From positions 310,001-374,000 of the forward strand of contig NZ_CP084472.1 in NCBI RefSeq assembly GCF_020405225.1: DNA of 64,000 nucleotides. The letters run 5' to 3'. Numbering within the stretch: position 1 is the stretch's first letter; every line of letters starts with the position of its first letter. A model generated the notes under the pieces. The model was not told the DNA's origin, made no database searches, and was given only the letters and a program-made list of their open reading frames with translations. The translations under genes were made by a program, and so were the position numbers. Positions 1-64,000 of this stretch are shown here, piece after piece. Source of the stretch: Natrinema sp. DC36 (GTDB lineage Archaea > Halobacteriota > Halobacteria > Halobacteriales > Natrialbaceae).

Positions 1-189
1 ATTCTCACCGGCGAGGGAATCATGTCCGTCGGCGACGACGAGCGGGCGGTCGAGGCCGGCGACCTGGTCCACATCCCGGCGAACACCGAACACGGCCTCG
101 AGAACACCGGCGACAGCACGCTCGAGTACGTTTCCGCTGCGACGCCGGCGTTCCCGGACGCCGAAGTCGACGAATTTTACGACCAGTAA
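1..189 (+). CDS. Cupin-domain protein, C-terminal part
   Basis: The reading frame is open from the first base of the window and stops at 189, so only the last 62 residues are present. They read ILTGEGIMSVGDDERAVEAG, then DLVHIPANTEHGLENTGDS. This is the second half of a small single-domain cupin: a glycine turn, then a PxxxxH-x-xxN motif whose histidine would be the last metal ligand of the beta-barrel. The first cupin motif lies outside the window, so metal and substrate cannot be inferred. The family includes many small metal-binding barrels of unknown role. Confidence 0.8.
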   Translation: MLTGEGIMSVGDDERAVEAGDLVHIPANTEHGLENTGDSTLEYVSAATPAFPDAEVDEFYDQ

Positions 190-270
190 CCCGACACAGT
201 CGTCGATACTCTTTTTTGAGTGTCTGCGAAACGTTCACGTGATGATGGAAACCAGAAGGGAGGTCACTCG

Positions 271-492
271 ATGACCGGAGCCGGCGAGTGGCTTCGAACC
301 GCTCGCGAGGAACGGTGGGGGATACTGACCGACCTCGCGTTCGCGGTCATCTGGGTAACGCTCGTCGAGACCATCAACGTCCTGCTCGGGCCACCGACCA
401 TGGTGTACTACATGCTCATGCTCGCCGGGATCGTTGCGTATTTCGGATTCGTCTGGAACTTCGAAATCGCAAGCAAGCGCGAGAATCAGTAG
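271..492 (+). CDS. Small two-helix membrane protein
   Basis: A 73-residue protein beginning MTGAGEWLRTAREERWG. The ATG at 271 is preferred over a longer reading from 220 because a strong Shine-Dalgarno sequence (GGAGGT) lies six bases upstream. Two hydrophobic segments fill most of the chain, about residues 18-36 (LAFAVIWVTLVETINVLLG) and 43-62 (MVYYMLMLAGIVAYFGFVW), with a charged, lysine-containing C-terminus. It lies upstream of a UspA gene and an acetate-type symporter on the opposite strand. I do not recognise a characterised family; similar short membrane proteins are common in haloarchaea. Confidence 0.7.
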   Translation: MTGAGEWLRTAREERWGILTDLAFAVIWVTLVETINVLLGPPTMVYYMLMLAGIVAYFGFVWNFEIASKRENQ

Positions 493-684
493 CGGTCAGT
501 CGGTTATTTCTCGAGGGTCGTTCCGAAGGCGATCGAGTCGATGGTTTCGTCCGCGACTGCTACTGACGGGGTCTCCGAAGGCCCCACGTTCATCTCCTCG
601 TTCTCACGCTCGGTCCGTCGATATCGCCACCGCTGTCCAGCGTAGCGTCGCGAAAAAAGCCGCAGTCTCGATCCGCGAGTCGGT

Positions 685-1137
685 TCAGCTCGAGTCGATG
701 ACGAGGATCGGAACGTTGGTCGACCGAAGCGTCCGTTCGGTGACGCTGCCGAGCAACGCCCGCTTGACGCCCGAGCGACCGTGCGATCCCATTACGACGA
801 GATCGATTCCGTTCTTGTCGACGTATTTGGCGATCATCGAGTGGGGTCTGCCCGCCGAGACGTGTTCGACGACCTCGAGCCCCTGCTCGGCCGCGCGATC
901 AGCGACGAAGCCGGTGGCGCTATCGGCGCGTTCCCGCACCTCGTCCATCTCGCCGTAGTTCCCTTGCTCGATTCGATCGAGCTGTTCGCCGCCGAGGCTG
1001 AGACTCATCGCGTTGGTATCGAGCACGTACAGGGCGTGCACTTCGGCCCCGTACCGGTCGGCGAGATCGAGCGCGTGCTCGACCGCCTTCTCGGCCGTTT
1101 CGCTACCGTCCGTCGGAACGAGTATTTTCTCGTACAT
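685..1137 (-). CDS. Universal stress protein UspA family
   Basis: A 150-residue single-domain UspA protein. The N-terminus MYEKILVPTDGSETAEKAVE is the family's first beta strand with the aspartate loop. Near the C-terminus GSHGRSGVKRALLGSVTERT carries the G-2x-G-9x-G(S/T) nucleotide-binding signature, so ATP binding is expected. It begins 4 bases after the stop of the symporter gene on the same strand. Two further UspA genes follow within 10 kb, all around acetate genes. UspA proteins are often coupled to transporters in haloarchaea, so a role in tuning the symporter is a reasonable inference, but nothing here shows it directly. Confidence 0.92.
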   Translation of the reverse strand: MYEKILVPTDGSETAEKAVEHALDLADRYGAEVHALYVLDTNAMSLSLGGEQLDRIEQGNYGEMDEVRERADSATGFVADRAAEQGLEVVEHVSAGRPHSMIAKYVDKNGIDLVVMGSHGRSGVKRALLGSVTERTLRSTNVPILVIDSS

Positions 1138-1141
1138 GGTG

Positions 1142-2833
1142 TTAGTCGTCCGCGGGGTTTTCTCCCCCGTCGGTCACGACGTCTTCTGCAGTCTGTTGCT
1201 GACGCATCGGTTCGGGGCTGTGACACTGTCGGACGACCCGCTTGGTCGCCATGTCCGGCTCGTCGGTCACCACCGAGACGACGATGGTGACCACGAAGAC
1301 GACCGGCAGCGTGATGAGCGCCGACCCGATGGCCGGCATCCACTGCGCCAGTCCTGCCGAGAGGGGTGCCTCGAGCGAGGAGACGTAATTCGGGACGATC
1401 TCGTTGATCATCGGGATGGACCACATGATCAGTCCGGTGGTCATGCCGGCGAGAGCGCCCTGACGGTTGGCGTTCTCCCACCACATGCCGAGGAAGAACA
1501 TCGGGAACAGCACGGAGGCGGCCAGCGCGAACGCGTAGCCGACGAGGGCGGCGATCGACGACGCGGGGTCGAGCGCGGCCAGCGTAGTCAGCACACCGAG
1601 CGCGATAATCGACAGCCGTCCGACGAGGACCTGCTGGCGCTGGGTCGCGTCCGGGTTGATGATGTTCGTGTAGATGTCGTGGCTGATCGCCGAGGAGCCG
1701 GCGATGAACAGCCCGGCGACCGTTGCGATCGCCGCGGCGATACCGCCTGCTGCGACCAGTCCGACGAACCACTGTGGTAGCGCCGATAGCTGGGCCGCCA
1801 GCACGACGATGACCTCACTGGCTGCACCGGTCATGCCGGGGTCACCGTACGTCGGGCCGACGTTCGAGGAGTAGAGGTCCGTACCGAACGCCGCGAACGC
1901 GGGGGCGCTCCAGTACAGAATACAGATGAAGAACAGTCCCCAGACGGTCGACCAGCGGGCCGTCCGCTCGCTTTCGACCGTGTAGAACCGCACCAGCACG
2001 TGCGGGAGCCCGCAGGTACCGAAGATCAACGAGAACGTCGTCGCGACCCACAGGTAGTAGCTCGAGCCGGAGAACGGTTCGCTGAACTCGGAACCGAGGT
2101 CGTTGATAAGCGCACCGTACTCGAGCTGGGGCAGCACCGTCGAGTAGCCGTTCGTCCAGCCGACGACGTACAGGCCGATCACGAACGCCAGGATGAGGAT
2201 GACGTACTGGACCGCTTGGCCCTTCGTCGCGCCCATCATACCGGACAGCGTCAGGTAGGCGACGGTAATCGTCATCATGAAGACGACCATCACCTGGTAA
2301 CCGTCGAGGCCGGGGATGAGGCCGCCGAAGTCACCGAAGATGTACAGACCGACGAGTGCCATCCCTTTCGCCTGGCCGATGGCGTAGACGAATCCGATGA
2401 GGAACGTCGTCACGGCCGCGATGGCGCGTGCGGTGTCGGAATTGAAACGGTCGCCGACGAAGTCGGGTGCCGTATACTTCCCGAACCGGCGCAGCTGTGC
2501 GGCCATGAAGATGAGCAGGATGAAGTATCCCGTCGTCCAGCCGACGACGAACACCAGCCCGTAGAAGCCGGCCAGTGCGATAGATGCCGCCATCCCGAGA
2601 TAGGACGCTGCCGACATCCAGTTGGCGCCGATCGCCATCCCGTTCTCGAGGTTTCCGATGGAACGGCCGGCGACCCACATGTTATCGGTGTCGGCCACGC
2701 GGAAGACGAAGCCGATGGCGAGGAACAGGCCCAGCATCGCCAGCACCAAGAGGGCCGGAAGGATCTTGAACGAGATGTCCATCGCCTCCGGCAGAAGACT
2801 TTCCTGCAGCGGAACGACCGGAACCCCCGTCAT
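1142..2833 (-). CDS. Sodium:solute symporter, acetate-type (ActP/SSS family)
   Basis: A 563-residue integral membrane protein of the sodium:solute symporter family. It has about 13 hydrophobic segments, starting near residues 20-45 (FKILPALLVLAMLGLFLAIG). Family landmarks include MWVAGRSIGNLENGMAIGAN near residue 53-72, the VGFA-like unwound first core helix region, and SSAISHDIYTNIINPDATQR near the middle. The start overlaps the stop of the upstream small subunit by 4 bases, so the two are co-translated. With acetyl-CoA synthetase directly upstream and a paralogue nearby, uptake of acetate or another short-chain carboxylate is the likely job. Substrate specificity cannot be read from sequence. 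Confidence 0.9.
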   Translation of the reverse strand: MTGVPVVPLQESLLPEAMDISFKILPALLVLAMLGLFLAIGFVFRVADTDNMWVAGRSIGNLENGMAIGANWMSAASYLGMAASIALAGFYGLVFVVGWTTGYFILLIFMAAQLRRFGKYTAPDFVGDRFNSDTARAIAAVTTFLIGFVYAIGQAKGMALVGLYIFGDFGGLIPGLDGYQVMVVFMMTITVAYLTLSGMMGATKGQAVQYVILILAFVIGLYVVGWTNGYSTVLPQLEYGALINDLGSEFSEPFSGSSYYLWVATTFSLIFGTCGLPHVLVRFYTVESERTARWSTVWGLFFICILYWSAPAFAAFGTDLYSSNVGPTYGDPGMTGAASEVIVVLAAQLSALPQWFVGLVAAGGIAAAIATVAGLFIAGSSAISHDIYTNIINPDATQRQQVLVGRLSIIALGVLTTLAALDPASSIAALVGYAFALAASVLFPMFFLGMWWENANRQGALAGMTTGLIMWSIPMINEIVPNYVSSLEAPLSAGLAQWMPAIGSALITLPVVFVVTIVVSVVTDEPDMATKRVVRQCHSPEPMRQQQTAEDVVTDGGENPADD

Positions 2834-3273
2834 TCGTCGACACCTCCGTCGGCGGCTGCAGCGGCTTCGCCGCCGGTCTCGTCATCGATGGTCGGGTGCT
2901 CGATGCCGTACTTGGCATCGAGCGCGTCGCGTTTGCGCGAGTACCAGAACGACAGGATCAGCGCACTGGTCGGTGCGCCGAACGCGACCAGGAAGTAGTG
3001 GAGCGGGAAGCCCAGAACTGGCATCTCGACCGTCATCATATCAGTCGCCAAGTACGTCATCGTCACCGGGCCCCATACGGCGATGACCCAGATGACGAAG
3101 CCCGTCCAGACCACACGTAGGTGGTCGCGCATGAACGGTGTGCTCGGATTCAGGAGATTCACCTCCGAATTGAGATAGTCGGTGTTTCGGTGAGCCTGGC
3201 TGGCCTGTCCAGCCACGCCACCGTCCGTTGCAGCCTGTTTGTCAGCCGAATCGTGAGTGTTATTATCTGGCAT
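2830..3273 (-). CDS. DUF4212 small subunit of the symporter
   Basis: A 147-residue protein with a hydrophilic N-terminus of about 50 residues, two transmembrane helices (roughly 55-75, VVWTGFVIWVIAVWGPVTMT, and 86-110) and a short acidic tail. The pattern of NTDYLNSEVNLLNPSTPFMR followed by FPLHYFLVAFGAPTSALILS and FWYSRKRDALD matches the DUF4212 (sodium/substrate symporter small subunit) family. It overlaps the large symporter gene by 4 bases, the usual arrangement. It is read together with that gene, probably from a promoter just after the acetyl-CoA synthetase gene. Confidence 0.88.
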   Translation of the reverse strand: MPDNNTHDSADKQAATDGGVAGQASQAHRNTDYLNSEVNLLNPSTPFMRDHLRVVWTGFVIWVIAVWGPVTMTYLATDMMTVEMPVLGFPLHYFLVAFGAPTSALILSFWYSRKRDALDAKYGIEHPTIDDETGGEAAAAADGGVDE

Positions 3274-3329
3274 ATGCGTTCGAATCGTGTTTTTTAGTCG
3301 CGTTTTTCAGCCCGAAAATCGGGTGGTGG

Positions 3330-5309
<1,980 letters not shown>

Positions 5310-5580
5310 GGTACACCCAATCAATCTCCAACTAGCATAGTAAAGACGGCCTCTAGTTGTGCAAAATCGACTCGATACGCAGAAGGGAACCTAGCATATA
5401 TTGACTGTATTAGGACACGATAATCGGCCGTCGCTCGCTCAATCGGGACAGATCGGGAGCGCAACGAACTACTCTCCCTCGAAGTAGCGTTTCATACGAG
5501 CCGTTCGAGGACGGATAGAATGCCGCCTCTAGAGACGTAGCCCCGATCGGATCAGGTGACGATCCCTCGCGACGCCGTGA

Positions 5581-7815
5581 CTACTCGGCCGGATCGTCGA
5601 AGAACGTCCGAAGCAACTCGTGTTGGCCCTTCCGCAGGTGGTTGTGCAGCGTCGGCGATGAGACGCCCATCGCGTCCGCGACTTCCTCGGCCGTGCTCTC
5701 CCGGGGCCAGTCGTAGTAGCCGCCGAAATACGCCGCTCGGAGCGCGGCTTCCTGTCGGTCCGTCAGTCGATCCTCGAGCCCCTCTCGGAACTCGCGAGCG
5801 GTCTGGACGGGCCGCTCGGTCTCGCGTTTGCCGACCAGTTCGGAGTCCGGGAACGCGGATCGGAGACCGTCGACGATGGTCCGAAGGTCCGCGTCGACGG
5901 CGCAGTCGCCGGTGATCGTCGCCGTTCCGCCCTCGAAGACCGCTTCGTGAACCGTGACGCCGTACTCCGTGAGCGTCACGATAGGACAGGAACCGTCGAC
6001 GACGACTTCGATTCGCCAGCCGTCCTCATCGGTCTCAACCAGCCGACAGTCCTCGATCCCGGGCTCGTCGTCGGCGAGGTCGAAGACGTCGGCCGGCGAC
6101 GCGTCCTCGAGGCGGACGTAGTAGAGCTGCGTCGACTCGTCGATCGGGACCAGCGAGTCGAGTTCGAACCGGCAGTCGAGTCGGCGCGAGACGTCGACGA
6201 AGAACGACCGACCGTCGCGGCAGGCGACCTCGAGTTCGGTCACCCGGTCGGATAGCAAGAGGTTCCGCCGGCGGATGGCAGCGATCGCGTAGCCGACCTG
6301 CCGGCCGATCGTCGCGAGCCACGCGCGTTCGTCGTCTCCGAACGCCGCCGAGCGCTCGGTCGCGACCGAGAGCGTCCCGTAGACGGTATCGCCGTACGCA
6401 AGCGGGATCCGGGCGACGGCGCCCTCGAACGCGTCGTTCTCGAACACATCGGTCTTGAGCGTCGCCGTCACGTCGTCTGCGACGAGTACGGTCCGCTCCC
6501 CGTAACGATTATCGGACACCGCGTTCGCGTCTGAGAGGGCGGCGATCGACTCCTCGTCGTCCCACTCGTCGGGGGAGACCCGCTCGACCGCGTCGGGATC
6601 GATCCCACTGGACGCGCGCCACTCGCGGCGACGGTCCGACACCGTCGCGCGGTCGATCCACGCGAACTCGTAGGCTCGGCCGTCGGCGAGCGCCCCACAG
6701 GTCGCCGTCTCGACCTCCTCGTGATCGGTCGAATCGAGCAGCGCGTGAGTCACGGCGCGGTGCTGGTTGGCGACGGCATACAGCCCATCGAGTTCGTCGC
6801 GTTGCTCGCGCGCGGCCGCCAGTTCCTCGTGTGCGGCCGTAACGTCGCGGACGAAGACGGCGAACCCCCGATGGTCCCCCCGATCGTCCCGCAGCGGCGA
6901 GACGACCTCGGTCGCACGGAACTGCGACCCGTCCTCGTGGACGCGCCACCCGTCGGTCTCGGTGCCGGATTCCTCGAGGGCCCGAGAGAGCGCTCGCTCG
7001 GGAGCGCCGTCCTCGACGGCGCTGTCGGGATAGAACGTCGAGACGTGCGTGCCGACGATCTCGCCGGCCCGGTAGCCGAACATCGCGGCCGCGCTGCGGT
7101 TCCAGCGTTCGACGTAGCCGTCCGCGTCGAGTCGGAGCAGCGCGTATCGGTCGCTCGCGGCCAGCAACAGGCGGATGACGCTGTCGTCGCCCACCACCGG
7201 ACCGGATCGACCGCCCGATCGTCCGCGGTCGGCCCCCGACGGTCGTTCGACGGCGTCAAACGCGTCGACGATCTCGGTGTCCGTCGGCTCGGGCAAATAG
7301 GATTCGAGGGCCTCGAAACTGCGCCAGCCGCCCGCAGTCTTGACGACGCGGGGGTTAACGTCGTGCTCGACCAGGGCGGTGTGAGCGAAGTACTGCCGGA
7401 GGTCGCTCGTGGAGGCGTCGGAGAGCCCGGGCTCGTCGGCCAGTTCGCTCGCTCGGTCGGCCACGTCCGAGACCAGCATCTGGAGCCGACGGGTCGTGAC
7501 CGAAAAGATCCGATCGTCGGTCGAAAGATCGTTACTCCGGGCGTATCGTCGGAGTTCGCGCTCGACGCGGGTCGGCAGGTACGCGGTCCGGTCCCGCGTG
7601 CCGTCGTCGGTCGACACGCGAATCAGGTACCGCGGCGGATCGATCCGGACCTGCTCGATATCGCCGATCGTGAGCCGCGTCAGCTCGGGCGGTCGGAGCC
7701 CGACGTCGCCACAGAGGCGGATCACCAGCGCCTCGCGATAGGTTTCGGCGGCGTCGAGAAGCGACTCGTACTCCCGACGCTCGAGTACCGTCTCGGTTCC
7801 CCCCTCGAGGCTCAT
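5581..7815 (-). CDS. Bat-type regulator with tyrosine-recombinase-like N-terminus, PAS, GAF and HTH_10
   Basis: A 744-residue multidomain regulator. Residues 1-175 resemble the catalytic domain of tyrosine recombinases: Arg41 in GDVGLRPPELTRLTIGDI, Arg140 in SDLRQYFAH, Trp164 in AGGWRSFEALESYL and Tyr173. The histidine expected before Arg140 is replaced. Residues about 210-335 are a PAS domain (WNRSAAAMFGYRAGEIVGTH). About 350-510 look like a GAF domain, followed by a Bat-type sensor region. Residues about 680-735 are a bacterio-opsin-activator HTH_10 (LTDRQEAALRAAYFGGYYDW, then EVADAMGVSSPTLHNHLRKG). It lies between two acs genes on the same strand, so control of acetate metabolism is a fair inference. 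Confidence 0.9.
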   Translation of the reverse strand: MSLEGGTETVLERREYESLLDAAETYREALVIRLCGDVGLRPPELTRLTIGDIEQVRIDPPRYLIRVSTDDGTRDRTAYLPTRVERELRRYARSNDLSTDDRIFSVTTRRLQMLVSDVADRASELADEPGLSDASTSDLRQYFAHTALVEHDVNPRVVKTAGGWRSFEALESYLPEPTDTEIVDAFDAVERPSGADRGRSGGRSGPVVGDDSVIRLLLAASDRYALLRLDADGYVERWNRSAAAMFGYRAGEIVGTHVSTFYPDSAVEDGAPERALSRALEESGTETDGWRVHEDGSQFRATEVVSPLRDDRGDHRGFAVFVRDVTAAHEELAAAREQRDELDGLYAVANQHRAVTHALLDSTDHEEVETATCGALADGRAYEFAWIDRATVSDRRREWRASSGIDPDAVERVSPDEWDDEESIAALSDANAVSDNRYGERTVLVADDVTATLKTDVFENDAFEGAVARIPLAYGDTVYGTLSVATERSAAFGDDERAWLATIGRQVGYAIAAIRRRNLLLSDRVTELEVACRDGRSFFVDVSRRLDCRFELDSLVPIDESTQLYYVRLEDASPADVFDLADDEPGIEDCRLVETDEDGWRIEVVVDGSCPIVTLTEYGVTVHEAVFEGGTATITGDCAVDADLRTIVDGLRSAFPDSELVGKRETERPVQTAREFREGLEDRLTDRQEAALRAAYFGGYYDWPRESTAEEVADAMGVSSPTLHNHLRKGQHELLRTFFDDPAE

Positions 7816-7943
7816 GGTTCGCTCGTTCTGGCGACGCGAACATAATTGTATCGCCTCTCGTTGACATTCGCGACCGTTCGACTGATTCGGCGGGCGACAG
7901 CGGATAGTCGCGGTTTCGCGGTACTGGGTTCTGCGAAACAGAA

Positions 7944-9932
7944 TCAGTCGAAGTCGCCCTCGTCGCCGATCTCGGCCTGAATCTCGCCGACGATTTCCGG
8001 ATTGCGGAGCGCGCTGGTATCACCCAGTTCCTCGCCGTTAGCGACGTCCTCGAGCAGGCGGCGCATGATTTTGCCCGAGCGGGTCTTGGGCAGTTCCGGC
8101 GTGAAGATCAACTCCGCGGGGCGGGCGATCGGGCCGATCGCGGATTCGATGCTCTCGAGGATCGCCCGCCGAATCGTCGCGTCGGACTCGTGGCCGCTCT
8201 CGGTGCTGACGTACGCGTAGATCTCGGTGTCCTCGGTCTGGCTCGAGCGGCCGACGACGGCGGCTTCGGCGACGCCGTCGACGTCGGCGATCGCGCCCTC
8301 GATCTCCATCGTCCCGAGTCGGTGGCCGGAGACGTTGATCACGTCGTCGACCCGGCCGAGGACGGTGATATAGCCGTCGTCGTCGGCTCGAGCCGTATCG
8401 CCGCTGAAGTAGCGCCAGTCGTCGGTTTCGGGATCGGAAAAGCGTCGCCAGTACTCCGCGACGAACCGCTCGTCGTTGTCGTACAGCGTCCGCGCCATCC
8501 CCGGCCACGGGCGCGCGATCGTGAGATAGCCGGCCTCGCCGGGAGCGACTTGCTCGCCCTGCGCGTCGACGACGCTGGCGTCGATCCCCGGCAGCGGCGG
8601 CCCCGCCGAGCCTGGTTTCATCTCGTCGATGCCCGGCAGCGTCGAGACGGTCACCGCACCGGTCTCCGTCTGCCACCAGGTGTCGACGACCGGACAGTCC
8701 CCGCCGCCGATGTGTTCGCGATACCAGTTCCAGGGCCGGGGACTGATCGGCTCGCCGACCGTGCCGAGCAGGCGCAGCGACGAGAGGTCGTGGCGCGCGG
8801 GGTAGTCCGAGCCCCACTTCATGAACGCGCGAATCGCCGTCGGCGCGGTGTAGAAGATGTCGACGGCGTTCCGATCGACGATCTCCCAGAGCCGATCCCG
8901 GTCGGGATAGTCGGGCGTCCCCTCGTACATCACGGTCGTCGTCCCCAGCGCGAGCGGCCCGTAGACGATGTAGGAGTGGCCCGTGATCCAGCCGATGTCG
9001 GCCGCACACCAGTAGGTGTCGTCGGGTTTGACGTCGAGAACGGCGTGCGTCGTCCACGCGACGTGAGCGAGGTAGCCCCCCGTCGAGTGGACGACGCCCT
9101 TCGGCTCGCCGGTCGTCCCAGAGGTGTACATTAAGAACAGCATGTCCTCCGCGTCGCGCGAGACCGGCTCGACCGTTTCGCCCGCGAACTCGTCGCGAAG
9201 CTCGTGGTAGTCCCACTCGCCGTCCCCGAGGACGTGCGGGAGGTCGTCGCCGAGCCGGTCGACGACGACCGTTCGGACGTCCTGCTCGAGGTCGATGCGG
9301 GCGTTGTCGGCCTTGCTCTTCTGGTTGAAGGCGTCTCCTCGTCGGTAGTAGCCGTCGCAGGTGATGAGAAACTCGCTGTCCGCGGCGTCCATCCGCGTTG
9401 CGAGCGCATCCGCAGAGAGGCCGGCGAAAACGACGCTGTGGGGTGCACCGATCCGGGCACAGGCCAACATCGCGATCGGCAACTCGGGAATCATCGGCAG
9501 GTAGATCGTCACGACGTCGTCTTCCGCGACGCCGAGGTCGCGCAGGGCCGCCGCGAGTTCGTTGACTTCGACGTAGAGATCCCGATAGGTGTAGGTCCGG
9601 CGCTCGCCCTGTTTCCCCTCCCAGCGGATCGCGGCGTGGTTCTTGCGCCCCGACTCGAGGTGGCGATCCAGGCAGTTGTACGAGGCGTTGAGGCGACCGT
9701 CCGCGAACCAGCGATAGAAGGGCGCGTCCTCCGCCTCGAGGACGGTATCGTACGGCTCGTCCCACGAGAGGAGGTCGGCCGCACGCGTCCAGCAGTCGGG
9801 CCAGTTCGTCTCGAACGACTCGTGAAGCGTCGGATCCGTGACGTTCGCCTGCTCGATGAAGGAGTCGGGAGGGCTGTGGGGAGAGCCGGTCGGCGCGGAC
9901 GCGTCTCGATCCGGCCCGTTCCGTTCGACCAT
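7944..9932 (-). CDS. acs: Acetyl-CoA synthetase (AMP-forming), copy 2
   Basis: A 662-residue paralogue of the acs gene at 3330-5309, with the same landmarks in the same order: the P-loop YTSGTTGEPKGVVHSTGGY, VDTWWQTETGAVTVSTLPG, the hinge RVDDVINVSGHRLGTMEIEG and the catalytic C-terminal PKTRSGKIMRRLLED. Long blocks are identical to copy 1, so the two arose by duplication, but the N-terminus and the surface loops differ. Start chosen at the ATG giving MVERNGPDRDASAPTG. The Bat-type regulator sits between the two copies. Substrate preference could differ (acetate versus propionate), which sequence alone does not settle. Confidence 0.93.
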   Translation of the reverse strand: MVERNGPDRDASAPTGSPHSPPDSFIEQANVTDPTLHESFETNWPDCWTRAADLLSWDEPYDTVLEAEDAPFYRWFADGRLNASYNCLDRHLESGRKNHAAIRWEGKQGERRTYTYRDLYVEVNELAAALRDLGVAEDDVVTIYLPMIPELPIAMLACARIGAPHSVVFAGLSADALATRMDAADSEFLITCDGYYRRGDAFNQKSKADNARIDLEQDVRTVVVDRLGDDLPHVLGDGEWDYHELRDEFAGETVEPVSRDAEDMLFLMYTSGTTGEPKGVVHSTGGYLAHVAWTTHAVLDVKPDDTYWCAADIGWITGHSYIVYGPLALGTTTVMYEGTPDYPDRDRLWEIVDRNAVDIFYTAPTAIRAFMKWGSDYPARHDLSSLRLLGTVGEPISPRPWNWYREHIGGGDCPVVDTWWQTETGAVTVSTLPGIDEMKPGSAGPPLPGIDASVVDAQGEQVAPGEAGYLTIARPWPGMARTLYDNDERFVAEYWRRFSDPETDDWRYFSGDTARADDDGYITVLGRVDDVINVSGHRLGTMEIEGAIADVDGVAEAAVVGRSSQTEDTEIYAYVSTESGHESDATIRRAILESIESAIGPIARPAELIFTPELPKTRSGKIMRRLLEDVANGEELGDTSALRNPEIVGEIQAEIGDEGDFD

Positions 9933-10036
9933 GTATCGTCCGAACGGTGGTCAGTCAGAGGAATAAACGTTCCTCCCGATCGCCGCGCAGTAGGCGGATC
10001 TCGATCCCGCTGCTCGCGGTGCGTTCCCCGAACCGA

Positions 10037-10537
10037 TCAGAGATCGTCCTGGGTCGAATCGATATCGGCCATTTCCTCGGGATCGATCTCGTGACCGGGT
10101 TCGCGAACGACGTAGACGTCGTAGCGGTGGTCGTTCGCGACCGGGCTCCCGACGCTCGACTGGGGCGCGATGACCGAGCCCGCGTTCTCGGAGCCGATGA
10201 AGACGACTGAAGCCTCGATCTCGCCGGCGATCCGTCGGATCTCGCGGACGACGTTCGTCGTCGACGTCGCAGTGGGCTCGTCGGAACTGACCCGCTCGAT
10301 CCGGACGGTCGCCTCCGGCGCGACCTCCTCGGCTCGGGTCTGCATTCCCGTCGCGATCGCGTCCGGATCGAACGGCTCGCCCTGCGTGATCCAGCCGCGA
10401 TCGCGCGCATACTCGGCGTCGTCCGGAATGACCGTCAGTACGATGAGTTCCTCGTCGAGCAGGTCGCCGAAGGCGGCGGCCCGTTCGAGCGCTTTCGTCG
10501 CTAACTTCGACCCGTCGAAGGGAACCAGCAGTGACAT
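10037..10537 (-). CDS. Universal stress protein UspA family (divergent)
   Basis: A 166-residue UspA-like protein. The first strand MSLLVPFDGSKLATKALERA is canonical. The C-terminal nucleotide loop is not: the usual G-2x-G-9x-G(S/T) stretch is replaced by NAGSVIAPQSSVGSPVANDH, so ATP binding may be lost or altered. An acidic tail (MADIDSTQDDL) follows the core. It sits about 100 bases downstream of acs copy 2 on the same strand, probably as a separate or loosely coupled unit. Confidence 0.85.
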   Translation of the reverse strand: MSLLVPFDGSKLATKALERAAAFGDLLDEELIVLTVIPDDAEYARDRGWITQGEPFDPDAIATGMQTRAEEVAPEATVRIERVSSDEPTATSTTNVVREIRRIAGEIEASVVFIGSENAGSVIAPQSSVGSPVANDHRYDVYVVREPGHEIDPEEMADIDSTQDDL

Positions 10538-10673
10538 ACGGCTATTTCATAGGACAGCAGAGGTAAATGTTCTCCCTCCGCTCGACCGCACTCGGACGGA
10601 CTCACCCTGTCAGTTCCGGCGCACCTGCGACCCGCAAGACGTGTGCGCCGGTAGAACGGTGCAGTAACCCGTA

Positions 10674-11165
10674 TCAGACGTCGCTTCCGTCGGCGTCGTG
10701 CGGCGGTTCGCCGGCCGACCGATCACCGACCTGCTCGCCGCCGCCACCGACGACCAGCACGGGTCGATTCGCGATCCTGACGACTCTGTCGACGGTGCTC
10801 CCGAGCAGCGCCCCCCTGAACGACGAGCGGCCGCGGGAACCGAGAACGATCGCCCCGGCGTCCCGATCGGCCGCGTCGTCGAGGATCTCCTCGTGGGGAA
10901 CGCCGGACCGAACGGCCGTCTCGACGGTCACGCCGGCCTCGGCCGCCGTCGACTCCAGTTCCTCGAGCCAGCCAGCCGCGCGCGCTCGAAGCTGTCGCGT
11001 CGCCTCCTCGGGATCGACGATACCGGTGTCGTATTCGGTGCGCTCGTCGACGACCGCGATCCCGTACAGCGGCGCGTCGAAACGCTCGGCGAGCGCGATC
11101 GCGTGATCGACCGCGGTCGCCGCAGCCTCGCTCCCGTCGGTTGCGACCAGAATGGAATCGTACAT
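10674..11165 (-). CDS. Universal stress protein UspA family
   Basis: A 163-residue UspA protein with the complete fold signature: MYDSILVATDGSEAAATAVD at the N-terminus and GSRGRSSFRGALLGSTVDRV with a full G-2x-G-9x-G(S/T) nucleotide-binding loop. A glycine- and acid-rich tail (about 20 residues) follows the last strand. It is the third UspA gene of the acetate locus. Its promoter region faces that of the divergently transcribed HD-domain gene at 11301, leaving 135 bases between the starts. Confidence 0.92.
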   Translation of the reverse strand: MYDSILVATDGSEAAATAVDHAIALAERFDAPLYGIAVVDERTEYDTGIVDPEEATRQLRARAAGWLEELESTAAEAGVTVETAVRSGVPHEEILDDAADRDAGAIVLGSRGRSSFRGALLGSTVDRVVRIANRPVLVVGGGGEQVGDRSAGEPPHDADGSDV

Positions 11166-11300
11166 GGACGTCAGTACGTGCCCCCTCGAGAAAGCGTTGG
11201 GGCTCGCAGGGCGGCGTCCCCGGACGTGGTTACGCCCCGTTCGAATGCCATCCGAAAGTTCCAGAACGATTATTTCTCGTCAAATAGTCATCACCTGATA

Positions 11301-11966
11301 ATGTCGCAGGAATTGGGTCCGCGCGCTCGAGAGTTGTCGAAGCCCTATTACGAAAACGCCCTTCCGGCGCACGATCTGTTCCACGCTGCTCGAGTCAGAA
11401 ACGTCTCGATTCGGTTAGCAGCGGACTGCGAGCGCGGGGTCGATAGAGCCGTCCTTTCCGCGGCGGCGTGGTTACACGATATCGGTCGCCCGCGGGAGAG
11501 AACGGGAGCGATCGACGATCACGACGAGTGGGCCGCGGCCGAAGCCGCGGAGCTTCTCGAGACGGACGGAGTGACGGCGGATCGAATCGACGCGATCACG
11601 CACTGCATTCGGGCGCACAGTATTCGGGCAAGTTCTCCGGAGCCGGAGACGCTCGAGGCCAAACTGCTCTTCGATGCGGACAAGTTAGACGCCGCTGGAG
11701 CCCGCGGTATCGTTCGAATGGCCTGTATCGTCGGCGAGCGGTCGGGCAGCGCCGGTGAAAAATACGCGGTCATCGACGATGCATCGGTGTCCGGAGCGGA
11801 TTCGTCGGACCGTCCCGACATCACGCTCCTCCGGGAGTGGGGTCAAGAGCGCCTAAACGAGCTGTATACCGCGCCGGGGCGGCGTCTCGGCGACTCGCGA
11901 CGACAGTTCATGGACGACTTCTTCGCACAGTTCGAGAGCGAAATCGGCGTCGAGGGAGAGCGATGA
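11301..11966 (+). CDS. HD-domain phosphohydrolase
   Basis: A 221-residue HD-superfamily metal-dependent phosphohydrolase. Metal ligands visible are the histidine in LPAHDLFHAARVRN (about residue 24-28), the HD pair in AAAWLHDIGRPRER (about 61-62), an EWAAAEAAELLE helix, the HCIRAHSIRA histidines (about 98-103) and an aspartate in KLLFDADKLDAAGARGI, which follows the YedJ/uncharacterised HD subgroup. The ATG at 11301 is preferred because longer readings run through the UspA promoter region. Substrate unknown; family members cleave nucleotides or phosphoesters. It is convergent with the tup regulator gene. Confidence 0.88.
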   Translation: MSQELGPRARELSKPYYENALPAHDLFHAARVRNVSIRLAADCERGVDRAVLSAAAWLHDIGRPRERTGAIDDHDEWAAAEAAELLETDGVTADRIDAITHCIRAHSIRASSPEPETLEAKLLFDADKLDAAGARGIVRMACIVGERSGSAGEKYAVIDDASVSGADSSDRPDITLLREWGQERLNELYTAPGRRLGDSRRQFMDDFFAQFESEIGVEGER

Positions 11967-12018
11967 TTTCGACTTCGCGAGTCTCGAGAGAGACGGCCGA
12001 TAGGGCTTCGAAGCACCG

Positions 12019-12759
12019 TCAGTCGTCGGTCCCCTCCCGTGAGCGATCTTCGATCCCGACACCGCGCGCCGCCGTCGCCTTCACCGAGGCCACGATCGAC
12101 CGCCCGGGCTCGAGTCCCAGCGTCTCGACGCTCCGCCGCGTGACCAGCGCGACGAGTTCGGTGTCGCTCCCGCCGTCGCCACCGTCCGCACTCTCGAGAC
12201 CGATTCCCACCCGAGCGACGGCGTCCCCGGCCTCGAGCCACGAGACGGTCCCCGGGAACCGGTTCCGAACGCTCGTCCCATCGGCTCGCGGCACGTCGCT
12301 TGGCGCGTGGAGACTCACGGCGTCGGAGCGGATCGTCACGGACGCCGTCGCGGCGTCGGCCGGAACGACGGCCAGAATCTCCCCCGCAGCGGTCTCGACG
12401 GTTGCGAGTTCCCCGTCGCGGTCGACGACCGTCCCCCTGAGAACCGTCTCGTCGACGCGGGCGACGCCCTCGTATGCCGCGACCAGTCGATCGAACCGCG
12501 CCAGCAGATCCCGAGCCGTCGGCGTCAGCGAACTGCCACCGCCGTCGGCTCCGCCGCGAGTGCGCTCGACCAGGGGGCCGATCGCCTCCTCGATCGCCAC
12601 CACCCGCTGCTGGAGGCGGGGGTAGGATCGCTCGAGAGCGTCGGCCGCCCCCGACAGCGAGCCGCGGTCGTCGATCGCGCGCAGCATCTCGACGTCACTG
12701 CGATCGACGGCGACATCGTCGATCCGCAGGTAGGGGTCGAACTCCTTTTCCATGGTCAT
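12019..12759 (-). CDS. ModE-like regulator: LysR-type winged helix plus TOBE domain
   Basis: About 246 residues from the ATG at 12759; a longer reading to 12822 adds 21 residues that look like intergenic sequence. Residues about 8-80 form a ModE/LysR-type winged helix (DVEMLRAIDDRGSLSGAADA, then SYPRLQQRVVAIEEAIGPLV). The C-terminal half has two TOBE-like strands (ETVLRGTVVDRDGELATVET and NRFPGTVSWLEAGDAVARVG) that in ModE bind molybdate or tungstate. It is the last gene after tupA-tupB-tupC on the same strand, 69 bases from tupC, so it most likely senses the imported oxyanion and represses uptake. Confidence 0.85.
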   Translation of the reverse strand: MTMEKEFDPYLRIDDVAVDRSDVEMLRAIDDRGSLSGAADALERSYPRLQQRVVAIEEAIGPLVERTRGGADGGGSSLTPTARDLLARFDRLVAAYEGVARVDETVLRGTVVDRDGELATVETAAGEILAVVPADAATASVTIRSDAVSLHAPSDVPRADGTSVRNRFPGTVSWLEAGDAVARVGIGLESADGGDGGSDTELVALVTRRSVETLGLEPGRSIVASVKATAARGVGIEDRSREGTDD

Positions 12760-12828
12760 CGGTGGATCACGCGGTGGGTTCGGTCGAATCGCAGCCGGGT
12801 CCGGAGCCGCTCGAGTCCCCATTCGCGT

Positions 12829-13632
12829 TCACGCGAGAAGTTCGTTTTCATCGTACAACAGGTCTCCGTCGACGAACCGCGCGGTTCGCTCGTCGCGGGG
12901 ATCGTCGAAGATCCGCTCGGGCGGGCCCACTTCGACCAGTTCGCCCTCGAGCAGGAAGGCGACGCGATCCGAGATCCGCTCGGCCTGGTGCATGTCGTGG
13001 GTCGCGAGCAAGACGCCGTGACCGCGCCCCCGGGCGCGCTCGATCGCGCGCTCGAGGATAGCCGTGTTCCGCGGGTCAAGATCAGAGGTCGGCTCGTCGA
13101 GCACCAGCAGGTCCGGTCCCGCGGCGAGTGCGCGGGCGAAGGACACCCGCTGTGCCTCGCCACCAGAGAGCGAGCCCGCGTCCCGGTCCCACTCGTCCCG
13201 GAGTCCGACGAGTTCGAGGGCCTCGAGCGTCCGGTCGTCGACAGTCGGCCGGCTCCGGATCCATCGGTCCGCGAGCCGTCGGCCGAATCCCCGAACGCGC
13301 TGCGACCACGGCCGGCGAACCCGCCGGCCGATATCGACGTTGCGCGCGACCGAGGTCTCGAACAGGCTCGCCTGCTGGAAGACCATGCCGATCCGCCGAC
13401 GGAACTCGAGTCGATCGTCCCGCGACAGCGACCACGGATCCATTCCGTCGCAGCGGACGACGCCGTCGGTCGGTCGCTCGAACAGTGCGGCCAGCCGCAA
13501 CAGCGTCGTCTTGCCGGCCCCCGAAGGGCCGATCACCGTCACGATTTCGCCCGACTCGAGGGGCAGCGAGACGCCGTCCAGAATGTCCGTGTCGTCGACG
13601 CCGTAGGACACGTGCTCGAGCTCGAGATTCAT
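12829..13632 (-). CDS. tupC: Tungstate ABC transporter, ATP-binding protein
   Basis: A 267-residue ABC ATPase. Walker A is GPSGAGKTTLL (about residues 35-45), the Q-loop is MVFQQASLFETSV, the signature is LSGGEAQRVSFARAL, Walker B is LLVLDEPTSDLD and the H-loop is LLATHDMHQAE. It forms an operon with the permease gene (start 35 bases after its stop) and the tungstate-binding protein gene. An Arg-rich insertion (RRPWSQRVRGFGRRLADRW) between the Q-loop and signature is longer than usual. The assignment to tungstate comes from the partner TupA. Confidence 0.9.
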   Translation of the reverse strand: MNLELEHVSYGVDDTDILDGVSLPLESGEIVTVIGPSGAGKTTLLRLAALFERPTDGVVRCDGMDPWSLSRDDRLEFRRRIGMVFQQASLFETSVARNVDIGRRVRRPWSQRVRGFGRRLADRWIRSRPTVDDRTLEALELVGLRDEWDRDAGSLSGGEAQRVSFARALAAGPDLLVLDEPTSDLDPRNTAILERAIERARGRGHGVLLATHDMHQAERISDRVAFLLEGELVEVGPPERIFDDPRDERTARFVDGDLLYDENELLA

Positions 13633-13666
13633 CTCTGATGCGCCTCCGTTGCAGTCGCTCGAATCA

Positions 13667-14338
13667 TTATCGGCCTCCGAGTCGCAGGACGATCCCGTTG
13701 ACGAGCAAGACGAGGACGAGCAACACCGCGCCGAGTACCAGCGCCGTCTCGAACTCGCCGCGGCGCGTCTCGAGCGTGATCGCGGTCGTGATCGTCCGCG
13801 TTTTCGACGTCCCGTCGGCGTAGGCGATGTTGCCGCCGACGATCAGAACCGAGCCGACCTCGCTGATCGCGCGGCCGAAGCCGGCGAGAATTCCGGTCAC
13901 GACGCCGTAGCGCGCCTCCTTGAGGGTGATCAGCGCGACATCGGTTCGGGTCCCCCCGACACCGTAGGCCGCGTCCCGGACGGCGTCGTCGACGCTCTCG
14001 ATGGCCGATAGGGCGACACCGGTGATCACCGGTGCGGCGAGAACGCACTGAGAGATGATCATGGCTTCGGGCGTGTAAACGAGCCCGAGCGCGCCGAGCG
14101 GGCCGCTGTTCGAGAGGGCCATCAAGACGAGCAATCCGACGACGACGCTCGGAAAACCCATTCCCGTGTTGATGATGGCCGTGATCACCCGCTTCCCGCG
14201 GAAGTCCGCGAAGCCGACGACGAAGGCGATCGGTAAACTGAGAAGGGTACTCAACAGGATGGCGGCCAGGCTGACCGTCAGCGAGACCTGAATGATGCTC
14301 CGGAGATAGTTCGGTTCGGCGAGGGACTCGAATGGCAT
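13667..14338 (-). CDS. tupB: Tungstate ABC transporter, permease
   Basis: A 223-residue permease with five or six transmembrane helices, beginning [20 protein letters not shown]. The EAA loop that contacts the ATPase is visible at [20 protein letters not shown], followed by [20 protein letters not shown], which is characteristic of TupB/WtpB-type oxyanion permeases. It lies between the binding-protein and ATPase genes on the same strand. The gene ends in [12 protein letters not shown]. Confidence 0.9.
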
Positions 14339-14398
14339 CGGTAGTAGGTTGTTTCGTCCGGATAGTGGGTCGTTTCGTCCGGGTAGTGGGTCTGTCGA

Positions 14399-15322
14399 TC
14401 ACTCCTCGCTCGAGTCCGGCTGCCATCCTTTCGGGACGTACTGCTGGAAGTTCGGGTCCGCCGACAGGGCCTCGGGGTAGAACAGCTGTTCGCCGTTCGC
14501 CGTGTAGTCCCCGACGAGTTCCTGTCCCTCCGGACTCGTGAAATAGCCGATGTAGGCCATCGCGAGGTCGTAGTTGACGTTCGAGTGGATCTCCGGATTG
14601 GCCGCCATGATCCCGTAGGGGTTCGCGAGCAGTTCCGGCCCGCCCTCGATCGGGCCCTGAAGCAGGATCTCGAGGTCGACGTTGTCCCGCATCGAGAGGA
14701 ACGTCCCCCGATCGGCGAGCGTGTACGAACCCGACTCGCTCGCGTTGTTCAACGTGTTTCCCATCCCGTCACCGAGTTCCTGATACCACTCACCGCCGGG
14801 CTCGGCACCCGATTCGTCCCAGATCGCTAACTCCTTCGTGTGCGTGCCAGAGTCGTCCCCGCGCGAGACGAACTGCGCTTGCGCGCTCGCGATGGCCTCG
14901 AAGGCTGCCGTCGCTTGCTCGGTAGTACCGACGCCCGCCGGGTCGTCGCTCGGCCCGACGATCACGAAGTCATTGAACATCAGGCTCCGCCGGTTGATTC
15001 CGTGTCCGTCCCGCATGAACTCGTCCTCGAGCGAGCGGGCGTGGACCAGAATCACGTCGGCGTTGCCGTTGCGAGCGGACTCGATCGCGGCACCCGTCCC
15101 CTGAGCGTTGGCCGCGACGGGCGTTCCGAACCGCTCCTGGAACGCGGCGTTGATCTCGTCGAGCAGCCCCGTGTCGTACGTGCTGGTCGTCGTCGCGAGC
15201 GCGAGTTCCTCGCCGGCGATCGATCCCTCACCCTGGTCGCTTCCGAGTCCGAGACAGCCGCCAACGGCAGCGGCGATCCCCGCCGCACTCGCCCCGAGTA
15301 GCTCTCGTCGCCGATATTCCAT
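14399..15322 (-). CDS. tupA: Tungstate-binding lipoprotein
   Basis: A 307-residue periplasmic-type binding protein. The N-terminus [20 protein letters not shown] followed by GGCLGLG is a twin-arginine signal ending in a lipobox cysteine (about Cys23), so it is exported folded and lipid-anchored. Immediately after maturation comes [20 protein letters not shown], the TTTS oxyanion-binding motif typical of Tup[19 protein letters not shown] is the second pocket motif. TupA-type proteins bind tungstate far better than molybdate, which fits archaeal use of tungsten enzymes. It is the first gene of the tup operon. Confidence 0.92.
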
Positions 15323-15344
15323 ATTGGGAACAACGATGGAACAC

Positions 15345-15358
15345 AGTGTGATAAACGT
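15345..15358 (-). promoter_or_regulatory. tupA: Probable tupA core promoter (TATA-like element)
   Basis: Reading on the minus strand, TTTATCAC lies about 27-34 bases before the tupA ATG at 15322. This is the expected TATA position for a leaderless or near-leaderless haloarchaeal transcript. No Shine-Dalgarno sequence precedes the start, which is consistent. The perfect palindrome at 15425-15440 lies a further 70 bases upstream. Confidence 0.45.
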
Positions 15359-15424
15359 ACCGCTCAGGGACCCCGACAGTGGTTACCGAGGCCGCTCTCG
15401 GACTCGATGCGAGTGAAAACGTAA

Positions 15425-15440
15425 CTGTAACCGGTTACAG
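15425..15440. promoter_or_regulatory. Perfect 16-bp palindrome, candidate operator upstream of tupA
   Basis: CTGTAACCGGTTACAG is a perfect inverted repeat with no spacer. It lies in the 152-base gap between tupA (start 15322) and the stop of the gene at 15475, 103 bases upstream of tupA. The TAAC/GTTA half-sites resemble the general form of ModE-type operators, and the operon encodes a ModE-like regulator. Binding is an inference. Confidence 0.5.
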
Positions 15441-15474
15441 CGACGGGACTGATCCAATCGACGTTCGACCGAGA

Positions 15475-15939
15475 CTAGTCGGCCTCCGCCACCGCTACCA
15501 CGACGTTCCGAACGTAGCGCATGCTCGTCGCGATGGCCATGATCCCGTCCATCAGTGCCTGCTGGGAGGCACCGTCGGGATAGATTCGGTACTCCACTTG
15601 CACCGTCTCCGCCTCGCGCAGCTGACAGGAGACGCCGTCCTCATCGAGGAACGTGTAGAACCCCGGCGTCGCCGCCAGCATCGGCCCGACGTACTCGAGC
15701 AACTCGCCGCGTCGCTGATCATCGCGAAGCAGGTTTCGGGCCCGCTCGGTATCGAATCCGCTCCGGCCGACGATCCGAACCGGGCCGAACTCGGTCTCCT
15801 TGACGACGTGGACCGGCAGCTGCGAGAGTTCGACCTGGAAGTTGAATTCAGTGTCCTCGTCGGTGTGGGGAGTCACGTTCCGGATGGCCGTGTCGTCCAG
15901 CCAGTGGCGGACCTGCGTTTCGCTGATGTGTCTCGTCAT
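15475..15939 (-). CDS. Uncharacterised conserved protein, possibly DUF2299
   Basis: A 154-residue soluble protein beginning MTRHISETQVRHWLDDTAIR. It appears to be a single alpha/beta domain, with NFQVELSQLPVHVVKETEFG as paired strands and a final helix LMDGIMAIATSMRYVRNVVV. It resembles archaeal DUF2299 proteins as I remember them, but I cannot confirm this. No catalytic motif or membrane segment is visible. It lies upstream of the tup operon on the same strand, separated by about 150 bases containing a palindrome, so it is probably an independent transcript. Confidence 0.7.
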   Translation of the reverse strand: MTRHISETQVRHWLDDTAIRNVTPHTDEDTEFNFQVELSQLPVHVVKETEFGPVRIVGRSGFDTERARNLLRDDQRRGELLEYVGPMLAATPGFYTFLDEDGVSCQLREAETVQVEYRIYPDGASQQALMDGIMAIATSMRYVRNVVVAVAEAD

Positions 15940-16048
15940 ACAGGGCCGTCAGCGAGCAGCAGGATAAGGCTTCAGCGGGATATCGCCTGTTCCGTTCACC
16001 GGTTTCTGCCTCGAGCCGGAATCGGGCGAGTGAACCGAATCCGCGCTC

Positions 16049-16963
16049 TCAGTGCTTGTCCGGCATCGTCGAGTGCCGCGTCGTCTTGCGCATATCCGCC
16101 CGTTTGGACGGCGGCGGTGCCATCGTCGAGTGGCGGCTGTGGCCGCCCGACGCCGTTCTACGATTCTCATCGCCGCCGAGACCCGATCCCAGAAGTCCCT
16201 CGTCGTCCTTGTCAGCGTCCTCCTCGTCCGCCGCGTCATCGGCTGTCGCTTCGGCGTCGGCGTCGGTCGTCTCGTCGGTTTCGTCAGCCTCCTCAGTCTC
16301 GGCACTCGCCGACTCGAGTCGCTCCTTGAGTTGCTGGACATCGTCGCCGAACTGCTCGAACGAGGATTCCATCGACGATCGGAGGCGATCTCCGAGATCG
16401 TCAGCCGTCTCGTCCGCTTCCGATTCGGCCGCCTCATCCGCTTCCGATTCAGCCGCCTCGTCCGCTTCCGATTCGGCTGCCTCGTCCTCCGTAGTCGTCG
16501 ACTCGTCGTCCGGCGTGTCCTCGTCGACGTTGCTCTCAGCTCCCTCCGCTTCTTCGGCATCGGATTCGGCCTGTTCGCTCATCGTCTCTTGGAGATCACC
16601 GACAGCCCCTTCAAAGCTGTCGTCGTCAGCCCGGTCGGCGAGTTTCGCGAGGTGGAGCAATCGCTGGAGGTCCTCGAGGTTTCCCTGCTCGCCGCGAGCG
16701 ATAGCCGCCGGGATCGAATCCGGTTCGGAGCCGTCTTCGAGCGTGTCCAGTCCGACCGCTGCGAGCAGTTCGTCTGGGTCGGCCGACTCAAGGATGTCGC
16801 TCGCCTCCCGGGCGGTCTCGAGCAGATCCCGCTCGGCCGACTCGCGCTCATCGCTCGAGTCGTCCTCTCTCTCCGAATCACTGCCCGAAACGATCGATCC
16901 GCTGAACTCGTCGGCCTCGTTCAGTACCTCGTGCACTCGATCGTGAAGTTGTGTGTCGCTCAT
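16049..16963 (-). CDS. Acidic low-complexity protein with basic RHSTM tail (cassette gene 4)
   Basis: A 304-residue protein starting MSDTQLHDRVHEVLNEADEF. Residues about 30-130 form a mostly helical region (ERDLLETAREASDILESADP, then LEDLQRLLHLAKLADRADDD). Residues about 135-190 are nearly pure Glu/Asp/Ala/Ser with a tandem octapeptide, AESEADEA, repeated three to four times. A short helix follows (SSMESSFEQFGDDVQQLKER). The last 30 residues are abruptly basic and contain two related motifs, SRHSTMAPPPSKRADM and TRHSTMPDKH. No signal peptide or membrane helix is seen. It ends a four-gene run on one strand. Function unknown. Confidence 0.8.
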   Translation of the reverse strand: MSDTQLHDRVHEVLNEADEFSGSIVSGSDSEREDDSSDERESAERDLLETAREASDILESADPDELLAAVGLDTLEDGSEPDSIPAAIARGEQGNLEDLQRLLHLAKLADRADDDSFEGAVGDLQETMSEQAESDAEEAEGAESNVDEDTPDDESTTTEDEAAESEADEAAESEADEAAESEADETADDLGDRLRSSMESSFEQFGDDVQQLKERLESASAETEEADETDETTDADAEATADDAADEEDADKDDEGLLGSGLGGDENRRTASGGHSRHSTMAPPPSKRADMRKTTRHSTMPDKH

Positions 16964-17053
16964 CTGTAACTTTCAGGTGGTACCGCCGTGTCGTGTGCGG
17001 TAGTCGGATCGGGAGCGACGGAGTGCAGTCGATCGTCTCGTCCCTGGTGGTCG

Positions 17054-18052
17054 TCACTCGGCTTCCGCTTCCCTTTCAGACTCTTCGTCCGAGTCCGAGT
17101 CCTCATTCGTGGTGGAATCCGACCCCCCATCCGTCACCGCCTCGATGATCTCGTCGGTCATCTCCTCCCGGCTGAGATTCGCCTTCACACCGACATCCTT
17201 CGCGACCGACTGCAGATCGCTGTAGGACATCACGCCGAGGAAGTCCTCGAGCGTATCCTTCCGGAGATCCTCGAGGTCCTCCGCGGACGGCTCGTCCTCG
17301 CCCGCTTCGGGCGGTTCGGCTTCGTCGGTCGATTCTTCGCTTTCCTCAGCCGTCTCGTCACCGTCGGCAGCCGATTCGTCAGCTTCGTCGCCCGTCTCTT
17401 CGCCGTCCTCGCTCCCTTCGCCGACCGTCTCTTTGGCTTTGCTGGCGGCTCCTTCGACCGATCCTTCGGCCGTATCGGCGGCCTCTTTGACTGACTCAGT
17501 GGTGCTCGTTTCGTCGCTTTCAGTGCTGTCGTCCTCCTGTGCGTCCGTTTCGTCCGTCCGCTCCTCGTCTTCGGATTCCGTCTGCTCCTCATCCTCGGAT
17601 TCCGTCTGCTCCTCATCCTCGGATTCCGCCCGTTCCTCGCTCTCGGATTCGTCCTCGTCGGTCTCGTCGCTTCCGACGCCGTCGAGGAGTCCCTCGAGAC
17701 TGCTGCCGTCGGTCACGCCCTTGGCCATCGACTCGAGCGAGTCGCGGCCCTCCACGTTCGCGACCGACTCACGGAGGGCGTCCTTGATCGCCGTCGAGAG
17801 CTCCGTTCGGATCTCGTCGAGTTCCTTTCCTTCCTCGACGCCCGCGGCGATCGTCTCGTGGATCTCCCGACCGATGGACGCGCCGAGTTCGCGCCCGAAC
17901 CGTTCACCGAACTCGCGACCGACCGAAGCGCCGACTTCCCCGCCGTCGATATTGTCCTCGAGACTCCCGTCGCCCAGCATATCGGCGACATCGATCTGGT
18001 TGCTGACCTCATCGGCAACCATGCTCTTCAGTCCGCCGGACTCGTCACTCAC
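17054..18052 (-). CDS. Acidic protein with seven-step glycine ladder and SAP/Rho-N-like C-terminus (cassette gene 3)
   Basis: About 332 residues if translation begins at the GTG at 18052, which gives MSDESGGLKSM and matches the MSDES/MSDT starts of its neighbours; a GTG at 18061 is the alternative. Residues about 37-61 carry glycine at every fourth position (GGEVGASVGREFGERFGREL and on), a helix-packing pattern. A long Glu/Asp/Ser region follows with a repeated EQTESEDE unit. Near the C-terminus, DFLGVMSYSDLQSVAKDVGV followed by KANLSREEMTDEIIEAV resembles a SAP/Rho-N helix-extension-helix fold, which often binds nucleic acid. Third gene of the four-gene cassette. Confidence 0.8.
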   Translation of the reverse strand: MSDESGGLKSMVADEVSNQIDVADMLGDGSLEDNIDGGEVGASVGREFGERFGRELGASIGREIHETIAAGVEEGKELDEIRTELSTAIKDALRESVANVEGRDSLESMAKGVTDGSSLEGLLDGVGSDETDEDESESEERAESEDEEQTESEDEEQTESEDEERTDETDAQEDDSTESDETSTTESVKEAADTAEGSVEGAASKAKETVGEGSEDGEETGDEADESAADGDETAEESEESTDEAEPPEAGEDEPSAEDLEDLRKDTLEDFLGVMSYSDLQSVAKDVGVKANLSREEMTDEIIEAVTDGGSDSTTNEDSDSDEESEREAEAE

Positions 18053-18105
18053 GGCGACCACCTCGAGTCGGTTCGCGGAGCGGCTGCGTTCCCTGAATCA
18101 CGGTC

Positions 18106-18636
18106 TTATTCCTCGGCTTCGGCCGTCTGCTCTGATTCGTCGTCCGCCGATTCCTCGTCCGCCGCGTCCGATTCGTCGTCGCCTTGCGCCTCGCTCTCGT
18201 CTGCGTCGTCCTCGGATTCGTTCTCGCCGCTCTCGTCGCCACTCTTGGCGTCGGTCTCATCTGCACCCTCTTCGTCCGCGTCGTCTTCTTTGGCGGACTC
18301 GTCGTCGTCTTCGGCGCTTTCGTCAGCAGACTCGTCGTCTGCTTCATCATCTTCCTCGCCATCCTCGGCACTGCCTTCGTCGGACTCCTCGTCCGTCTCA
18401 TCCTCCTCGTCGGAGCTGAGGAGTTCGTCGACGACCATGTTCCCGATCGTCCGCCCGAGGGATTCGCCGATCGCCCGGCCGAGGATCGCGCCGATCTGTC
18501 CGCCCAGCGCCTCTCCGAGCGGTTTGTCCCCGTCGATCTCGTCTTCCCACTCGGTTCCCTCGACCAGTTCGTCGACGTCGATGTTCTCGGTGATCTTCTC
18601 GGTATCGACCCGCTGTGTGAGTGACTCGTCGCTCAT
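18106..18636 (-). CDS. Acidic protein with seven-step glycine ladder (cassette gene 2)
   Basis: A 176-residue protein starting MSDESLTQRVDTEKITENID. Residues 41-65 place a glycine at exactly every fourth position (GEALGGQIGAILGRAIGESL, then GRTIGNMVVDELL), giving one face of a long helix lined with glycine. The rest, about residues 75-176, is almost entirely Glu, Asp, Ser and Ala and is presumably disordered. The ladder and the sequence before it are clearly related to cassette gene 3. Its ATG overlaps the stop codon of cassette gene 1 by one base, so the two are translationally coupled. Confidence 0.8.
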   Translation of the reverse strand: MSDESLTQRVDTEKITENIDVDELVEGTEWEDEIDGDKPLGEALGGQIGAILGRAIGESLGRTIGNMVVDELLSSDEEDETDEESDEGSAEDGEEDDEADDESADESAEDDDESAKEDDADEEGADETDAKSGDESGENESEDDADESEAQGDDESDAADEESADDESEQTAEAEE

Positions 18637-19523
18637 TATGCTGCCTCCGCCTGTGACGGCTCCGCCTGTCCGCCGCTCTCTTCGTCCTGATCCGGCTCGA
18701 GTTGCTCGAGCAACTGTTCGAGCACAGCGCTAACAATCGCCGAGACGATCTCCTCGGTGGGGAGGCTCGGAGCGAGTCCGGATAGTTTCTCTCTCACCCA
18801 GGTCGCGGCTCCCATGACCCCGTTCTTCAGACGCCGTACCGCCGACGAAAGCGGACCGGAGGACTCGTCTTCGCTTTCGGACGCCTCTTCTTCCTCGGCG
18901 TCCGACTCACTCGCTTCCTCGTCCCCGCCGAAGAGCCCCGTGAGCTTTTCGACGGGCTTGTTCAGCAGGTTTTTGACGAACTCGATCGGCTTGCTCAACA
19001 GCGACTTCGCCTTGTCGATCATCGCGCCGGGGCCGTCCAGCAGCCCCGACACCGCCGACAGCAGATTCCCCAGCAGGTTGTTCTCACCCGGTCGCGCCGA
19101 GACGTCCAGCGTCATCGGATCCAGATTGACCTCGAGTCCGAGCAGATCGAGGAACACCCCGTCGAGGTCGAGGTGGACGACGCCCGACGCGTCGTCGCTC
19201 TGGTAGACCTCGTCGGTACCCTGGACATGGGACTCGTCTTCCTCCGCCTCGTCCTCGGCTTCTTCCGCGTCTTCTGACTCCGTCTCCGAACCTTCGCCTT
19301 CGGCCCCTTCTTCACCGTCGCCCTCCGCTTCGGGGTCTGCCTCGCTCGAGTCGTCGTCTTGCTCGGCGTCGGACTCCTCCATCTCCGCTTGCCCACCGTC
19401 AGTCAGCACTCGGCGTGGCGATCCTGCCGTCGATTCGGCTTCGTCGGGACGGCTCGAGGCCTGTTCGGTTCCGTCGGGAGCCGAACGTTCCTCGGTGCCG
19501 TCGGATGCGAAATCCTCGGTCAT
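18636..19523 (-). CDS. Acidic protein with LDLLGLEV-type amphipathic core (cassette gene 1)
   Basis: A 295-residue protein. Residues 1-95 are acidic low complexity. The core, about 110-200, is amphipathic: VVHLDLDGVFLDLLGLEVNL, then LDVSARPGENNLLGNLLSAV, SGLLDGPGAMIDKAKSLLSK and PIEFVKNLLNKPVEKLTGLF. The LDLLGLEV and NNLLGNLL strings resemble a motif I recall from uncharacterised actinobacterial and haloarchaeal proteins. A second helical segment (PLSSAVRRLKNGVMGAATWV, then EEIVSAIVSAVLEQLLEQL) closes the chain. No Tat or Sec signal is visible, so it is probably cytoplasmic. First gene of the cassette. Function unknown. Confidence 0.8.
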   Translation of the reverse strand: MTEDFASDGTEERSAPDGTEQASSRPDEAESTAGSPRRVLTDGGQAEMEESDAEQDDDSSEADPEAEGDGEEGAEGEGSETESEDAEEAEDEAEEDESHVQGTDEVYQSDDASGVVHLDLDGVFLDLLGLEVNLDPMTLDVSARPGENNLLGNLLSAVSGLLDGPGAMIDKAKSLLSKPIEFVKNLLNKPVEKLTGLFGGDEEASESDAEEEEASESEDESSGPLSSAVRRLKNGVMGAATWVREKLSGLAPSLPTEEIVSAIVSAVLEQLLEQLEPDQDEESGGQAEPSQAEAA

Positions 19524-19634
19524 TATACGGAAACACAGACGAGAGAGAGCGTTGTGGCGGTTGGCCTTGCGTATGCGACTACCCCGACGTACTGCGGCAG
19601 AAAATCCTGCTGACGGCCGAATCGATCGACCGCG

Positions 19635-20927
19635 TTACTCGAGCGAGCCGACGCGAAGTGCGTACTCGCCGCGCGTCTCGCCCTCGTCGTGGTACTCGAC
19701 CGGCTCCTCGACGGCTGCGACCGTTCCGCTATCGACGGCCGCCGCCGTCGCGATTCCGTCGAGGCGCTCGCAACCGCCCGCGCCGGACTCGAGATCGAAC
19801 CAGCGAACGGCGTGGGTATCCGGATCGCGGACGCGGAAGTTCTGTGCACAGGGGGCGACCAGTCGCCCATCGTCGGCAGCGAGCCCGTGAACGAAGCCGC
19901 GGACCTCGTCGTCCCAGACGAGGTCCCCGTCGGCGTCGAACGCGGCGACGCGGTGTTCGTTCGGGTGGCGACTCTCGGTCTCGCGGCTCTCGATCGCGTA
20001 CGTGTTGCCGGTCACGAACGCCACTCGGCCGTCGTTCGCGTACGCGTGATTCGGATACGCGTACAGCGTCTCCCCGTCGATCTCGGTCTCGACGGCGAGG
20101 TCGACGTGCCACCGCTCGGCACCGCCGGGACCCAGCAGGTAGCCGCGTTTGTCGCCGTGACTCGAGACGGCGACCGACTCCCCATCGAAAGAAACGTCGC
20201 CGACGCGCCGGTCGCCGTCCGTTCCGGGGTCCCAGGTCCACCCGAGGTCGCCCGATTCGGTCTCGAGGACTACCAGCCCGGTGTCGTGGTCGCCCATACA
20301 GCGGTTGTAGCCGACTGCGAGCCGTTCGCCCGCCGCATCGAGATCGAGTGCGATCGGCGAGGCGTCGGTCTCGTACGTCCAGCGGACCGAGCCGTCGGCG
20401 TCGAACGCGTAGACAGTGCTGTGCCACCGTCGAGTTTCGCCGTCGCGCTCGTAGCGTCGTGCGGCCGCGTAGAGCCGATCGTTGCCGTCAGCGTCGGTTC
20501 CAGTCTCGAGCGCGACCACGTAGGGCAAGTAGAAGACGGTGTCCTTGACCGCCTCGCCGACGTCGTCAGCGGTGTCGTACCGCCAGCGCCGGTCGCCGGT
20601 CTCCCCGTCGTAGGCTGCGATCGTCCCCGTTTCGCCGCGGCCGGCGACGACGATCGTGTCCACACTCTCATCGACACCGCCCTCGAGGGACGCGATCCCG
20701 ACCGCGTGGTCCGGATGATCGGCCGTCCACCGCGCCTCGAGCGTGTCGGCGTCGCGGGCGGTGACGGTTCCGTCCCACGTCCCCGTGACGACGAGGTCTC
20801 CGTCCTCCGCAACGTGGACCGCGGATCGAGTCCACATGTGGCGGCTGCGGGCCGTCTCGATCTCGCCGAGCGGGACCGACCGAAACTCGAGGGATCGTTC
20901 CCGTTCGGTATCGGCAGTTTCGCTCAT
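19635..20927 (-). CDS. PQQ-like beta-propeller protein of the cobalamin operon
   Basis: About 430 residues, starting MSETADTERERSLEFRSVPL. It contains repeated propeller blades of the PQQ/WD type, with motifs such as GTWDGTVTARDADTLEARWT, TIAAYDGETGDRRWRYDTAD and VYAFDADGSVRWTYETDASP. There is no signal peptide or lipobox, so it is probably cytoplasmic, unlike the PQQ lipoprotein at 43019. It is the last gene of a tightly packed set with DUF3209 (2-base gap) and CbiX. Association with B12 genes in haloarchaea suggests a role in the pathway, but no reaction can be assigned. Confidence 0.85.
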   Translation of the reverse strand: MSETADTERERSLEFRSVPLGEIETARSRHMWTRSAVHVAEDGDLVVTGTWDGTVTARDADTLEARWTADHPDHAVGIASLEGGVDESVDTIVVAGRGETGTIAAYDGETGDRRWRYDTADDVGEAVKDTVFYLPYVVALETGTDADGNDRLYAAARRYERDGETRRWHSTVYAFDADGSVRWTYETDASPIALDLDAAGERLAVGYNRCMGDHDTGLVVLETESGDLGWTWDPGTDGDRRVGDVSFDGESVAVSSHGDKRGYLLGPGGAERWHVDLAVETEIDGETLYAYPNHAYANDGRVAFVTGNTYAIESRETESRHPNEHRVAAFDADGDLVWDDEVRGFVHGLAADDGRLVAPCAQNFRVRDPDTHAVRWFDLESGAGGCERLDGIATAAAVDSGTVAAVEEPVEYHDEGETRGEYALRVGSLE

Positions 20928-20929
20928 CG

Positions 20930-21301
20930 TCACTCCTCGACCGGGAACGTCTCGTGGAGGGTATCGTGGGCGTCGCCCAGCCCGTCCACGATGCTCTCTC
21001 CCTGCGCGCTCAGCCGCTGGACCGCCCGCTCGGCGTCCCGGACCGCCAGCAGTCGTCCGCGCGTGTAGTCGTATTCGGGGTCGTCGCTGTCCATCGATGC
21101 AACCTCTTCCTCGAGGTCGACCAGCGCCGCGTCGAGGTGGCGTTCGATCTCCGCGAGGCTGTCGGCCTCCGCGAGACCCTGGATGGGGCCCTCGAGGTGG
21201 CCCTCGAGTTCTTTCTCCGCGTGATCGCGGGCACTGTCGTCCCCGACGCCGAGGACGGTCATCAGTCCGAGTCGTAGCGCTTCGATTTCGTAGCAGCTCA
21301 T
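20930..21301 (-). CDS. DUF3209 family protein
   Basis: A 123-residue helical protein, MSCYEIEALRLGLMTVLGVG at the start and ending HDTLHETFPVEE. Two long helices rich in Glu and Leu are predicted (RDHAEKELEGHLEGPIQGLA and EIERHLDAALVDLEEEVASM). I associate this sequence type with DUF3209, which in haloarchaea sits beside cbiX. It lies 2 bases before the PQQ-propeller gene and 43 bases after cbiX on the same strand. No catalytic residues are evident. Confidence 0.82.
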   Translation of the reverse strand: MSCYEIEALRLGLMTVLGVGDDSARDHAEKELEGHLEGPIQGLAEADSLAEIERHLDAALVDLEEEVASMDSDDPEYDYTRGRLLAVRDAERAVQRLSAQGESIVDGLGDAHDTLHETFPVEE

Positions 21302-21344
21302 GGGTTGAATATCTGAATTGTCGATTTCGCGTCGTTCGGTTCGA

Positions 21345-22577
21345 TTACAGCGTCTGATCGACGAGATCGCTGACGATGCGATCCCGATCGAGGTGGTCGC
21401 CGACGATCCGTTCGGCGTCGTCGTCTTCGACGCCGCCGTACCAGATTCCGTCCGGATACACCGCGACCATCGGCCCGTCGCCGCAGCGTCCGAGACACGA
21501 GGAGCGGGTGATACGGGCGTCACAGTGCGCGGAATCCCGCACCTCCTGGCGCAGGCGCTCGAGGACCGCCGGCGCCCCCATCTTCGCACAGGTCTGGTTG
21601 GTACAGACCGCGACGTGCTTTTCCGGCGCGTCGTGACTGTGCGGTTCGTCGTCGACGTCCTCGCGGTCGGCGTGGGCCTCCTGATGTGCCAGCGCGCGCA
21701 GCATGGCTCGAGCCCCGCCGACGTCCTCCTCGTAGCCCTCGAGGTCGACTTTGTACTTGCACGTGTCACAGGACATCTCGACGCTCCCCGACCTCGCTTC
21801 CTGCCAGCGATCGGCGAAGACATCCAGCAGCCGGGAGTCGGTTCCGAGCGGGTCGCCGGCCAGCGCATCGACGTAAGGATAGTCCTCGTCGAACTCCGCT
21901 GTCCAGTCGCGAACGCGCTGAGTGAGGACGCCGTCGCCGAGCATGTACGGCAGGACGACGACCGCGTCTGGCCGGTGCTTCGAGAGTCCGTGGAGGCTCT
22001 CTTCGAGCGTCGGCTCGGTGACGCCGATAAAGGAGGCCTCGACGCGGTCGAACTCGCGGCCCTCGTAGAGCAGCCGGGCAAGCTTGTGGACGTCGCCGTT
22101 GGCGTCCGGATCGCTCGATCCGCGGCCGCAGACGACGACCGCGACGTCGTCCGCCTCGCGGTCGACGCCCAGTTCGCGTTCCACGGCCGCGGCGCGGTCG
22201 TCCAGCAGATCCAAAATCGCCGGATGGACACCCAGATGCGCGCCATTGGCAATTTCGAGGTCGCGCTCGGCCCGGGCCTGTTCGATCGCCAGGGGAACGT
22301 CGTTCTTGACGTGGCTCGCGGCGAACAGCGAGCAGTGGACGACGGTAACCTGCGACGCGACGGGCTCGAGCCCCGCGAAGGCCTCGTCGATCGCCGGCTC
22401 CGCGAGTTCGAGGAACGCGGCGTCGACCGGGATCCCCAGCCGGGACTCGAGGTCGGCGGCCAGTTCGCGGACCTGTTCGTTGGACTTCTCGCGTCGGGAG
22501 CCGTGACCGACCAGCAGGACGGCCTCGTCGTCGAAGCCGGCTGTCGGTGCGGGCGTGATCTCGTCGGGTGTGCTCAT
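21345..22577 (-). CDS. cbiX: Sirohydrochlorin cobaltochelatase CbiX fused to a [2Fe-2S] ferredoxin domain
   Basis: A 410-residue fusion. Residues about 15-135 form the first CbiX chelatase half (AVLLVGHGSRREKSNEQVRE), containing the catalytic histidine in VVHCSLFAASHVKNDVPLAI. About 140-260 form a second half (VAVVVCGRGSSDPDANGDVH). A linker holds a CDTC motif and histidines (HQEAHADREDVDDEPHSHD). The C-terminal 80 residues are a thioredoxin-like [2Fe-2S] ferredoxin with CTNQTC and SSCLGRCGDG. The ATG at 22577 is preferred to longer readings. It inserts cobalt early, into sirohydrochlorin. The iron-sulphur domain may sense redox state or supply electrons. Confidence 0.92.
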   Translation of the reverse strand: MSTPDEITPAPTAGFDDEAVLLVGHGSRREKSNEQVRELAADLESRLGIPVDAAFLELAEPAIDEAFAGLEPVASQVTVVHCSLFAASHVKNDVPLAIEQARAERDLEIANGAHLGVHPAILDLLDDRAAAVERELGVDREADDVAVVVCGRGSSDPDANGDVHKLARLLYEGREFDRVEASFIGVTEPTLEESLHGLSKHRPDAVVVLPYMLGDGVLTQRVRDWTAEFDEDYPYVDALAGDPLGTDSRLLDVFADRWQEARSGSVEMSCDTCKYKVDLEGYEEDVGGARAMLRALAHQEAHADREDVDDEPHSHDAPEKHVAVCTNQTCAKMGAPAVLERLRQEVRDSAHCDARITRSSCLGRCGDGPMVAVYPDGIWYGGVEDDDAERIVGDHLDRDRIVSDLVDQTL

Positions 22578-22591
22578 CGATTGTCGGTGTA

Positions 22592-23314
22592 CTACGTCTC
22601 GTCGCCGTCGTAAGCTGACGCCTGCTCGAGGCTCCGCTCGAGTTTGCGGCGGCGACTCGGCGCGAACAGTCCGGTTTCCTCGCAGTTCTCGTAGAGCCAC
22701 GTGCCGAAGTCGGGGGCGGCATCGTCGTCGACGCCGAACCAGTAGCCGCCCGACGAGGTCTCCGAGAGGTCGCCCATCGGCGCGGTAACCGGACACGCCG
22801 CGATCAGCTCTCGCGCGAGCTCGAGCAACTCCTCGTCATCGTGGACGAACGAGATGCCGACGGTGCCGCTCGAGGACTTGAAGCAGATCGTGCCACAGCC
22901 CTCGAGCAGCCCGCGGAGCAGTTCCCGATCGTAGCTCGCGAAGGCCCCGAAGCGGTAGTTGCCGCGGCCGTCGACGGGGAGGCCGAGCGCGCCGCTGCGC
23001 CCGAGCAGGCCGGCTCCCTCAGTGTCGGCTCCCTCTCCCCCGTCACCGCCGATCGAGAGCGTGTACTCGTCCTCGGTTCGCGTAATGGACGTGTCGTGGG
23101 CGTAGTCGCGGGTGGTCGTGTCGTGCTCGAGGTCGCCGCCCGCGATCGCGGCGAGCACTTGCGCGGACGCCTCGTCGTTGGTGACGACCTCGATGCCGGC
23201 GTCCGAGACATCGCCGCTCCCGGCGACGTGGCCCCAGAAGTACGCCGTCGCGGCGTGACCCGCGAGCGGATCCGACGGAACCTCGATCTCGGTCGCGGAT
23301 TCCGTGTCGCTCAT
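22592..23314 (-). CDS. Unassigned cobalamin-operon protein with LAGLIDADG-like repeat
   Basis: A 240-residue protein starting MSDTESATEIEVPSDPLAGH. Its start overlaps the ferredoxin gene stop by 4 bases, and it ends 14 bases before cbiX. The middle segment ELLRGLLEGCGTICFKSSSG, with TVGISFVHDDEELLELAREL following, resembles the G-L-x-E-G-x-G helix and strands of LAGLIDADG folds. An N-terminal half (YFWGHVAGSGDVSDAGIEVV) looks like a matching repeat. The acidic residue normally ending the LAGLIDADG helix is not clearly conserved, so nuclease activity is unlikely. Haloarchaeal homologues are usually called cobalamin biosynthesis protein without a known step. Confidence 0.75.
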   Translation of the reverse strand: MSDTESATEIEVPSDPLAGHAATAYFWGHVAGSGDVSDAGIEVVTNDEASAQVLAAIAGGDLEHDTTTRDYAHDTSITRTEDEYTLSIGGDGGEGADTEGAGLLGRSGALGLPVDGRGNYRFGAFASYDRELLRGLLEGCGTICFKSSSGTVGISFVHDDEELLELARELIAACPVTAPMGDLSETSSGGYWFGVDDDAAPDFGTWLYENCEETGLFAPSRRRKLERSLEQASAYDGDET

Positions 23315-23577
23315 TCGCCCACCTCCTCGACGATGATCGCGTCCGTCGGGCACGCCGCGGCGGCCTGCTGGGCCTCGTCGATGCGGTCGTCGTCGAACGT
23401 CGCGACGACGCGCTCGTCGGTGTCGGTGACCTCGCCTTCGCAGTCGTAGACCGGATCCGCGCCGGGATCGATCGTCGCGAGGCCGTCCTCGCCCTCGACG
23501 AATCGCGGGTCGCGGGTCAGGCAGGCGAAGATGCCGTCGCAGGCGTCCTTCTCGATAGTAACTTCGTATCGTGACAT
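23311..23577 (-). CDS. Ferredoxin-like iron-sulphur protein
   Basis: An 88-residue protein, MSRYEVTIEKDACDGIFACL at the start. Cysteines sit in DACDGIFAC (two, six apart), YDCEG and AAACPTDAI. That resembles a monocluster [3Fe-4S]/[4Fe-4S] ferredoxin with a shortened set of ligands and a central insertion rich in acids. It overlaps the downstream unassigned gene by 4 bases and follows the CbiH-like methyltransferase gene by 38 bases. It could supply electrons to a corrin-ring reduction step; this is inferred from position only. Confidence 0.85.
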   Translation of the reverse strand: MSRYEVTIEKDACDGIFACLTRDPRFVEGEDGLATIDPGADPVYDCEGEVTDTDERVVATFDDDRIDEAQQAAAACPTDAIIVEEVGE

Positions 23578-23615
23578 TGGTGAATTGCGTCTGAGTCGGA
23601 TTTCAATCGAAGCGC

Positions 23616-24659
23616 TCAGTAGTCGTACTTCGTCTCGTAGCCGCGCGGCGTGACCATCCGGTCGTCCCAGACGTAGGTGTCCTCGTTGCCGACGACGATC
23701 GTCGTGGTCATGTCGATGATCTCGCTCTCGCCGAGCTCCTCGAGTTCCCCGAGTTCGGTGATCATCACCTGTTCGTCGTCGCGGCCGGCACCGTGGACGA
23801 TGCCGACGGGCGTGTCCTCGTCGCGGTGGGCCATGAGGATCTCGCAGCACTTCTCGAAGTTCTCCCGGCGCTTGCGGCTCCAGGGGTTGTAGATCGTGAT
23901 CGTAAAGCTCTCCTTGGCCGCGGAGTGGAGCCGCGACTCGATTTCCGGCATCGGGACGAGGTGGTCCGACAGCGAGATCGAGACGGTGTCGTTGACCAGT
24001 GGCGCGCCCAGCCGGGCCGCACAGGACTGGGCCGCCGGGACGCCCGGCACGGCTTCGAAGTCGACCATCGACGCCGTCGCGCCCTTGGACTCGAGGATCT
24101 CGAGTGCGAGCCCACCGAGCGCGTAGACGTTGGGGTCGCCGCTGCCAACGATGGCGACGTCGTGGCCCGCGAGCGCGCGGTCGATCGCCTCTTCGGTGCG
24201 GGAGACTTCGCCGCACATCGGCGTGTCGTACAGCTCGTCGGCCTCCTCCGTGATCTCGTCCGGGATGAGGTCGATGTAGGTCGTGTAGCCGACGATGTGG
24301 TCCGCCTCGAGCAGCGCCGTCTTCGCGCGGTCGGTCATCCCCTCCGGGTGGCCGGGACCGAGGCCGACGGCGCTCAGTTTGCCGGGCTCGGCGTCGAAGT
24401 CGTCGACCGTGGAGCCGACCTCTTTCTCGTTCGAACTGTCGTCGTCGGAGCTCGAGGCCCCGCAGCTACTCGAGGACGAGGAACCGGAACTCGAGGACGC
24501 TCCGCACGTGGAGTCGCTCGAGTCGTCGGTACTGCTCGAGGCACCGCACTTCGAACTCGAGCTATCGGTGCTCGCCTCGCTGGTGGTGCTCTCCGTGCTC
24601 GAGGCACCGCAGTTGGAAGTCGATTCGTCGTCGGCGTCCGCGTTTGTGTCAGTACTCAT
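23616..24659 (-). CDS. cbiH: Precorrin-3B C17-methyltransferase-like enzyme with Cys-Ser-rich N-terminal tag
   Basis: About 347 residues. After a tag of about 80 residues with four copies of CGASS (NCGASST, KCGASSS, TCGASSS, SCGASSS) comes a complete class-III tetrapyrrole methyltransferase: GKLSAVGLGPGHPEGMTDRA with the SAM-binding GxGxG loop, VAIVGSGDPNVYALGGLALE, and SISLSDHLVPMPEIESRLHS. The domain order matches CbiH/CobJ, which methylates C17 and contracts the ring. The ATG at 24659 (MSTDTNADADD) leaves 19 bases after the upstream cbiH-like gene; an ATG at 24698 is possible. The CGASS tag is not a normal part of the family. Confidence 0.88.
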   Translation of the reverse strand: MSTDTNADADDESTSNCGASSTESTTSEASTDSSSSKCGASSSTDDSSDSTCGASSSSGSSSSSSCGASSSDDDSSNEKEVGSTVDDFDAEPGKLSAVGLGPGHPEGMTDRAKTALLEADHIVGYTTYIDLIPDEITEEADELYDTPMCGEVSRTEEAIDRALAGHDVAIVGSGDPNVYALGGLALEILESKGATASMVDFEAVPGVPAAQSCAARLGAPLVNDTVSISLSDHLVPMPEIESRLHSAAKESFTITIYNPWSRKRRENFEKCCEILMAHRDEDTPVGIVHGAGRDDEQVMITELGELEELGESEIIDMTTTIVVGNEDTYVWDDRMVTPRGYETKYDY

Positions 24660-24678
24660 CGTTGTGCTGTGTGGTGAG

Positions 24679-25560
24679 TTAGAAGTCGTCGACGTCACGC
24701 CCGCCGCGCGGGGTGACGAGGTACGTTCGGTCGTCGTTGCGCCAGGTTTCGGTCTCGTGGTTGCCGATGATCAGCGAGGTCCCCATCCCCGACACCTTGT
24801 CGTCGTGGTCGGCGGCCTCGCCGAGGGTGGTGATGAACTGGCTCTCGCCGTTCCGGCCGGCGTCTTCCCGGCCGGCGTCGTTGACGATTGCCACGGCGGC
24901 GTCGTCGGTCCGCTCCTCGCGGACGATCTCGACGGCCTGCTCGTAGTTGCGCCAGCAGTTGTAGAGGACGATCACGAAGCCCGAAATCGCGGCCGCCCGG
25001 AGCTTCTCCTCGATCTCGTCCCAGCCGCGCCACTTGTCCGACAGCGAGACCGTACAGAAGTCGTTGCACAGCGGCGCGCCGACGTTCGCCGATCCACCGA
25101 GCGCCGCGGTGAGGCCGGGGACGATCTCGATCGGAATGTCGGTCGCGTCGTCCTCTTTCGCCATCGTGAAGACGAGGTCGGACTTGCCGTAGACCGACGG
25201 ATCGCCGCCGGAGACGTGGGCCACGTCCTTCCCCTCTCGGACGTGGTCGAACGCCGCTCGAGCGAGTTCGATCTGGCGGCCCATCGTCGAGCGGATGATC
25301 TCCTGTTCGAAACCGTCGTCTCGGATCGCGATGCCGTCTTCGTCCGTTCGCTCCTCCGGCAGCAGCGTCCCGTCGTCGCGTAGAAACTCCTGGTAGAGGC
25401 TCGAGGCGATGACGACCTCCGAGGACTCGATGACCTCCTTGGCCCGCTTGGTCATGTGGTCCGGTAGGCCGGGGCCGATGCCGACGACGTAGAGGGTCCC
25501 GTGATCGTCGGGGGTACCGCCGGCCGTCGCATCCGCGGATCCACTCTCGGTCCCGCTCAT
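24679..25560 (-). CDS. cbiH: Precorrin-3B C17-methyltransferase (second CbiH-like copy)
   Basis: A 293-residue class-III tetrapyrrole methyltransferase. Motifs are GTLYVVGIGPGLPDHMTKRA, DVAHVSGGDPSVYGKSDLVF and TVSLSDKWRGWDEIEEKLRA, with the terminal TYLVTPRGGRDVDDF close to the ending of the downstream copy. The two adjacent CbiH-like proteins share the motif order and clearly arose by duplication; one may act on a different ring carbon. The start overlaps the cbiG stop by 4 bases. Confidence 0.88.
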   Translation of the reverse strand: MSGTESGSADATAGGTPDDHGTLYVVGIGPGLPDHMTKRAKEVIESSEVVIASSLYQEFLRDDGTLLPEERTDEDGIAIRDDGFEQEIIRSTMGRQIELARAAFDHVREGKDVAHVSGGDPSVYGKSDLVFTMAKEDDATDIPIEIVPGLTAALGGSANVGAPLCNDFCTVSLSDKWRGWDEIEEKLRAAAISGFVIVLYNCWRNYEQAVEIVREERTDDAAVAIVNDAGREDAGRNGESQFITTLGEAADHDDKVSGMGTSLIIGNHETETWRNDDRTYLVTPRGGRDVDDF

Positions 25561-26555
25561 CGACCGATCGCCACCGTAACCTCGTTTTCGTAGCCGATCT
25601 TCTCGAGGACGAGTTCCTGTTCAGCACCGCCGGCGATCGCGCTCGCCTCGGAAACGCCGGGCCAGCCGATCAGCTCCTTCGACTTCGAGGGCGTGGGACC
25701 CTCGTGCTCGAGCAGGGTCTCCTTGTCGAAGGCGACCACGCCGAGGTCGAGTTCCTGCGCGGCCTCGAGCAGCCCCTCCTCGTCTTCCTTCCGAGTCGCG
25801 GTCCCGACGAACTCCACGTCGTCGAAGTCGTAGTCGGTCCGCTCGAGGGCTTCCTCCCACGCGGTGATGAACGACTCCTTGCTCGCTCCCGAAACGCTGC
25901 CGGTGCCGATGACGCAGCCGTCGTCCGTGTTGCGCTTGAGCACCGTTACGTCGTCGCCGACGAGGACGGCCTTCGGGCCCTCGAGTCGGGCAACGGGACC
26001 GAGGTTCTCGTCGAGGACGGCGAGATTCGTCTTCACGGTCGAGTCGCCGTTGACGACGTGGGTGTCCATCGCCTTCGCGCGGGACTCGACGCCCTGCTTG
26101 CCGGCCGCCTCCGAGGCGGTGGTCATCGCCGGAACCGCGCCCATCGTCGCCAGGTCCTGTGCGACCTGGTTCGCACCGTGGTGGCCGCCCGTGATCGGGA
26201 TGGCCCACGTTAGCTCCTCGTCGACGACGCAGATCGCGGGGTCCTCCCACTTGTCGTCGAGCAGGTGGGCCGTCTTCCGCATCGCGATCCCGGAGGCCAT
26301 CAGGCCGATGAAGCAGTCGTACTCGCCCCAGTGCTCCTCGAAGACGTCGCCGTGGTACTCGATGATGTCGATCGCCTCGTAGCGATCGCCGAGCTCGGCT
26401 TTGATCTCCTCGGCGGTATCCATCTTCCGGCCGAAGGAGATGATCGCGATCTCCTCTGCGACCTCGCCGTCCGAATCCGCCGTCGAACAGTGGCCGCCGC
26501 CGGAATCCGATCCCGAATCGTCCGTCGTGTCTGCGTTCTCAGTTCCTGAACTCAT
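25557..26555 (-). CDS. cbiG: Cobalt-precorrin-5A hydrolase CbiG
   Basis: A 332-residue CbiG, which opens the delta-lactone and releases acetaldehyde. Landmarks are IAIISFGRKMDTAEEIKAEL at the N-domain, YDCFIGLMASGIAMRKTAHL, AIPITGGHHGANQVAQDLAT with the paired histidines, and C-terminal GTGSVSGASKESFITAWEEA and ATRKEDEEGLLEAAQELDLG. A short acidic, Gly/His/Cys-containing leader (SGGGHCSTADSDG) precedes the fold. The ATG at 26555 has a GAGGT Shine-Dalgarno about 8 bases upstream, which decides the start. Confidence 0.9.
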   Translation of the reverse strand: MSSGTENADTTDDSGSDSGGGHCSTADSDGEVAEEIAIISFGRKMDTAEEIKAELGDRYEAIDIIEYHGDVFEEHWGEYDCFIGLMASGIAMRKTAHLLDDKWEDPAICVVDEELTWAIPITGGHHGANQVAQDLATMGAVPAMTTASEAAGKQGVESRAKAMDTHVVNGDSTVKTNLAVLDENLGPVARLEGPKAVLVGDDVTVLKRNTDDGCVIGTGSVSGASKESFITAWEEALERTDYDFDDVEFVGTATRKEDEEGLLEAAQELDLGVVAFDKETLLEHEGPTPSKSKELIGWPGVSEASAIAGGAEQELVLEKIGYENEVTVAIGR

Positions 26556-26621
26556 TGTGTAACCTCTATCGTAGCAAACTTCTCTTGTCCACGTACCTCC
26601 AGCCCGCTCGGTCCACCGCCC

Positions 26622-26797
26622 GGGTGGGACTGAAAGGGGCTGGCGCGCTCGGCGAGCGAGGCGACGCAAGCACTGGAACGAACGGAGTGAGTGAAGGGCG
26701 TGGCTCGAGAGAGCGAAGCTCTCTCGTCATCACGAAAGGCGCGCAGCGCCTTTCGAACGACAGCGAGTCGCAGCCGTCGAGCGCGCCAAGGGCTTTC
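26622..26797. repeat. Structured intergenic repeat, copy A
   Basis: Begins GGGTGGGACTGAAAGGGGC and ends AAGGGCTTTC. The ends pair: GAAAG (26632-26636) with CTTTC (26793-26797), then an unpaired GGGC/AGGG loop, then an 11-bp perfect stem, TGGCGCGCTCG (26641-26651) with CGAGCGCGCCA (26778-26788). The loop contains two smaller hairpins, GAGAGCGAAGCTCTC and AAAGGCGCGCAGCGCCTTT. It lies between the cbiG start and the cbiF stop. Related copies are at 33053-33171 and 54662-54755. It may be a mobile MITE-like element or a structured RNA. Confidence 0.75.
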
Positions 26798-26828
26798 GCC
26801 GTATTCGCGGTCGCAATTCCAGCGCATC

Positions 26829-27725
26829 TCAGTCATCACTCGCCTCCGTCTCGCCGGACTCTCCCGACGATCCTCGATTGGCCCAGTCGCCGTAGAGGAA
26901 CGAGCGCTCGTAGCCCGCGCCGGTCACGGCGTCGCCGATGACGACCAGCGCCGAGGCGCGGTAGCCCGCCTCCTCGACCTTGTCTGCGATCGTCCCGATA
27001 TCGCCGATGATCACGTCCTCGTCCGGCCACGAGGCGTGGTAGATCACCGCGACCGGCGTCTCCGGGTCGTGGTCGTCCTCGAGCAGGCGGTCCATCGTGT
27101 CCCGAACCGCGTGGGTCCCCAGATAGATGCAGGTCGTCACGTCGCCCATCTCGACGAAGTCGGAGATGTGGTCCTCCTCGGACGTCAGGGTCTTCCCCTG
27201 CGGCCGGGTGAACGCGACGTGGTTCGAGACCTCGTTGAGCGTCAGCTGCGTCCGCAGCGTCGCGCTGGCCGCGAAGGCCGACGTGACGCCCGGGACGAAG
27301 TGGGTGGGGACGCCCTCGTGTTCCAGCGCGTCCATCTGCTCGAGCGCGGCCCCGTAGATGGCGGGATCGCCGCTGTGCAGGCGGACGACGTTGTCGCCGT
27401 CCTCGTAGGCGTCTCTCATGAGCGGGATCAGTTCCTCGAGGTCCTTCCCCACGGAGTTCACCAGTTCGGCGTGCGAACAGTACTCGTCGAGCAGTTCGCT
27501 GTTGACGAGCGAGCCCGCGTGGACGACGAGGTCGGCCGCCTCGAGCAGTTCCTTTCCGGCGACGGTCAGCAGCCGCGGGTTGCCGGGGCCGGCACCGACG
27601 AAGGGAATGCCCTCCTGTTCGTCGCCGGCGCTGTGGTCGAAGATCCGGTCGTCGAGTTCCTCGCGGCGGCGTTCGCCCTGCGAGTCGATCGCGTCCTGCG
27701 GGTCGTTCGGTGTGTCATCAGTCAT
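26829..27725 (-). CDS. cbiF: Precorrin-4 C11-methyltransferase CbiF
   Basis: A 298-residue SAM-dependent methyltransferase. GIPFVGAGPGNPRLLTVAGK provides the SAM loop and VVRLHSGDPAIYGAALEQMD the second. VHAGSLVNSELLDEYCSHAE and VTSAFAASATLRTQLTLNEV are typical of CbiF/CobM, as is TRPQGKTLTSEEDHISDFVE. An extra acidic leader of about 40 residues precedes the fold. The start overlaps the cbiL stop by 4 bases, so cbiT-cbiL-cbiF form one translationally coupled run. Confidence 0.92.
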   Translation of the reverse strand: MTDDTPNDPQDAIDSQGERRREELDDRIFDHSAGDEQEGIPFVGAGPGNPRLLTVAGKELLEAADLVVHAGSLVNSELLDEYCSHAELVNSVGKDLEELIPLMRDAYEDGDNVVRLHSGDPAIYGAALEQMDALEHEGVPTHFVPGVTSAFAASATLRTQLTLNEVSNHVAFTRPQGKTLTSEEDHISDFVEMGDVTTCIYLGTHAVRDTMDRLLEDDHDPETPVAVIYHASWPDEDVIIGDIGTIADKVEEAGYRASALVVIGDAVTGAGYERSFLYGDWANRGSSGESGETEASDD

Positions 27726-28540
27726 CGGTGTCCTCCGCGGTGTCCGCCACAGTCGCCGCCCTCGCAGCCTTCAGCGTGCTCGATCTCGATCAGCCGACCG
27801 CCGTCGGTCACCGGCTCACCATCTGCCGTCGCATCCTCCGATCCCGCCTCGTCGTCGGTCTGAAAGGCCGCCGTCGCCTGCTCGACCTCGAGGTCTTCCT
27901 TCTCGGCGTAGGCGAGCGTGTAGTAGTCGCGCTCGTCGATCTCCGCAGGGTCGTCCGTGACGATCGTCTCGCCCTGTTCCATGAACAGCCGGCGACCGTA
28001 GGTCACGTCGTAGCCGGCCTCGAGAAGCCCCTCGTGGGTCGCCGGTGCGTCGGTGACTTTGAACAGGATCATCCGATCGGGACCGGTCGGACTCGCCCCG
28101 CTGGCAGCCTCCCGCAAGGAGAGTCCCGCGCCGGCCTCGATCTCGACCCCCATCGCGGTCGCGAAGGCCGTGACGGCGCTCACGCCGGGGACGATCTCGA
28201 GGTCGACGTCCGGATGAAAAGCGTCGATCGTCCGGCGCAGGTGGCCGAACGTCGAGTAGACGTTGGGATCGCCAAGCGTCACGAAGGCGACATCGCCGTC
28301 GCGTGCGTTCGGGGCGATCTCCGCCGCGGCCGCCTTCCACGCCGTTCGCAGCTTCTCCTCGTCTTTCGTCATCGGGAAATCGAGGTCCCCGATCTTCGAC
28401 TCGTCGACGTGTTTCAGCGCGACCGTCCGCGATAAGCGGCCCGGCGAGTAAACCACGTCGGCGTTCTCGAGGACCTCCTTCCCGCGAACGGTTACGAGAT
28501 CGGCCTCGCCGGGGCCGAGTCCGACGCCGTACAGCGTCAT
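27722..28540 (-). CDS. cbiL: Precorrin-2 C20-methyltransferase CbiL with His/Cys-rich tail
   Basis: A 272-residue class-III methyltransferase. TLYGVGLGPGEADLVTVRGK is the SAM loop, DVAFVTLGDPNVYSTFGHLR the second motif and VPGVSAVTAFATAMGVEIEA the third, consistent with CbiL/CobI, which methylates C20. The catalytic fold ends near residue 220; a tail of about 45 residues follows, ending EGCEGGDCGGHRGGHR, which has two cysteines and two histidines. Overlaps with cbiF (downstream) and cbiT (upstream) are 4 bases each. Confidence 0.92.
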   Translation of the reverse strand: MTLYGVGLGPGEADLVTVRGKEVLENADVVYSPGRLSRTVALKHVDESKIGDLDFPMTKDEEKLRTAWKAAAAEIAPNARDGDVAFVTLGDPNVYSTFGHLRRTIDAFHPDVDLEIVPGVSAVTAFATAMGVEIEAGAGLSLREAASGASPTGPDRMILFKVTDAPATHEGLLEAGYDVTYGRRLFMEQGETIVTDDPAEIDERDYYTLAYAEKEDLEVEQATAAFQTDDEAGSEDATADGEPVTDGGRLIEIEHAEGCEGGDCGGHRGGHR

Positions 28541-29157
28541 TGTCGACTCCTCCCGCTACCGTCTGCAGCGACTTTCTTCCCGCCATCGTCGTCCGCGTCT
28601 TCGTCCGGCGTCGCGCTCCCGACCAGCATGTACACCGGGTTGTCCGAGTTGAAACTCGTCGCCCCGGCGAGTTCGTAGCCGTGGCTCACCTGAAACTGGA
28701 CGACCTCCTCGAGCAGGCCGCGCTCGCGGAAGGCCTCGGTCGCCTGTCCGGCGACCTCGAGTCGAGAAACGTTCATCACGACGCGGTCGATCTCGGTCTC
28801 GACCGCGTGATCGAGCACCTCCTCGAAGTTGCGGCTTCCGCCGAGAAAGAGCGCGTCGGCGTCGTCGGGCAGCCCCTCGGGCGCTTCCGCGTTGCGCAGT
28901 TCGACGTCGGCGCGTACCGACTCCTCGTTCGCGGCGAGGTTCCGCTCCGTCGTCTCGAGTCGCTCGGGTTTCCGCTCGAGTGCGGTCACCCGCCCGGCTC
29001 GCTGTGCGGCTTCGATCGTGACGGCCCCCGTACAGGAGCCGACCTCCGCGAAGTGATCGTCCGACTCGAGCGCGAGCTTCGAGCCGACGACGGCGCGTAC
29101 CTCCGACTTGGTCGGGCCGGCCTTCGCGTCGTGTGGCAGCGCGATGGGTGGCATCAT
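28537..29157 (-). CDS. cbiT: Decarboxylating precorrin-6Y methyltransferase subunit CbiT
   Basis: A 206-residue class-I methyltransferase. DDHFAEVGSCTGAVTIEAAQ is a SAM-binding loop close to the G-C-G-[ST]-G of CbiT/CobL-C, and RVTALERKPERLETTERNLA the next strand with the acidic residue. ALFLGGSRNFEEVLDHAVET is typical of the family. It decarboxylates and methylates C15, acting with CbiE, whose gene is 4 kb away. It is the first gene of the cbiT-cbiL-cbiF set, starting ATGATG (29157 or 29154), and is preceded by an A/T palindrome. Confidence 0.9.
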   Translation of the reverse strand: MMPPIALPHDAKAGPTKSEVRAVVGSKLALESDDHFAEVGSCTGAVTIEAAQRAGRVTALERKPERLETTERNLAANEESVRADVELRNAEAPEGLPDDADALFLGGSRNFEEVLDHAVETEIDRVVMNVSRLEVAGQATEAFRERGLLEEVVQFQVSHGYELAGATSFNSDNPVYMLVGSATPDEDADDDGGKKVAADGSGRSRQ

Positions 29158-29461
29158 CAGGTGGAACAGAGCCCGCCCCTAAAACAATTTTGTTTGGGGT
29201 AGAACAACTACGATTGCCCATGTAGACTTGGAGTAGGACAACGGAGGTTGATAATCGGATCCGACCGTTCGTCTCGGGGATAAACACGGTCGAGAACTGC
29301 CGAAGCGAGTGAGAAAAGAGACCGATGAGCATCGTTCGGGCCGACGCACCACGACAGTAACCACTGAAACGGATTCCGTGCTGATCGCACCGCGATCATG
29401 CGATCAGGTGTAGAGTGACGGTCTGTGGCTACGACAGCTCGAAGCTACGACAACCGTACCG
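29158..29461. other. Intergenic region upstream of cbiT
   Basis: 304 bases with no supportable gene between cbiT and phaB, both on the minus strand. It contains the AAACAATTTTGTTT palindrome at 29182-29195, and otherwise AT-richer sequence. Weak ORFs here lack family features. Confidence 0.6.
29182..29195. promoter_or_regulatory. cbiT: Palindrome overlapping the cbiT promoter
   Basis: AAACAATTTTGTTT is a perfect dyad with TT at its centre, flanked by CCCCT and GGGG, which partly extend the symmetry. It lies 25-38 bases upstream of the cbiT ATG, exactly where the TATA box of a leaderless transcript is expected. A protein bound here would block transcription initiation of the cbiT operon. Confidence 0.45.
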
Positions 29462-30244
29462 TCACCACTCCATCCCGCCGTTGATGCCGAGAACCTGCCC
29501 GGTCATGTACTCGGCCTGATCGCCGGCGAGGAACCGGATCATGCCGACGATGTCCTCGGTCTTGGCGAATCGGCCGAGCGGAATGTCGTTTCGAATCTTC
29601 TCTTGAACCCGTTCGGGCACCTTCTCGAGCATATCCGTCTCCGTGAATCCCGGCGCGACGCAGTTCGCCGTCGAATCGTGACTGGCGAGTTCGAGCGCCA
29701 GCGTCCGAGTGAACGCGAAGAGACCACCTTTCGAGGTCGCGTAGTTCGCCTGCCCGTAGTTGCCCTGTTGGCCGACGACGCTCGAGATGTTGATCAGCCG
29801 GCCGTGATCGGAGGTTTTGATGTCCTCGTAGAACGCCTTCGTGCAGTTGAACGTCCCGGTGAGGTTGACGTCGATGACGGTCTGCCAGTCCTCGTAGGTC
29901 ATGTTCTCGAACGTTCGATCGATAGTGATCCCCGCATTGTTGACGAGCACGTCGATCTCACCGATCTCAGCCCGGATCTCCTCGGCCATCCGCTCGACCT
30001 GCGCCGGATCGGAGACGTCCGCCTGGACGGGAATTGCCGTCTCGCCGTTTTCCTCGATGGTCTCGGTCACCTCGCGGGCCTTTGCGTCGGACGAGCGGTA
30101 GTTGACCGCCACGTCGGCGCCGCACCGGGCGAGTTCGAACGCGATCTCGCGACCGATCCCCCGCGAGGACCCGGTGACGAGACAGGTTCGGTCGGTCAGC
30201 GGACGGCGCTCCAGGGGCTCGAGGCGCTGCATCGTTTCGGCCAT
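29462..30244 (-). CDS. phaB: Acetoacetyl-CoA reductase (PhaB-type short-chain dehydrogenase)
   Basis: A 260-residue short-chain dehydrogenase. CLVTGSSRGIGREIAFELAR is the NADP(H)-binding TGxxxGxG loop, VDVLVNNAG the structural NNAG motif (DVLVNNAGITIDRTFENM), and the catalytic triad is Ser in NISSVVGQQGNYG with YATSK (Tyr and Lys). FGRLING-type spacing and the ending AEYMTGQVLGINGGMEW match FabG/PhaB proteins. Reducing acetoacetyl-CoA to R-3-hydroxybutyryl-CoA for polyhydroxyalkanoate is the usual haloarchaeal role; a FabG role is the alternative. It splits the cobalamin locus and has its own promoter with a 28-bp palindrome. Confidence 0.85.
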   Translation of the reverse strand: MAETMQRLEPLERRPLTDRTCLVTGSSRGIGREIAFELARCGADVAVNYRSSDAKAREVTETIEENGETAIPVQADVSDPAQVERMAEEIRAEIGEIDVLVNNAGITIDRTFENMTYEDWQTVIDVNLTGTFNCTKAFYEDIKTSDHGRLINISSVVGQQGNYGQANYATSKGGLFAFTRTLALELASHDSTANCVAPGFTETDMLEKVPERVQEKIRNDIPLGRFAKTEDIVGMIRFLAGDQAEYMTGQVLGINGGMEW

Positions 30245-30294
30245 ACGGGACCCTACGTGCCGGTTCGTGTTAATGACCTGACTCTCGTTTCAGA

Positions 30295-30322
30295 ACGTGT
30301 GAACGAACGTTCGTTCACACGT
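30295..30322. promoter_or_regulatory. phaB: 28-bp perfect palindrome upstream of phaB
   Basis: The left half is ACGTGTGAACGAAC and the right half is its exact reverse complement, GTTCGTTCACACGT, with no spacer. It ends 51 bases before the phaB ATG at 30244, just upstream of the expected TATA position. The inner TGAACGAACGTTCGTTCA has the form of operators used by TetR-type fatty-acid/acyl-CoA repressors. The regulator is not encoded in this window. Confidence 0.65.
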
Positions 30323-30493
30323 CGTCTCGTTGGATCGGGCTCGCCGTCCCGGCTGCCATTCGGAACCGGACCGACCGTCCGGGAGACCGGTAGATCGGAC
30401 GGCGAAGTGGGGCCCGTATGCGGCACGACAGTGCGAGCACTATAACTAGGATATAACCGAATCCCGTTCGCGGTTGAGTACCGGCGGACGAAC

Positions 30494-31801
30494 TCAGTTT
30501 GCGATCGACTCGAGGAATCGATCGAACGCCCCGCTCTCGGGATGGACGTGGACGTACGTGCCCAGCGACTCGTACTCGGTCAATCCGTCGTGGTCGCCGT
30601 CGATGCCGTCGCCACGAACCGTCTCGAAGGCGAATCGGGCGTCGCCATCGACGTCGGCGCTCGAGTAGTGGAACTCGTGACCGCGGATCGTCTCGCCAGC
30701 GGCCGCCGTCAGCGTCTCCTCGGTGGCCTCGAGTTCGACGTGATCGAGCGCCTGATAGCGGTCGTGCATGGTAACGTCTGCAGGCAGAATGCCGGCCATC
30801 TCGCTCCGTTCACCCTCGGCCGTCGTTAGCGACTGGCTCATCGCCATCAGGCCACCGCACTCACCGAGTACCGGCACCCCGTCAGCCGCGAGGTCACCGA
30901 CCTCCGAGAGGGTGCCCGCCGACTCGAGAGCGTCGGCGTGGAGTTCGGGGTAGCCGCCGGGGAGATAGACAGCATCCGCGTCCGGGACGGCGTCGCCCGC
31001 GACCGGCGAGAACGCGACCAGTTCGGCTCGCTCCCGAAACCGCTCTATCGTCGCCGGATACCGGAAGCAAAAGGCGGCGTCACTGGCGACGGCGATCGTA
31101 GCGTCGACCGACTCCCCGGATTCGGGCGGCGTTTCGGGAGCGGGCGGCTCGCTCGCGACGGCCGCCAGTCGATCGGCCGCGAGCGATTCGGCGGCCGCCC
31201 GCAGCGCGTCCCGGGGCAGCGCGGCCTCCGCGCCCATCTCGAGGCCCAGATGTCGGTCGGGAATCTCGAGGTCGTCGTTCGGCGGGATCCGACCGAAGAA
31301 CTCGAGGTCGTCGGGCAGCGCGTCGCGGATCCCCTGCTCGTGGCGGCCGCCGTGGGCCCGCTGGGCAACGACGCCCGCGACCTCGATGTTGCGGCCGATC
31401 GTCTCGGCGTACTCGCGGAAGCCGAGCGCGGTCGCGGCGACGCTCTCCATACCGGCCTTCGCATCGACCACGAGGACGACAGGAAGACCGAGCGCTTCGG
31501 CGACCATCGCGGTGCTGGAGCCGTCGCCGTCGTAGAGCCCCATCACGCCCTCGACGACGCAGATATCGCCCTCGCCGCGCCGGTAATTCCGGCGGAGACC
31601 GTCCTCGCCCTCGAGCCAGCTATCGAGCGTGCGGGAGGGACGCCCCGCGATCGCCTCGTGGTGGCTCGGATCGATGAAGTCCGGGCCCGCCTTGGCCGGC
31701 TGGACCTCGTGGCCCGCGTCCTCGAGCGCCTGCATAATCGACAGCATTGCGACCGTCTTCCCGACGCCAGAGCTGACGCCGCCGAGGACGAACCCCTTCA
31801 T
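30494..31801 (-). CDS. cbiA: Cobyrinate a,c-diamide synthase
   Basis: A 435-residue glutamine amidotransferase, CbiA/CobB. The N-terminal ATPase domain has GGVSSGVGKTVAMLSIMQAL (P-loop), AGPDFIDPSHHEAIAGRPSR and DICVVEGVMGLYDGDGSSTA. The C-terminal amidotransferase domain has DADAVYLPGGYPELHADALE, VPVLGECGGLMAMSQSL with the catalytic Cys in GECGG, and GHEFHYSSADVDGDA with the catalytic His. It amidates side chains a and c of cobyrinate. It is transcribed alone; phaB lies downstream and DUF1802 is divergent. Confidence 0.94.
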   Translation of the reverse strand: MKGFVLGGVSSGVGKTVAMLSIMQALEDAGHEVQPAKAGPDFIDPSHHEAIAGRPSRTLDSWLEGEDGLRRNYRRGEGDICVVEGVMGLYDGDGSSTAMVAEALGLPVVLVVDAKAGMESVAATALGFREYAETIGRNIEVAGVVAQRAHGGRHEQGIRDALPDDLEFFGRIPPNDDLEIPDRHLGLEMGAEAALPRDALRAAAESLAADRLAAVASEPPAPETPPESGESVDATIAVASDAAFCFRYPATIERFRERAELVAFSPVAGDAVPDADAVYLPGGYPELHADALESAGTLSEVGDLAADGVPVLGECGGLMAMSQSLTTAEGERSEMAGILPADVTMHDRYQALDHVELEATEETLTAAAGETIRGHEFHYSSADVDGDARFAFETVRGDGIDGDHDGLTEYESLGTYVHVHPESGAFDRFLESIAN

Positions 31802-32039
31802 CGTCGCCGCTCCGGGACGCGCTCGGTCGTCTTCACGATCCGGTCGTCCGCGATAGCCGTGGCGTCCACGAACATCATTGTCGTTGAGTTAGGACAATTC
31901 GACTTGAATGCGTCGGTGGCATCGACGAGCACCGCGGCGTCGCCTCACGTCCTCGAGCCGTCCGAGACGGCTGGACAAGGGATCGTTCGGGCGAAAAGCC
32001 GAAACGTAATTGGGAGTCGTTCGCGTTGGGCAGGGACGA

Positions 32040-32597
32040 ATGAGGACGACCGAATCGACGACCCTGATCCCCGCGCTGAAAGAGCGCGCCGGCGTGGTTA
32101 CCGCCCTCGCCGACGGCTCTCAGACGGTGCTCGTTCGACATCCTACCCTCGACCCCGGAACGATTGACGACCGGTTCGTCCTCTATCCGGCCTACACGCA
32201 TCAGGAGCCGAGTCGCTACCAGTCCGGATACGAGGAGTACTACCATCGAGCGAGCACCAAACCGGACGACGGCGTGCCGATCCGCGCCGTCGCCGACGTT
32301 CGCGAGGAGTACACCGTCTCGAGCGATGACCTCGCCTCCCTCGCACGTCACTACGTCTACACCCCTGACGGCCTGCGCGACAAGTACGGTCCGGACGACG
32401 ACCTGCGAGTGCTGTTACTTCGTGTGTCGACGCTCGAATCGCCGCGGCTTATCGAGGAACGCGACAGCTATCGGGGCTGTCGCGCCTGGATCGAACTGGC
32501 CGACGCGGTCGATATCGATCTCGAGTCGACGACACCCGTACTGGACGACGCGACGTTCGCCGAACGCCGCGCGGCGATTCGAGACGCGCTCGAGTGA
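32040..32597 (+). CDS. DUF1802 family protein
   Basis: A 185-residue soluble protein, starting MRTTESTTLIPALKERAGVV. The sequence LADGSQTVLVRHPTLDPGTI, then DRFVLYPAYTHQEPSRYQSG and YSCR-like YRGCRAWIELADAVDIDLES matches DUF1802, a family of unknown function. The ATG at 32040 is chosen because the ORF upstream is promoter sequence. It is divergent from cbiA with 238 bases between starts. No link to cobalamin is visible. Confidence 0.85.
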   Translation: MRTTESTTLIPALKERAGVVTALADGSQTVLVRHPTLDPGTIDDRFVLYPAYTHQEPSRYQSGYEEYYHRASTKPDDGVPIRAVADVREEYTVSSDDLASLARHYVYTPDGLRDKYGPDDDLRVLLLRVSTLESPRLIEERDSYRGCRAWIELADAVDIDLESTTPVLDDATFAERRAAIRDALE

Positions 32598-32657
32598 CCG
32601 GTTCACCCCACCGACGAACTTAACCGCTCGAGTCGGTTACGACCGCCCCCTCGAACT

Positions 32658-32825
32658 ATGAGTGGCACAAACGGAACCGACACCGAACGTCACCTTCGCG
32701 AGGCGCTCCGACACCTGGGTCAGGCACAGGACGACGATACTCTCAGGAAGACCAACGCCGTCGCGCTCGAGGAAGTGTCGAACACCGTGTCGTCGGTGCT
32801 GCGCGAATACGAAGGCGACGAGTAG
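32658..32825 (+). CDS. Small haloarchaeal protein, 55 residues
   Basis: MSGTNGTDTERHLREALRHL is followed by an acidic helix and ends VSSVLREYEGDE, 55 residues in all. The codon use and acidity match the rest of the genome, and the ORF starts 60 bases after the DUF1802 stop on the same strand, but no Shine-Dalgarno is seen. Two amphipathic helices are likely. No family is recognised. Confidence 0.6.
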   Translation: MSGTNGTDTERHLREALRHLGQAQDDDTLRKTNAVALEEVSNTVSSVLREYEGDE

Positions 32826-33277
32826 CGAACGGTCGGGCACTCTGCCCCCGGCTCGCCAATCGTGGCTCCCCAATTACGCCACGCCAGTCGTGATTCTCAC
32901 CGTGCTCGAGCCGCTCTGACTCTCCACGTGGCGCGCGCTACCGACGCGCTCGAGCAGTGCGAGAGCGCGTCACTCACCCGTGCGAGGGGCGAGTGAGCGA
33001 GCCCAGCGAGCGAACGAGTCGGTTGGGGAGGGTAATGGGTGGGGAGATGGGTGGGTGGGACTGAGAGGGGCCGGTGCGATCGGGGACGGCGGGCGACGCA
33101 AGGACCGCAGTCGACGGGACGGAGACGAGGACCGCAGCGAGCCCTCCGACTCGAGCGCACCGGGGGCTTTCTGACCAGGAGTCATCCGAGCGTGATCGAC
33201 AGAATCGAATCGAGGACGGTGAGACCCGACGGCACGGAGTGAACCAGACAGCCCATAGACACCCGACAGCCGACAGA
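32826..33277. other. Intergenic region with repeat copy B
   Basis: 452 bases between the small ORF and the cbiE stop. It holds repeat copy B (33053-33171), preceded by G-rich runs such as GGGTGGGGAGATGGGTGGG at about 33037-33055. Nothing else is supportable; ORFs reading through it are repetitive GC-rich artefacts. Confidence 0.55.
33053..33171. repeat. Structured intergenic repeat, copy B
   Basis: Begins GGGTGGGACTGAGAGGGGCC and ends GGGGGCTTTC. GAGAG (33063-33067) pairs with CTTTC (33167-33171), then a GGGC/GGGG loop, then the stem CGGTGCGATCG (33072-33082) with CGAGCGCACCG (33152-33162), which has one A-G mismatch. Compared with copy A, two stem pairs change on both sides and stay paired. 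Unlike copy A it lacks the inner hairpins. It lies downstream of cbiE. Confidence 0.75.
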
Positions 33278-34069
33278 TTATACCGGTTGACGGACCGCAA
33301 GCACGACCAGATCCGAGAACGGCGTATCCTCTTTCCCGCTCCCGCCGGCGTGTTCTGCCAGCTCCGCGAGCGTGAATCGATGGACCTGCTCGTCGTCGTG
33401 GGTCAGCTTCTCGAGCACCAGCGCCTCGAGGTCGGATTTAGCGCCCGCCTCGAGCAGGAACGCGGCGATGTCGCCGGGCATCCGGTCGTAGGGGCGCGGG
33501 AGCACGAGCAGGTGCCGTTCGTCTGCCGTCGCCGCGGCGGCGAGGCGGTCCATGTCGGCCGCGAGGTCGCCGCTCTTGTGGAGCGTGACGAACTCCGTGT
33601 CCTCCATCGGCGTCCGGGCGCGGCTGGCGGCCATCTGGAGCGACGAGATGCCAGGAATCACGCGCACCGGGCGTTCTGTATCGCGGCGTTCAACGGCGTC
33701 CTGGACCTTCCCGACGAACTGGTAGCCCGAGTGGTTCGGGTCGCCCATCGCGACCGCGGTTCCGGACTCGCCGGCGGCGACGCGCTCGCCGAACTCCTCG
33801 AGCGCCTCGGCCTCGTCCTTGTAGCCGCAGGTCAGCAAGTCGGCGTCCGTCAGGTCTTCGACGAACTCCACGACGGTCGCGAAGCCGACGACGACGTCGG
33901 CCTCGCGGATCGCGCGCTCGCCGCGGGGGGTGAGATACTCCTGATTCCCCGGCCCGACGCCGACGGCGTAGACCGGGTCGTCCGCCCCTTCGTCCATATC
34001 TGGCTCCGCCGCTGCAGCCGCGAACGTCGCCGGGTCCGGTCCGCTCTCGAGGTCGTATTCGTCGCTCAT
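33278..34069 (-). CDS. cbiE: Precorrin-6Y C5,15-methyltransferase subunit CbiE
   Basis: A 263-residue class-III methyltransferase. PVYAVGVGPGNQEYLTPRGE is the SAM loop, GTAVAMGDPNHSGYQFVGKV the second motif, and VIPGISSLQMAASRARTPM the third, as in CbiE. An acidic leader of about 30 residues comes first. It works with CbiT, encoded 4 kb away. The start overlaps the cbiC stop by 4 bases, giving a cobN-cbiC-cbiE run. Confidence 0.9.
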   Translation of the reverse strand: MSDEYDLESGPDPATFAAAAAEPDMDEGADDPVYAVGVGPGNQEYLTPRGERAIREADVVVGFATVVEFVEDLTDADLLTCGYKDEAEALEEFGERVAAGESGTAVAMGDPNHSGYQFVGKVQDAVERRDTERPVRVIPGISSLQMAASRARTPMEDTEFVTLHKSGDLAADMDRLAAAATADERHLLVLPRPYDRMPGDIAAFLLEAGAKSDLEALVLEKLTHDDEQVHRFTLAELAEHAGGSGKEDTPFSDLVVLAVRQPV

Positions 34070-34824
34070 TCGTCCTCGGTCGCGTCGCGATTCCGGGCTG
34101 TTCGAGCCTCGGCCTCGAGTTCCAACTCGAGGTCGTCGGTCCGAACGTCTTTCGCGACGTGAATCAGTTCGTTCGTCAGGGCCGCCGCCAGTCCGCTGCC
34201 GCCGCGGCGGCCGACGTTGGTGATCGCCGGCACAGCATATTCTTCGCTGACTTCGCGGATGCGCTGGCGGCTCTCCTCGGCCTTGACGAAGCCGACGGGC
34301 GTCGCGACGATGGCGGCGGGTCGGGTGCCGTCCTCGATGCAGTCCGCCAGCGCGAAGGCGGCCGTCGGCGCGTTGCCGATCGTCGCGATCGCGCCGTCGT
34401 AGACGCCCTGCTTGTCGAGCTCGAGCACCGAAGCCGCGGTTCGGGTCATCCCAGTCTCCTCGGCCAGCTCTGCCCCGTTGCCGATCGCTTTCCGCTTCTC
34501 GCAGTTGTGTCCGCGACCGGTGATGCCGGCCTTGGACATCGTGATGTCCGTGACGATCGTGGCTTCGTCGAGGACCGCTCGAGCGCCGGCCCGAACCGGC
34601 GCGTCCTCGTCGTCGCCGAGCGCGTCGCTGCCAGTGAACTCGATCAGGTGCTGAAACTCGATGTCACCCATCGAATGAACCGACTTCTGCCGAATGCGGT
34701 CGGCCAGCGTCTCGTCCGGCACGAACTGCCGGACGATGTCCATGCTCGTCTCCGCGATGTCCATCGCGTTCTGCGTCGTTGCACCCAGATCGGCGTACTC
34801 CTTCTCGAACTCTTGTTCAGTCAT
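34066..34824 (-). CDS. cbiC: Precorrin-8X methylmutase CbiC
   Basis: A 252-residue CbiC/CobH, which moves the methyl group from C11 to C12. RQFVPDETLADRIRQKSVHS contains the conserved helix, with the catalytic His in SVHSMGDIEF. TDITMSKAGITGRGHNCEKR and TIGNAPTAAFALADCI are family motifs. An acidic tail (LELELEAEARTARNRDATEDE) extends the fold. Overlaps: 8 bases with cobN and 4 with cbiE. Confidence 0.93.
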   Translation of the reverse strand: MTEQEFEKEYADLGATTQNAMDIAETSMDIVRQFVPDETLADRIRQKSVHSMGDIEFQHLIEFTGSDALGDDEDAPVRAGARAVLDEATIVTDITMSKAGITGRGHNCEKRKAIGNGAELAEETGMTRTAASVLELDKQGVYDGAIATIGNAPTAAFALADCIEDGTRPAAIVATPVGFVKAEESRQRIREVSEEYAVPAITNVGRRGGSGLAAALTNELIHVAKDVRTDDLELELEAEARTARNRDATEDE

Positions 34825-37800
34825 CGGTGGTCACCCCCACGGCCTCGTTGGTCGTCCGCGCCTCGAGATCGCCTTCCACCTCGAGATTGAGGTCTCGAAG
34901 CTGGTCGATCGTCTCGTCGTCGGCGTCCCAGAGGTCCCGCTCGATGGCCTCGAGCAGCGTGTCCGTGATGGACTCGAGCGCCCACGGGTTCACGTCGCGC
35001 ATCCAGTCCTGTCGATCCTCGTCGAAGGCGAACTTCTCGGCGACCTCCTCCCAGAGGGTGTCGCTGACGACGCCGGTGGTCGCGTCCCAGCCGAGCGTCA
35101 CGTCGACGGTCGTCGAGAGGTCGCCAGCACCCTTGTAGCCGTGCTCTTCCATGGACTCGAGCCAGTCGGGATTGAGCACGCGCGAGCGCATGGCCTTGCG
35201 GACCTTCTCCTCGTTGGTGTAGACGTCGACGTTGTCCGGGTCCGAGGAGTCGCCGACGTAGGAGGCCGGTTCCTCGCCCGAGATTTCGGACACGGCGGAG
35301 ATGAAGCCGCCGTGGAAGGCGTACCAGTCCGAGGAGTCGAACTCGTCCTGTTCCATCGTGTCCTCGATCTTGACCGTCGCGTCGACGCTCGAGAGGCGGC
35401 GCTCGAAGGATTCGTGGGCGTCCGAGACGCGCCCTCTCGAGCCCATCGCGTAGCCGCCCCACTGAACGTACACCTCGGCGAGATCGGAGCGATCGTCCCA
35501 GTTGCCCTCGTCGACGGCCTTGTTCGTCCCGGCACCGTAGCCGCCGGGGCGGGTCGTGAAGACGCGGTGTTTCGCGGCCTTGCGGGCGTCCGATTCGTCG
35601 AGGCCCTCCTCCGCCTCGAGTTCCGCCTGCTCCTCCTCGACGTGCTTTTTGACGTAGTTTCTCTCGAGGGGTTCGTCGAGATCCACGACGGCGTCGACGG
35701 CGTCGTGGATGACGCCCGCAGCCGCCGGGAAGGCGTCGCGGAACAGCCCGGATACCCGGGTCGTCACGTCGACGCGGGGTCGATCGAGTTCCTCGAGCGG
35801 GATCGGTTCGACGTCGTCGATCCGTCCGGCGTCGGTCCACTGTGGCTCGACGCCCATCATCGCGAGCACCTGTGCGATGGTCTCACCGCGGGTGCGGACG
35901 GTGGGGGTGCCCCAGGCGACCACGCCGATCTCCTCGGGGTACTCGTCGTTTTCGCTGTGGTGGCGCTCGAGCACCCCTTCTGCGACTTCGCTCCCGACCT
36001 GCCAGGCGGCCTTCGCCGGTACCTTGCGCGGGTCGAGCGTGTAGAAGTTCCGCGCGGTCGGCAGCAGGTCGACCCCGCCGCGGGTCGGCGCGCCGGAGCC
36101 CCCCGGCGGGACGTACTCGCCCGAGAGGGCATCCGCGGTTCTGGGAATCTCGTCCTCGGCCCCCTGCACGCGCGGCTGGGCCTCCTCGCAGATGTAGGCG
36201 AGGGCCTCCCGGAGGTCGTTGTGTGCGCCGGATTTCGCGCGCCCGTCGCCGATCGTCTCGAGGTCGACGATCAGGAGGTTGACGTTGACCTCGTCATCGG
36301 GACCGGCCTCGCGACCCGAGACCGGGATGTCGAAGTCGTGCTCGGCGAGCGTCTCGATCAGTTCGACGCTGGTCTCGTAGACGATGTCCGCGGCCTCGGC
36401 GTAGGTCATCCCGAGATCCTCGGCGTACTCGCCGGGGGAGTCGAGCATCGTTTGATAGTCGACGCCCAGCGCGCCGGCCACGCTCTCGCGAAGGCTCGGT
36501 GCGCCAGGGTTCTCGAGTCGCGTCAGGGCGACCAGATACTCGGTCAGGCGTTCGCCCTCCGGCGGCTCGGACATGGTGTGCAGTCCGAGCCGGATCTGGG
36601 TCGTCTTCACGTCGGTCAGGTACTCGTGGATCCGTTCGACCAGTTCGTCGATATCGACCTCGTCGCCTTCGACGTCGCCTTCAGCGAGGCTCGAGCCAGC
36701 CACATCCGGACCGCGAACGTCGGCCTTCTCGTCGATCGTCCCGGTAATACCGAGTTCGACGGCGAGATCGAGCTCCTCGACTTTCTCGCGCATGAGGTCC
36801 GCCAGGTGTTCGCCGTCGTCTGCGCGAGCGTCCTCCATTCCGGCTTCTCGATACTGGTTGGCGAGTTCCTCGAGTTCGGATAGCTCGTCGTAGGTGCCCG
36901 CGTTCCGCATGACGGGCGTGAGGTAGTCGACGATAGCGGCGTAGGATCGGCGCTTGGCCTGAGTCCCCTCACCGGGATTGTTGACGATATAGGGGTAGAC
37001 GTTCGGAATGTCGTCGATCAGCTGGTCAGGTGCGCTCTCGCCGTTCAGGCCGACGGTCTTGCCTGGGAGCCACTCGAGGCTGCCGTGCGTGCCCAGATGG
37101 ACCACCGCGTCGGTTTCGAACGTATTTCGTAGCCAGCCGTAGAAGGCGTAGTAGTCGTGTGGGGGCTGCAAGTTCGAGTCGTGGTAGACCTTCGATGGAT
37201 CCATCCCGAACCCGCGCGGGGGCTGGACCGTGACGAGGACGTTGCCGAACTCGACGCCCGGAATCGCGAACGGGCGGTCGGGAACCTCGCCCCATTCCTC
37301 GATAATATTCTCCTGGAATCGGTCGTCAGTATCGCTGAACCACTGTTCGTACGTGTCCGAGGAAACGACATCGACCGAGAGGTCCCGGACGTCCTCGGGT
37401 GCGACCCAGCGGTCCTCGAGCGTGAGTTGGGCGGTCAACTTCTCGACGAGTGACTGCCCGCTGTCGGGCATCTCGTCGCCGAGGTCGTACCCTCGAGCGT
37501 CGAGTTCCTCGAGCAAATTGACCGTCGACTCCGGCGAATCGAGACCGAATGCGGTCCCGATCCCGTCGTCGCTCGGCGGGTAGTTGTGGAGGACCACGGC
37601 GACCTGTTTGTCCTCGTTGGGCGTGTGACGAAGCTCGGCCCAGTTCACAGCGAGGCGGGTCGCGTGGTCGATCCGGTCCTCGATCGGGAAGTGGTGTTTC
37701 GGCGCGGAGCCGATACCGGCCTCGTCGTCGGTGCGCTCCTTGCCGGAAATCGGGTGTGTGATCACGTTGCCGTCGAACTCCGGCAGCGCCACGGAGAGGG

Positions 37801-38707
37801 CGAGTTCAAAGCCCATCACGCCCGTGTCGCTGGATTCGTAGCGCGAGCGCGATCGCATCGTCGTGACCGTCTGCAAAACGGGGACGCCCAACCGGTCGAG
37901 GAAGACGTCTTCCGCGGAGGTACCTTCGTCGCTGGCACTGCGGCCGCGCTCGTCCATCGAGAGCGAGAACATAAAGGACGACAGCACGGCGTCAACGATC
38001 GAATTCCCGTCAGCGTCGATGAGCCAGTTGTCCGTCACCCACTCCGCGTCTTCCTGTTCGTCGGTATCCGTGGCGGGGTTACAGAAAATCGGCAGGGCGT
38101 TCGCCCCCTGCTCCTCGAGCGCCCGGACCTGTGAATCCACGTAGCGGGTGTTCTCGTGGGTCCAGTGGGACTCGTAGAACCAGACCGCGACCGTCGGCTT
38201 CTCGGGATCGTGCGTCTCGAGCAGGTCCTCGTACTCGATCCCCGGATGGTCGGGGTGGTAGACCCCCTCCGTCGGCAGTTCGGTGGGATCGTCGTACTCG
38301 AAATCCTGTCCCTCGTACTCGGCGGCGAGGAACCGACACAGGTTCGCGACGTTGATCGTCCCGCCCTTCTCCAGATAGTCGTAGACGCGGTCTCGGTGGG
38401 CTGCCGAAACCGTCGTGTCCTCCACGGCGAAGGCGTCGCCGGTCGCCTTGACGATCAGCGGGACGCCCGCCTCTTCGAGCGCGCCCGTCGCGTAGTCGTA
38501 GCCCGGCATGCTGTCCTCGGCCCCGTGCAGCCAGAAGACGGCCGCCGCGGCGTCGCGCAATTCCTCGACGAACTCCTCGACGTCGGCCTCCTCGTCGAGG
38601 TCGCTCTCCGACCGGACGACCAGCTCGACCCCCTCGAGGCGCTGTGCGGCCCGGCCGATCGAGCCGAGTTCGTTCTCCGTCGCAGTGTAGATCCCGATCC
38701 GTGCCAT
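34817..38707 (-). CDS. cobN: Aerobic cobaltochelatase large subunit CobN
   Basis: About 1296 residues, in the normal range for CobN. The start is the ATG at 38707 (MARIGIYTATENELGSIGRA); the reading frame continues open upstream through the divergent gene, which is a GC-rich artefact. Landmarks: VHLGTHGSLEWLPGKTVGLN, VYPYIVNNPGEGTQAKRRSY and GVDLLPTARNFYTLDPRKVP, with FPAAAGVIHDAVDAVVDLDE. It inserts cobalt late into hydrogenobyrinate a,c-diamide together with the ChlI/ChlD-type ATPase encoded divergently. It is the first gene of the cobN-cbiC-cbiE set. Confidence 0.95.
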   Translation of the reverse strand: MARIGIYTATENELGSIGRAAQRLEGVELVVRSESDLDEEADVEEFVEELRDAAAAVFWLHGAEDSMPGYDYATGALEEAGVPLIVKATGDAFAVEDTTVSAAHRDRVYDYLEKGGTINVANLCRFLAAEYEGQDFEYDDPTELPTEGVYHPDHPGIEYEDLLETHDPEKPTVAVWFYESHWTHENTRYVDSQVRALEEQGANALPIFCNPATDTDEQEDAEWVTDNWLIDADGNSIVDAVLSSFMFSLSMDERGRSASDEGTSAEDVFLDRLGVPVLQTVTTMRSRSRYESSDTGVMGFELALSVALPEFDGNVITHPISGKERTDDEAGIGSAPKHHFPIEDRIDHATRLAVNWAELRHTPNEDKQVAVVLHNYPPSDDGIGTAFGLDSPESTVNLLEELDARGYDLGDEMPDSGQSLVEKLTAQLTLEDRWVAPEDVRDLSVDVVSSDTYEQWFSDTDDRFQENIIEEWGEVPDRPFAIPGVEFGNVLVTVQPPRGFGMDPSKVYHDSNLQPPHDYYAFYGWLRNTFETDAVVHLGTHGSLEWLPGKTVGLNGESAPDQLIDDIPNVYPYIVNNPGEGTQAKRRSYAAIVDYLTPVMRNAGTYDELSELEELANQYREAGMEDARADDGEHLADLMREKVEELDLAVELGITGTIDEKADVRGPDVAGSSLAEGDVEGDEVDIDELVERIHEYLTDVKTTQIRLGLHTMSEPPEGERLTEYLVALTRLENPGAPSLRESVAGALGVDYQTMLDSPGEYAEDLGMTYAEAADIVYETSVELIETLAEHDFDIPVSGREAGPDDEVNVNLLIVDLETIGDGRAKSGAHNDLREALAYICEEAQPRVQGAEDEIPRTADALSGEYVPPGGSGAPTRGGVDLLPTARNFYTLDPRKVPAKAAWQVGSEVAEGVLERHHSENDEYPEEIGVVAWGTPTVRTRGETIAQVLAMMGVEPQWTDAGRIDDVEPIPLEELDRPRVDVTTRVSGLFRDAFPAAAGVIHDAVDAVVDLDEPLERNYVKKHVEEEQAELEAEEGLDESDARKAAKHRVFTTRPGGYGAGTNKAVDEGNWDDRSDLAEVYVQWGGYAMGSRGRVSDAHESFERRLSSVDATVKIEDTMEQDEFDSSDWYAFHGGFISAVSEISGEEPASYVGDSSDPDNVDVYTNEEKVRKAMRSRVLNPDWLESMEEHGYKGAGDLSTTVDVTLGWDATTGVVSDTLWEEVAEKFAFDEDRQDWMRDVNPWALESITDTLLEAIERDLWDADDETIDQLRDLNLEVEGDLEARTTNEAVGVTTDD

Positions 38708-38741
38708 CGTGTTTTTAAACCTCTGTTGTATTAGCGCAAGT
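38708..38741. promoter_or_regulatory. 34-bp divergent promoter, cobN/chlID
   Basis: Only 34 bases separate the two start codons. GTTTTTAAAC (about 38710-38720) provides a TATA box 22-32 bases before the chlID ATG, so that transcript is likely leaderless. On the minus strand GAGGT about 11 bases before the cobN ATG could act as a Shine-Dalgarno site, so cobN transcripts probably begin inside the opposite gene. Confidence 0.55.
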
Positions 38742-40994
38742 ATGGTTGCAAACGCCGGGGGCAAAAAGCTGTCGTCACTCCCCTTTCCGGCGATCGTCGG
38801 ACAGGACGATCTGAAACGCGTGTTGTTGACCGTCGCGGCCAACGACGGCCTCGACGGGGCCCTGATCGTCGGCGAGAAGGGGACCGCGAAGTCGACCGCC
38901 GTTCGAGCGCTCGTGGATCTCCTCCCCGAGCAACGAGCTGTCGCCGACTGTCCGTACGGCTGTTCGCCCGACGACCCCGATCTGCAGTGCGACGAGTGCC
39001 GCGAACGCGATTCCGACGACCTGCCGGTCGAGACGCGCCCGGTCCCGCTCGTCACGCTGCCGCTCGGTGCGACTCGAGACCGCGTCGTCGGCACCCTCTC
39101 CGTCGAAGACGCGCTGGCCGGCGAGGCGGATTTCGATCCCGGCCTGCTGGCTCGGGCGAACCGCGGCATCCTCTACGTCGACGAGGTCAACCTGCTGGAC
39201 GACCACCTCGTCGATGTCGTCCTCGACTCGGCCGCGAGCGGGCTCAACACCGTCGAGCGCGACGGCATCAGCGTCTCTCACCCCGCCGACTTCACGCTCA
39301 TCGGCACGATGAACCCCGAGGAGGGCGACCTACGGCCTCAACTGCGGGATCGATTCGCCCTACAGGCCACCGTCGAGGGCTGTCGCGAGATCGACGACCG
39401 CGTCGAGATCATCGACCGCGCGCTCGAGGCGGACGGCGGCGAAACGGATGCTGTGACGGAGTACGCAGACGAAGTCGAAACGCTGCGCGGCGACCTCGCC
39501 GCGGCCCGCGATCGCCTCTCGAGCGTCGATCTCCCGCCCGATTTCAAAGCGGAGATCGCCGACCTCTGCCTCGAGGCCGGCGTCGACGGCCACCGCGGCG
39601 ACGTGGCGACGGCTCGAACCGCCATGACGCTGGCCGCGCTCGAGGGTCGAGAGACCGTCATCGAGCCCGATATCCACGAGGCCGCGACCTACGCGCTCCC
39701 ACACCGCCTCCGGAGCACGCCCTTCGAGGACGAACCGGAGCTCGACGACCTGCTCGAGGACCGGTTCGACGAGGAGTCGCCGGACGAGGGCAACGAGGAG
39801 GGAAACGAATCTGGCAGAAATGACGCGGACGACGGTGATGGAAGTGACGGCGACGATCCGAAATCAGAGCCCGAACCGAGAGACGGAGACGAGCGCGGCG
39901 ATCGCGAGGCGGGCGGAGACGACGGATCCGGCGATGACGACGGCGGTACGGACGGCGACGGCTCGAGCGACGGCACCGATCCCGAATCCGACGGTGACGA
40001 CGGCGAGGACTCCGAGCCCGAGCAACGAACGGAGGGCAGTGATGATCCGGCATCGCCGAACCGGTCGTCCGCCGAGACCGGTAACGGGAGTTCGAACGAC
40101 GACTCGAGCGAGCATGACTCGGAGTCGGACGAGTCACCCGAAGACGATAGCGAAGACGAAACCGCCCAGCCGCTCGTTCCCGGCCAGCAGCGCGCAGGGA
40201 TCGGCGAGGCGCGGGCACCGGATCTCGAGACGCCGACTGCCGAACGCGACAAGAGCGCGGCCGCGAGCGCCACGGGAACGCGAGCGAGCACGGCACCGAG
40301 CGCGGACAACCGGGGCGCTCGAGTCCGTACCGAACGCGCGTCCGGCGACGGACCGATCGACGCCGCCGCGTCGGTCCGGTCGGCCGCGTCCCGCGGGGAG
40401 TCGCGGGTCGACGAGCGGGACCTCCGGCGATCCGTCCGCACCGGCGAGACGTCGGTGACGATCGTCTTCGCCGTCGACGCCAGCGCCTCGATGCGGCCGG
40501 CGATGCGAACCGCGAAGGGCGTCGTCCTCGAGCTCCTGCGCGACAGTTACGAACACCGCGATCAGGTCTCGTTCGTCGCCTTCGCCGGCGAGGACGCCGA
40601 CGTCTTGCTCCCGCCGACCGACAGCGTCTCGCTGGCTGCCAGACATCTCAAGGACCTCCCCTCGGGCGATCGGACGCCGCTGCCGGCCGGCCTCGAGACC
40701 TCGCGGAAGGTCCTCGAGCGCGCCGACACCGACGCCTCGGTCGTCGTCCTCGTCACCGACGGGCGAGCGAACGTCGCCGACGGGAGTCCGACCGAGGCGA
40801 CGCGAACCGCGGCTCGAGCGCTCGCGACGGGCGACACTCAAGTGATCGTCGTCGACGCCGGCGACGACTCCCGCGCCGGCCTCTCGGAACTCGTCGCGAG
40901 CGAAACCGACGGCGAACTGGTCGACCTCGCCACGTTGTCGGCCGACGCCGTCAGAACGGCCGCCGAGCGTGCGGCCGACGAGACGGGCCGATAG
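38742..40994 (+). CDS. Magnesium/cobalt chelatase ATPase, fused ChlI-ChlD
   Basis: A 750-residue fusion. The N-terminal AAA+ ATPase has Walker A GEKGTAKSTAVRAL (about residues 46-59), Walker B ILYVDEVNLLDDHLV and sensor TLIGTMNPEEGD. A cysteine set in DCPYGCSPDDPDLQCDEC is an insert shared with some ChlI-like proteins. A very acidic linker of about 150 residues (Asp, Ser, Gly, Glu) follows. The C-terminus is a von Willebrand A domain with the MIDAS motif DASASMRP and DGRANVADGS. It powers CobN. It starts 34 bases from cobN on the opposite strand. Confidence 0.92.
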   Translation: MVANAGGKKLSSLPFPAIVGQDDLKRVLLTVAANDGLDGALIVGEKGTAKSTAVRALVDLLPEQRAVADCPYGCSPDDPDLQCDECRERDSDDLPVETRPVPLVTLPLGATRDRVVGTLSVEDALAGEADFDPGLLARANRGILYVDEVNLLDDHLVDVVLDSAASGLNTVERDGISVSHPADFTLIGTMNPEEGDLRPQLRDRFALQATVEGCREIDDRVEIIDRALEADGGETDAVTEYADEVETLRGDLAAARDRLSSVDLPPDFKAEIADLCLEAGVDGHRGDVATARTAMTLAALEGRETVIEPDIHEAATYALPHRLRSTPFEDEPELDDLLEDRFDEESPDEGNEEGNESGRNDADDGDGSDGDDPKSEPEPRDGDERGDREAGGDDGSGDDDGGTDGDGSSDGTDPESDGDDGEDSEPEQRTEGSDDPASPNRSSAETGNGSSNDDSSEHDSESDESPEDDSEDETAQPLVPGQQRAGIGEARAPDLETPTAERDKSAAASATGTRASTAPSADNRGARVRTERASGDGPIDAAASVRSAASRGESRVDERDLRRSVRTGETSVTIVFAVDASASMRPAMRTAKGVVLELLRDSYEHRDQVSFVAFAGEDADVLLPPTDSVSLAARHLKDLPSGDRTPLPAGLETSRKVLERADTDASVVVLVTDGRANVADGSPTEATRTAARALATGDTQVIVVDAGDDSRAGLSELVASETDGELVDLATLSADAVRTAAERAADETGR

Positions 40995-41119
40995 GACGGT
41001 TCCCGAGGTAGCACCCTCGAGCGACATCGACGAGAGCGGACCAGTATCCCGTTTTGATCGCCACTCGGAGTGTGACATGCAACCCGGCGTTCTAAGAGCG
41101 AGCGGCCCCCAGTCGTTGT

Positions 41120-41947
41120 ATGGCAGAACTCGAACTCGACGACGGGACCATCTGGTACGAGACGACCGGTGACGGACCGCCGCTGGTGTTCGTCCACGGC
41201 GGCTGGATGGACGGGACGGCCTGGGAGCCACAGATCGAACACTTCGCCGACGAGTATCGGGTCGTCACGCTCGACGTGCGGGGCCACGGTAACACCGGCG
41301 TGACGGAGCCCGATCAGTACTCGATCGGCCTCTTCACCGACGACCTCGAGACGTTGCTCTCGCGACTCGAAATCGAACGGCCGATCCTCTGCGGGCTCTC
41401 GCTGGGGTCGATGGTCGTTCAGGAGTATCTGAATCGTCATTCCGACGACACGGCAGGGGCGATTCTGGGCGGGGCAGTACGGTCGATGCCACCCGTAGAA
41501 ATGCCGTCGGGAGTGAAGTCGTTCTGGTCGCCGATGCCCGCGCTGGCCACGTCGCTGTCGGTCTCGGGGTCAAAAGGGACCTTCCGTTCGATGCTGTATT
41601 CGATACAGGCGACGACCGGCGAACGGTGGCTGTCGGTCGACCCCGATACCAGGGCCGACGCGATCGACGCCGTCGGCGATATCCCGTCGGCCGAGTTCCG
41701 GAAGATCTTCGACGCGCTCTACCGCTACGATCCGCCCGAGCTATCGGGCATCGAAACGCCGACGCTCGTCGTCCACGGCGAGCAGGAGGCCCCGCTGGTC
41801 AAGCGACAGGGGAGACAGATCGCGTCGGCCGTCGCCGACGGCACGCAACTCGAGCTCACGGAGTCGGGCCATCTCGTCAATCAGGACCGGCCCCGAGCGT
41901 TCAACGCGGCGGCGACCGACTTTCTCGAGGACCTCCCCGCTGCGTAG
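41120..41947 (+). CDS. Alpha/beta hydrolase
   Basis: A 275-residue alpha/beta hydrolase. LVFVHGGWMDGTAWEPQIEH gives the oxyanion HGG, CGLSLGSMVVQEYLNRHSDD the nucleophile elbow G-L-S-L-G-S, and ESGHLVNQDRPRAFN the catalytic histidine. PTLVVHGEQEAPLV contains the acid strand region. There is no signal sequence. The substrate is unknown; candidates include esters and lactones. It lies 125 bases after chlID on the same strand. Confidence 0.9.
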   Translation: MAELELDDGTIWYETTGDGPPLVFVHGGWMDGTAWEPQIEHFADEYRVVTLDVRGHGNTGVTEPDQYSIGLFTDDLETLLSRLEIERPILCGLSLGSMVVQEYLNRHSDDTAGAILGGAVRSMPPVEMPSGVKSFWSPMPALATSLSVSGSKGTFRSMLYSIQATTGERWLSVDPDTRADAIDAVGDIPSAEFRKIFDALYRYDPPELSGIETPTLVVHGEQEAPLVKRQGRQIASAVADGTQLELTESGHLVNQDRPRAFNAAATDFLEDLPAA

Positions 41948-42180
41948 GCGATCACTCCCCGTCAGGGATCGATTCGCTGAACCGCTTCGGTGAATCGCGC
42001 ACAGGGATACCGTCAGTCGCAGTCGACACCGATCGCCGTTCGGGGTCGCCCGTCAACAGTCACGAGAGTCACGGTTGCCACCCCAACGTGATTTGGCGAT
42101 ACCCCGAAGGCAGCGACCGTGGTACGCACTTTCGGCATCGGAAAGTCACTCGAATGACACTCCGACCCGGAACCAGATCA

Positions 42181-42834
42181 ATGAGTAGCCACTGTACGGA
42201 CACCGACAGCGTCGACTCCGCTCCAGCAACTGAGCACTGGACCAGTATCTCGAAACACGTCTTCAACAGCTACATCGAGGCCAACAACGCCTTCCTCGCG
42301 GCGATGGGATTTACGGGCACCGGCGAGGCGTCCGCCACCCAGCCGAACGCGGACACGACGACTTCGACGCCGGCCGTCGAAGTCGCGTTCGGCGACGAGA
42401 ACTGGCTCATGGAACGGTCGACCGACGACTACGACTCCCTCGGCGTCGGTGACTACGTCCGATTCACGAAACCGATTATGGACGCCGACATCACCGCGTT
42501 CGCACAGGTTTCCGGCGACACGAACCGGCTCCACCTCGAGCCCGAGTTCGCCGAAAATACCCAGTTCGGTGGCCGGATCGCCCACGGGACGCTCGTAGCC
42601 GGCACGATCAGTGCCGCGCTGGCCCGCCTCCCCGGGGTGACCGTCTACCTCTCGCAGGACCTCGAGTTCGCAGGACCAGTTCGGATCGGCGAGACGGTCA
42701 CCGCCGAGTGTGAGATCGTCGAAGATCTCGGCGGCGATCGCTACCGGCTGCACACCACGGTCGTCAACGAGGACAACGAGACGGTTATCGACGGCGAAGC
42801 CGTCGTCATCATCAACGAACTGCCCGACGAGTGA
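42181..42834 (+). CDS. phaJ: R-specific enoyl-CoA hydratase (MaoC/PhaJ-like)
   Basis: A 217-residue protein. Residues 1-70 form an N-terminal segment (WTSISKHVFNSYIEANNAFL, AAMGFTGTGEASATQ) that recalls phasin or PhaE-like sequences and is not part of the hot-dog fold. The hot-dog domain follows: PIMDADITAFAQVSGDTNRL, then HLEPEFAENTQFGGRIAHGT, with the catalytic D-x-x-x-x-H pair in SGDTNRLH. It hydrates 2-enoyl-CoA to R-3-hydroxyacyl-CoA, feeding PHA synthesis with PhaB. A start at 42154 is possible. Confidence 0.85.
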   Translation: MSSHCTDTDSVDSAPATEHWTSISKHVFNSYIEANNAFLAAMGFTGTGEASATQPNADTTTSTPAVEVAFGDENWLMERSTDDYDSLGVGDYVRFTKPIMDADITAFAQVSGDTNRLHLEPEFAENTQFGGRIAHGTLVAGTISAALARLPGVTVYLSQDLEFAGPVRIGETVTAECEIVEDLGGDRYRLHTTVVNEDNETVIDGEAVVIINELPDE

Positions 42835-43018
42835 CGCGTCGCTCGAGGTGAGCAGACGAGCAGCGTCGAGGCTGGTCGCCCGTTTCGCAATCGAAACTCC
42901 GGCCGACGGAGCGGCCAGAGCGACGTGGCCGGACGAGAGTTGCTGCGGGGTATATCGACGCGGAGACCCGTCGCGAAGAACACAAAGCTGGTACCCTTCG
43001 AGTGAGACCGTCGTGACG

Positions 43019-44359
43019 ATGACAGACGATCCACGTGCCGTCGACGGGCGACTCGAGCCGGCACACGGCCGGCGTCGGATACTCCAGGCCGTCGGCACCG
43101 CCGCGGTCGCGACCGCCGGACTCGCCGGCTGTCTCGGCCAACGCGGAACGGACGCGATACCCAGAGCAGAAACCGGACTCGAGCAGACCGTTCCCGACGG
43201 CGTCGCCCAGTTCAGACACTCGCTCGAGCGGTGGGGGTACTATCCCGACGCCACGGTTCCCGACGAGGTCGAACGGGAGTGGCGGCTCGACCGACTCAAT
43301 ACGGGCTCCCACGGCGCCGCGAAGGCCAGCGCCGTCCCCTTGCCGGACGGCGGTCTCGTCTTCCCCGGCGACACGGGGTATCTCGTCGCCCTCGACGCCG
43401 ACGGCACCGAGCGCTGGCGTACCGGGACGGACACCGACAGCCGCGGCATCCACGGAACCCCTGCGATCGCCGACGGCCGCGCGTACGTCGGCGCGTACGA
43501 CGGCGTGCTCTACGCCATCGACCTCGAGACGGGCGACATCGAGTGGCGAAACGACCTCGGCGACGCCATCGGCTCGAGCCCGCTCTATCACGACGGCACC
43601 ATCGTCATCGCCGTCGAATACTACGATCCCGAGGGAAGCACGTTCGTGGTCGACGCGGCGGACGGATCGGTCGTCTGGGAGGACCCCGAGGGGCGGCCGA
43701 CGGATCACCCGCACTCGACGCCGGCGATCGATCCCGAGTCCGGCCATCTGGTCTGCGGATCGAACGACGGCAACCTGTACGGGTGGCGCTACCCCGACCT
43801 CGAGTTCGCCTGGTCGTTCGAGACCGAGGACCGAGACGACAACAACAGCGAGATCAAGGGACCGATCGCGACCTACGACGGCGGGGCCTACTTCGGCTCG
43901 TGGGACCACAACGTCTACCGGGTGAACCTCGAGGACGGCACCGAAGACTGGTCGTTCCAGACGGGGAACCTGGTCATGTCGGGGCCGGCGCTCGATCCCG
44001 AACTGGACACGGTCTTCGTCGGGAGCCACGACGGCAACCTGTACGCGCTCGACGCGCAATCGGGCGAGCGACACTGGTCGTTCGAAACCGACCTCGCGAT
44101 CACGGGCTGTCCGACCGTCTGCGACCAGCGGGTGCTCGTCGGCTCGAAGGACACCACGCTCTACGCGCTCGAGAAACGCACTGGAGATCTCGTCTGGGAG
44201 GTCGACAACGACGGCGTGGTCACGAGCACGCCGCGCGTGATCGACGGCGACATCTACTACGCCGAACGCGCGCCGAATCCGCCGGAAGACGGCGAGGACC
44301 AGTCCGACGAGGATATCGATACCGACGGCGGCGGCTACAAGCTCGTCGAGGCCGAGTGA
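43019..44359 (+). CDS. PQQ-propeller lipoprotein (Tat-exported)
   Basis: A 446-residue protein. HGRRRILQAVGTAAVATAGL followed by AGCLGQ is a twin-arginine signal ending in a lipobox cysteine, so it is a cell-surface lipoprotein. The rest is a beta propeller with blades such as GYLVALDADGTERWRTGTDT, GVLYAIDLETGDIEWRNDLG, GNLYALDAQSGERHWSFETD and TTLYALEKRTGDLVWEVDND. A PQQ cofactor is not implied: most such haloarchaeal proteins lack an enzyme partner. It ends in an acidic, aspartate-rich stretch. Confidence 0.9.
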   Translation: MTDDPRAVDGRLEPAHGRRRILQAVGTAAVATAGLAGCLGQRGTDAIPRAETGLEQTVPDGVAQFRHSLERWGYYPDATVPDEVEREWRLDRLNTGSHGAAKASAVPLPDGGLVFPGDTGYLVALDADGTERWRTGTDTDSRGIHGTPAIADGRAYVGAYDGVLYAIDLETGDIEWRNDLGDAIGSSPLYHDGTIVIAVEYYDPEGSTFVVDAADGSVVWEDPEGRPTDHPHSTPAIDPESGHLVCGSNDGNLYGWRYPDLEFAWSFETEDRDDNNSEIKGPIATYDGGAYFGSWDHNVYRVNLEDGTEDWSFQTGNLVMSGPALDPELDTVFVGSHDGNLYALDAQSGERHWSFETDLAITGCPTVCDQRVLVGSKDTTLYALEKRTGDLVWEVDNDGVVTSTPRVIDGDIYYAERAPNPPEDGEDQSDEDIDTDGGGYKLVEAE

Positions 44360-44481
44360 GCGATCGACTAGCGACGATAGTTTGCGATCGACCGATTCGA
44401 CGACTCCGTTCCGACCCGAAGTCAGCCGCGCGCGACTACCACCAGCATTAATACTACCACCACCACAACCAGTGGCCGAGA

Positions 44482-44799
44482 ATGACCGATCGGCCGCCAT
44501 CCCCATCGACACCGACCGTCGCGTCCGCGATCGCGAATACCGGACCCGAGGATCGCGTTCTCGCGACGACGACCCAGTTGACCGATTCGATCGAGACCGC
44601 GCTCGGCTGCCGGCTCGACGAGACGGTTCTCGAGGACCTCCTGCTCGAGTTGGACCGTCACGACTACGTCGAGTGGGTGACGGTGTCTCGCGGCGGCGAC
44701 CACGTGTGGGACCTCTCGGAGTCGGCCGATCGCATCGGTGACGCCATCGCCACGGTCGTCATCGAACGGATCCGGTCGTGGCTCGACATCGACGAGTAA
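44482..44799 (+). CDS. Small winged-helix-like haloarchaeal protein
   Basis: A 105-residue protein starting MTDRPPSPSTPTVASAIANT. The pattern ALGCRLDETVLEDLLLELDR, then HDYVEWVTVSRGGDHVWDLS looks like a helix-turn-helix with a beta wing. It may bind DNA, but no family is certain. The region upstream contains repeated CCA triplets and an ATTAATA promoter-like string. Confidence 0.65.
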   Translation: MTDRPPSPSTPTVASAIANTGPEDRVLATTTQLTDSIETALGCRLDETVLEDLLLELDRHDYVEWVTVSRGGDHVWDLSESADRIGDAIATVVIERIRSWLDIDE

Positions 44800-44945
44800 C
44801 TCGCGGCAGCCCTCGAGCGGGCGCGGGTCGCACAGTCCGCCTCGCTGCCCACAGTTCAGTACCTGAATCCTCGCAGACCGGTGTGTTTCGAGGATCGTTT
44901 TCTCCACGCAACCGACTCGGTACCGCGCCCTCCAGCGCAATTCTA

Positions 44946-47117
44946 ATGGTGACGGTCGGTAGACTGTTACCAGTGGTCAGCTGGAACCGTGCCATCTCCG
45001 TCGTCGGTGGGAGAACCATCATCATCGCGCTCGGCGCGCTGTACGTCGTGCTCGCCACGGGGCGGGCGCTCGTCCGAGTCGCTGCGGGGACCCCGATCGA
45101 GAGCGTTTTCATCATCACGCTGCTCGTCGCGGGCCCCGGGTTCGTCCTCCTCTATACCGGCTATCGGTTGCCTGCGCTCGATATCCACGCCGAATTTCAC
45201 GATACGATCGCGGCGTGGTGTCTCGGCGGGTTCGGGGTGATGTTCGGCGTCCTCCTGGTGTACAGTCTTCAGCCGGGCGAAATCGTCGACGACGTGGCGA
45301 CGATCCTCATCCTGACGGCGCTCGCCAGCGTCGCCGGGCTCGCCGCCGGGATCCGCGACGGGGAGGCCAAAACGCGAACGAGAGAGCTCGAAACCCGCAA
45401 CCGAGAGCTACAGGTCGCCCAGTCGGAACTCGAGGAAACGGTCCAGCGACTCGAGGACGCCAACACCCAGCTCGCGGAGTCGAACGAACGCCTCGAACAC
45501 TATCGAACGTACACCGACCACGTGCTGAACGCAATCCACGACGTCTTCTACGTGCTCGAGGCGGATGGGACGCTCCAGCGGTGGAACGAGAGCCTCTGTG
45601 AGGTAACGGGCTACTCGGACGCGGCGGTCGCGTCGATGAGCGCCGGGGACTTCTTCGATGACGACGATCGCGAGCGGATCGCGGATTCGATCGCGACGGG
45701 ATTCGAAACCGGTAGCCTGCAGCTCGAGGCAGCGATTCGCACCAGTGACGGCGCGTCAGTCCCCTACGAGTTCGCCGCCTCGAGACTCGAGACTCCGGAC
45801 GGCGAACCGGTGCTGGCGGGTATCGGCCGCGATATCTCGAAGCGCAGAGAGCGCGAACGAGAGCTCGAACGGCGAGCCCGGCAGCAACAGGTCGTGGCCG
45901 ATCTCGGCCAGCTCGCCCTCGAGACCGACGACCTCGACGAGCTCATGCACGACGCGACCCGGCAGGTGGCGACCGTCCTCGATAACGAGTACTGCAAAGT
46001 GCTCGACCTCAACGAGGGGACCGACGAACTCCTGCTCCGCCAGGGCGTCGGCTGGACCGACGGCCTCGTCGGCGAGGCGACCGTGTCCGCCGTCGAAGCG
46101 GACTCCCAGGCGGCGTACACCCTCGCGAACGATCACCCGATCGTGGTCGAAGACCTCGCGACGGAATCGCGCTTCAGCGGGCCCGAGTTACTGCGGAGTC
46201 ACGACGTCCGCAGCGGCATCAGTACCATCATCGGTCCGGCCGACGACCCCTGGGGAATCCTCGGCACGCACGACACCGACAGCAAACGGTTCACCGAGGA
46301 GGACGTCACCTTCGTCCAGAGCGTCGCCAACGTCCTCGCGGAGGCGATCGAGCGCCGGCAGTATCAGGACGAACTCGAGGCGTTGATCGACGACCTCGAG
46401 GAGTCCAACAAACGCTTGGAGCAATTCGCCTACGCGGCCTCACACGACCTGCAGGAACCGCTCCGGATGGTCTCGAGCTACCTCACCCTGATCGAACGGC
46501 GGTACGGTGACGAACTCGACGAGGACGGCGAGGAGTTCCTCGCGTACGCCGTCGACGGGGCCGACCGCATGCGCGATATGATCGACGGGCTGCTCGAGTA
46601 CTCCCGCGTCGAGATGCGGGGCGATCCGTTCGAACCGGTGGATCTCGAGGCCGTCCTCGAGGACGTTCGCAAGAACCTCCAGGTGAAAATCGAGGATCAG
46701 GAGACAGAGATTACGACGGAGTCGCTCCCCCGAGTCGAGGGCGACGCGGCCCAGTTGCGCCAGGTCTTTCAGAATCTGGTATCGAACGCGATCGAGTACA
46801 GCGGCGAGGAGCCGGCTCGGGTTCACGTCTCCGCCGAACGGAACGGTGCGGAGTGGACGGTGTCCGTCGCGGACAACGGAATCGGTATCGAGCCGGACGA
46901 CCAGAAGCGCATCTTCGAGGTATTCCACCGACTCCACAGCCGCGAGAAACACGCCGGCACCGGCATCGGCCTCGCGCTCTGCGAACGGATCGTCGAACGC
47001 CACGGCGGGGAGATCTGGGTCGACTCCGAACCCGGCGAGGGCTCGACCTTCTCGGTCACCCTGCCGGCGGTCGACGAAGAATGCGACGACCGCACATCGG
47101 GCGTTCGATCGGCGTGA
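44946..47117 (+). CDS. Membrane histidine kinase with PAS and GAF domains
   Basis: A 723-residue sensor kinase. The N-terminus has about four transmembrane helices (IIIALGALYVVLATGRALVR; VFIITLLVAGPGFVLLYTGY; GGFGVMFGVLLVYSLQ; ILILTALASVAGLAAGI), then a coiled coil (ETRNRELQVAQSELEETVQR). PAS is at WNESLCEVTGYSDAAVAS, GAF from LGQLALETDDLDELMHDATR, HisKA at FAYAASHDLQEPLRMVSSYL with the phospho-acceptor His, and HATPase with NGIGIEPDDQKRIF and GTGIGLALCERIVERHGGEI. The ATG at 44946 is preferred; longer readings enter intergenic sequence. No response regulator is adjacent. Confidence 0.93.
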   Translation: MVTVGRLLPVVSWNRAISVVGGRTIIIALGALYVVLATGRALVRVAAGTPIESVFIITLLVAGPGFVLLYTGYRLPALDIHAEFHDTIAAWCLGGFGVMFGVLLVYSLQPGEIVDDVATILILTALASVAGLAAGIRDGEAKTRTRELETRNRELQVAQSELEETVQRLEDANTQLAESNERLEHYRTYTDHVLNAIHDVFYVLEADGTLQRWNESLCEVTGYSDAAVASMSAGDFFDDDDRERIADSIATGFETGSLQLEAAIRTSDGASVPYEFAASRLETPDGEPVLAGIGRDISKRRERERELERRARQQQVVADLGQLALETDDLDELMHDATRQVATVLDNEYCKVLDLNEGTDELLLRQGVGWTDGLVGEATVSAVEADSQAAYTLANDHPIVVEDLATESRFSGPELLRSHDVRSGISTIIGPADDPWGILGTHDTDSKRFTEEDVTFVQSVANVLAEAIERRQYQDELEALIDDLEESNKRLEQFAYAASHDLQEPLRMVSSYLTLIERRYGDELDEDGEEFLAYAVDGADRMRDMIDGLLEYSRVEMRGDPFEPVDLEAVLEDVRKNLQVKIEDQETEITTESLPRVEGDAAQLRQVFQNLVSNAIEYSGEEPARVHVSAERNGAEWTVSVADNGIGIEPDDQKRIFEVFHRLHSREKHAGTGIGLALCERIVERHGGEIWVDSEPGEGSTFSVTLPAVDEECDDRTSGVRSA

Positions 47118-47460
47118 CGGGCTCGATGGGGAGGACTTATTTGTTCATAGCTATTCACTGCTGATCTTACTGCTCACTGCTCCTGGCCGGACTGAGAGAA
47201 AGAGAACGTACGATACAGTCGGAGCTTATGAAAAGAACCTCCTCCTGGGCTAGTCCTGCGGAACTGTCTGGCGACTAGGTACCATCGTTCCACTGAGGAC
47301 GAGTCCGAAGTTCAGACAGGAGCTTCGTCAGTTGGTGGCTTGTGTCTCGATGGGGATTCTTCAATAGAGGGAACTACGACCACTAATTATGGTGGAGGGT
47401 CGTTTCAGTTCCAAATTGAAGCGTTCAGGAACGGATGTCGCGCCTCGAGCACTACTACAC
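47118..47460. other. Intergenic start of decayed island
   Basis: 343 bases with no supportable gene. The composition drops from the GC-rich genome average just after the kinase stop (for example AAAGAGAACGTACGATACAG). No insertion sequence or tRNA-derived repeat could be found by eye. Confidence 0.5.
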
Positions 47461-47628
47461 ATGATCTACGTGGATAACGCCGCGACAACGAAACCCCACG
47501 AAGAGGTTACCGCATCTATGCAGCCGTCTCTCGAAAATCACTACCGCAACCCATTGGCGGTCTATGCGACCGCCGAGGGTGAGGCGGTTCGAACTGCCCG
47601 AGCGGCCGTCGCTGAGTTCGTCCGATGG
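47461..47628 (+). pseudogene. Truncated cysteine desulfurase (NifS/IscS) remnant
   Basis: MIYVDNAATTKPHEEVTASM, then QPSLENHYRNPLAVYATAEG and ARAAVAEF are the N-terminal 50 or so residues of a cysteine desulfurase, where the family has Y-L-D-N-A-A-T-T-K-P and N-P-S-S. The match stops at about 47627, and the frame runs into unrelated sequence with no lysine or active cysteine. The rest of the gene is absent. Confidence 0.8.
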
Positions 47629-48012
47629 CTAGCATCGACTCGATGGAGCCATCGAACGGCGCCATCGCGACCAGGTTAGTCGACTCCTTCAAGAACGTTC
47701 TCGAGGAGAACTACGTAGAGGAAGGGAAACGAGTGCGGGTGTATAAGGACATCGCGGCCGAAGACATCGAACCAGCGCTCAATCAGATCGACTGGAACGG
47801 AACGGCGGTCGAGGTGGCGGGTCGCCTGGCCTCGAATCTGATCCTCAAGCACGCGCTGCCCACCGCGAACCATCGAACGGCCATCGGGATGTGCCAGCTT
47901 TATCTCAGACGAGTGAATCCAGGTTTTCGATGCCAGAGACGGCGACACAGCTCGAGGAGGCCGACGAGCACGATTGGATGGAGTGGGTCAACGACTATAT
48001 CAACGAGTCAAA
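47625..48012 (+). pseudogene. Frameshifted protein with Fic/Doc-like motif
   Basis: From 47625 the frame reads MASIDSMEPSNGAIATRLVD and on to LASNLILKHALPTANHRTAI and YLRRVNPGF. The HALPTANHRT string resembles the H-x-F-x-x-x-N-x-R-T of Fic/Doc proteins. At about 47929 the match continues in another frame as SMPETATQLEEADEHDWMEW and VNDYINESK. The sequence has TTTT where five Ts would keep the frame, so one T is missing. After ESK the sequence diverges. Either real decay or a sequencing error. Confidence 0.65.
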
Positions 48013-48366
48013 GTTGGAAGGCCATTTTTCGGGTAGCTTTTCGGCAAGCCACAGTTCTGATGTGTTCGAAAGGCGTGTAGGAATCGTGGTTAAGACGATA
48101 CGGGTCTTTCCACTGTTCTCTTGGGGTCGTGTTGTAGCACGAAGTTGGATTCCAACTAACCACAAAACGGATGGGGGCTGCAGGCTCGAGTTCCAGTGTC
48201 GAACGAATCGACCATTGAGGCGTGAGGCGGCCGAATGCAGGGGGTCTGAAAACACCCGTTACGATATCCAATTGACATTCATGCGCTTGCTGTATATCTT
48301 AATTCGTGTACAGAGAAGCAGCTCTTCCCCCCCCAAACACTTAGATACTGAGTGCGAACGTATAGC
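48013..48366. other. Intergenic region in island
   Basis: 354 bases with no supported gene, AT-richer than the flanks, with ATATCTTAATTCG near 48295 as a possible promoter for the regulator gene at 48367. Short ORFs on the minus strand here look like mobile-element debris but match nothing I can name. Confidence 0.45.
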
Positions 48367-49156
48367 ATGGATTCAGCACTCGACGAGGTCGAGTATCTCA
48401 CACGCTCAGAACACCGCATTGAAGTGATCGACGCACTGGCCGACGGTCCGCATAGCCGATCAGACCTACGAGCCATAACTGGCGCATCGTCGTCCACGAT
48501 TGGACGGATGCTGCGCGAATTCGAAACGCAGGGCTGGGTCGTCCGAGACGGCCACCAGCATCAGGCGACGCCCGCGGGTCGATTCATCGCGGAGGAGGTC
48601 ACGACGTTGCTCACGCGGGTAGAAACGGAGCGGACACTCCGGGATGTCGCGCAGTGGCTCCCGACGGAGAAACTCGGTATTACGATTGAGGCGTTTGCCG
48701 AAGCGATTATCACAGTCTCTGACGACGAGGATCCCTACAGGCCAGTCGAGCGTTACGACGAGCTCATCGAGGACGCTAAGACGATGCGGGCATTTGGCAC
48801 GGCAACCCTCAAGTCGGCCAACGCCGGATCATTGTTCCGAAACGTCCGCGCCGGCATGGAAACGGAGATCATTTACCCTCCACCCATCGTCGAGGCCGTC
48901 CTCGACTGGTCGCCCCAAGCAGCCAAAAAAAGGTCTTGCTAGCGGGAACCTCACTATCCTGCTGCACGACACTCTTCCGTGCGGACTCACCATCTTCGAC
49001 GACCGTGTCGTGCTCACTGGCTACAACCCTGATACAGGCATGTTACGGGCAATCGTCGATACCGACGCTCCGAAAGCACGCGAGTGGGCGATTCCACTCT
49101 ACGAGTGCTATCGTGACGAGGCCCGACCCCTCGAAGTAGAAGCTACCGAGACGTAA
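48367..49156 (+). pseudogene. Frameshifted HTH regulator (FilR1/DUF1724-like)
   Basis: A 790-base transcriptional regulator gene with a single frameshift. The N-terminus is a winged helix (EYLTRSEHRIEVIDALADGP, SDLRAITGASSSTIGRMLRE). The middle matches the FilR1-type domain (DDEDPYRPVERYDELIEDAK, AFGTATLKSANAGSLFRNVR). At the A7 run 48925-48931 the frame ends early; with six As it continues in frame as GLASGNLTILLHDTLPCGLT and IFDDRVVLTGYNPDTGML. So one A is extra. Function would be lost if the shift is real. Confidence 0.8.
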
Positions 49157-49442
49157 CCCGAGATTCTCGACGAGGACGCACGGTCTCCGCCACCGGTCAA
49201 AAGCTCCATCATCTTTGATGCGACGATGCGCGGCTACCGAGAGGTCCTCCCCTTGGTGGACATCCCGATGCTGGTATACGCCGGTACGGACGAAAAGTGG
49301 CGGGCGGTGGATATGGTCGAGCGGACTGCGGAACTCGTCTCGGACGCTCGCTTTGAGCTATTCGAGGAAAGTGGGCACTGCCCACCATTGAGGAACCTGA
49401 TCGGTTCAATCAGATCGTTGGACAGTTCATCGATTCACTGTA
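49157..49442 (+). pseudogene. C-terminal fragment of an alpha/beta hydrolase
   Basis: The frame directly after the regulator's stop reads PEILDEDARSPPPVKSSIIF, then VDIPMLVYAGTDEKWRAVDM and ARFELFEESGHCP. The acid strand and catalytic histidine (SGHCP) of an alpha/beta hydrolase are seen, but the nucleophile half is absent. At about 49383 the match continues in another frame as TIEEPDRFNQIVGQFIDSL before a stop at 49440-49442, so this fragment is both truncated and frameshifted. Confidence 0.75.
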
Positions 49443-49576
49443 ATCAACTGTGTTATCTCCAATACCCAATACCAGTGCCCCACTATTCTTTCGGGCCGCT
49501 GCACTAAACCAGCGGCATCCTCCACCCGTATCTGGAACGGATGTCGGAAGTGAGGAGGTGATCGATTGCCGGTCGT

Positions 49577-50410
49577 CTAGTTCGATGCACGGATGAACGT
49601 GAGTACCTCGTCAACAAATCGGTCCGGTGCAGTATTCATTGGCTCGTGTGCGTGCTCGTCGAAGATAACGATCCGGCTGTTCGGGAGCGCAGCGCCGACC
49701 GCTTCGGTCGCGTCTCTGTAGAGTGGAGGGCTCTCACCCCCGGACAGCAGCAACGTCGGCGTGGTCAGTCCCTCGAACCGGGTGGCATCGAACTCGTACT
49801 TGGCGATCGCTCGCAACTCGCGGGGCAGTGCTTGGGCCGCCTCAACCATCTCCTGCCAGATCGGTGCCGAGCGAACCGCGTTGAGTTCGTCCGGCGTAAG
49901 TTGACCGACGTCTTGCAGGAACAAAACGAGCGCCTGCTCGCTCTCACCGTTGTCGAGCAACCGTTTCATTGCGGTGACCGCTTCTTCGACGTTAAGTTCG
50001 TTGTTGCCGACCGCAATGGGGGGTTGGTTCAGGATCAGTTTGCGTAGATTATCGGTATGTAGGGCACCTTCCAGTGAATAGAGGGCCCCGCCTGAATGCC
50101 CGAGCAGTGTCACTGGGTCGTCGATCGAATCGACGACCGCAGCCACGTCCTCGGCCTCTCGTTCCAGCTCGTACGTGGCGGCGTCGCCGCTCGCCCCACG
50201 ACCGCGACGGCTGATCGCGTATACGGTGCAACGTTCCGCGAAAGCAGGATGGGCTCCAGCTAAATCCCAGAATTTGTGAACGTCGCCGTTCCCGTGGACG
50301 AGCACGAGCGGTGGCCCGCTCCCCGTTCGCTCGAAGGCGACCGTAGTTCCATCCGTGGACGTGACTGTTCCTGTTTCCTTCCCCGTGCCTGGTGGTGTCG
50401 CTTCTGCCAT
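49577..50410 (-). CDS. Alpha/beta hydrolase
   Basis: A 277-residue hydrolase, apparently intact. LVLVHGNGDVHKFWDLAGAH has the oxyanion HGN; DPVTLLGHSGGALYSLEGAL the nucleophile elbow G-H-S-G-G; PTLLLSGGESPPLYRDATEA the acid region; and FDEHAHEPMNTAPDRFVDEV the catalytic His. The ATG at 50410 (MAEATPPGTGKETG) is preferred over 50422. It lies inside the otherwise decayed island, so it may be horizontally acquired. No signal peptide. Confidence 0.9.
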   Translation of the reverse strand: MAEATPPGTGKETGTVTSTDGTTVAFERTGSGPPLVLVHGNGDVHKFWDLAGAHPAFAERCTVYAISRRGRGASGDAATYELEREAEDVAAVVDSIDDPVTLLGHSGGALYSLEGALHTDNLRKLILNQPPIAVGNNELNVEEAVTAMKRLLDNGESEQALVLFLQDVGQLTPDELNAVRSAPIWQEMVEAAQALPRELRAIAKYEFDATRFEGLTTPTLLLSGGESPPLYRDATEAVGAALPNSRIVIFDEHAHEPMNTAPDRFVDEVLTFIRASN

Positions 50411-50845
50411 CGGGTGGATCACCCAGGGTCACTACGTGGCGTCATCACATAGTCGCATTCCGTGAAAGATCCGCAGAGCCTGACCACGATGCACGAGCCG
50501 ACCAGGAACGCGAGGTACTCCGTGTCGATCCGTAGGTGAATAATACACGCCCTGCTGCAGCACAGCCAATACAATTTATCTCTGTCCGGAAATCTCGATA
50601 GAGGCGAAAATCATTCAACACCACGTTACTCGGCATGAGCATCCCTCGCTGGCTACGGGGATATTCGTCGTGTCTATCACTGGTGACTGATTCGGTCAGT
50701 GACAGGATGGGTAGAGGGAACGATTCACTCGCTTGCAGCCGGTGGCTCACTTTCATCGGCTACAGGAGGACCAGACGCTGGGTGAATTGCACTAGATACC
50801 TATGTCTTCATTCGCCCCGTCTCGGGATACGCAGGACGACCAACT
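50411..50845. other. Intergenic region between divergent genes
   Basis: 435 bases between the hydrolase at 49577 and the methyltransferase at 50846. On the minus strand a short run reads LRIDTEYLAFLVGSCIVVRL, which looks like a membrane-segment remnant, but it has no start or partner. Otherwise nothing recognisable. Confidence 0.4.
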
Positions 50846-51934
50846 ATGACAACAGAAACCCGCACGCCGGCAGAATCAATTGATGAAGAGAAACTAGACG
50901 AACTCGTCGGAACAGCCGTGAACGATCTCGGCGGTGCGGTCCAAGCCGCACTGGCCGAAATCGGTGACTGGCTCGGCCTCTACACGGCATTGGCCGACGC
51001 AGGACCACTCACATCTACTGAACTGGCCGAACAGACAGATACCCACGAACGCTACGTGCGTGAGTGGCTACGCTCGCAGGCTGCTGGTGGCTACGTAACC
51101 TACGACCCCGAGACAGGTCTGTATAGTCTTTCTCCCGAACAGAAGGCCGTGTTAGCTGATGAGGACAGTCCGGCGTTCATGTTGGGCGGCTTCCAAGGAA
51201 TGAACGCTATCCTTGCGGACGTTCAAGACGACATCGAAGCGGCGTTCCGGACTGGCGACGGTGTAGGATGGCACGAGCACCACCCGGAACTGTTCCCGGC
51301 CACGGAGCGGTTCTACAAACCTGGCTATGCGGCCAGCCTAGTGAGTGAGTGGATCCCTTCCCTTGAAGGGGTAGATGAGAAGCTCGAAAACGGCGCACGC
51401 GTGGCCGACATCGGCTGTGGCTATGGGGCAACAACGATCCTCATGGCCGAGGCGTACCCGAATTCGACGTTCGTCGGCATCGACTACCACGACCACTCGA
51501 TAGACATGGCACGTGAGCGCGCCGAAGAGGCTGGTGTCGCCGGCCGCCTCAGCTTCGAGGTGGCGACAGCTGAGGAGTATAATGGGAACGACTACGACCT
51601 AGTAACCATATTCGACGCCTTCCACGACATGGGCAATCCCGTCGGCGTGGCGGCGCACGTCCGGGAGACGCTCGCCGACGACGGGACGTTGATGTTGATC
51701 GAGCCGTTCGCCAACGATCAGGTCGAAGACAATCTGAACCCGGTGGGGCGAGTGTTCTACGGCTTCTCGACAATGTTCTGCACGCCGAACTCGCTTGACC
51801 AAGGCGGAAATCCTGCACTGGGTGCGCAAGCGGGCGAGGAACGGCTGCGTGAGGTGGTTACTGAAGGAGGCTTCAGCCGATTCCGGCAGGCGGCTGAGAC
51901 ACCGTTCAATCTGGTACTCGAAGTCAGAGAGTGA
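50846..51934 (+). CDS. SAM-dependent methyltransferase with winged-helix N-terminus
   Basis: A 362-residue protein. Residues about 25-110 form a winged helix (LGGAVQAALAEIGDWLGLYT, LTSTELAEQTDTHERYVREW). The class-I methyltransferase domain starts with GARVADIGCGYGATTILMAE (SAM loop) and continues STFVGIDYHDHSIDMARERA and DLVTIFDAFHDMGNPVGVAA. It resembles mycobacterial Rv2258c-type enzymes, which have an unknown substrate. It sits in the island next to the tRNA gene and is intact. Confidence 0.9.
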   Translation: MTTETRTPAESIDEEKLDELVGTAVNDLGGAVQAALAEIGDWLGLYTALADAGPLTSTELAEQTDTHERYVREWLRSQAAGGYVTYDPETGLYSLSPEQKAVLADEDSPAFMLGGFQGMNAILADVQDDIEAAFRTGDGVGWHEHHPELFPATERFYKPGYAASLVSEWIPSLEGVDEKLENGARVADIGCGYGATTILMAEAYPNSTFVGIDYHDHSIDMARERAEEAGVAGRLSFEVATAEEYNGNDYDLVTIFDAFHDMGNPVGVAAHVRETLADDGTLMLIEPFANDQVEDNLNPVGRVFYGFSTMFCTPNSLDQGGNPALGAQAGEERLREVVTEGGFSRFRQAAETPFNLVLEVRE

Positions 51935-52292
51935 TGGTTACCCCCGACCTCAAAACGAGGGGTCGATACATTTTGAGTTCTTTCTCCGCAGCCCTCATCG
52001 TCACGCATCTGTGAACTATTTGCACTGGAGTTACTGATTTACTGAATGCAGCCTCTGTATTCAGTACGAAGTCTTGACAGGCCCTACGGACGTCCCGAAT
52101 CAAGACTACTGATTCGGAGCCATCGAAGATTGCTCTTCAATCGGCGATTGATTTTCTCGAACGCGACCAGTTTGGCTGTACGCGAATTTCCGAGACGTCC
52201 ACTCAACCGTTCGGTCATCGAATGAAAGTGAAATCAGGCTCGTTCGACCGATTATCGCTGTGCTGTCGGGCGTTTATCTCGCGTCAAATGTA
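51935..52292. other. Intergenic region, possible element remnant
   Basis: 358 bases with no complete gene. At 52122-52240 the plus strand reads EPSKIALQSAIDFLERDQFG in one frame, which may be a fragment of a larger protein, perhaps mobile-element debris, but I cannot name it. It ends 1 base before the tRNA. Confidence 0.4.
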
Positions 52293-52367
52293 TGGGCGCT
52301 GCAGGATTTGAACCCGCGACAGCTTGGTCCGAAGCCAAGAACTCTGTCCAGACTGAGCTAAGCGCCC
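52293..52367 (-). tRNA. tRNA-Arg (anticodon TCG)
   Basis: On the minus strand GGGCGCT pairs with AGCGCCC plus discriminator A. The D-arm is TAGCTCAGTCTGGACAGA, the anticodon stem is CTTGG with CCAAG around the loop CTTCGGA, giving anticodon TCG, and the T-arm ends GCGGGTTCAAATCCTGC. No CCA is encoded and there is no intron. The 3' end faces the decayed island, as in integration sites. Confidence 0.95.
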
Positions 52368-52516
52368 GCATCGCTTCGTTCCCGATGTATCCGTATAAGT
52401 CACTCGATTTTCACCGCTTTCGACAGTGACAGACACGCCCACGCCTCGAGAGTTTTCACCCACTGACAATCGCCGTCAGGGGTCTTTGTTATGTAGTCCC
52501 AACGTCTACGCGTACC

Positions 52517-52699
52517 ATGACGAAATCCGAGGCCCCCGTTCCCGACGAGGTGCAATCCGGTGCGACCCCGCTCGAGTTACTCTCCGACGACGAGCACGTC
52601 TGGACCGCCGTCCCCGCGGACGCGAGCGGCGACGAGCGGGTGAGCAAGTGGCTCGAGATCGAAGACGAGGTGCTCTGCGACCTCGAGCAGTGGCGCTGA
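52517..52699 (+). CDS. Small conserved-looking haloarchaeal protein
   Basis: A 60-residue acidic protein, MTKSEAPVPDEVQSGATPLE to KWLEIEDEVLCDLEQWR. Composition and codon use fit the genome. It has one cysteine and no visible membrane segment. It lies 150 bases after the tRNA. I do not recognise a family. Confidence 0.6.
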   Translation: MTKSEAPVPDEVQSGATPLELLSDDEHVWTAVPADASGDERVSKWLEIEDEVLCDLEQWR

Positions 52700-52871
52700 A
52701 ACGCGGGACGGACGCCGGTTCCGCTAGCGGTCGATTCCTCTCTTTCTGTCCGCGAGTAATGTCGGTTCGAGTTCGCCGTCGGCCGTTCGAAAATCGATTC
52801 AACGGTCGTACTGTGGCGCTCCTCGACGGCGGACCGCACCGTTTAACCGGTCCGCATGACCACTCCAGCGT

Positions 52872-53732
52872 ATGACAGCCGGGGAGACTGGTCGCGGGTT
52901 GCTCGAGTTGACGCGGCCGGTGAACGTGATCGCGGCGGGCGTGCTGACGTTCATCGGCTCGTTCGTCGCCGGCGGCGTGACTGAGGAGCCGATCGCAGTC
53001 GCTGCAGCGGTGGGTGCCACGGCGTTGGCGGTCGGTGCGGGGAACGCGATCAACGACTATTTTGATCGGGAGATCGACCGAATCAACCAACCCGAGCGGG
53101 CGATCCCCCGCGGTGCGGTGAGTCCGCGTGGCGCGCTGGCGTTCAGCATCGTCCTCTTCGCTGGCGCGGTCGCCCTTGCGCTGGCACTGCCCCCGTTAGC
53201 GATCGGTATCGCGGTCGTCAATCTCCTGGCGTTGATCGCGTACACTGAGTTCTTCAAGGGCCTTCCCGGACTGGGTAACGCGCTCGTCGCGTACCTCGTC
53301 GGCAGCACGTTCCTCTTCGGCGCGGCGGCGATCGAGGGAGGAGAGATCGGTCCAGCGGTCGTGCTCTTCGTGCTCGCGGCGATCGCGACGCTGACCCGAG
53401 AGATCATCAAGGACGTCGAGGACCTCGAGGGCGACCGCGAGGAAGGACTGCACACGCTTCCGATCGCGATCGGGGAACGCCGGGCGCTCGCCGTCGCGGC
53501 CCTCTTGCTCGTGGCGGCAGTCGTCGCCAGTCCGATGCCCTACCTCCGCGAGGAGTTCGGGGTCGCGTATCTACTCGTCGTCGTCCCCGCGGACGCGATC
53601 ATGCTTATCGCCGCTTACGAGAGCTTCGCGGACCCGACCGCCGGCCAATCACATCTCAAGTACGGGATGTTCCTCGCCGCAGTGGCGTTTATGGTCGGTC
53701 GTGCTGCTCTCTCGGTATCACTGCCACTGTAG
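52872..53732 (+). CDS. Digeranylgeranylglyceryl phosphate synthase (UbiA family)
   Basis: A 286-residue UbiA prenyltransferase with about nine transmembrane helices. NAINDYFDREIDRINQPERA holds the first Asp-rich motif (N-D-x-x-D-x-x-x-D) and IKDVEDLEGDREEG the second. NDYFD-type motif and IPRGAVSPRGALAFSIVLFA identify the archaeal DGGGP synthase, which adds the second geranylgeranyl chain to glycerol phosphate in ether-lipid synthesis. It acts in the membrane. No ubiquinone-type gene is near. Confidence 0.92.
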   Translation: MTAGETGRGLLELTRPVNVIAAGVLTFIGSFVAGGVTEEPIAVAAAVGATALAVGAGNAINDYFDREIDRINQPERAIPRGAVSPRGALAFSIVLFAGAVALALALPPLAIGIAVVNLLALIAYTEFFKGLPGLGNALVAYLVGSTFLFGAAAIEGGEIGPAVVLFVLAAIATLTREIIKDVEDLEGDREEGLHTLPIAIGERRALAVAALLLVAAVVASPMPYLREEFGVAYLLVVVPADAIMLIAAYESFADPTAGQSHLKYGMFLAAVAFMVGRAALSVSLPL

Positions 53733-53924
53733 TTCGCGATTGTACCGGTATAGCGCGATCGGAAGTGGACGATAGCCGGACATGTGAGACGATTGAACGA
53801 GTGATCCGTATATTGTAATCAAAAGTACTATAAGCGGCTTCGCGTATTCTCATACAACACGCCGGCCATCGGAGTGAGCTGTGGTACCAGCTCGTTGCCA
53901 CGGCGATGGATGTGAGTATTCCGT

Positions 53925-54557
53925 ATGTATGACCTCGCAGATGTCCTGCCGGACGCCGAACTCGATCCGGGGACGAACGTACTCGTCGCGGGCCCGCCAC
54001 TGACGGGGAAACGACGGATCGCCTTCGATATCCTCGCGAGCGGCGCGAACCGCGGTGATGGCTCGATCATCGTCACCACGAAGGATAGCGCCGACAAGGT
54101 CCTCGAGAGCTTCGACGACCGTATCGACGAAGGCATCGAACCTGACATCGGTGTCGTCGACTGCGTAACGAAGCAACGTGGCATCGGGACCATCGACGAC
54201 GATCCGCGGATCAAATACGCCTCCTCGCCAGTTGATATGACCGGCATCGGGATCAAACTCTCCGAGTTCCTCCAGGAGTTCTACGAGACGCGAGGGGTCA
54301 CCGAGAACCGCGTCCTGTTGCACTCCGTCTCGACGCTACTGATGTACTCCGATCTGCAGACCGTCTTCCGGTTCCTCCACGTCTTCACGGGTCGAATCCA
54401 GAGCGCCGACGCACTGGGCGTTTACGTCATCGACTCGACGGCTCACGACGACCAGACGATGAACACGCTCAAACAGCTGTTCGATGCCGTCATCGAACTC
54501 GAGGAAGGGGCCGATGGCGAGGAGCCCCCGATTCGGACGGCCGGGTTTTCGACGTAA
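53925..54557 (+). CDS. RAD55/KaiC-like RecA-fold ATPase
   Basis: A 210-residue protein starting MYDLADVLPDAELDPGTNVL. Walker A is VAGPPLTGKRRIAFDILASG, with the P-loop GPPLTGKR; NRVLLHSVSTLLMYSDLQTV and GVYVIDSTAHDDQTMNTLKQ are the later strands. It lacks a clear helicase or DNA-binding part. Family members are RecA-like signalling or recombination accessory ATPases of unknown role in haloarchaea. A long AT-rich region precedes the ATG. Confidence 0.82.
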   Translation: MYDLADVLPDAELDPGTNVLVAGPPLTGKRRIAFDILASGANRGDGSIIVTTKDSADKVLESFDDRIDEGIEPDIGVVDCVTKQRGIGTIDDDPRIKYASSPVDMTGIGIKLSEFLQEFYETRGVTENRVLLHSVSTLLMYSDLQTVFRFLHVFTGRIQSADALGVYVIDSTAHDDQTMNTLKQLFDAVIELEEGADGEEPPIRTAGFST

Positions 54558-54661
54558 GTGGCTGTCACGACGATTTCCCATCCGCAATCAGACGGAGCCG
54601 TAGCCACCGCAATTTCGGCGCTGTAACGGCCGACCGCCCGTCCGCTATCGGGTAGGAACTC

Positions 54662-54755
54662 GAACGGGGCCGAGCGCTCGCGAGCCGAACCGATGCGAAC
54701 ACGGCCGCCGAGCCGCGCGTAGCGAGGTGCAGGCCGCGAGCGCGAGAGGGCTTTC
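54662..54755. repeat. Structured intergenic repeat, copy C (shorter)
   Basis: GAACG (54662-54666), then GGGC, a stem strand (CGAGCGCTCGCG, 54671-54682), a loop, the returning strand CGCGAGCGCGAG (54735-54746), AGGG and CTTTC (54751-54755). It has the same order as copies A and B, with 10 of 12 stem positions paired, but lacks the GGGTGGGACT lead. It is the most divergent copy. Confidence 0.6.
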
Positions 54756-54798
54756 GGAGTGGTGCGGCATCGAATCCCTCGAGGATCGACGTCCTCGA

Positions 54799-54885
54799 CG
54801 CCACAACTTACTACCGCCTTACCCCCGCGCCGTAACTCACTACCGCCATACCCCCGCGCCGCAACGCACTACCGCCACGACCCCG
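54799..54885. repeat. Three tandem 29-bp repeats
   Basis: Units start at 54799, 54828 and 54857, each 29 bp, of the form CGCCRYAACNYACTACCGCC followed by a short stretch ending in CCCCG. The third unit is the most divergent near its end. The array ends 33 bases before the ATG of the CoA-binding protein gene, so it spans the region where that gene's promoter should be. Confidence 0.8.
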
Positions 54886-54918
54886 AGACGTTTACTCCTC
54901 GAGCCCGTACGCTGCGGT

Positions 54919-55329
54919 ATGCCAGTCGAATCCGCGGACGAACTCGAGGCGATTCTCGGATACGACACGATCGCCGTCGTCGGCTGCTCGAGCACGCCCG
55001 GGAAGGCAGCCCACGACGTGCCGAAGTACCTGCTCGAGCACGGCTACAACGTGCTCCCGGTCAACCCCTACGCGGACGAAATATTCGGCCGCGAGGTGGA
55101 TGACTCCCTCGCGGACGTCGAGGAGGAGATCGACGTCGTCTGTATCTTCCGCCCGAGTGACGAGGTGAGCGAGATCGTCGACGCGGCGCTCGAGCGCGAC
55201 GACGTGCGCGTCATCTGGACCCAGCAGGGCATTCGCGACGACGAGGCGGCGGCCCGCGCGGAGACCGACGGTCGAACCGTCGTCCAGGATCGGTGTATGA
55301 AGGTCCAGCACCGGCGTCTGGTCGCTTGA
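54919..55329 (+). CDS. CoA-binding protein (Rossmann fold)
   Basis: A 136-residue CoA_binding domain protein. YDTIAVVGCSSTPGKAAHDV gives the G-x-S-x-x-P-x-K dinucleotide loop, YLLEHGYNVLPVNPYADEIF and DVVCIFRPSDEVSEIVDAAL follow, and VQDRCMKVQHRRLVA closes the fold with a conserved Cys. Related proteins bind CoA as a redox or storage function; no enzyme activity is certain. Start chosen at the ATG at 54919. Confidence 0.9.
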   Translation: MPVESADELEAILGYDTIAVVGCSSTPGKAAHDVPKYLLEHGYNVLPVNPYADEIFGREVDDSLADVEEEIDVVCIFRPSDEVSEIVDAALERDDVRVIWTQQGIRDDEAAARAETDGRTVVQDRCMKVQHRRLVA

Positions 55330-55338
55330 GGGAATCGG

Positions 55339-56481
55339 TCACGAAACCGACGCCGATTCCGCCCGAAGCTCGGTCAGCGCGTCGTCGAGGGTCGTGTACA
55401 TCACGCCGTCGACGATCGACTCGAGGTGTCGTAGTCGGATCGCCGTTTGAACGACCGGTTCGTCGGGGAGTTCGGTGACGGTCGAACCGATTTCGTCAGT
55501 ATCGACGGCAACCGGGTACCGGTATTTTTCGACGCGCTCGGCAACGTACCGACGCGTCGAGCGCTCGTCGCCCGTTAGCCGGTCGCGGATCGCTCGTCGC
55601 TGCTCCGCCGAGACGGTCTCGGCGACCGGAACCGAACAGACCGACTCGCAGTACCACGTCAGCGCTCGAGCGGCGGCCGCGAGCAGCGCTTCGTTCGACC
55701 GGTCGAGCGACGCGTAGAGTTCGGACGCGGCGGCGTCGATCGCGGCCCGGCGCTGGGCCACGAGTTCCTCGAGTCGGTCCGGAACGTCGGACGCGAGGAC
55801 GGCCTCGATCAGCGCCTCGGTCGAGCGGTACTCGTCGGGATTCCCGTCGAAGCAGACGAGCGGCAGCGTCGCGACGCCGTTCTCGACGTCTTCGGGCAGG
55901 TCCGCGAGGTCGTCGATGACGGTCAACACGAACAGGCCGTTCGTCGCGATCGTCCGCAGGTGCTCGAGTTGCGCGTCGGAATAGCAGCCGAGAGCCGCGA
56001 TGATCTCGACCGCGAGGTCGCCCCAGATGCCGCCGCGCTCCTCGATGCGAGCGATCGCATCGTCGACGGTCGCCGTCGTCGCGTCGAACGCTTCCTCCGC
56101 GAGCTGGCCCGACCCGATTTCGCGGACGGTCTCGAGCGCCGAGCGCAGGTTGACGTCGGCCGGCGTCTCGGCGACGGCGGCGGCGACGTTCGTGAAGGCG
56201 AGATCGCCGACCGAGACGTGTTCGTTCAGGCGCTGCTTGCGATCCGCGCACCACGTATCCGCCTCGTCGATCGCGTCGTCGTGGAGCGCGCTCGTGACGA
56301 AGAGATCGGTCGGGATCGACGCGAGCGTCGCGGCGAGTTCCTCGTCGTCGGTCTCGAGCGACGCGAAAAAGTACGTGAACGCACCTAACAGGCCGCCCTG
56401 GTCGGCGTAGGCGTCGACTTTCGGCCGAAGGGCGGGTGGCAGGTCCGCTTCGGACTGGAGGAAGTCCGACAGCCGGCTCAT
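55339..56481 (-). CDS. Polyprenyl-synthetase-like protein with modified Asp motifs
   Basis: A 380-residue protein starting MSRLSDFLQSEADLPPALRP. The alpha-helical isoprenoid synthase fold is suggested by SALHDDAIDEADTWCADRKQ, in the place of the first DDxxD motif, and NGLFVLTVIDDLADLPEDVE, in the place of the second. The first motif is D-D-A-I-D, intact in spacing, but the chain-length region is unlike normal GGPP synthases. The C-terminal 90 residues are a separate helical part. It may be a lipid-pathway paralogue with altered activity. Confidence 0.65.
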   Translation of the reverse strand: MSRLSDFLQSEADLPPALRPKVDAYADQGGLLGAFTYFFASLETDDEELAATLASIPTDLFVTSALHDDAIDEADTWCADRKQRLNEHVSVGDLAFTNVAAAVAETPADVNLRSALETVREIGSGQLAEEAFDATTATVDDAIARIEERGGIWGDLAVEIIAALGCYSDAQLEHLRTIATNGLFVLTVIDDLADLPEDVENGVATLPLVCFDGNPDEYRSTEALIEAVLASDVPDRLEELVAQRRAAIDAAASELYASLDRSNEALLAAAARALTWYCESVCSVPVAETVSAEQRRAIRDRLTGDERSTRRYVAERVEKYRYPVAVDTDEIGSTVTELPDEPVVQTAIRLRHLESIVDGVMYTTLDDALTELRAESASVS

Positions 56482-56571
56482 ACCCACTTCTTCCGGGGAA
56501 ATCAAAAGAGTGTACTGGTTAGCGGCCGCATCCGGACCGATCACCGGTCGGTGCCCCGGTCTGACAGCGGT

Positions 56572-57552
56572 CTACGACGTCCACTCCTCGAACGAGCGGT
56601 AGATCCCCTTCGAGAGGTAGCGCTCGCTCGAGTCGGGGAAGATCGTCACGACCGTCTCGTGGGGGACCTCGAGGTCGCCGTCGTCGATCCGTTCGGCGAC
56701 CCGTTTCGACGCCACGCTCGCGGCGCCCGCACTCGAGGCGACCAGATGCCCCTCCTCGCGGGCGAGCCGTTCGAGTTCCGCGTGGGCCGCTCGGTCCGAG
56801 ACGGCGTCGACCGCGTCGACCAGTTCGGGCTCGAATAGTTCGTTGGTCGCGGTGTCGTGGGTGCCGATGCCCTCGGTCTTGTACTCGGCTTCCGCGCGGT
56901 CGTCGCCGAGGAGTTCGCCGTACACCGATCCCTCGGGCTCGACGGCGACGATGTGGGTTTCCGGCTCCTGCTCGAGCGCGTAGCGGGCGATTCCCATGAG
57001 CGTGCCGGCGGTGCCACAGCCGGCGACGACCGCGCCGACCTGGCCGTCAAGTGCCTCGAAAATTTCCGGAGCAGTCGTCTCGTAGTGGGCCTCGGTGTTC
57101 AGGGGGTTCGAGAACTGCTGGGGGACGGCGGCGTCCTCGAGTTCCGCGGCGAGTTCGTGAGCGCGAGCGATAGCACCGTCCATGCCGTCGTCCGTGGGCG
57201 TGTTGATGACCTCCGCCCCCAGCGCCGCCATCAACTGCTGTTTCTCAACGCTGAACCGCTCGGGGACGACGAAAATCGACTCCAGGCCCAGTTGCTCGGC
57301 CGCGATCGCCAGCCCGATCCCCGTGTTGCCGGCCGTCGGCTCGATAATCGTTCCGCCGGGTGCCACGTCGCCGCGCTCGAGCATTCGCTCGAGCATGTAC
57401 TTCCCGATCCGGTCTTTGATGCTGGCCCCGGGGTTGAACGTCTCGAGTTTCGCGTAGATGGGGACGTCCGCGGGACCGTCCTGCAGCCGGACGAGCGGCG
57501 TTCGACCGATCGTCTCGAGGACCGAGTCCGCCGGCTCCTCGTGGGTCGTCAT
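56572..57552 (-). CDS. Cysteine synthase (PLP-dependent)
   Basis: A 326-residue fold-type II PLP enzyme. KLETFNPGASIKDRIGKYML holds the PLP lysine (SIKDR), GTIIEPTAGNTGIGLAIAAE the substrate loop TxGNTG, and VVAGCGTAGTLMGIARYALE the phosphate-binding GxGTAG (GCGTAG). It makes cysteine from O-acetylserine or O-phosphoserine and sulfide. The ATG at 57552 (MTTHEEPADSV) is preferred; longer readings are artefacts. Cystathionine beta-synthase is the alternative assignment. Confidence 0.92.
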   Translation of the reverse strand: MTTHEEPADSVLETIGRTPLVRLQDGPADVPIYAKLETFNPGASIKDRIGKYMLERMLERGDVAPGGTIIEPTAGNTGIGLAIAAEQLGLESIFVVPERFSVEKQQLMAALGAEVINTPTDDGMDGAIARAHELAAELEDAAVPQQFSNPLNTEAHYETTAPEIFEALDGQVGAVVAGCGTAGTLMGIARYALEQEPETHIVAVEPEGSVYGELLGDDRAEAEYKTEGIGTHDTATNELFEPELVDAVDAVSDRAAHAELERLAREEGHLVASSAGAASVASKRVAERIDDGDLEVPHETVVTIFPDSSERYLSKGIYRSFEEWTS

Positions 57553-57649
57553 CGTACTGGCAGAAGGCGCCCCCGCTGTTAGCTCTTGTCCCGAAGCCGT
57601 GCCCGAGGCCGGGAACGTGAACGGACGAAACGGCGGGAGTCTCGAGCCG

Positions 57650-57979
57650 TTATTCGGCGGTCGTGTCGCCCGCGGTCGCCTCGGCCGTCGCATCCCCATC
57701 GGTCGCCGAATCGGCGGCCTCGTCCTCGAGTTCGGCTTCGTCGATCGCCGCCTCCGCCAGGATTTCCTCGCCGTCGAGCCCCTGTTCCTCGGCGATGGCG
57801 AGCAAGAGCGCGCGCTGTTCGGTGAGCTGGTGGTCCATGCGCGTGACCGTGTCGTGGGTTTCGTCCATCTCCTCTTCCAGCCCCGTAATGCGCTGCTGGA
57901 GTTTCTGTACCTGCTTGTACATTGCTTCCGCTCGGTCCGAGATGCCCTGAATCTTCTTTGCGGTGCTGCCGAGTCCCAT
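57650..57979 (-). CDS. Coiled-coil protein, DUF5798-like
   Basis: A 109-residue protein. MGLGSTAKKIQGISDRAEAM begins a long coiled coil (YKQVQKLQQRITGLEEEMDE, THDTVTRMDHQLTEQRALLL); an acidic tail of about 35 residues follows. Family assignment (DUF5798) is from memory. It is divergent from the SRP RNA gene; its minus-strand promoter (CATTAGT) sits 22-27 bases before the ATG, so it is probably leaderless. Confidence 0.75.
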   Translation of the reverse strand: MGLGSTAKKIQGISDRAEAMYKQVQKLQQRITGLEEEMDETHDTVTRMDHQLTEQRALLLAIAEEQGLDGEEILAEAAIDEAELEDEAADSATDGDATAEATAGDTTAE

Positions 57980-58000
57980 ACCCGAAGGATGTGTCGGGGA

Positions 58001-58024
58001 ACTAATGGGCCTTTTCCTCCGCTC
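58001..58024 (-). promoter_or_regulatory. Promoter of the DUF5798-like gene
   Basis: On the minus strand GAAAAGGCCCATTAGTTCC contains a purine-rich BRE-like part and TATA-like ATTAGTT about 22-27 bases before the ATG at 57979. The same string, nearly base for base, precedes the SRP RNA on the other strand. Confidence 0.55.
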
Positions 58025-58119
58025 CGAGCGGAGGTCTCGCCCGAATCAGCGACGGATACGGCCGGTCGACCACGGTACGCTTGAGCGAGTTAGCCACCGC
58101 GCACTCGAGCGCACGGAGA

Positions 58120-58139
58120 CGAAAGGCCCATAAGTACCC
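58120..58139 (+). promoter_or_regulatory. Promoter of the SRP RNA gene
   Basis: CGAAAGGCCCATAAGTACCC provides a BRE-like GAAAGG and a TATA box ATAAGTA, about 25 bases before the estimated RNA start at about 58157. The similarity to the divergent promoter at 58001-58024 is striking (AAAGGCCCAT in both). Confidence 0.6.
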
Positions 58140-58156
58140 ATTGCCTATGGTGAACT

Positions 58157-58465
58157 GGACTAGGTCGGGCAGTTTGGCCCTGCTCGTTACCCGCGCTATG
58201 GTCATTAGCGGGGACCGAACACCGCAGGCGTCCGGTCAGACCGACCGGGGCCTCGGGAGCCAACAGAGAAGCCTCGTCCGTCGGGGACAGCGGTCCACGA
58301 TGGCCGTCCGCAGGGACGCCCCATCGTGGTTAGTCGGCGACAGCCCATCAGGCGCGGAAGCGAGCAGTGGACCGCCGGACACCTGTCGCTCGACGGGTTG
58401 CGGGGTGGAGAAGGCAACCGAGATTCCCCCGGTCGGAACGCCGGGCAACCGCGGTTGTCCGCATT
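58157..58465 (+). ncRNA. ffs: 7S/SRP RNA
   Basis: The sequence folds as an archaeal signal recognition particle RNA: near the 5' end GGTCGGGCAG, CCCTGCTCG, ACCCGC and GCGGGGACC make helices 2-4. The helix-8 motif GGAAGCGAGCAGTGG and GACACCTGTCGCTCGACGGG, with the GGAG-type loop and GGGTGGAGAAGGCAACCGAG, are archaeal. AACCGCGGTTGTCC near the 3' end pairs back with ACACCGC and GGAC. About 309 nt, the normal length. Ends are estimated. No SRP protein gene is nearby. Confidence 0.9.
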
Positions 58466-58470
58466 CATAC

Positions 58471-58532
58471 CGACCTTTTACTCTACGTGAGCAGCGGCGC
58501 TGCGCGCCGCGCTCACTCGGTAAAAGGTCGAT
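58471..58532. terminator. Long hairpin after SRP RNA
   Basis: CGACCTTTTAC at the left pairs with GTAAAAGGTCG at the right. Inside are GTGAGC with GCTCAC and GCGGCGC with GCGCCGC, so about 25 of 29 positions are paired in a 60-base hairpin. It lies just after the 3' end of the 7S RNA and includes a CCTTTTA run, so it may terminate or process the RNA. Confidence 0.55.
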
Positions 58533-58938
58533 CAAAAGCACTCCTCCTTCCTCTCAGCTCGTTTCTCTCGCTTCGAGTCAGTCGTCGGCCCGCTCGCTGA
58601 GCCTATCTCACGGCCTTCGGCCGTTCGCCTGTTCGCGGCGCGTAGCGCCGCGCACGGCTTCGCTCGCGGTCGGTACCGGGTAACCGCCTGCCCTTCCCCG
58701 TTGAGCGGACGCTCCGCGTCCGCGAGGTCGTCGGCGCGAAGCGCCGACTGCTCGAGGGACCAGCGGTCCCTCGCCGCTCGGAAGAGCTTGCTCTTCCGCT
58801 GGGTCGCGCGGCTCTCACTGTCGTTCGAGCAGCGTTCCCGGCCACTGACCGCGTGGACGAACTCGAGTCACTCGTCGGGCCTCTCTCCGGACACAATAAC
58901 GGAAAAACTTACAGCAGCTCTTCTAAAGGAGTACACCA
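58473..58938. other. Intergenic hairpin-rich region
   Basis: 466 bases without a real gene. Between 58630 and 58800 lie at least five small palindromes in a row, including GCGGCGCGTAGCGCCGC, GCGGACGCTCCGCGTCCGC, TCGGCGCGAAGCGCCGA, GGGACCAGCGGTCCC and GGAAGAGCTTGCTCTTCC. Each has 6-8 bp arms and a 3-5 base loop. Long ORFs in this region are repetitive artefacts. A TATA-like ATAACGGAAAA precedes the next gene at 58939. Confidence 0.65.
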
Positions 58939-59760
58939 ATGACGACTCGTCGATTCGCAGCTGTTCTCGGAATCATTGTCGTGGGCGTTCTCCTCAGTGG
59001 CTGCATCGCTTTCGACGCTCCCTCGAGCGGTCCCGACAATCCCGACGGTCCCGACGATTCCGACGGCCCCGATCCAGAAGCGGTGTTCGAGGGCGCGTTC
59101 GTCCACGCCGACGATCTCGAGGACGTGCAGGGGAATCGGACGAGCGAAGTAACCAACGGCTCCGTGACGGTCACGGAACTCGTTCGTGTTCAGGAGCGAC
59201 CGTACATCGACGAACGAACCGAAGTACTCGACGCATCGGATCCCGCTGCGAAAGGGAACGTCTACGTCTCGAACGCGTCGAAGAACTGGTTCTATTTCCC
59301 CGACTCACAGGTGGCGCAGTACTTCAAGCCGGACGAGCCGTTCGACAATGAACGGGTTCGATCGGATCGGGCCAAGATGGCCGACCAGCAACTCGAGAAG
59401 TACGATCTCGAGTATCAGGGCACGGAACAGATCGCAGGGCGGGACGCACACGTTCTCGACGTCGAAGCGAAAAACGAGACCGTCGAAAAAGGAATTTCGG
59501 CGATCATTGGCGACACCAAGTTCGTCTACGCCCTCGAGACGAGCGACCCGAAAGACGAACTGCAGGCCGTCGAACAGACGCTGTGGATCGACACGGAGTA
59601 CGACTACCCGCTCAAGGAGCGAGTCGTGTTCGAACAACCGAACGGCGAGCGCATCGTCATGACCGAACAGTTCGAGTCGGTTTCGTTCAACACCGGTCTC
59701 GACGACGAGACGTTCACGTTCGAGCCGCCGGAAAACGCGACCGTTCAGGACATCTCGTAG
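58939..59760 (+). CDS. LolA-like surface lipoprotein
   Basis: A 273-residue lipoprotein. MTTRRFAAVLGIIVVGVLLS followed by GCIAFDAP has a signal sequence with lipobox cysteine (about Cys22). A PDNPDGPDDSDGPDP linker follows; then the chain reads like a LolA/LppX beta fold (TVTELVRVQERPYIDERTEV, NWFYFPDSQVAQYFKPDEPF, TLWIDTEYDYPLKERVVFEQ, SFNTGLDDETFTFEPPENAT). In archaea such folds bind lipids or are of unknown role. Independent transcript. Confidence 0.85.
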   Translation: MTTRRFAAVLGIIVVGVLLSGCIAFDAPSSGPDNPDGPDDSDGPDPEAVFEGAFVHADDLEDVQGNRTSEVTNGSVTVTELVRVQERPYIDERTEVLDASDPAAKGNVYVSNASKNWFYFPDSQVAQYFKPDEPFDNERVRSDRAKMADQQLEKYDLEYQGTEQIAGRDAHVLDVEAKNETVEKGISAIIGDTKFVYALETSDPKDELQAVEQTLWIDTEYDYPLKERVVFEQPNGERIVMTEQFESVSFNTGLDDETFTFEPPENATVQDIS

Positions 59761-59804
59761 GTCGATCAGCGGGGAACGGACGGAACGATGGCGGTTTTTT
59801 GCTG

Positions 59805-60731
59805 CTACTCTGCTGGTTGCACGACGCTCTTGTCACTCTCGAGGTCGAGTCCGCCCTCGAGCGTGCGGACGGGGTAGGGAATGTCGATCCCCTCCTCGTC
59901 GAAGCGACGTTTGACCGCGGTGACGTACTCCCCCCGGGTTCGAACGAAGTCGGCACGAGACGGGTTCGAGATCCAGATCCGCGACTGGAGGCCGACGTCG
60001 GAGTCGCCCAGTTCAGTCAGGCGAACGGACGGTTCGGGGGTGTCCATGATGTCGGGGTGGCGTTCGGCCTCGTCGACGATGACCTCGGTCGCCTGCTCGA
60101 TGTCGTCGTCGTAGCCGATGCCGAAGACGAACTTCAGCCGGAGTTTATCGGCCTCGACGGGGTTCTTGAGGACTCCCTCAGTGAGCGCCGAATTGGGAAC
60201 CGTGAGCAGTTCGTTGTCGAACGTTCGCACGCGGGTGACGCGGAGGCTGATGTCCTCGACGACGCCCGAGTAGGTGCCGTCCTCCCACTCGATCCAGTCG
60301 CCGATGCGGAACGGTTTGTCCGTGTAGATGAACACGCCGGCCACGAAGTTCGAGATGACGTTCTGCATCGCGAGCCCGACGGCGAGCGCGCCGGCCGCCG
60401 CGATACCGGCCATCGAGACGAGGAAGTTGCCGAAGCCAGCGAAGCCGAAGGCGACGGCGAACGCGAGGAAGCCGATTCCGAATCGGGTGAGCAATAACAA
60501 CGGGTTCTGGGCGTGTTCGTCCAGTTCGCGCCTGTCGAGGGCTCGTTTAACCAGCGGGACGAACAGTAACCGACCGATCACCCAGATCACTGCGAGCGCG
60601 ACGACGAATCGAATCGCTCCCTCGGCCATCCCGGCCTGCGTCGGAGTGAGCCACGCGTCCTCGAGCGCGTTTCCGATCACGCCGAGATCTCCAGTCCCGT
60701 TCTGTAGCAGCTTCGCGGGACTACCGCTCAT
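59805..60731 (-). CDS. Small-conductance mechanosensitive channel (MscS family)
   Basis: A 308-residue MscS-type protein. Three transmembrane helices are in residues about 30-130, with the pore helix FLVSMAGIAAAGALAVGLAM, then QNVISNFVAGVFIYTDKPFR and GDWIEWEDGTYSGVVEDISL (beta domain with the P-x-x-x-GD motif). The C-terminal domain has IRVRTFD-type strands (RVTRVRTFDNELLTVPNSAL) and ends with an amphipathic helix. It releases solutes on osmotic shock. It overlaps the yhbY stop by 4 bases. Confidence 0.92.
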   Translation of the reverse strand: MSGSPAKLLQNGTGDLGVIGNALEDAWLTPTQAGMAEGAIRFVVALAVIWVIGRLLFVPLVKRALDRRELDEHAQNPLLLLTRFGIGFLAFAVAFGFAGFGNFLVSMAGIAAAGALAVGLAMQNVISNFVAGVFIYTDKPFRIGDWIEWEDGTYSGVVEDISLRVTRVRTFDNELLTVPNSALTEGVLKNPVEADKLRLKFVFGIGYDDDIEQATEVIVDEAERHPDIMDTPEPSVRLTELGDSDVGLQSRIWISNPSRADFVRTRGEYVTAVKRRFDEEGIDIPYPVRTLEGGLDLESDKSVVQPAE

Positions 60732-60976
60732 CGATGCAACACTGCGGTGTGCCCGCGCGTATCGATGAGATCCGCGTGGACGTGCTCGGCGAGATCGGCC
60801 GCTTTCTCCTCGGTCGAACTTCCGGCGCGGGCGGCCCGCAGGAATTTCACCTTCACGAGGTCCCTGTCGGTTAGCTGGTCGTCGAGTTCGTCGACGACGG
60901 CGTCGATGCCGCTCTTGCCGACCCAGACGGTCACGTCGAGGTCGTGTGCGCGGCGCTTGAGTTCCTGTTGGTCCAT
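60728..60976 (-). CDS. YhbY-type RNA-binding protein
   Basis: An 82-residue CRS1-YhbY domain protein. MDQQELKRRAHDLDVTVWVG, then KSGIDAVVDELDDQLTDRDL and VKVKFLRAARAGSSTEEKAA contain the GxxG-like RNA-binding loop (GKSG). Archaeal homologues lie near RNase P genes as here, and are likely RNA-processing or ribosome-maturation factors. It overlaps mscS by 4 bases and follows the RNase P gene by 117 bases. Confidence 0.9.
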   Translation of the reverse strand: MDQQELKRRAHDLDVTVWVGKSGIDAVVDELDDQLTDRDLVKVKFLRAARAGSSTEEKAADLAEHVHADLIDTRGHTAVLHR

Positions 60977-61093
60977 ACCCGGGAAAGGGAGAGGAGCGGT
61001 TTCAATCTTCTCGATTCGGCACGGACAGCCAGCGGAGTGACTGCGTCGTCGCGATTCGACCGTCGTTCGGTCTCGCTAATCTCAGGTCGCGGT

Positions 61094-61390
61094 TCAGTCT
61101 TCGTCGGAGACGCGGTCTTCGTACGGGTATCTCGCGTGCGCACCGCAGTCGCAGGTGACGACGACGTGACCGTCCCGTAACCTGACGCGAGCGTTGGCCC
61201 CCGGCCGGAGATACGCATCACACTGATCGCACGTGGACCGACGAAACGCGAGGGGCAACGTGAGCCGGTTTCGCTCCGCGACTCGCCGCGCGAGGCGGAC
61301 GTAGTAGCGCGCTCGATCGGCGTCGCCGTCCGCTGCCGCCGCTCGAGCGAGGTCGTGAAGCCGCTCGATTCGTTCACCGGCGACGTCCAT
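61094..61390 (-). CDS. rnp4: Ribonuclease P protein component 4
   Basis: A 98-residue Rpp21/Rpr2-type protein. MDVAGERIERLHDLARAAAA, then ARYYVRLARRVAERNRLTLP form the helical hairpin that binds RNA. The zinc ribbon is CDQC, then CDCG, so the second knuckle is C-x-C where most have C-x-x-C. It is a subunit of archaeal RNase P, which removes tRNA 5' leaders. The ATG at 61390 is chosen; a longer reading passes into AT-rich sequence. Confidence 0.9.
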   Translation of the reverse strand: MDVAGERIERLHDLARAAAADGDADRARYYVRLARRVAERNRLTLPLAFRRSTCDQCDAYLRPGANARVRLRDGHVVVTCDCGAHARYPYEDRVSDED

Positions 61391-61580
61391 ACCCGACGTT
61401 TCGTCGGTCGACCTATTGATGTTGCGCTCCGAAACCGGCGTCAGATCACGGACAGCTATCCAGCGCATCGGTAACTTATCACACGACTGCGCGTCCGAGA
61501 CGAATCTACTCCCGAGTAGAAAGATTCTTTACAGTGACACGTCTTCATTCATAGTACGCAATATTGTTATATATCACATG

Positions 61581-61590
61581 ATAGGAGGTG
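61581..61590 (+). promoter_or_regulatory. Shine-Dalgarno for the peptide-binding lipoprotein
   Basis: ATAGGAGGTG at 61581-61590 contains GGAGGTG, 12 bases before the ATG at 61603. The GTG within this run (61588) is not likely as a start because it overlaps the ribosome-binding site. The upstream region TATTGTTATATATCACATG is very AT-rich, a clear promoter. Confidence 0.6.
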
Positions 61591-61602
61591 CTACATAACG
61601 CT

Positions 61603-63396
61603 ATGAATTGGAACCCCACCCTCCCCGACGACGGTCTCAGCAGGCGGTCGTTCCTGGCGGCCGGCGCAACGGGGGCTGCAATCACGACGAGCGGCTGTAT
61701 GAACAGCGTGCGAAGCGTGGTCGGTCAGGCCGGCGACAATCAGCTATCGCTCTCTATCGCGACGGTCCCGGCGGAAGGCGACAAGCAGAGCATCCAGATC
61801 GCGCGCCGTCTCGAGAGTAACCTCAAGAAGGCCGGTATGGCGGTCACACTTGACGTCCGCTCGCAATCGGAGCTGCTGAAAGCGGTCCTGATCGATCACG
61901 ACTTCGATATCTACGTCGGTCTCCACCCCGCCGATTACGATCCGGACTTCCTCTACGAAACGCTCCACTCGACGTACGCGAACGAAGCCGGCTGGCAGAA
62001 TCCATTCGGGCTCACCAACATGGCGTTCGACACGCTACTGGAGCGACAGCGCCACTCCGAGGGCGACCAGCGGAAGCGAGACGTCCAATCGGTCCTGAAA
62101 GCGCTGGCACAGGCGAAACCGTTTGACCCGATCTGTCTGCCCGACGAGTATCGCCTCGCCAGAGCGGATCGGTTCGAGGGCTGGACCGAAGCCGATCTCA
62201 CGACCCGCCACGGCTATCTCGGTCTCGAGCCGGCGGACGGTGTCGATCAGCTCCACGCGCTCAGAACCGACGCTCGAGCGACGAGCAACCTCAACCCGCT
62301 CTCGGCGACGATGCGTGAGCGAAACACGACTATCGACCTGCTCTTCGATTCCCTGGCGACGGTCAACAACGGCGAGATAGAGCCGTGGTTGGCCACGTCC
62401 TGGGACTGGACGGAACCGGATGCCAGCGAGCAGGAATCGACGCTGACCGCGACAGTCACCCTCCACGAAGACTGTCAGTTCCACGACGGCGAGCCGCTGA
62501 CCGCCGAGGATGTCGCCTTTACCTATCGGTTCCTCGAAGACACGTCGCTCGGACGAGGGCCCTCGTCGCCGGCACCGCGGTATCAGGGCCACGTCGACGT
62601 GATCGACGAGATCTCTGTCGACGACGACGCCGCCGATGGCGAGTACGAGCTGCTGTTCTCGTTCAAGGGCGGTCGGGAGGCCGCTAAGCGAGCGTTTACC
62701 GTCCCGATCCTGCCGAAACACTACTGGCGCGATCTCGTCGACCGACGAACTGCCAACGGCGAGTTCACCGCGCCGCAAGGCCGGTGGATCGCCGTCACGG
62801 GGGACCACATCCCGCCGGTCGGAAGCGGCCCGTTCCAGTTCGACAGTCGAACCCAGGACGAGCAACTCCGCCTCACCAGATACGAGGACCACTTTACGCT
62901 CCGTGAGGACGTGGCTCTCCCCGGGCCGACCGTCGACGAACTCCGATTCGATATCGAACCCAGCAGCGCGTCAGCGATCAGCCGGGTCGCCGACGGGAAT
63001 GCGGACGTGACGGCCTCGATGCTCTCCGCATACACGTTGGACGCGCTTCCCGACTCCCCGGACGTCGAACAGTTGAAATCCACCTCGAGAACCTTCTACC
63101 ATATCGGATTCAACGTCCGCAACGCACCCTTCAGCAACACGCACTTCCGACGCGCGGTTTCGCAATTGATCGACAAGGAAGCGGTCGTCGAGGACGTGTT
63201 CTACGGACACGCAACTCCCGTCGCAACGCCGGTCACCGACGAGTGGGTTCCCGAGAGCCTCGAGTGGAACGGTGAAGACCCCGTACTGCCGTTCATCGGG
63301 TCGAACGGGGAACTCAACGTCGAAGCGGCGAAAGCGACGTTCGAGAGAGCCGGCTTCCGGTACGATGATAACGGTCGGTTGCTTGGAGGCTACTAG
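61603..63396 (+). CDS. Peptide/solute-binding lipoprotein (SBP_bac_5) with permuted lobe order
   Basis: A 597-residue protein. GLSRRSFLAAGATGAAITTS followed by GCMN is a Tat signal with lipobox Cys (about 29). Residues about 40-200 read like the C-terminal lobe of an SBP_bac_5 protein (IQIARRLESNLKKAGMAVTL, FDIYVGLHPADYDPDFLYET, AFDTLLERQRHSEGDQRKRD). Residues about 220 onwards are the N-lobe (LNPLSATMRERNTTIDLLFD, ATVTLHEDCQFHDGEPLTAE, DVAFTYRFL). The chain ends RAVSQLIDKEAVVEDVFYGH and ATFERAGFRYDDNGRLLGGY, where the second lobe would normally begin. No permease genes are adjacent. Confidence 0.88.
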   Translation: MNWNPTLPDDGLSRRSFLAAGATGAAITTSGCMNSVRSVVGQAGDNQLSLSIATVPAEGDKQSIQIARRLESNLKKAGMAVTLDVRSQSELLKAVLIDHDFDIYVGLHPADYDPDFLYETLHSTYANEAGWQNPFGLTNMAFDTLLERQRHSEGDQRKRDVQSVLKALAQAKPFDPICLPDEYRLARADRFEGWTEADLTTRHGYLGLEPADGVDQLHALRTDARATSNLNPLSATMRERNTTIDLLFDSLATVNNGEIEPWLATSWDWTEPDASEQESTLTATVTLHEDCQFHDGEPLTAEDVAFTYRFLEDTSLGRGPSSPAPRYQGHVDVIDEISVDDDAADGEYELLFSFKGGREAAKRAFTVPILPKHYWRDLVDRRTANGEFTAPQGRWIAVTGDHIPPVGSGPFQFDSRTQDEQLRLTRYEDHFTLREDVALPGPTVDELRFDIEPSSASAISRVADGNADVTASMLSAYTLDALPDSPDVEQLKSTSRTFYHIGFNVRNAPFSNTHFRRAVSQLIDKEAVVEDVFYGHATPVATPVTDEWVPESLEWNGEDPVLPFIGSNGELNVEAAKATFERAGFRYDDNGRLLGGY

Positions 63397-63401
63397 GTGC
63401 G

Positions 63402-64000
63402 ATGCTCGCCGAGGTGCTGACTCAGCTCGTCGTCGTAATCGCGATTCTGGTGCCGGTGTCGATCATCGTCTTCATCGGCCGTGAGCGCCTCGCTCGAACG
63501 CGCTCGGAGTGGCGGACTCGGCTCAAGACGACTGCCCCGGTGATCGCCGTGTTGATCGTCGTCTTACTGATCAACCGGGTCGCCCGACAGACCGCGCCGA
63601 AGCTATCGCGGCAGATCGGGATCCGCCTGACGTCGGCGTTTTACAATATCGAAGGGGAGTTCATCCTGGTCTTTCAGACGATTCAGACCCCGGAGACGTC
63701 AGCGTATTTCTCGTCGGTCTACGTCTACGGCTACACGTTCCTGCTGATCTTCCCGGTTATCGCCTACTTTACCCTCTCCGATACCCGGGTCTTTCGCCGC
63801 CTGTTGACGGCCTACGCCCTCAACTACGCGATCGGTCTCGTCCTGTATATCTTCGTGATCGCGTACGGTCCTCGGAATCTGATGCCCGCCGAACTCATGG
63901 AGCGGATGTTGTACAACACGAACCCAGAGTACCAGTATCTCACCCGCGAGGTCAACGCCAGCACGAACGTCTTCCCGTCGCTTCATACCTCGCTTTCGGC
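63402..64000 (+). CDS. PAP2-family membrane phosphatase, 3' end cut
   Basis: The first 199 residues of a multi-helix membrane protein. MLAEVLTQLVVVIAILVPVS and VIAVLIVVLLINRVARQTAP are early helices, VYVYGYTFLLIFPVIAYFTL and TAYALNYAIGLVLYIFVIAY later ones. NVFPSLHTSLS at the end is the P-S-x-H motif of PAP2 phosphatases or inositol phosphotransferases. It begins 5 bases after the stop of the lipoprotein gene, with a GGAGG 12 bases upstream, so the two are cotranscribed. The window ends before the third catalytic motif. Confidence 0.85.
   Translation, partial: MLAEVLTQLVVVIAILVPVSIIVFIGRERLARTRSEWRTRLKTTAPVIAVLIVVLLINRVARQTAPKLSRQIGIRLTSAFYNIEGEFILVFQTIQTPETSAYFSSVYVYGYTFLLIFPVIAYFTLSDTRVFRRLLTAYALNYAIGLVLYIFVIAYGPRNLMPAELMERMLYNTNPEYQYLTREVNASTNVFPSLHTSLS

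Follow-up and report, generated by a model that had tools for sequence, protein, structure and literature searches.

A conserved four-gene module of acidic proteins associated with gas-vesicle genes in haloarchaea

Four adjacent genes encoding highly acidic proteins

The stretch of DNA analyzed here (64,000 nucleotides of contig NZ_CP084472.1 of Natrinema sp. DC36, hereafter "the window") includes four neighboring genes on the minus strand, designated g1 to g4. The first, g1 (18636..19523, 295 aa), encodes an acidic and largely disordered protein with an amphipathic core, while g2 (18106..18636, 176 aa) combines an N-terminal glycine-ladder domain with an acidic tail, g3 (17054..18061, 335 aa) contains a glycine-ladder domain, an acidic linker, and a SAP/Rho-N-like C-terminal domain, and g4 (16049..16963, 304 aa) encodes a paralogue of GvpI. 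Genes g1 and g2 overlap by one base (18636), and gaps of 44 nt and 90 nt separate g2 from g3 and g3 from g4, respectively. With aspartate and glutamate contents of 45% (g2), 35% (g3), 33% (g4), and 27% (g1), the four proteins rank first to fourth among the 55 open reading frames (ORFs) of the window (median 19%). The highest mean hydropathy over 19 residues in any of them is 1.3, thus no transmembrane helix is expected. When compared to Pfam, NCBIfam, and PHROGs, none of the four displayed a match above the curated cut-offs.

Within these acidic sequences, alignments revealed conserved cores. In g1, the LDLLGLEV..NNLLGNLL domain (19032..19202, minus strand, residues 108–164) is predicted with low confidence to fold into four short strands and then helices. 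This core had no relative by sequence among solved structures and no Pfam or NCBIfam family, a fold search with the model returned nothing useful since the model is too uncertain, and a possible relationship to GvpA was rejected (g1 core against the GvpA/J/M profile, E 0.35). The N-termini of g2 and g3 are homologous to each other (hhalign E 4e-12), and both display G-xxx-G ladders in which five glycines are invariant in g2 and the glycines of g3 are invariant or nearly so. The g3 ladder (17834..17944, minus strand) is modeled as a long helix (pLDDT 84–96). The glycine zipper family PF13488 scored 13.5 bits against g2, below its cut-off of 25, the G-xxx-G pattern itself being invariant. The g3 C-terminus (17129..17284, minus strand) is predicted to form a compact helical domain (pLDDT about 90), and SAP and Rho N-terminal chains recur among its structural hits; the scores behind this resemblance in fold are weak (Foldseek E > 1, Z ~3–6), no Pfam family matches g3, and nucleic-acid binding is not implied. 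Separately, one genome (G085) encodes three tandem g2/g3-like genes (L148:10628-12969), the middle one with an inserted carboxypeptidase-regulatory-like beta domain. Finally, g4 ends in a basic tail (16052..16150, minus strand) with a double STM(A)P motif common to GvpI, and its final 33 residues have a pI of 11.6. An initial annotation of this locus had described four ORFs on one strand with a one-base overlap between g1 and g2, extremely acidic proteins devoid of transmembrane helices, ordered cores including an RHSTM tail in g4, and a SAP/Rho-N-like end in g3, all of which agrees with the present analysis.

The same annotation had proposed that the four genes form a system, and they are indeed conserved together, thereby passing the refutation test that it had set. 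Of the 25 genomes of the genus, 22 carry the complete set in order at one and the same site, so these are genes and not chance ORFs. Among the remaining three, the module is decayed in G005 (g1 truncated, g4 disrupted) and in G013, which retains fragments only, and is absent from G006. Among named records, the cassette is carried by Natrinema and other members of the Natrialbaceae. In the genus, the module is flanked on one side by a TupABC-like transporter locus that includes a DUF2299-like gene, and on the other by the gene of a PQQ/WD-type protein with cobalamin genes beyond it. In the window, the region directly downstream (12019-15939) encodes a ModE-like regulator, a TupC/B/A-like tungstate ABC transporter, and a DUF2299-like protein, and its synteny with the module is kept over much of the genus. 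Upstream of g1, the element TCGCATACGCAAGGCCAA (19561..19578, minus strand) is shared between genera of the window's family, has no second exact copy in the genome, and probably represents a promoter or operator. A promoter motif common to g1 and gvpA was also considered and rejected, as the AGTCGCA..CAAG match was no better than that of shuffled sequences (p 0.38–0.66).

Linkage to gas-vesicle gene clusters

According to the initial annotation, no known system fitted the cassette. This does not hold, as the gas vesicle does: homologues of the module lie in gvp clusters, co-occurrence with GvpA/J/M is near complete, and g4 matches GvpI. In G036 (L050), a single strand carries gvpF-G-H-I-J-K-L-M-g1-g2-g3-g4, and in two genomes of the window's own family (G312 and G335; L160 and L161), gvpA-gvpO-g1-g2-g3-g4 and gvpF-M are transcribed in divergent directions. 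Other genera have g1 and g2/g3-like genes next to gvpA-gvpO (L130, L131, L138, L143, L146, L147, and L163), or a g1 placed between gvpG/H and gvpI (L053, L141, and L149). The module has a locus to itself in most genera of the window's family (L107-L128). Many of the clusters with an adjacent module (L050, L051, L053, L130, L146, and L160) yielded no gvpN match, unlike the main cluster of the window's genus.

We compared the distribution of the g1 core with that of PF00741 (GvpA/J/M) across 392 Halobacteriales genomes. Both were detected in 135 genomes, g1 only in 3, PF00741 only in 28, and neither in 226, i.e., the g1 core is present in 138 genomes overall and in 135 of the 163 gvp-positive ones, although these genomes are not independent and Fisher p-values therefore overstate the significance of the association. 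The corresponding counts (both, g1 only, gvp only, neither) were 83, 0, 3, and 10 within the family and 52, 3, 25, and 216 outside of it. Of the three g1-only genomes, two are based on weak matches (E 5e-6 and 7e-5), and the third is 70% complete. Across 41 relatives, the module and PF00741 were nearly identical in distribution, and within the genus the two appear to have been lost together, with both absent from G006 and gvpA absent from G013, where only module fragments persist. Conversely, G005 retains PF00741 genes despite its decayed module, which is thus either dispensable or newly lost in this genome. Adjacency and co-loss are stronger arguments for a gvp link than the co-occurrence statistics, and taken together these patterns point to a strong association of the module with gas vesicles.

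The g1 core is not restricted to these loci. It is found on haloarchaeal plasmids (L223 and L237), so that the lack of a tblastn match to the core in a plasmid collection is uninformative, and it also turns up in proteins of Actinobacteria, Chloroflexi, and Rubrobacter, most of which seem, on inspection by eye, to carry signal peptides. These apparently secreted bacterial proteins have conserved cysteines and no gvp genes nearby. In the actinobacterial genus Kribbella, a short and apparently non-secreted protein consisting mostly of the g1 core is encoded ~0.4–6 kb from gvpA in three of four loci examined (Kribbella g1-core proteins at L226:3221-3526, L229:7923-8291, and L243 about 8000-8270).

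Could the module instead belong to a system unrelated to gas vesicles, and co-occur with them through a common lifestyle or ancestry? The secreted bacterial proteins with a g1 core, the ~955 kb between the module and the gvp genes of this genome, and its tungstate-transport-like and cobalamin neighbors would all fit such an explanation. However, we consider it highly improbable, as it is already contradicted by the synteny with gvp genes in many genera, and it also conflicts with the co-loss in the genus, the absence of any convincing g1 without gvp among the 392 genomes, and the homology between g4 and GvpI.

A GvpI paralogue and the near exclusion of GvpC

Profile comparisons indicate that g4 is a paralogue of GvpI. 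A g4 profile built from 22 proteins matched a GvpI profile of 22 proteins over 238 columns (hhalign probability 99.5, E 3e-23), whereas control profiles of equal acidity (g4–g3, GvpI–g1, and GvpI–g3) only yielded E-values of 0.08 or more, making a composition artefact unlikely. The annotated GvpI of NRC-1 gave E 9e-12 with the GvpI profile and E 8.5e-5 with that of g4, the latter match running through the double STMP/STVP tail; an alignment of the tails likewise shows a double STMP...STVP motif towards the C-terminus of g4. The closest known counterparts of g4 are GvpI of Halobacterium salinarum, from the gvp cluster of pNRC100, and the long GvpI proteins of Natrialbaceae. It aligns over its length with haloarchaeal GvpI and has the tail in common with NRC-1 GvpI, but it is acidic save for the tail, which ends at STMP and lacks the final RIYGxRF segment of GvpI. 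Since g4 also lies outside the gvpH-gvpJ interval, it is best described as a paralogue and not as GvpI itself. The possibility that g4 is a displaced gvpI was ruled out, as the main gvp cluster of this genome has its own gvpI (L060:9182-10108); the genus having kept this gene, g4 represents an extra copy.

This main cluster (L060), ~955 kb from the module, comprises gvpA-N-O and gvpF-M. Its gvpA ends 7 nt before gvpN, and consequently there is no gvpC in the cluster. The gene directly following gvpA is thus gvpN and not a module gene, so that no module gene occupies the position of gvpC; a relationship between g3 and GvpC was similarly rejected (NRC-1 GvpC against the g3 profile, the only module protein compared, E 0.56). 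Two side observations concern such clusters. First, two conserved TTGC-N4-GC elements (CTTGCAGTCGCAG) lie between the divergent gvpF and gvpA in the genus (L060, L061, L072, and others), and could possibly be the binding site of some regulator, the genus being devoid of gvpD and gvpE. Second, an in-frame stop interrupts the gvpN reading frame at about position 12450 of L075 (G017).

More broadly, of the 28 genomes with gvp but without g1, at least 9 had a recognized gvpC, a minimum estimate obtained from a single-sequence search of limited sensitivity and from the reading of loci in part of these genomes. Among g1-positive genomes, gvpC was found in one only, G020, a member of the genus whose two gvp clusters differ in this gene (present in L069, absent from L064). 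In addition, at least eight further g1-negative gvp loci contained no recognized gvpC on reading. The near exclusion between module and gvpC thus appears strong, yet G020 and these eight or more loci indicate that it is not a strict either/or. A passage of the Natrialba magadii genome paper (PMC3403918) notes an N-terminally extended GvpI homologue and the lack of gvpC, D, and E, and makes no mention of a g1–g4 module.

Possible roles in gas vesicles

We propose that g1–g4 form an accessory module of GvpC-less haloarchaeal gas vesicles, which in the window's family is mostly encoded at a separate site, apart from the main gvp cluster, and whose products would build an outer coat or scaffold of the GvpA shell. 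We assign this reading a probability of about 0.5. The amphipathic core of g1 would bind the outer face of the finished or nascent GvpA shell, g2 and g3 would oligomerize via their glycine-ladder helices, and g4, in the manner of GvpI, would tether the module to the GvpH/GvpL/GvpF accessory complex via its basic STMP tail, while the acidic tails may keep the layer soluble at molar salt. Jointly, the four proteins could form a flexible outer layer reinforcing the shell and determining the shape, length, or packing of the vesicles, standing in for the work performed by GvpC and GvpI in Halobacterium. This proposal is guided by the published phenotypes of GvpI loss (very long vesicles) and GvpC loss (fragile, misshapen vesicles; PMC4390858), and by the GvpH–GvpI–GvpL contacts described in PMC7688916. 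The module would resemble GvpC in its proposed outer-shell role and in its largely complementary genomic distribution, but differs from it in lacking GvpC-type helical repeats and in not being placed between gvpA and gvpN. A scaffold-type role, as suggested by the initial annotation, is plausible, here around a cellular body. Weighing against the proposal are the retention of PF00741 genes in G005 despite its decayed module, the gvp loci with neither g1 nor a recognized gvpC, the status of g4 as an extra copy beside gvpI, the low-confidence model of g1, and the published statement that some species with such clusters do not form vesicles (PMC4390858).

Two other functions within the gas-vesicle system can be envisioned. 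The module may cluster gas vesicles, similar to what has been published for GvpU and GvpT (PMC11445434), two non-core gas-vesicle proteins of Priestia megaterium to which the module is likened by description, not sequence, with clustering as the possible common function. The same genetic links to gvp genes would apply, and the long low-complexity acidic tails and multivalent oligomerization motifs would suit such a role, but clustering leaves the frequent absence of gvpC alongside the module unexplained, and we regard it as fairly unlikely. The products of g1–g4 may alternatively act in assembly and remain outside the finished vesicle, keeping GvpA/J/M soluble or helping nucleation as GvpH and GvpI do. 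The homology of g4 to GvpI, which in pull-down assays causes GvpJ, K, and M to oligomerize more readily (PMC7688916), and the intercalation of g1 and a g2-like gene between gvpH and gvpI in L053 are in line with this idea; on the other hand, g1–g3 resemble no known Gvp chaperone, and the near exclusion of gvpC points to a shell role, so that a chaperone module seems unlikely.

Most gvp-bearing haloarchaea might even possess a second architectural class of vesicle, in which g1–g3 and a GvpI paralogue replace GvpC as the outer layer, and the key domain of which also exists in bacteria, including near the gvp genes of Kribbella. We put this forward tentatively, as it is somewhat more likely to fail than to hold.

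The haloarchaeal gvp inventory given in the available portions of two open-licence reviews consists of gvpA and gvpC-O (PMC4390858, PMC9501494), and nothing in these portions matches g1–g3. The g1–g4 genes thus appear to be unrecognized components of a known organelle, and the inventory gains up to four candidate genes, offering a possible reason why gvp clusters that seem sufficient by gene count might be incomplete. Since gas vesicles serve as ultrasound reporters, a novel module acting on their coat, shape, or clustering could also find practical use. Overall, the module provides a testable answer to the question of how haloarchaea devoid of GvpC could produce vesicles that are mechanically stable.
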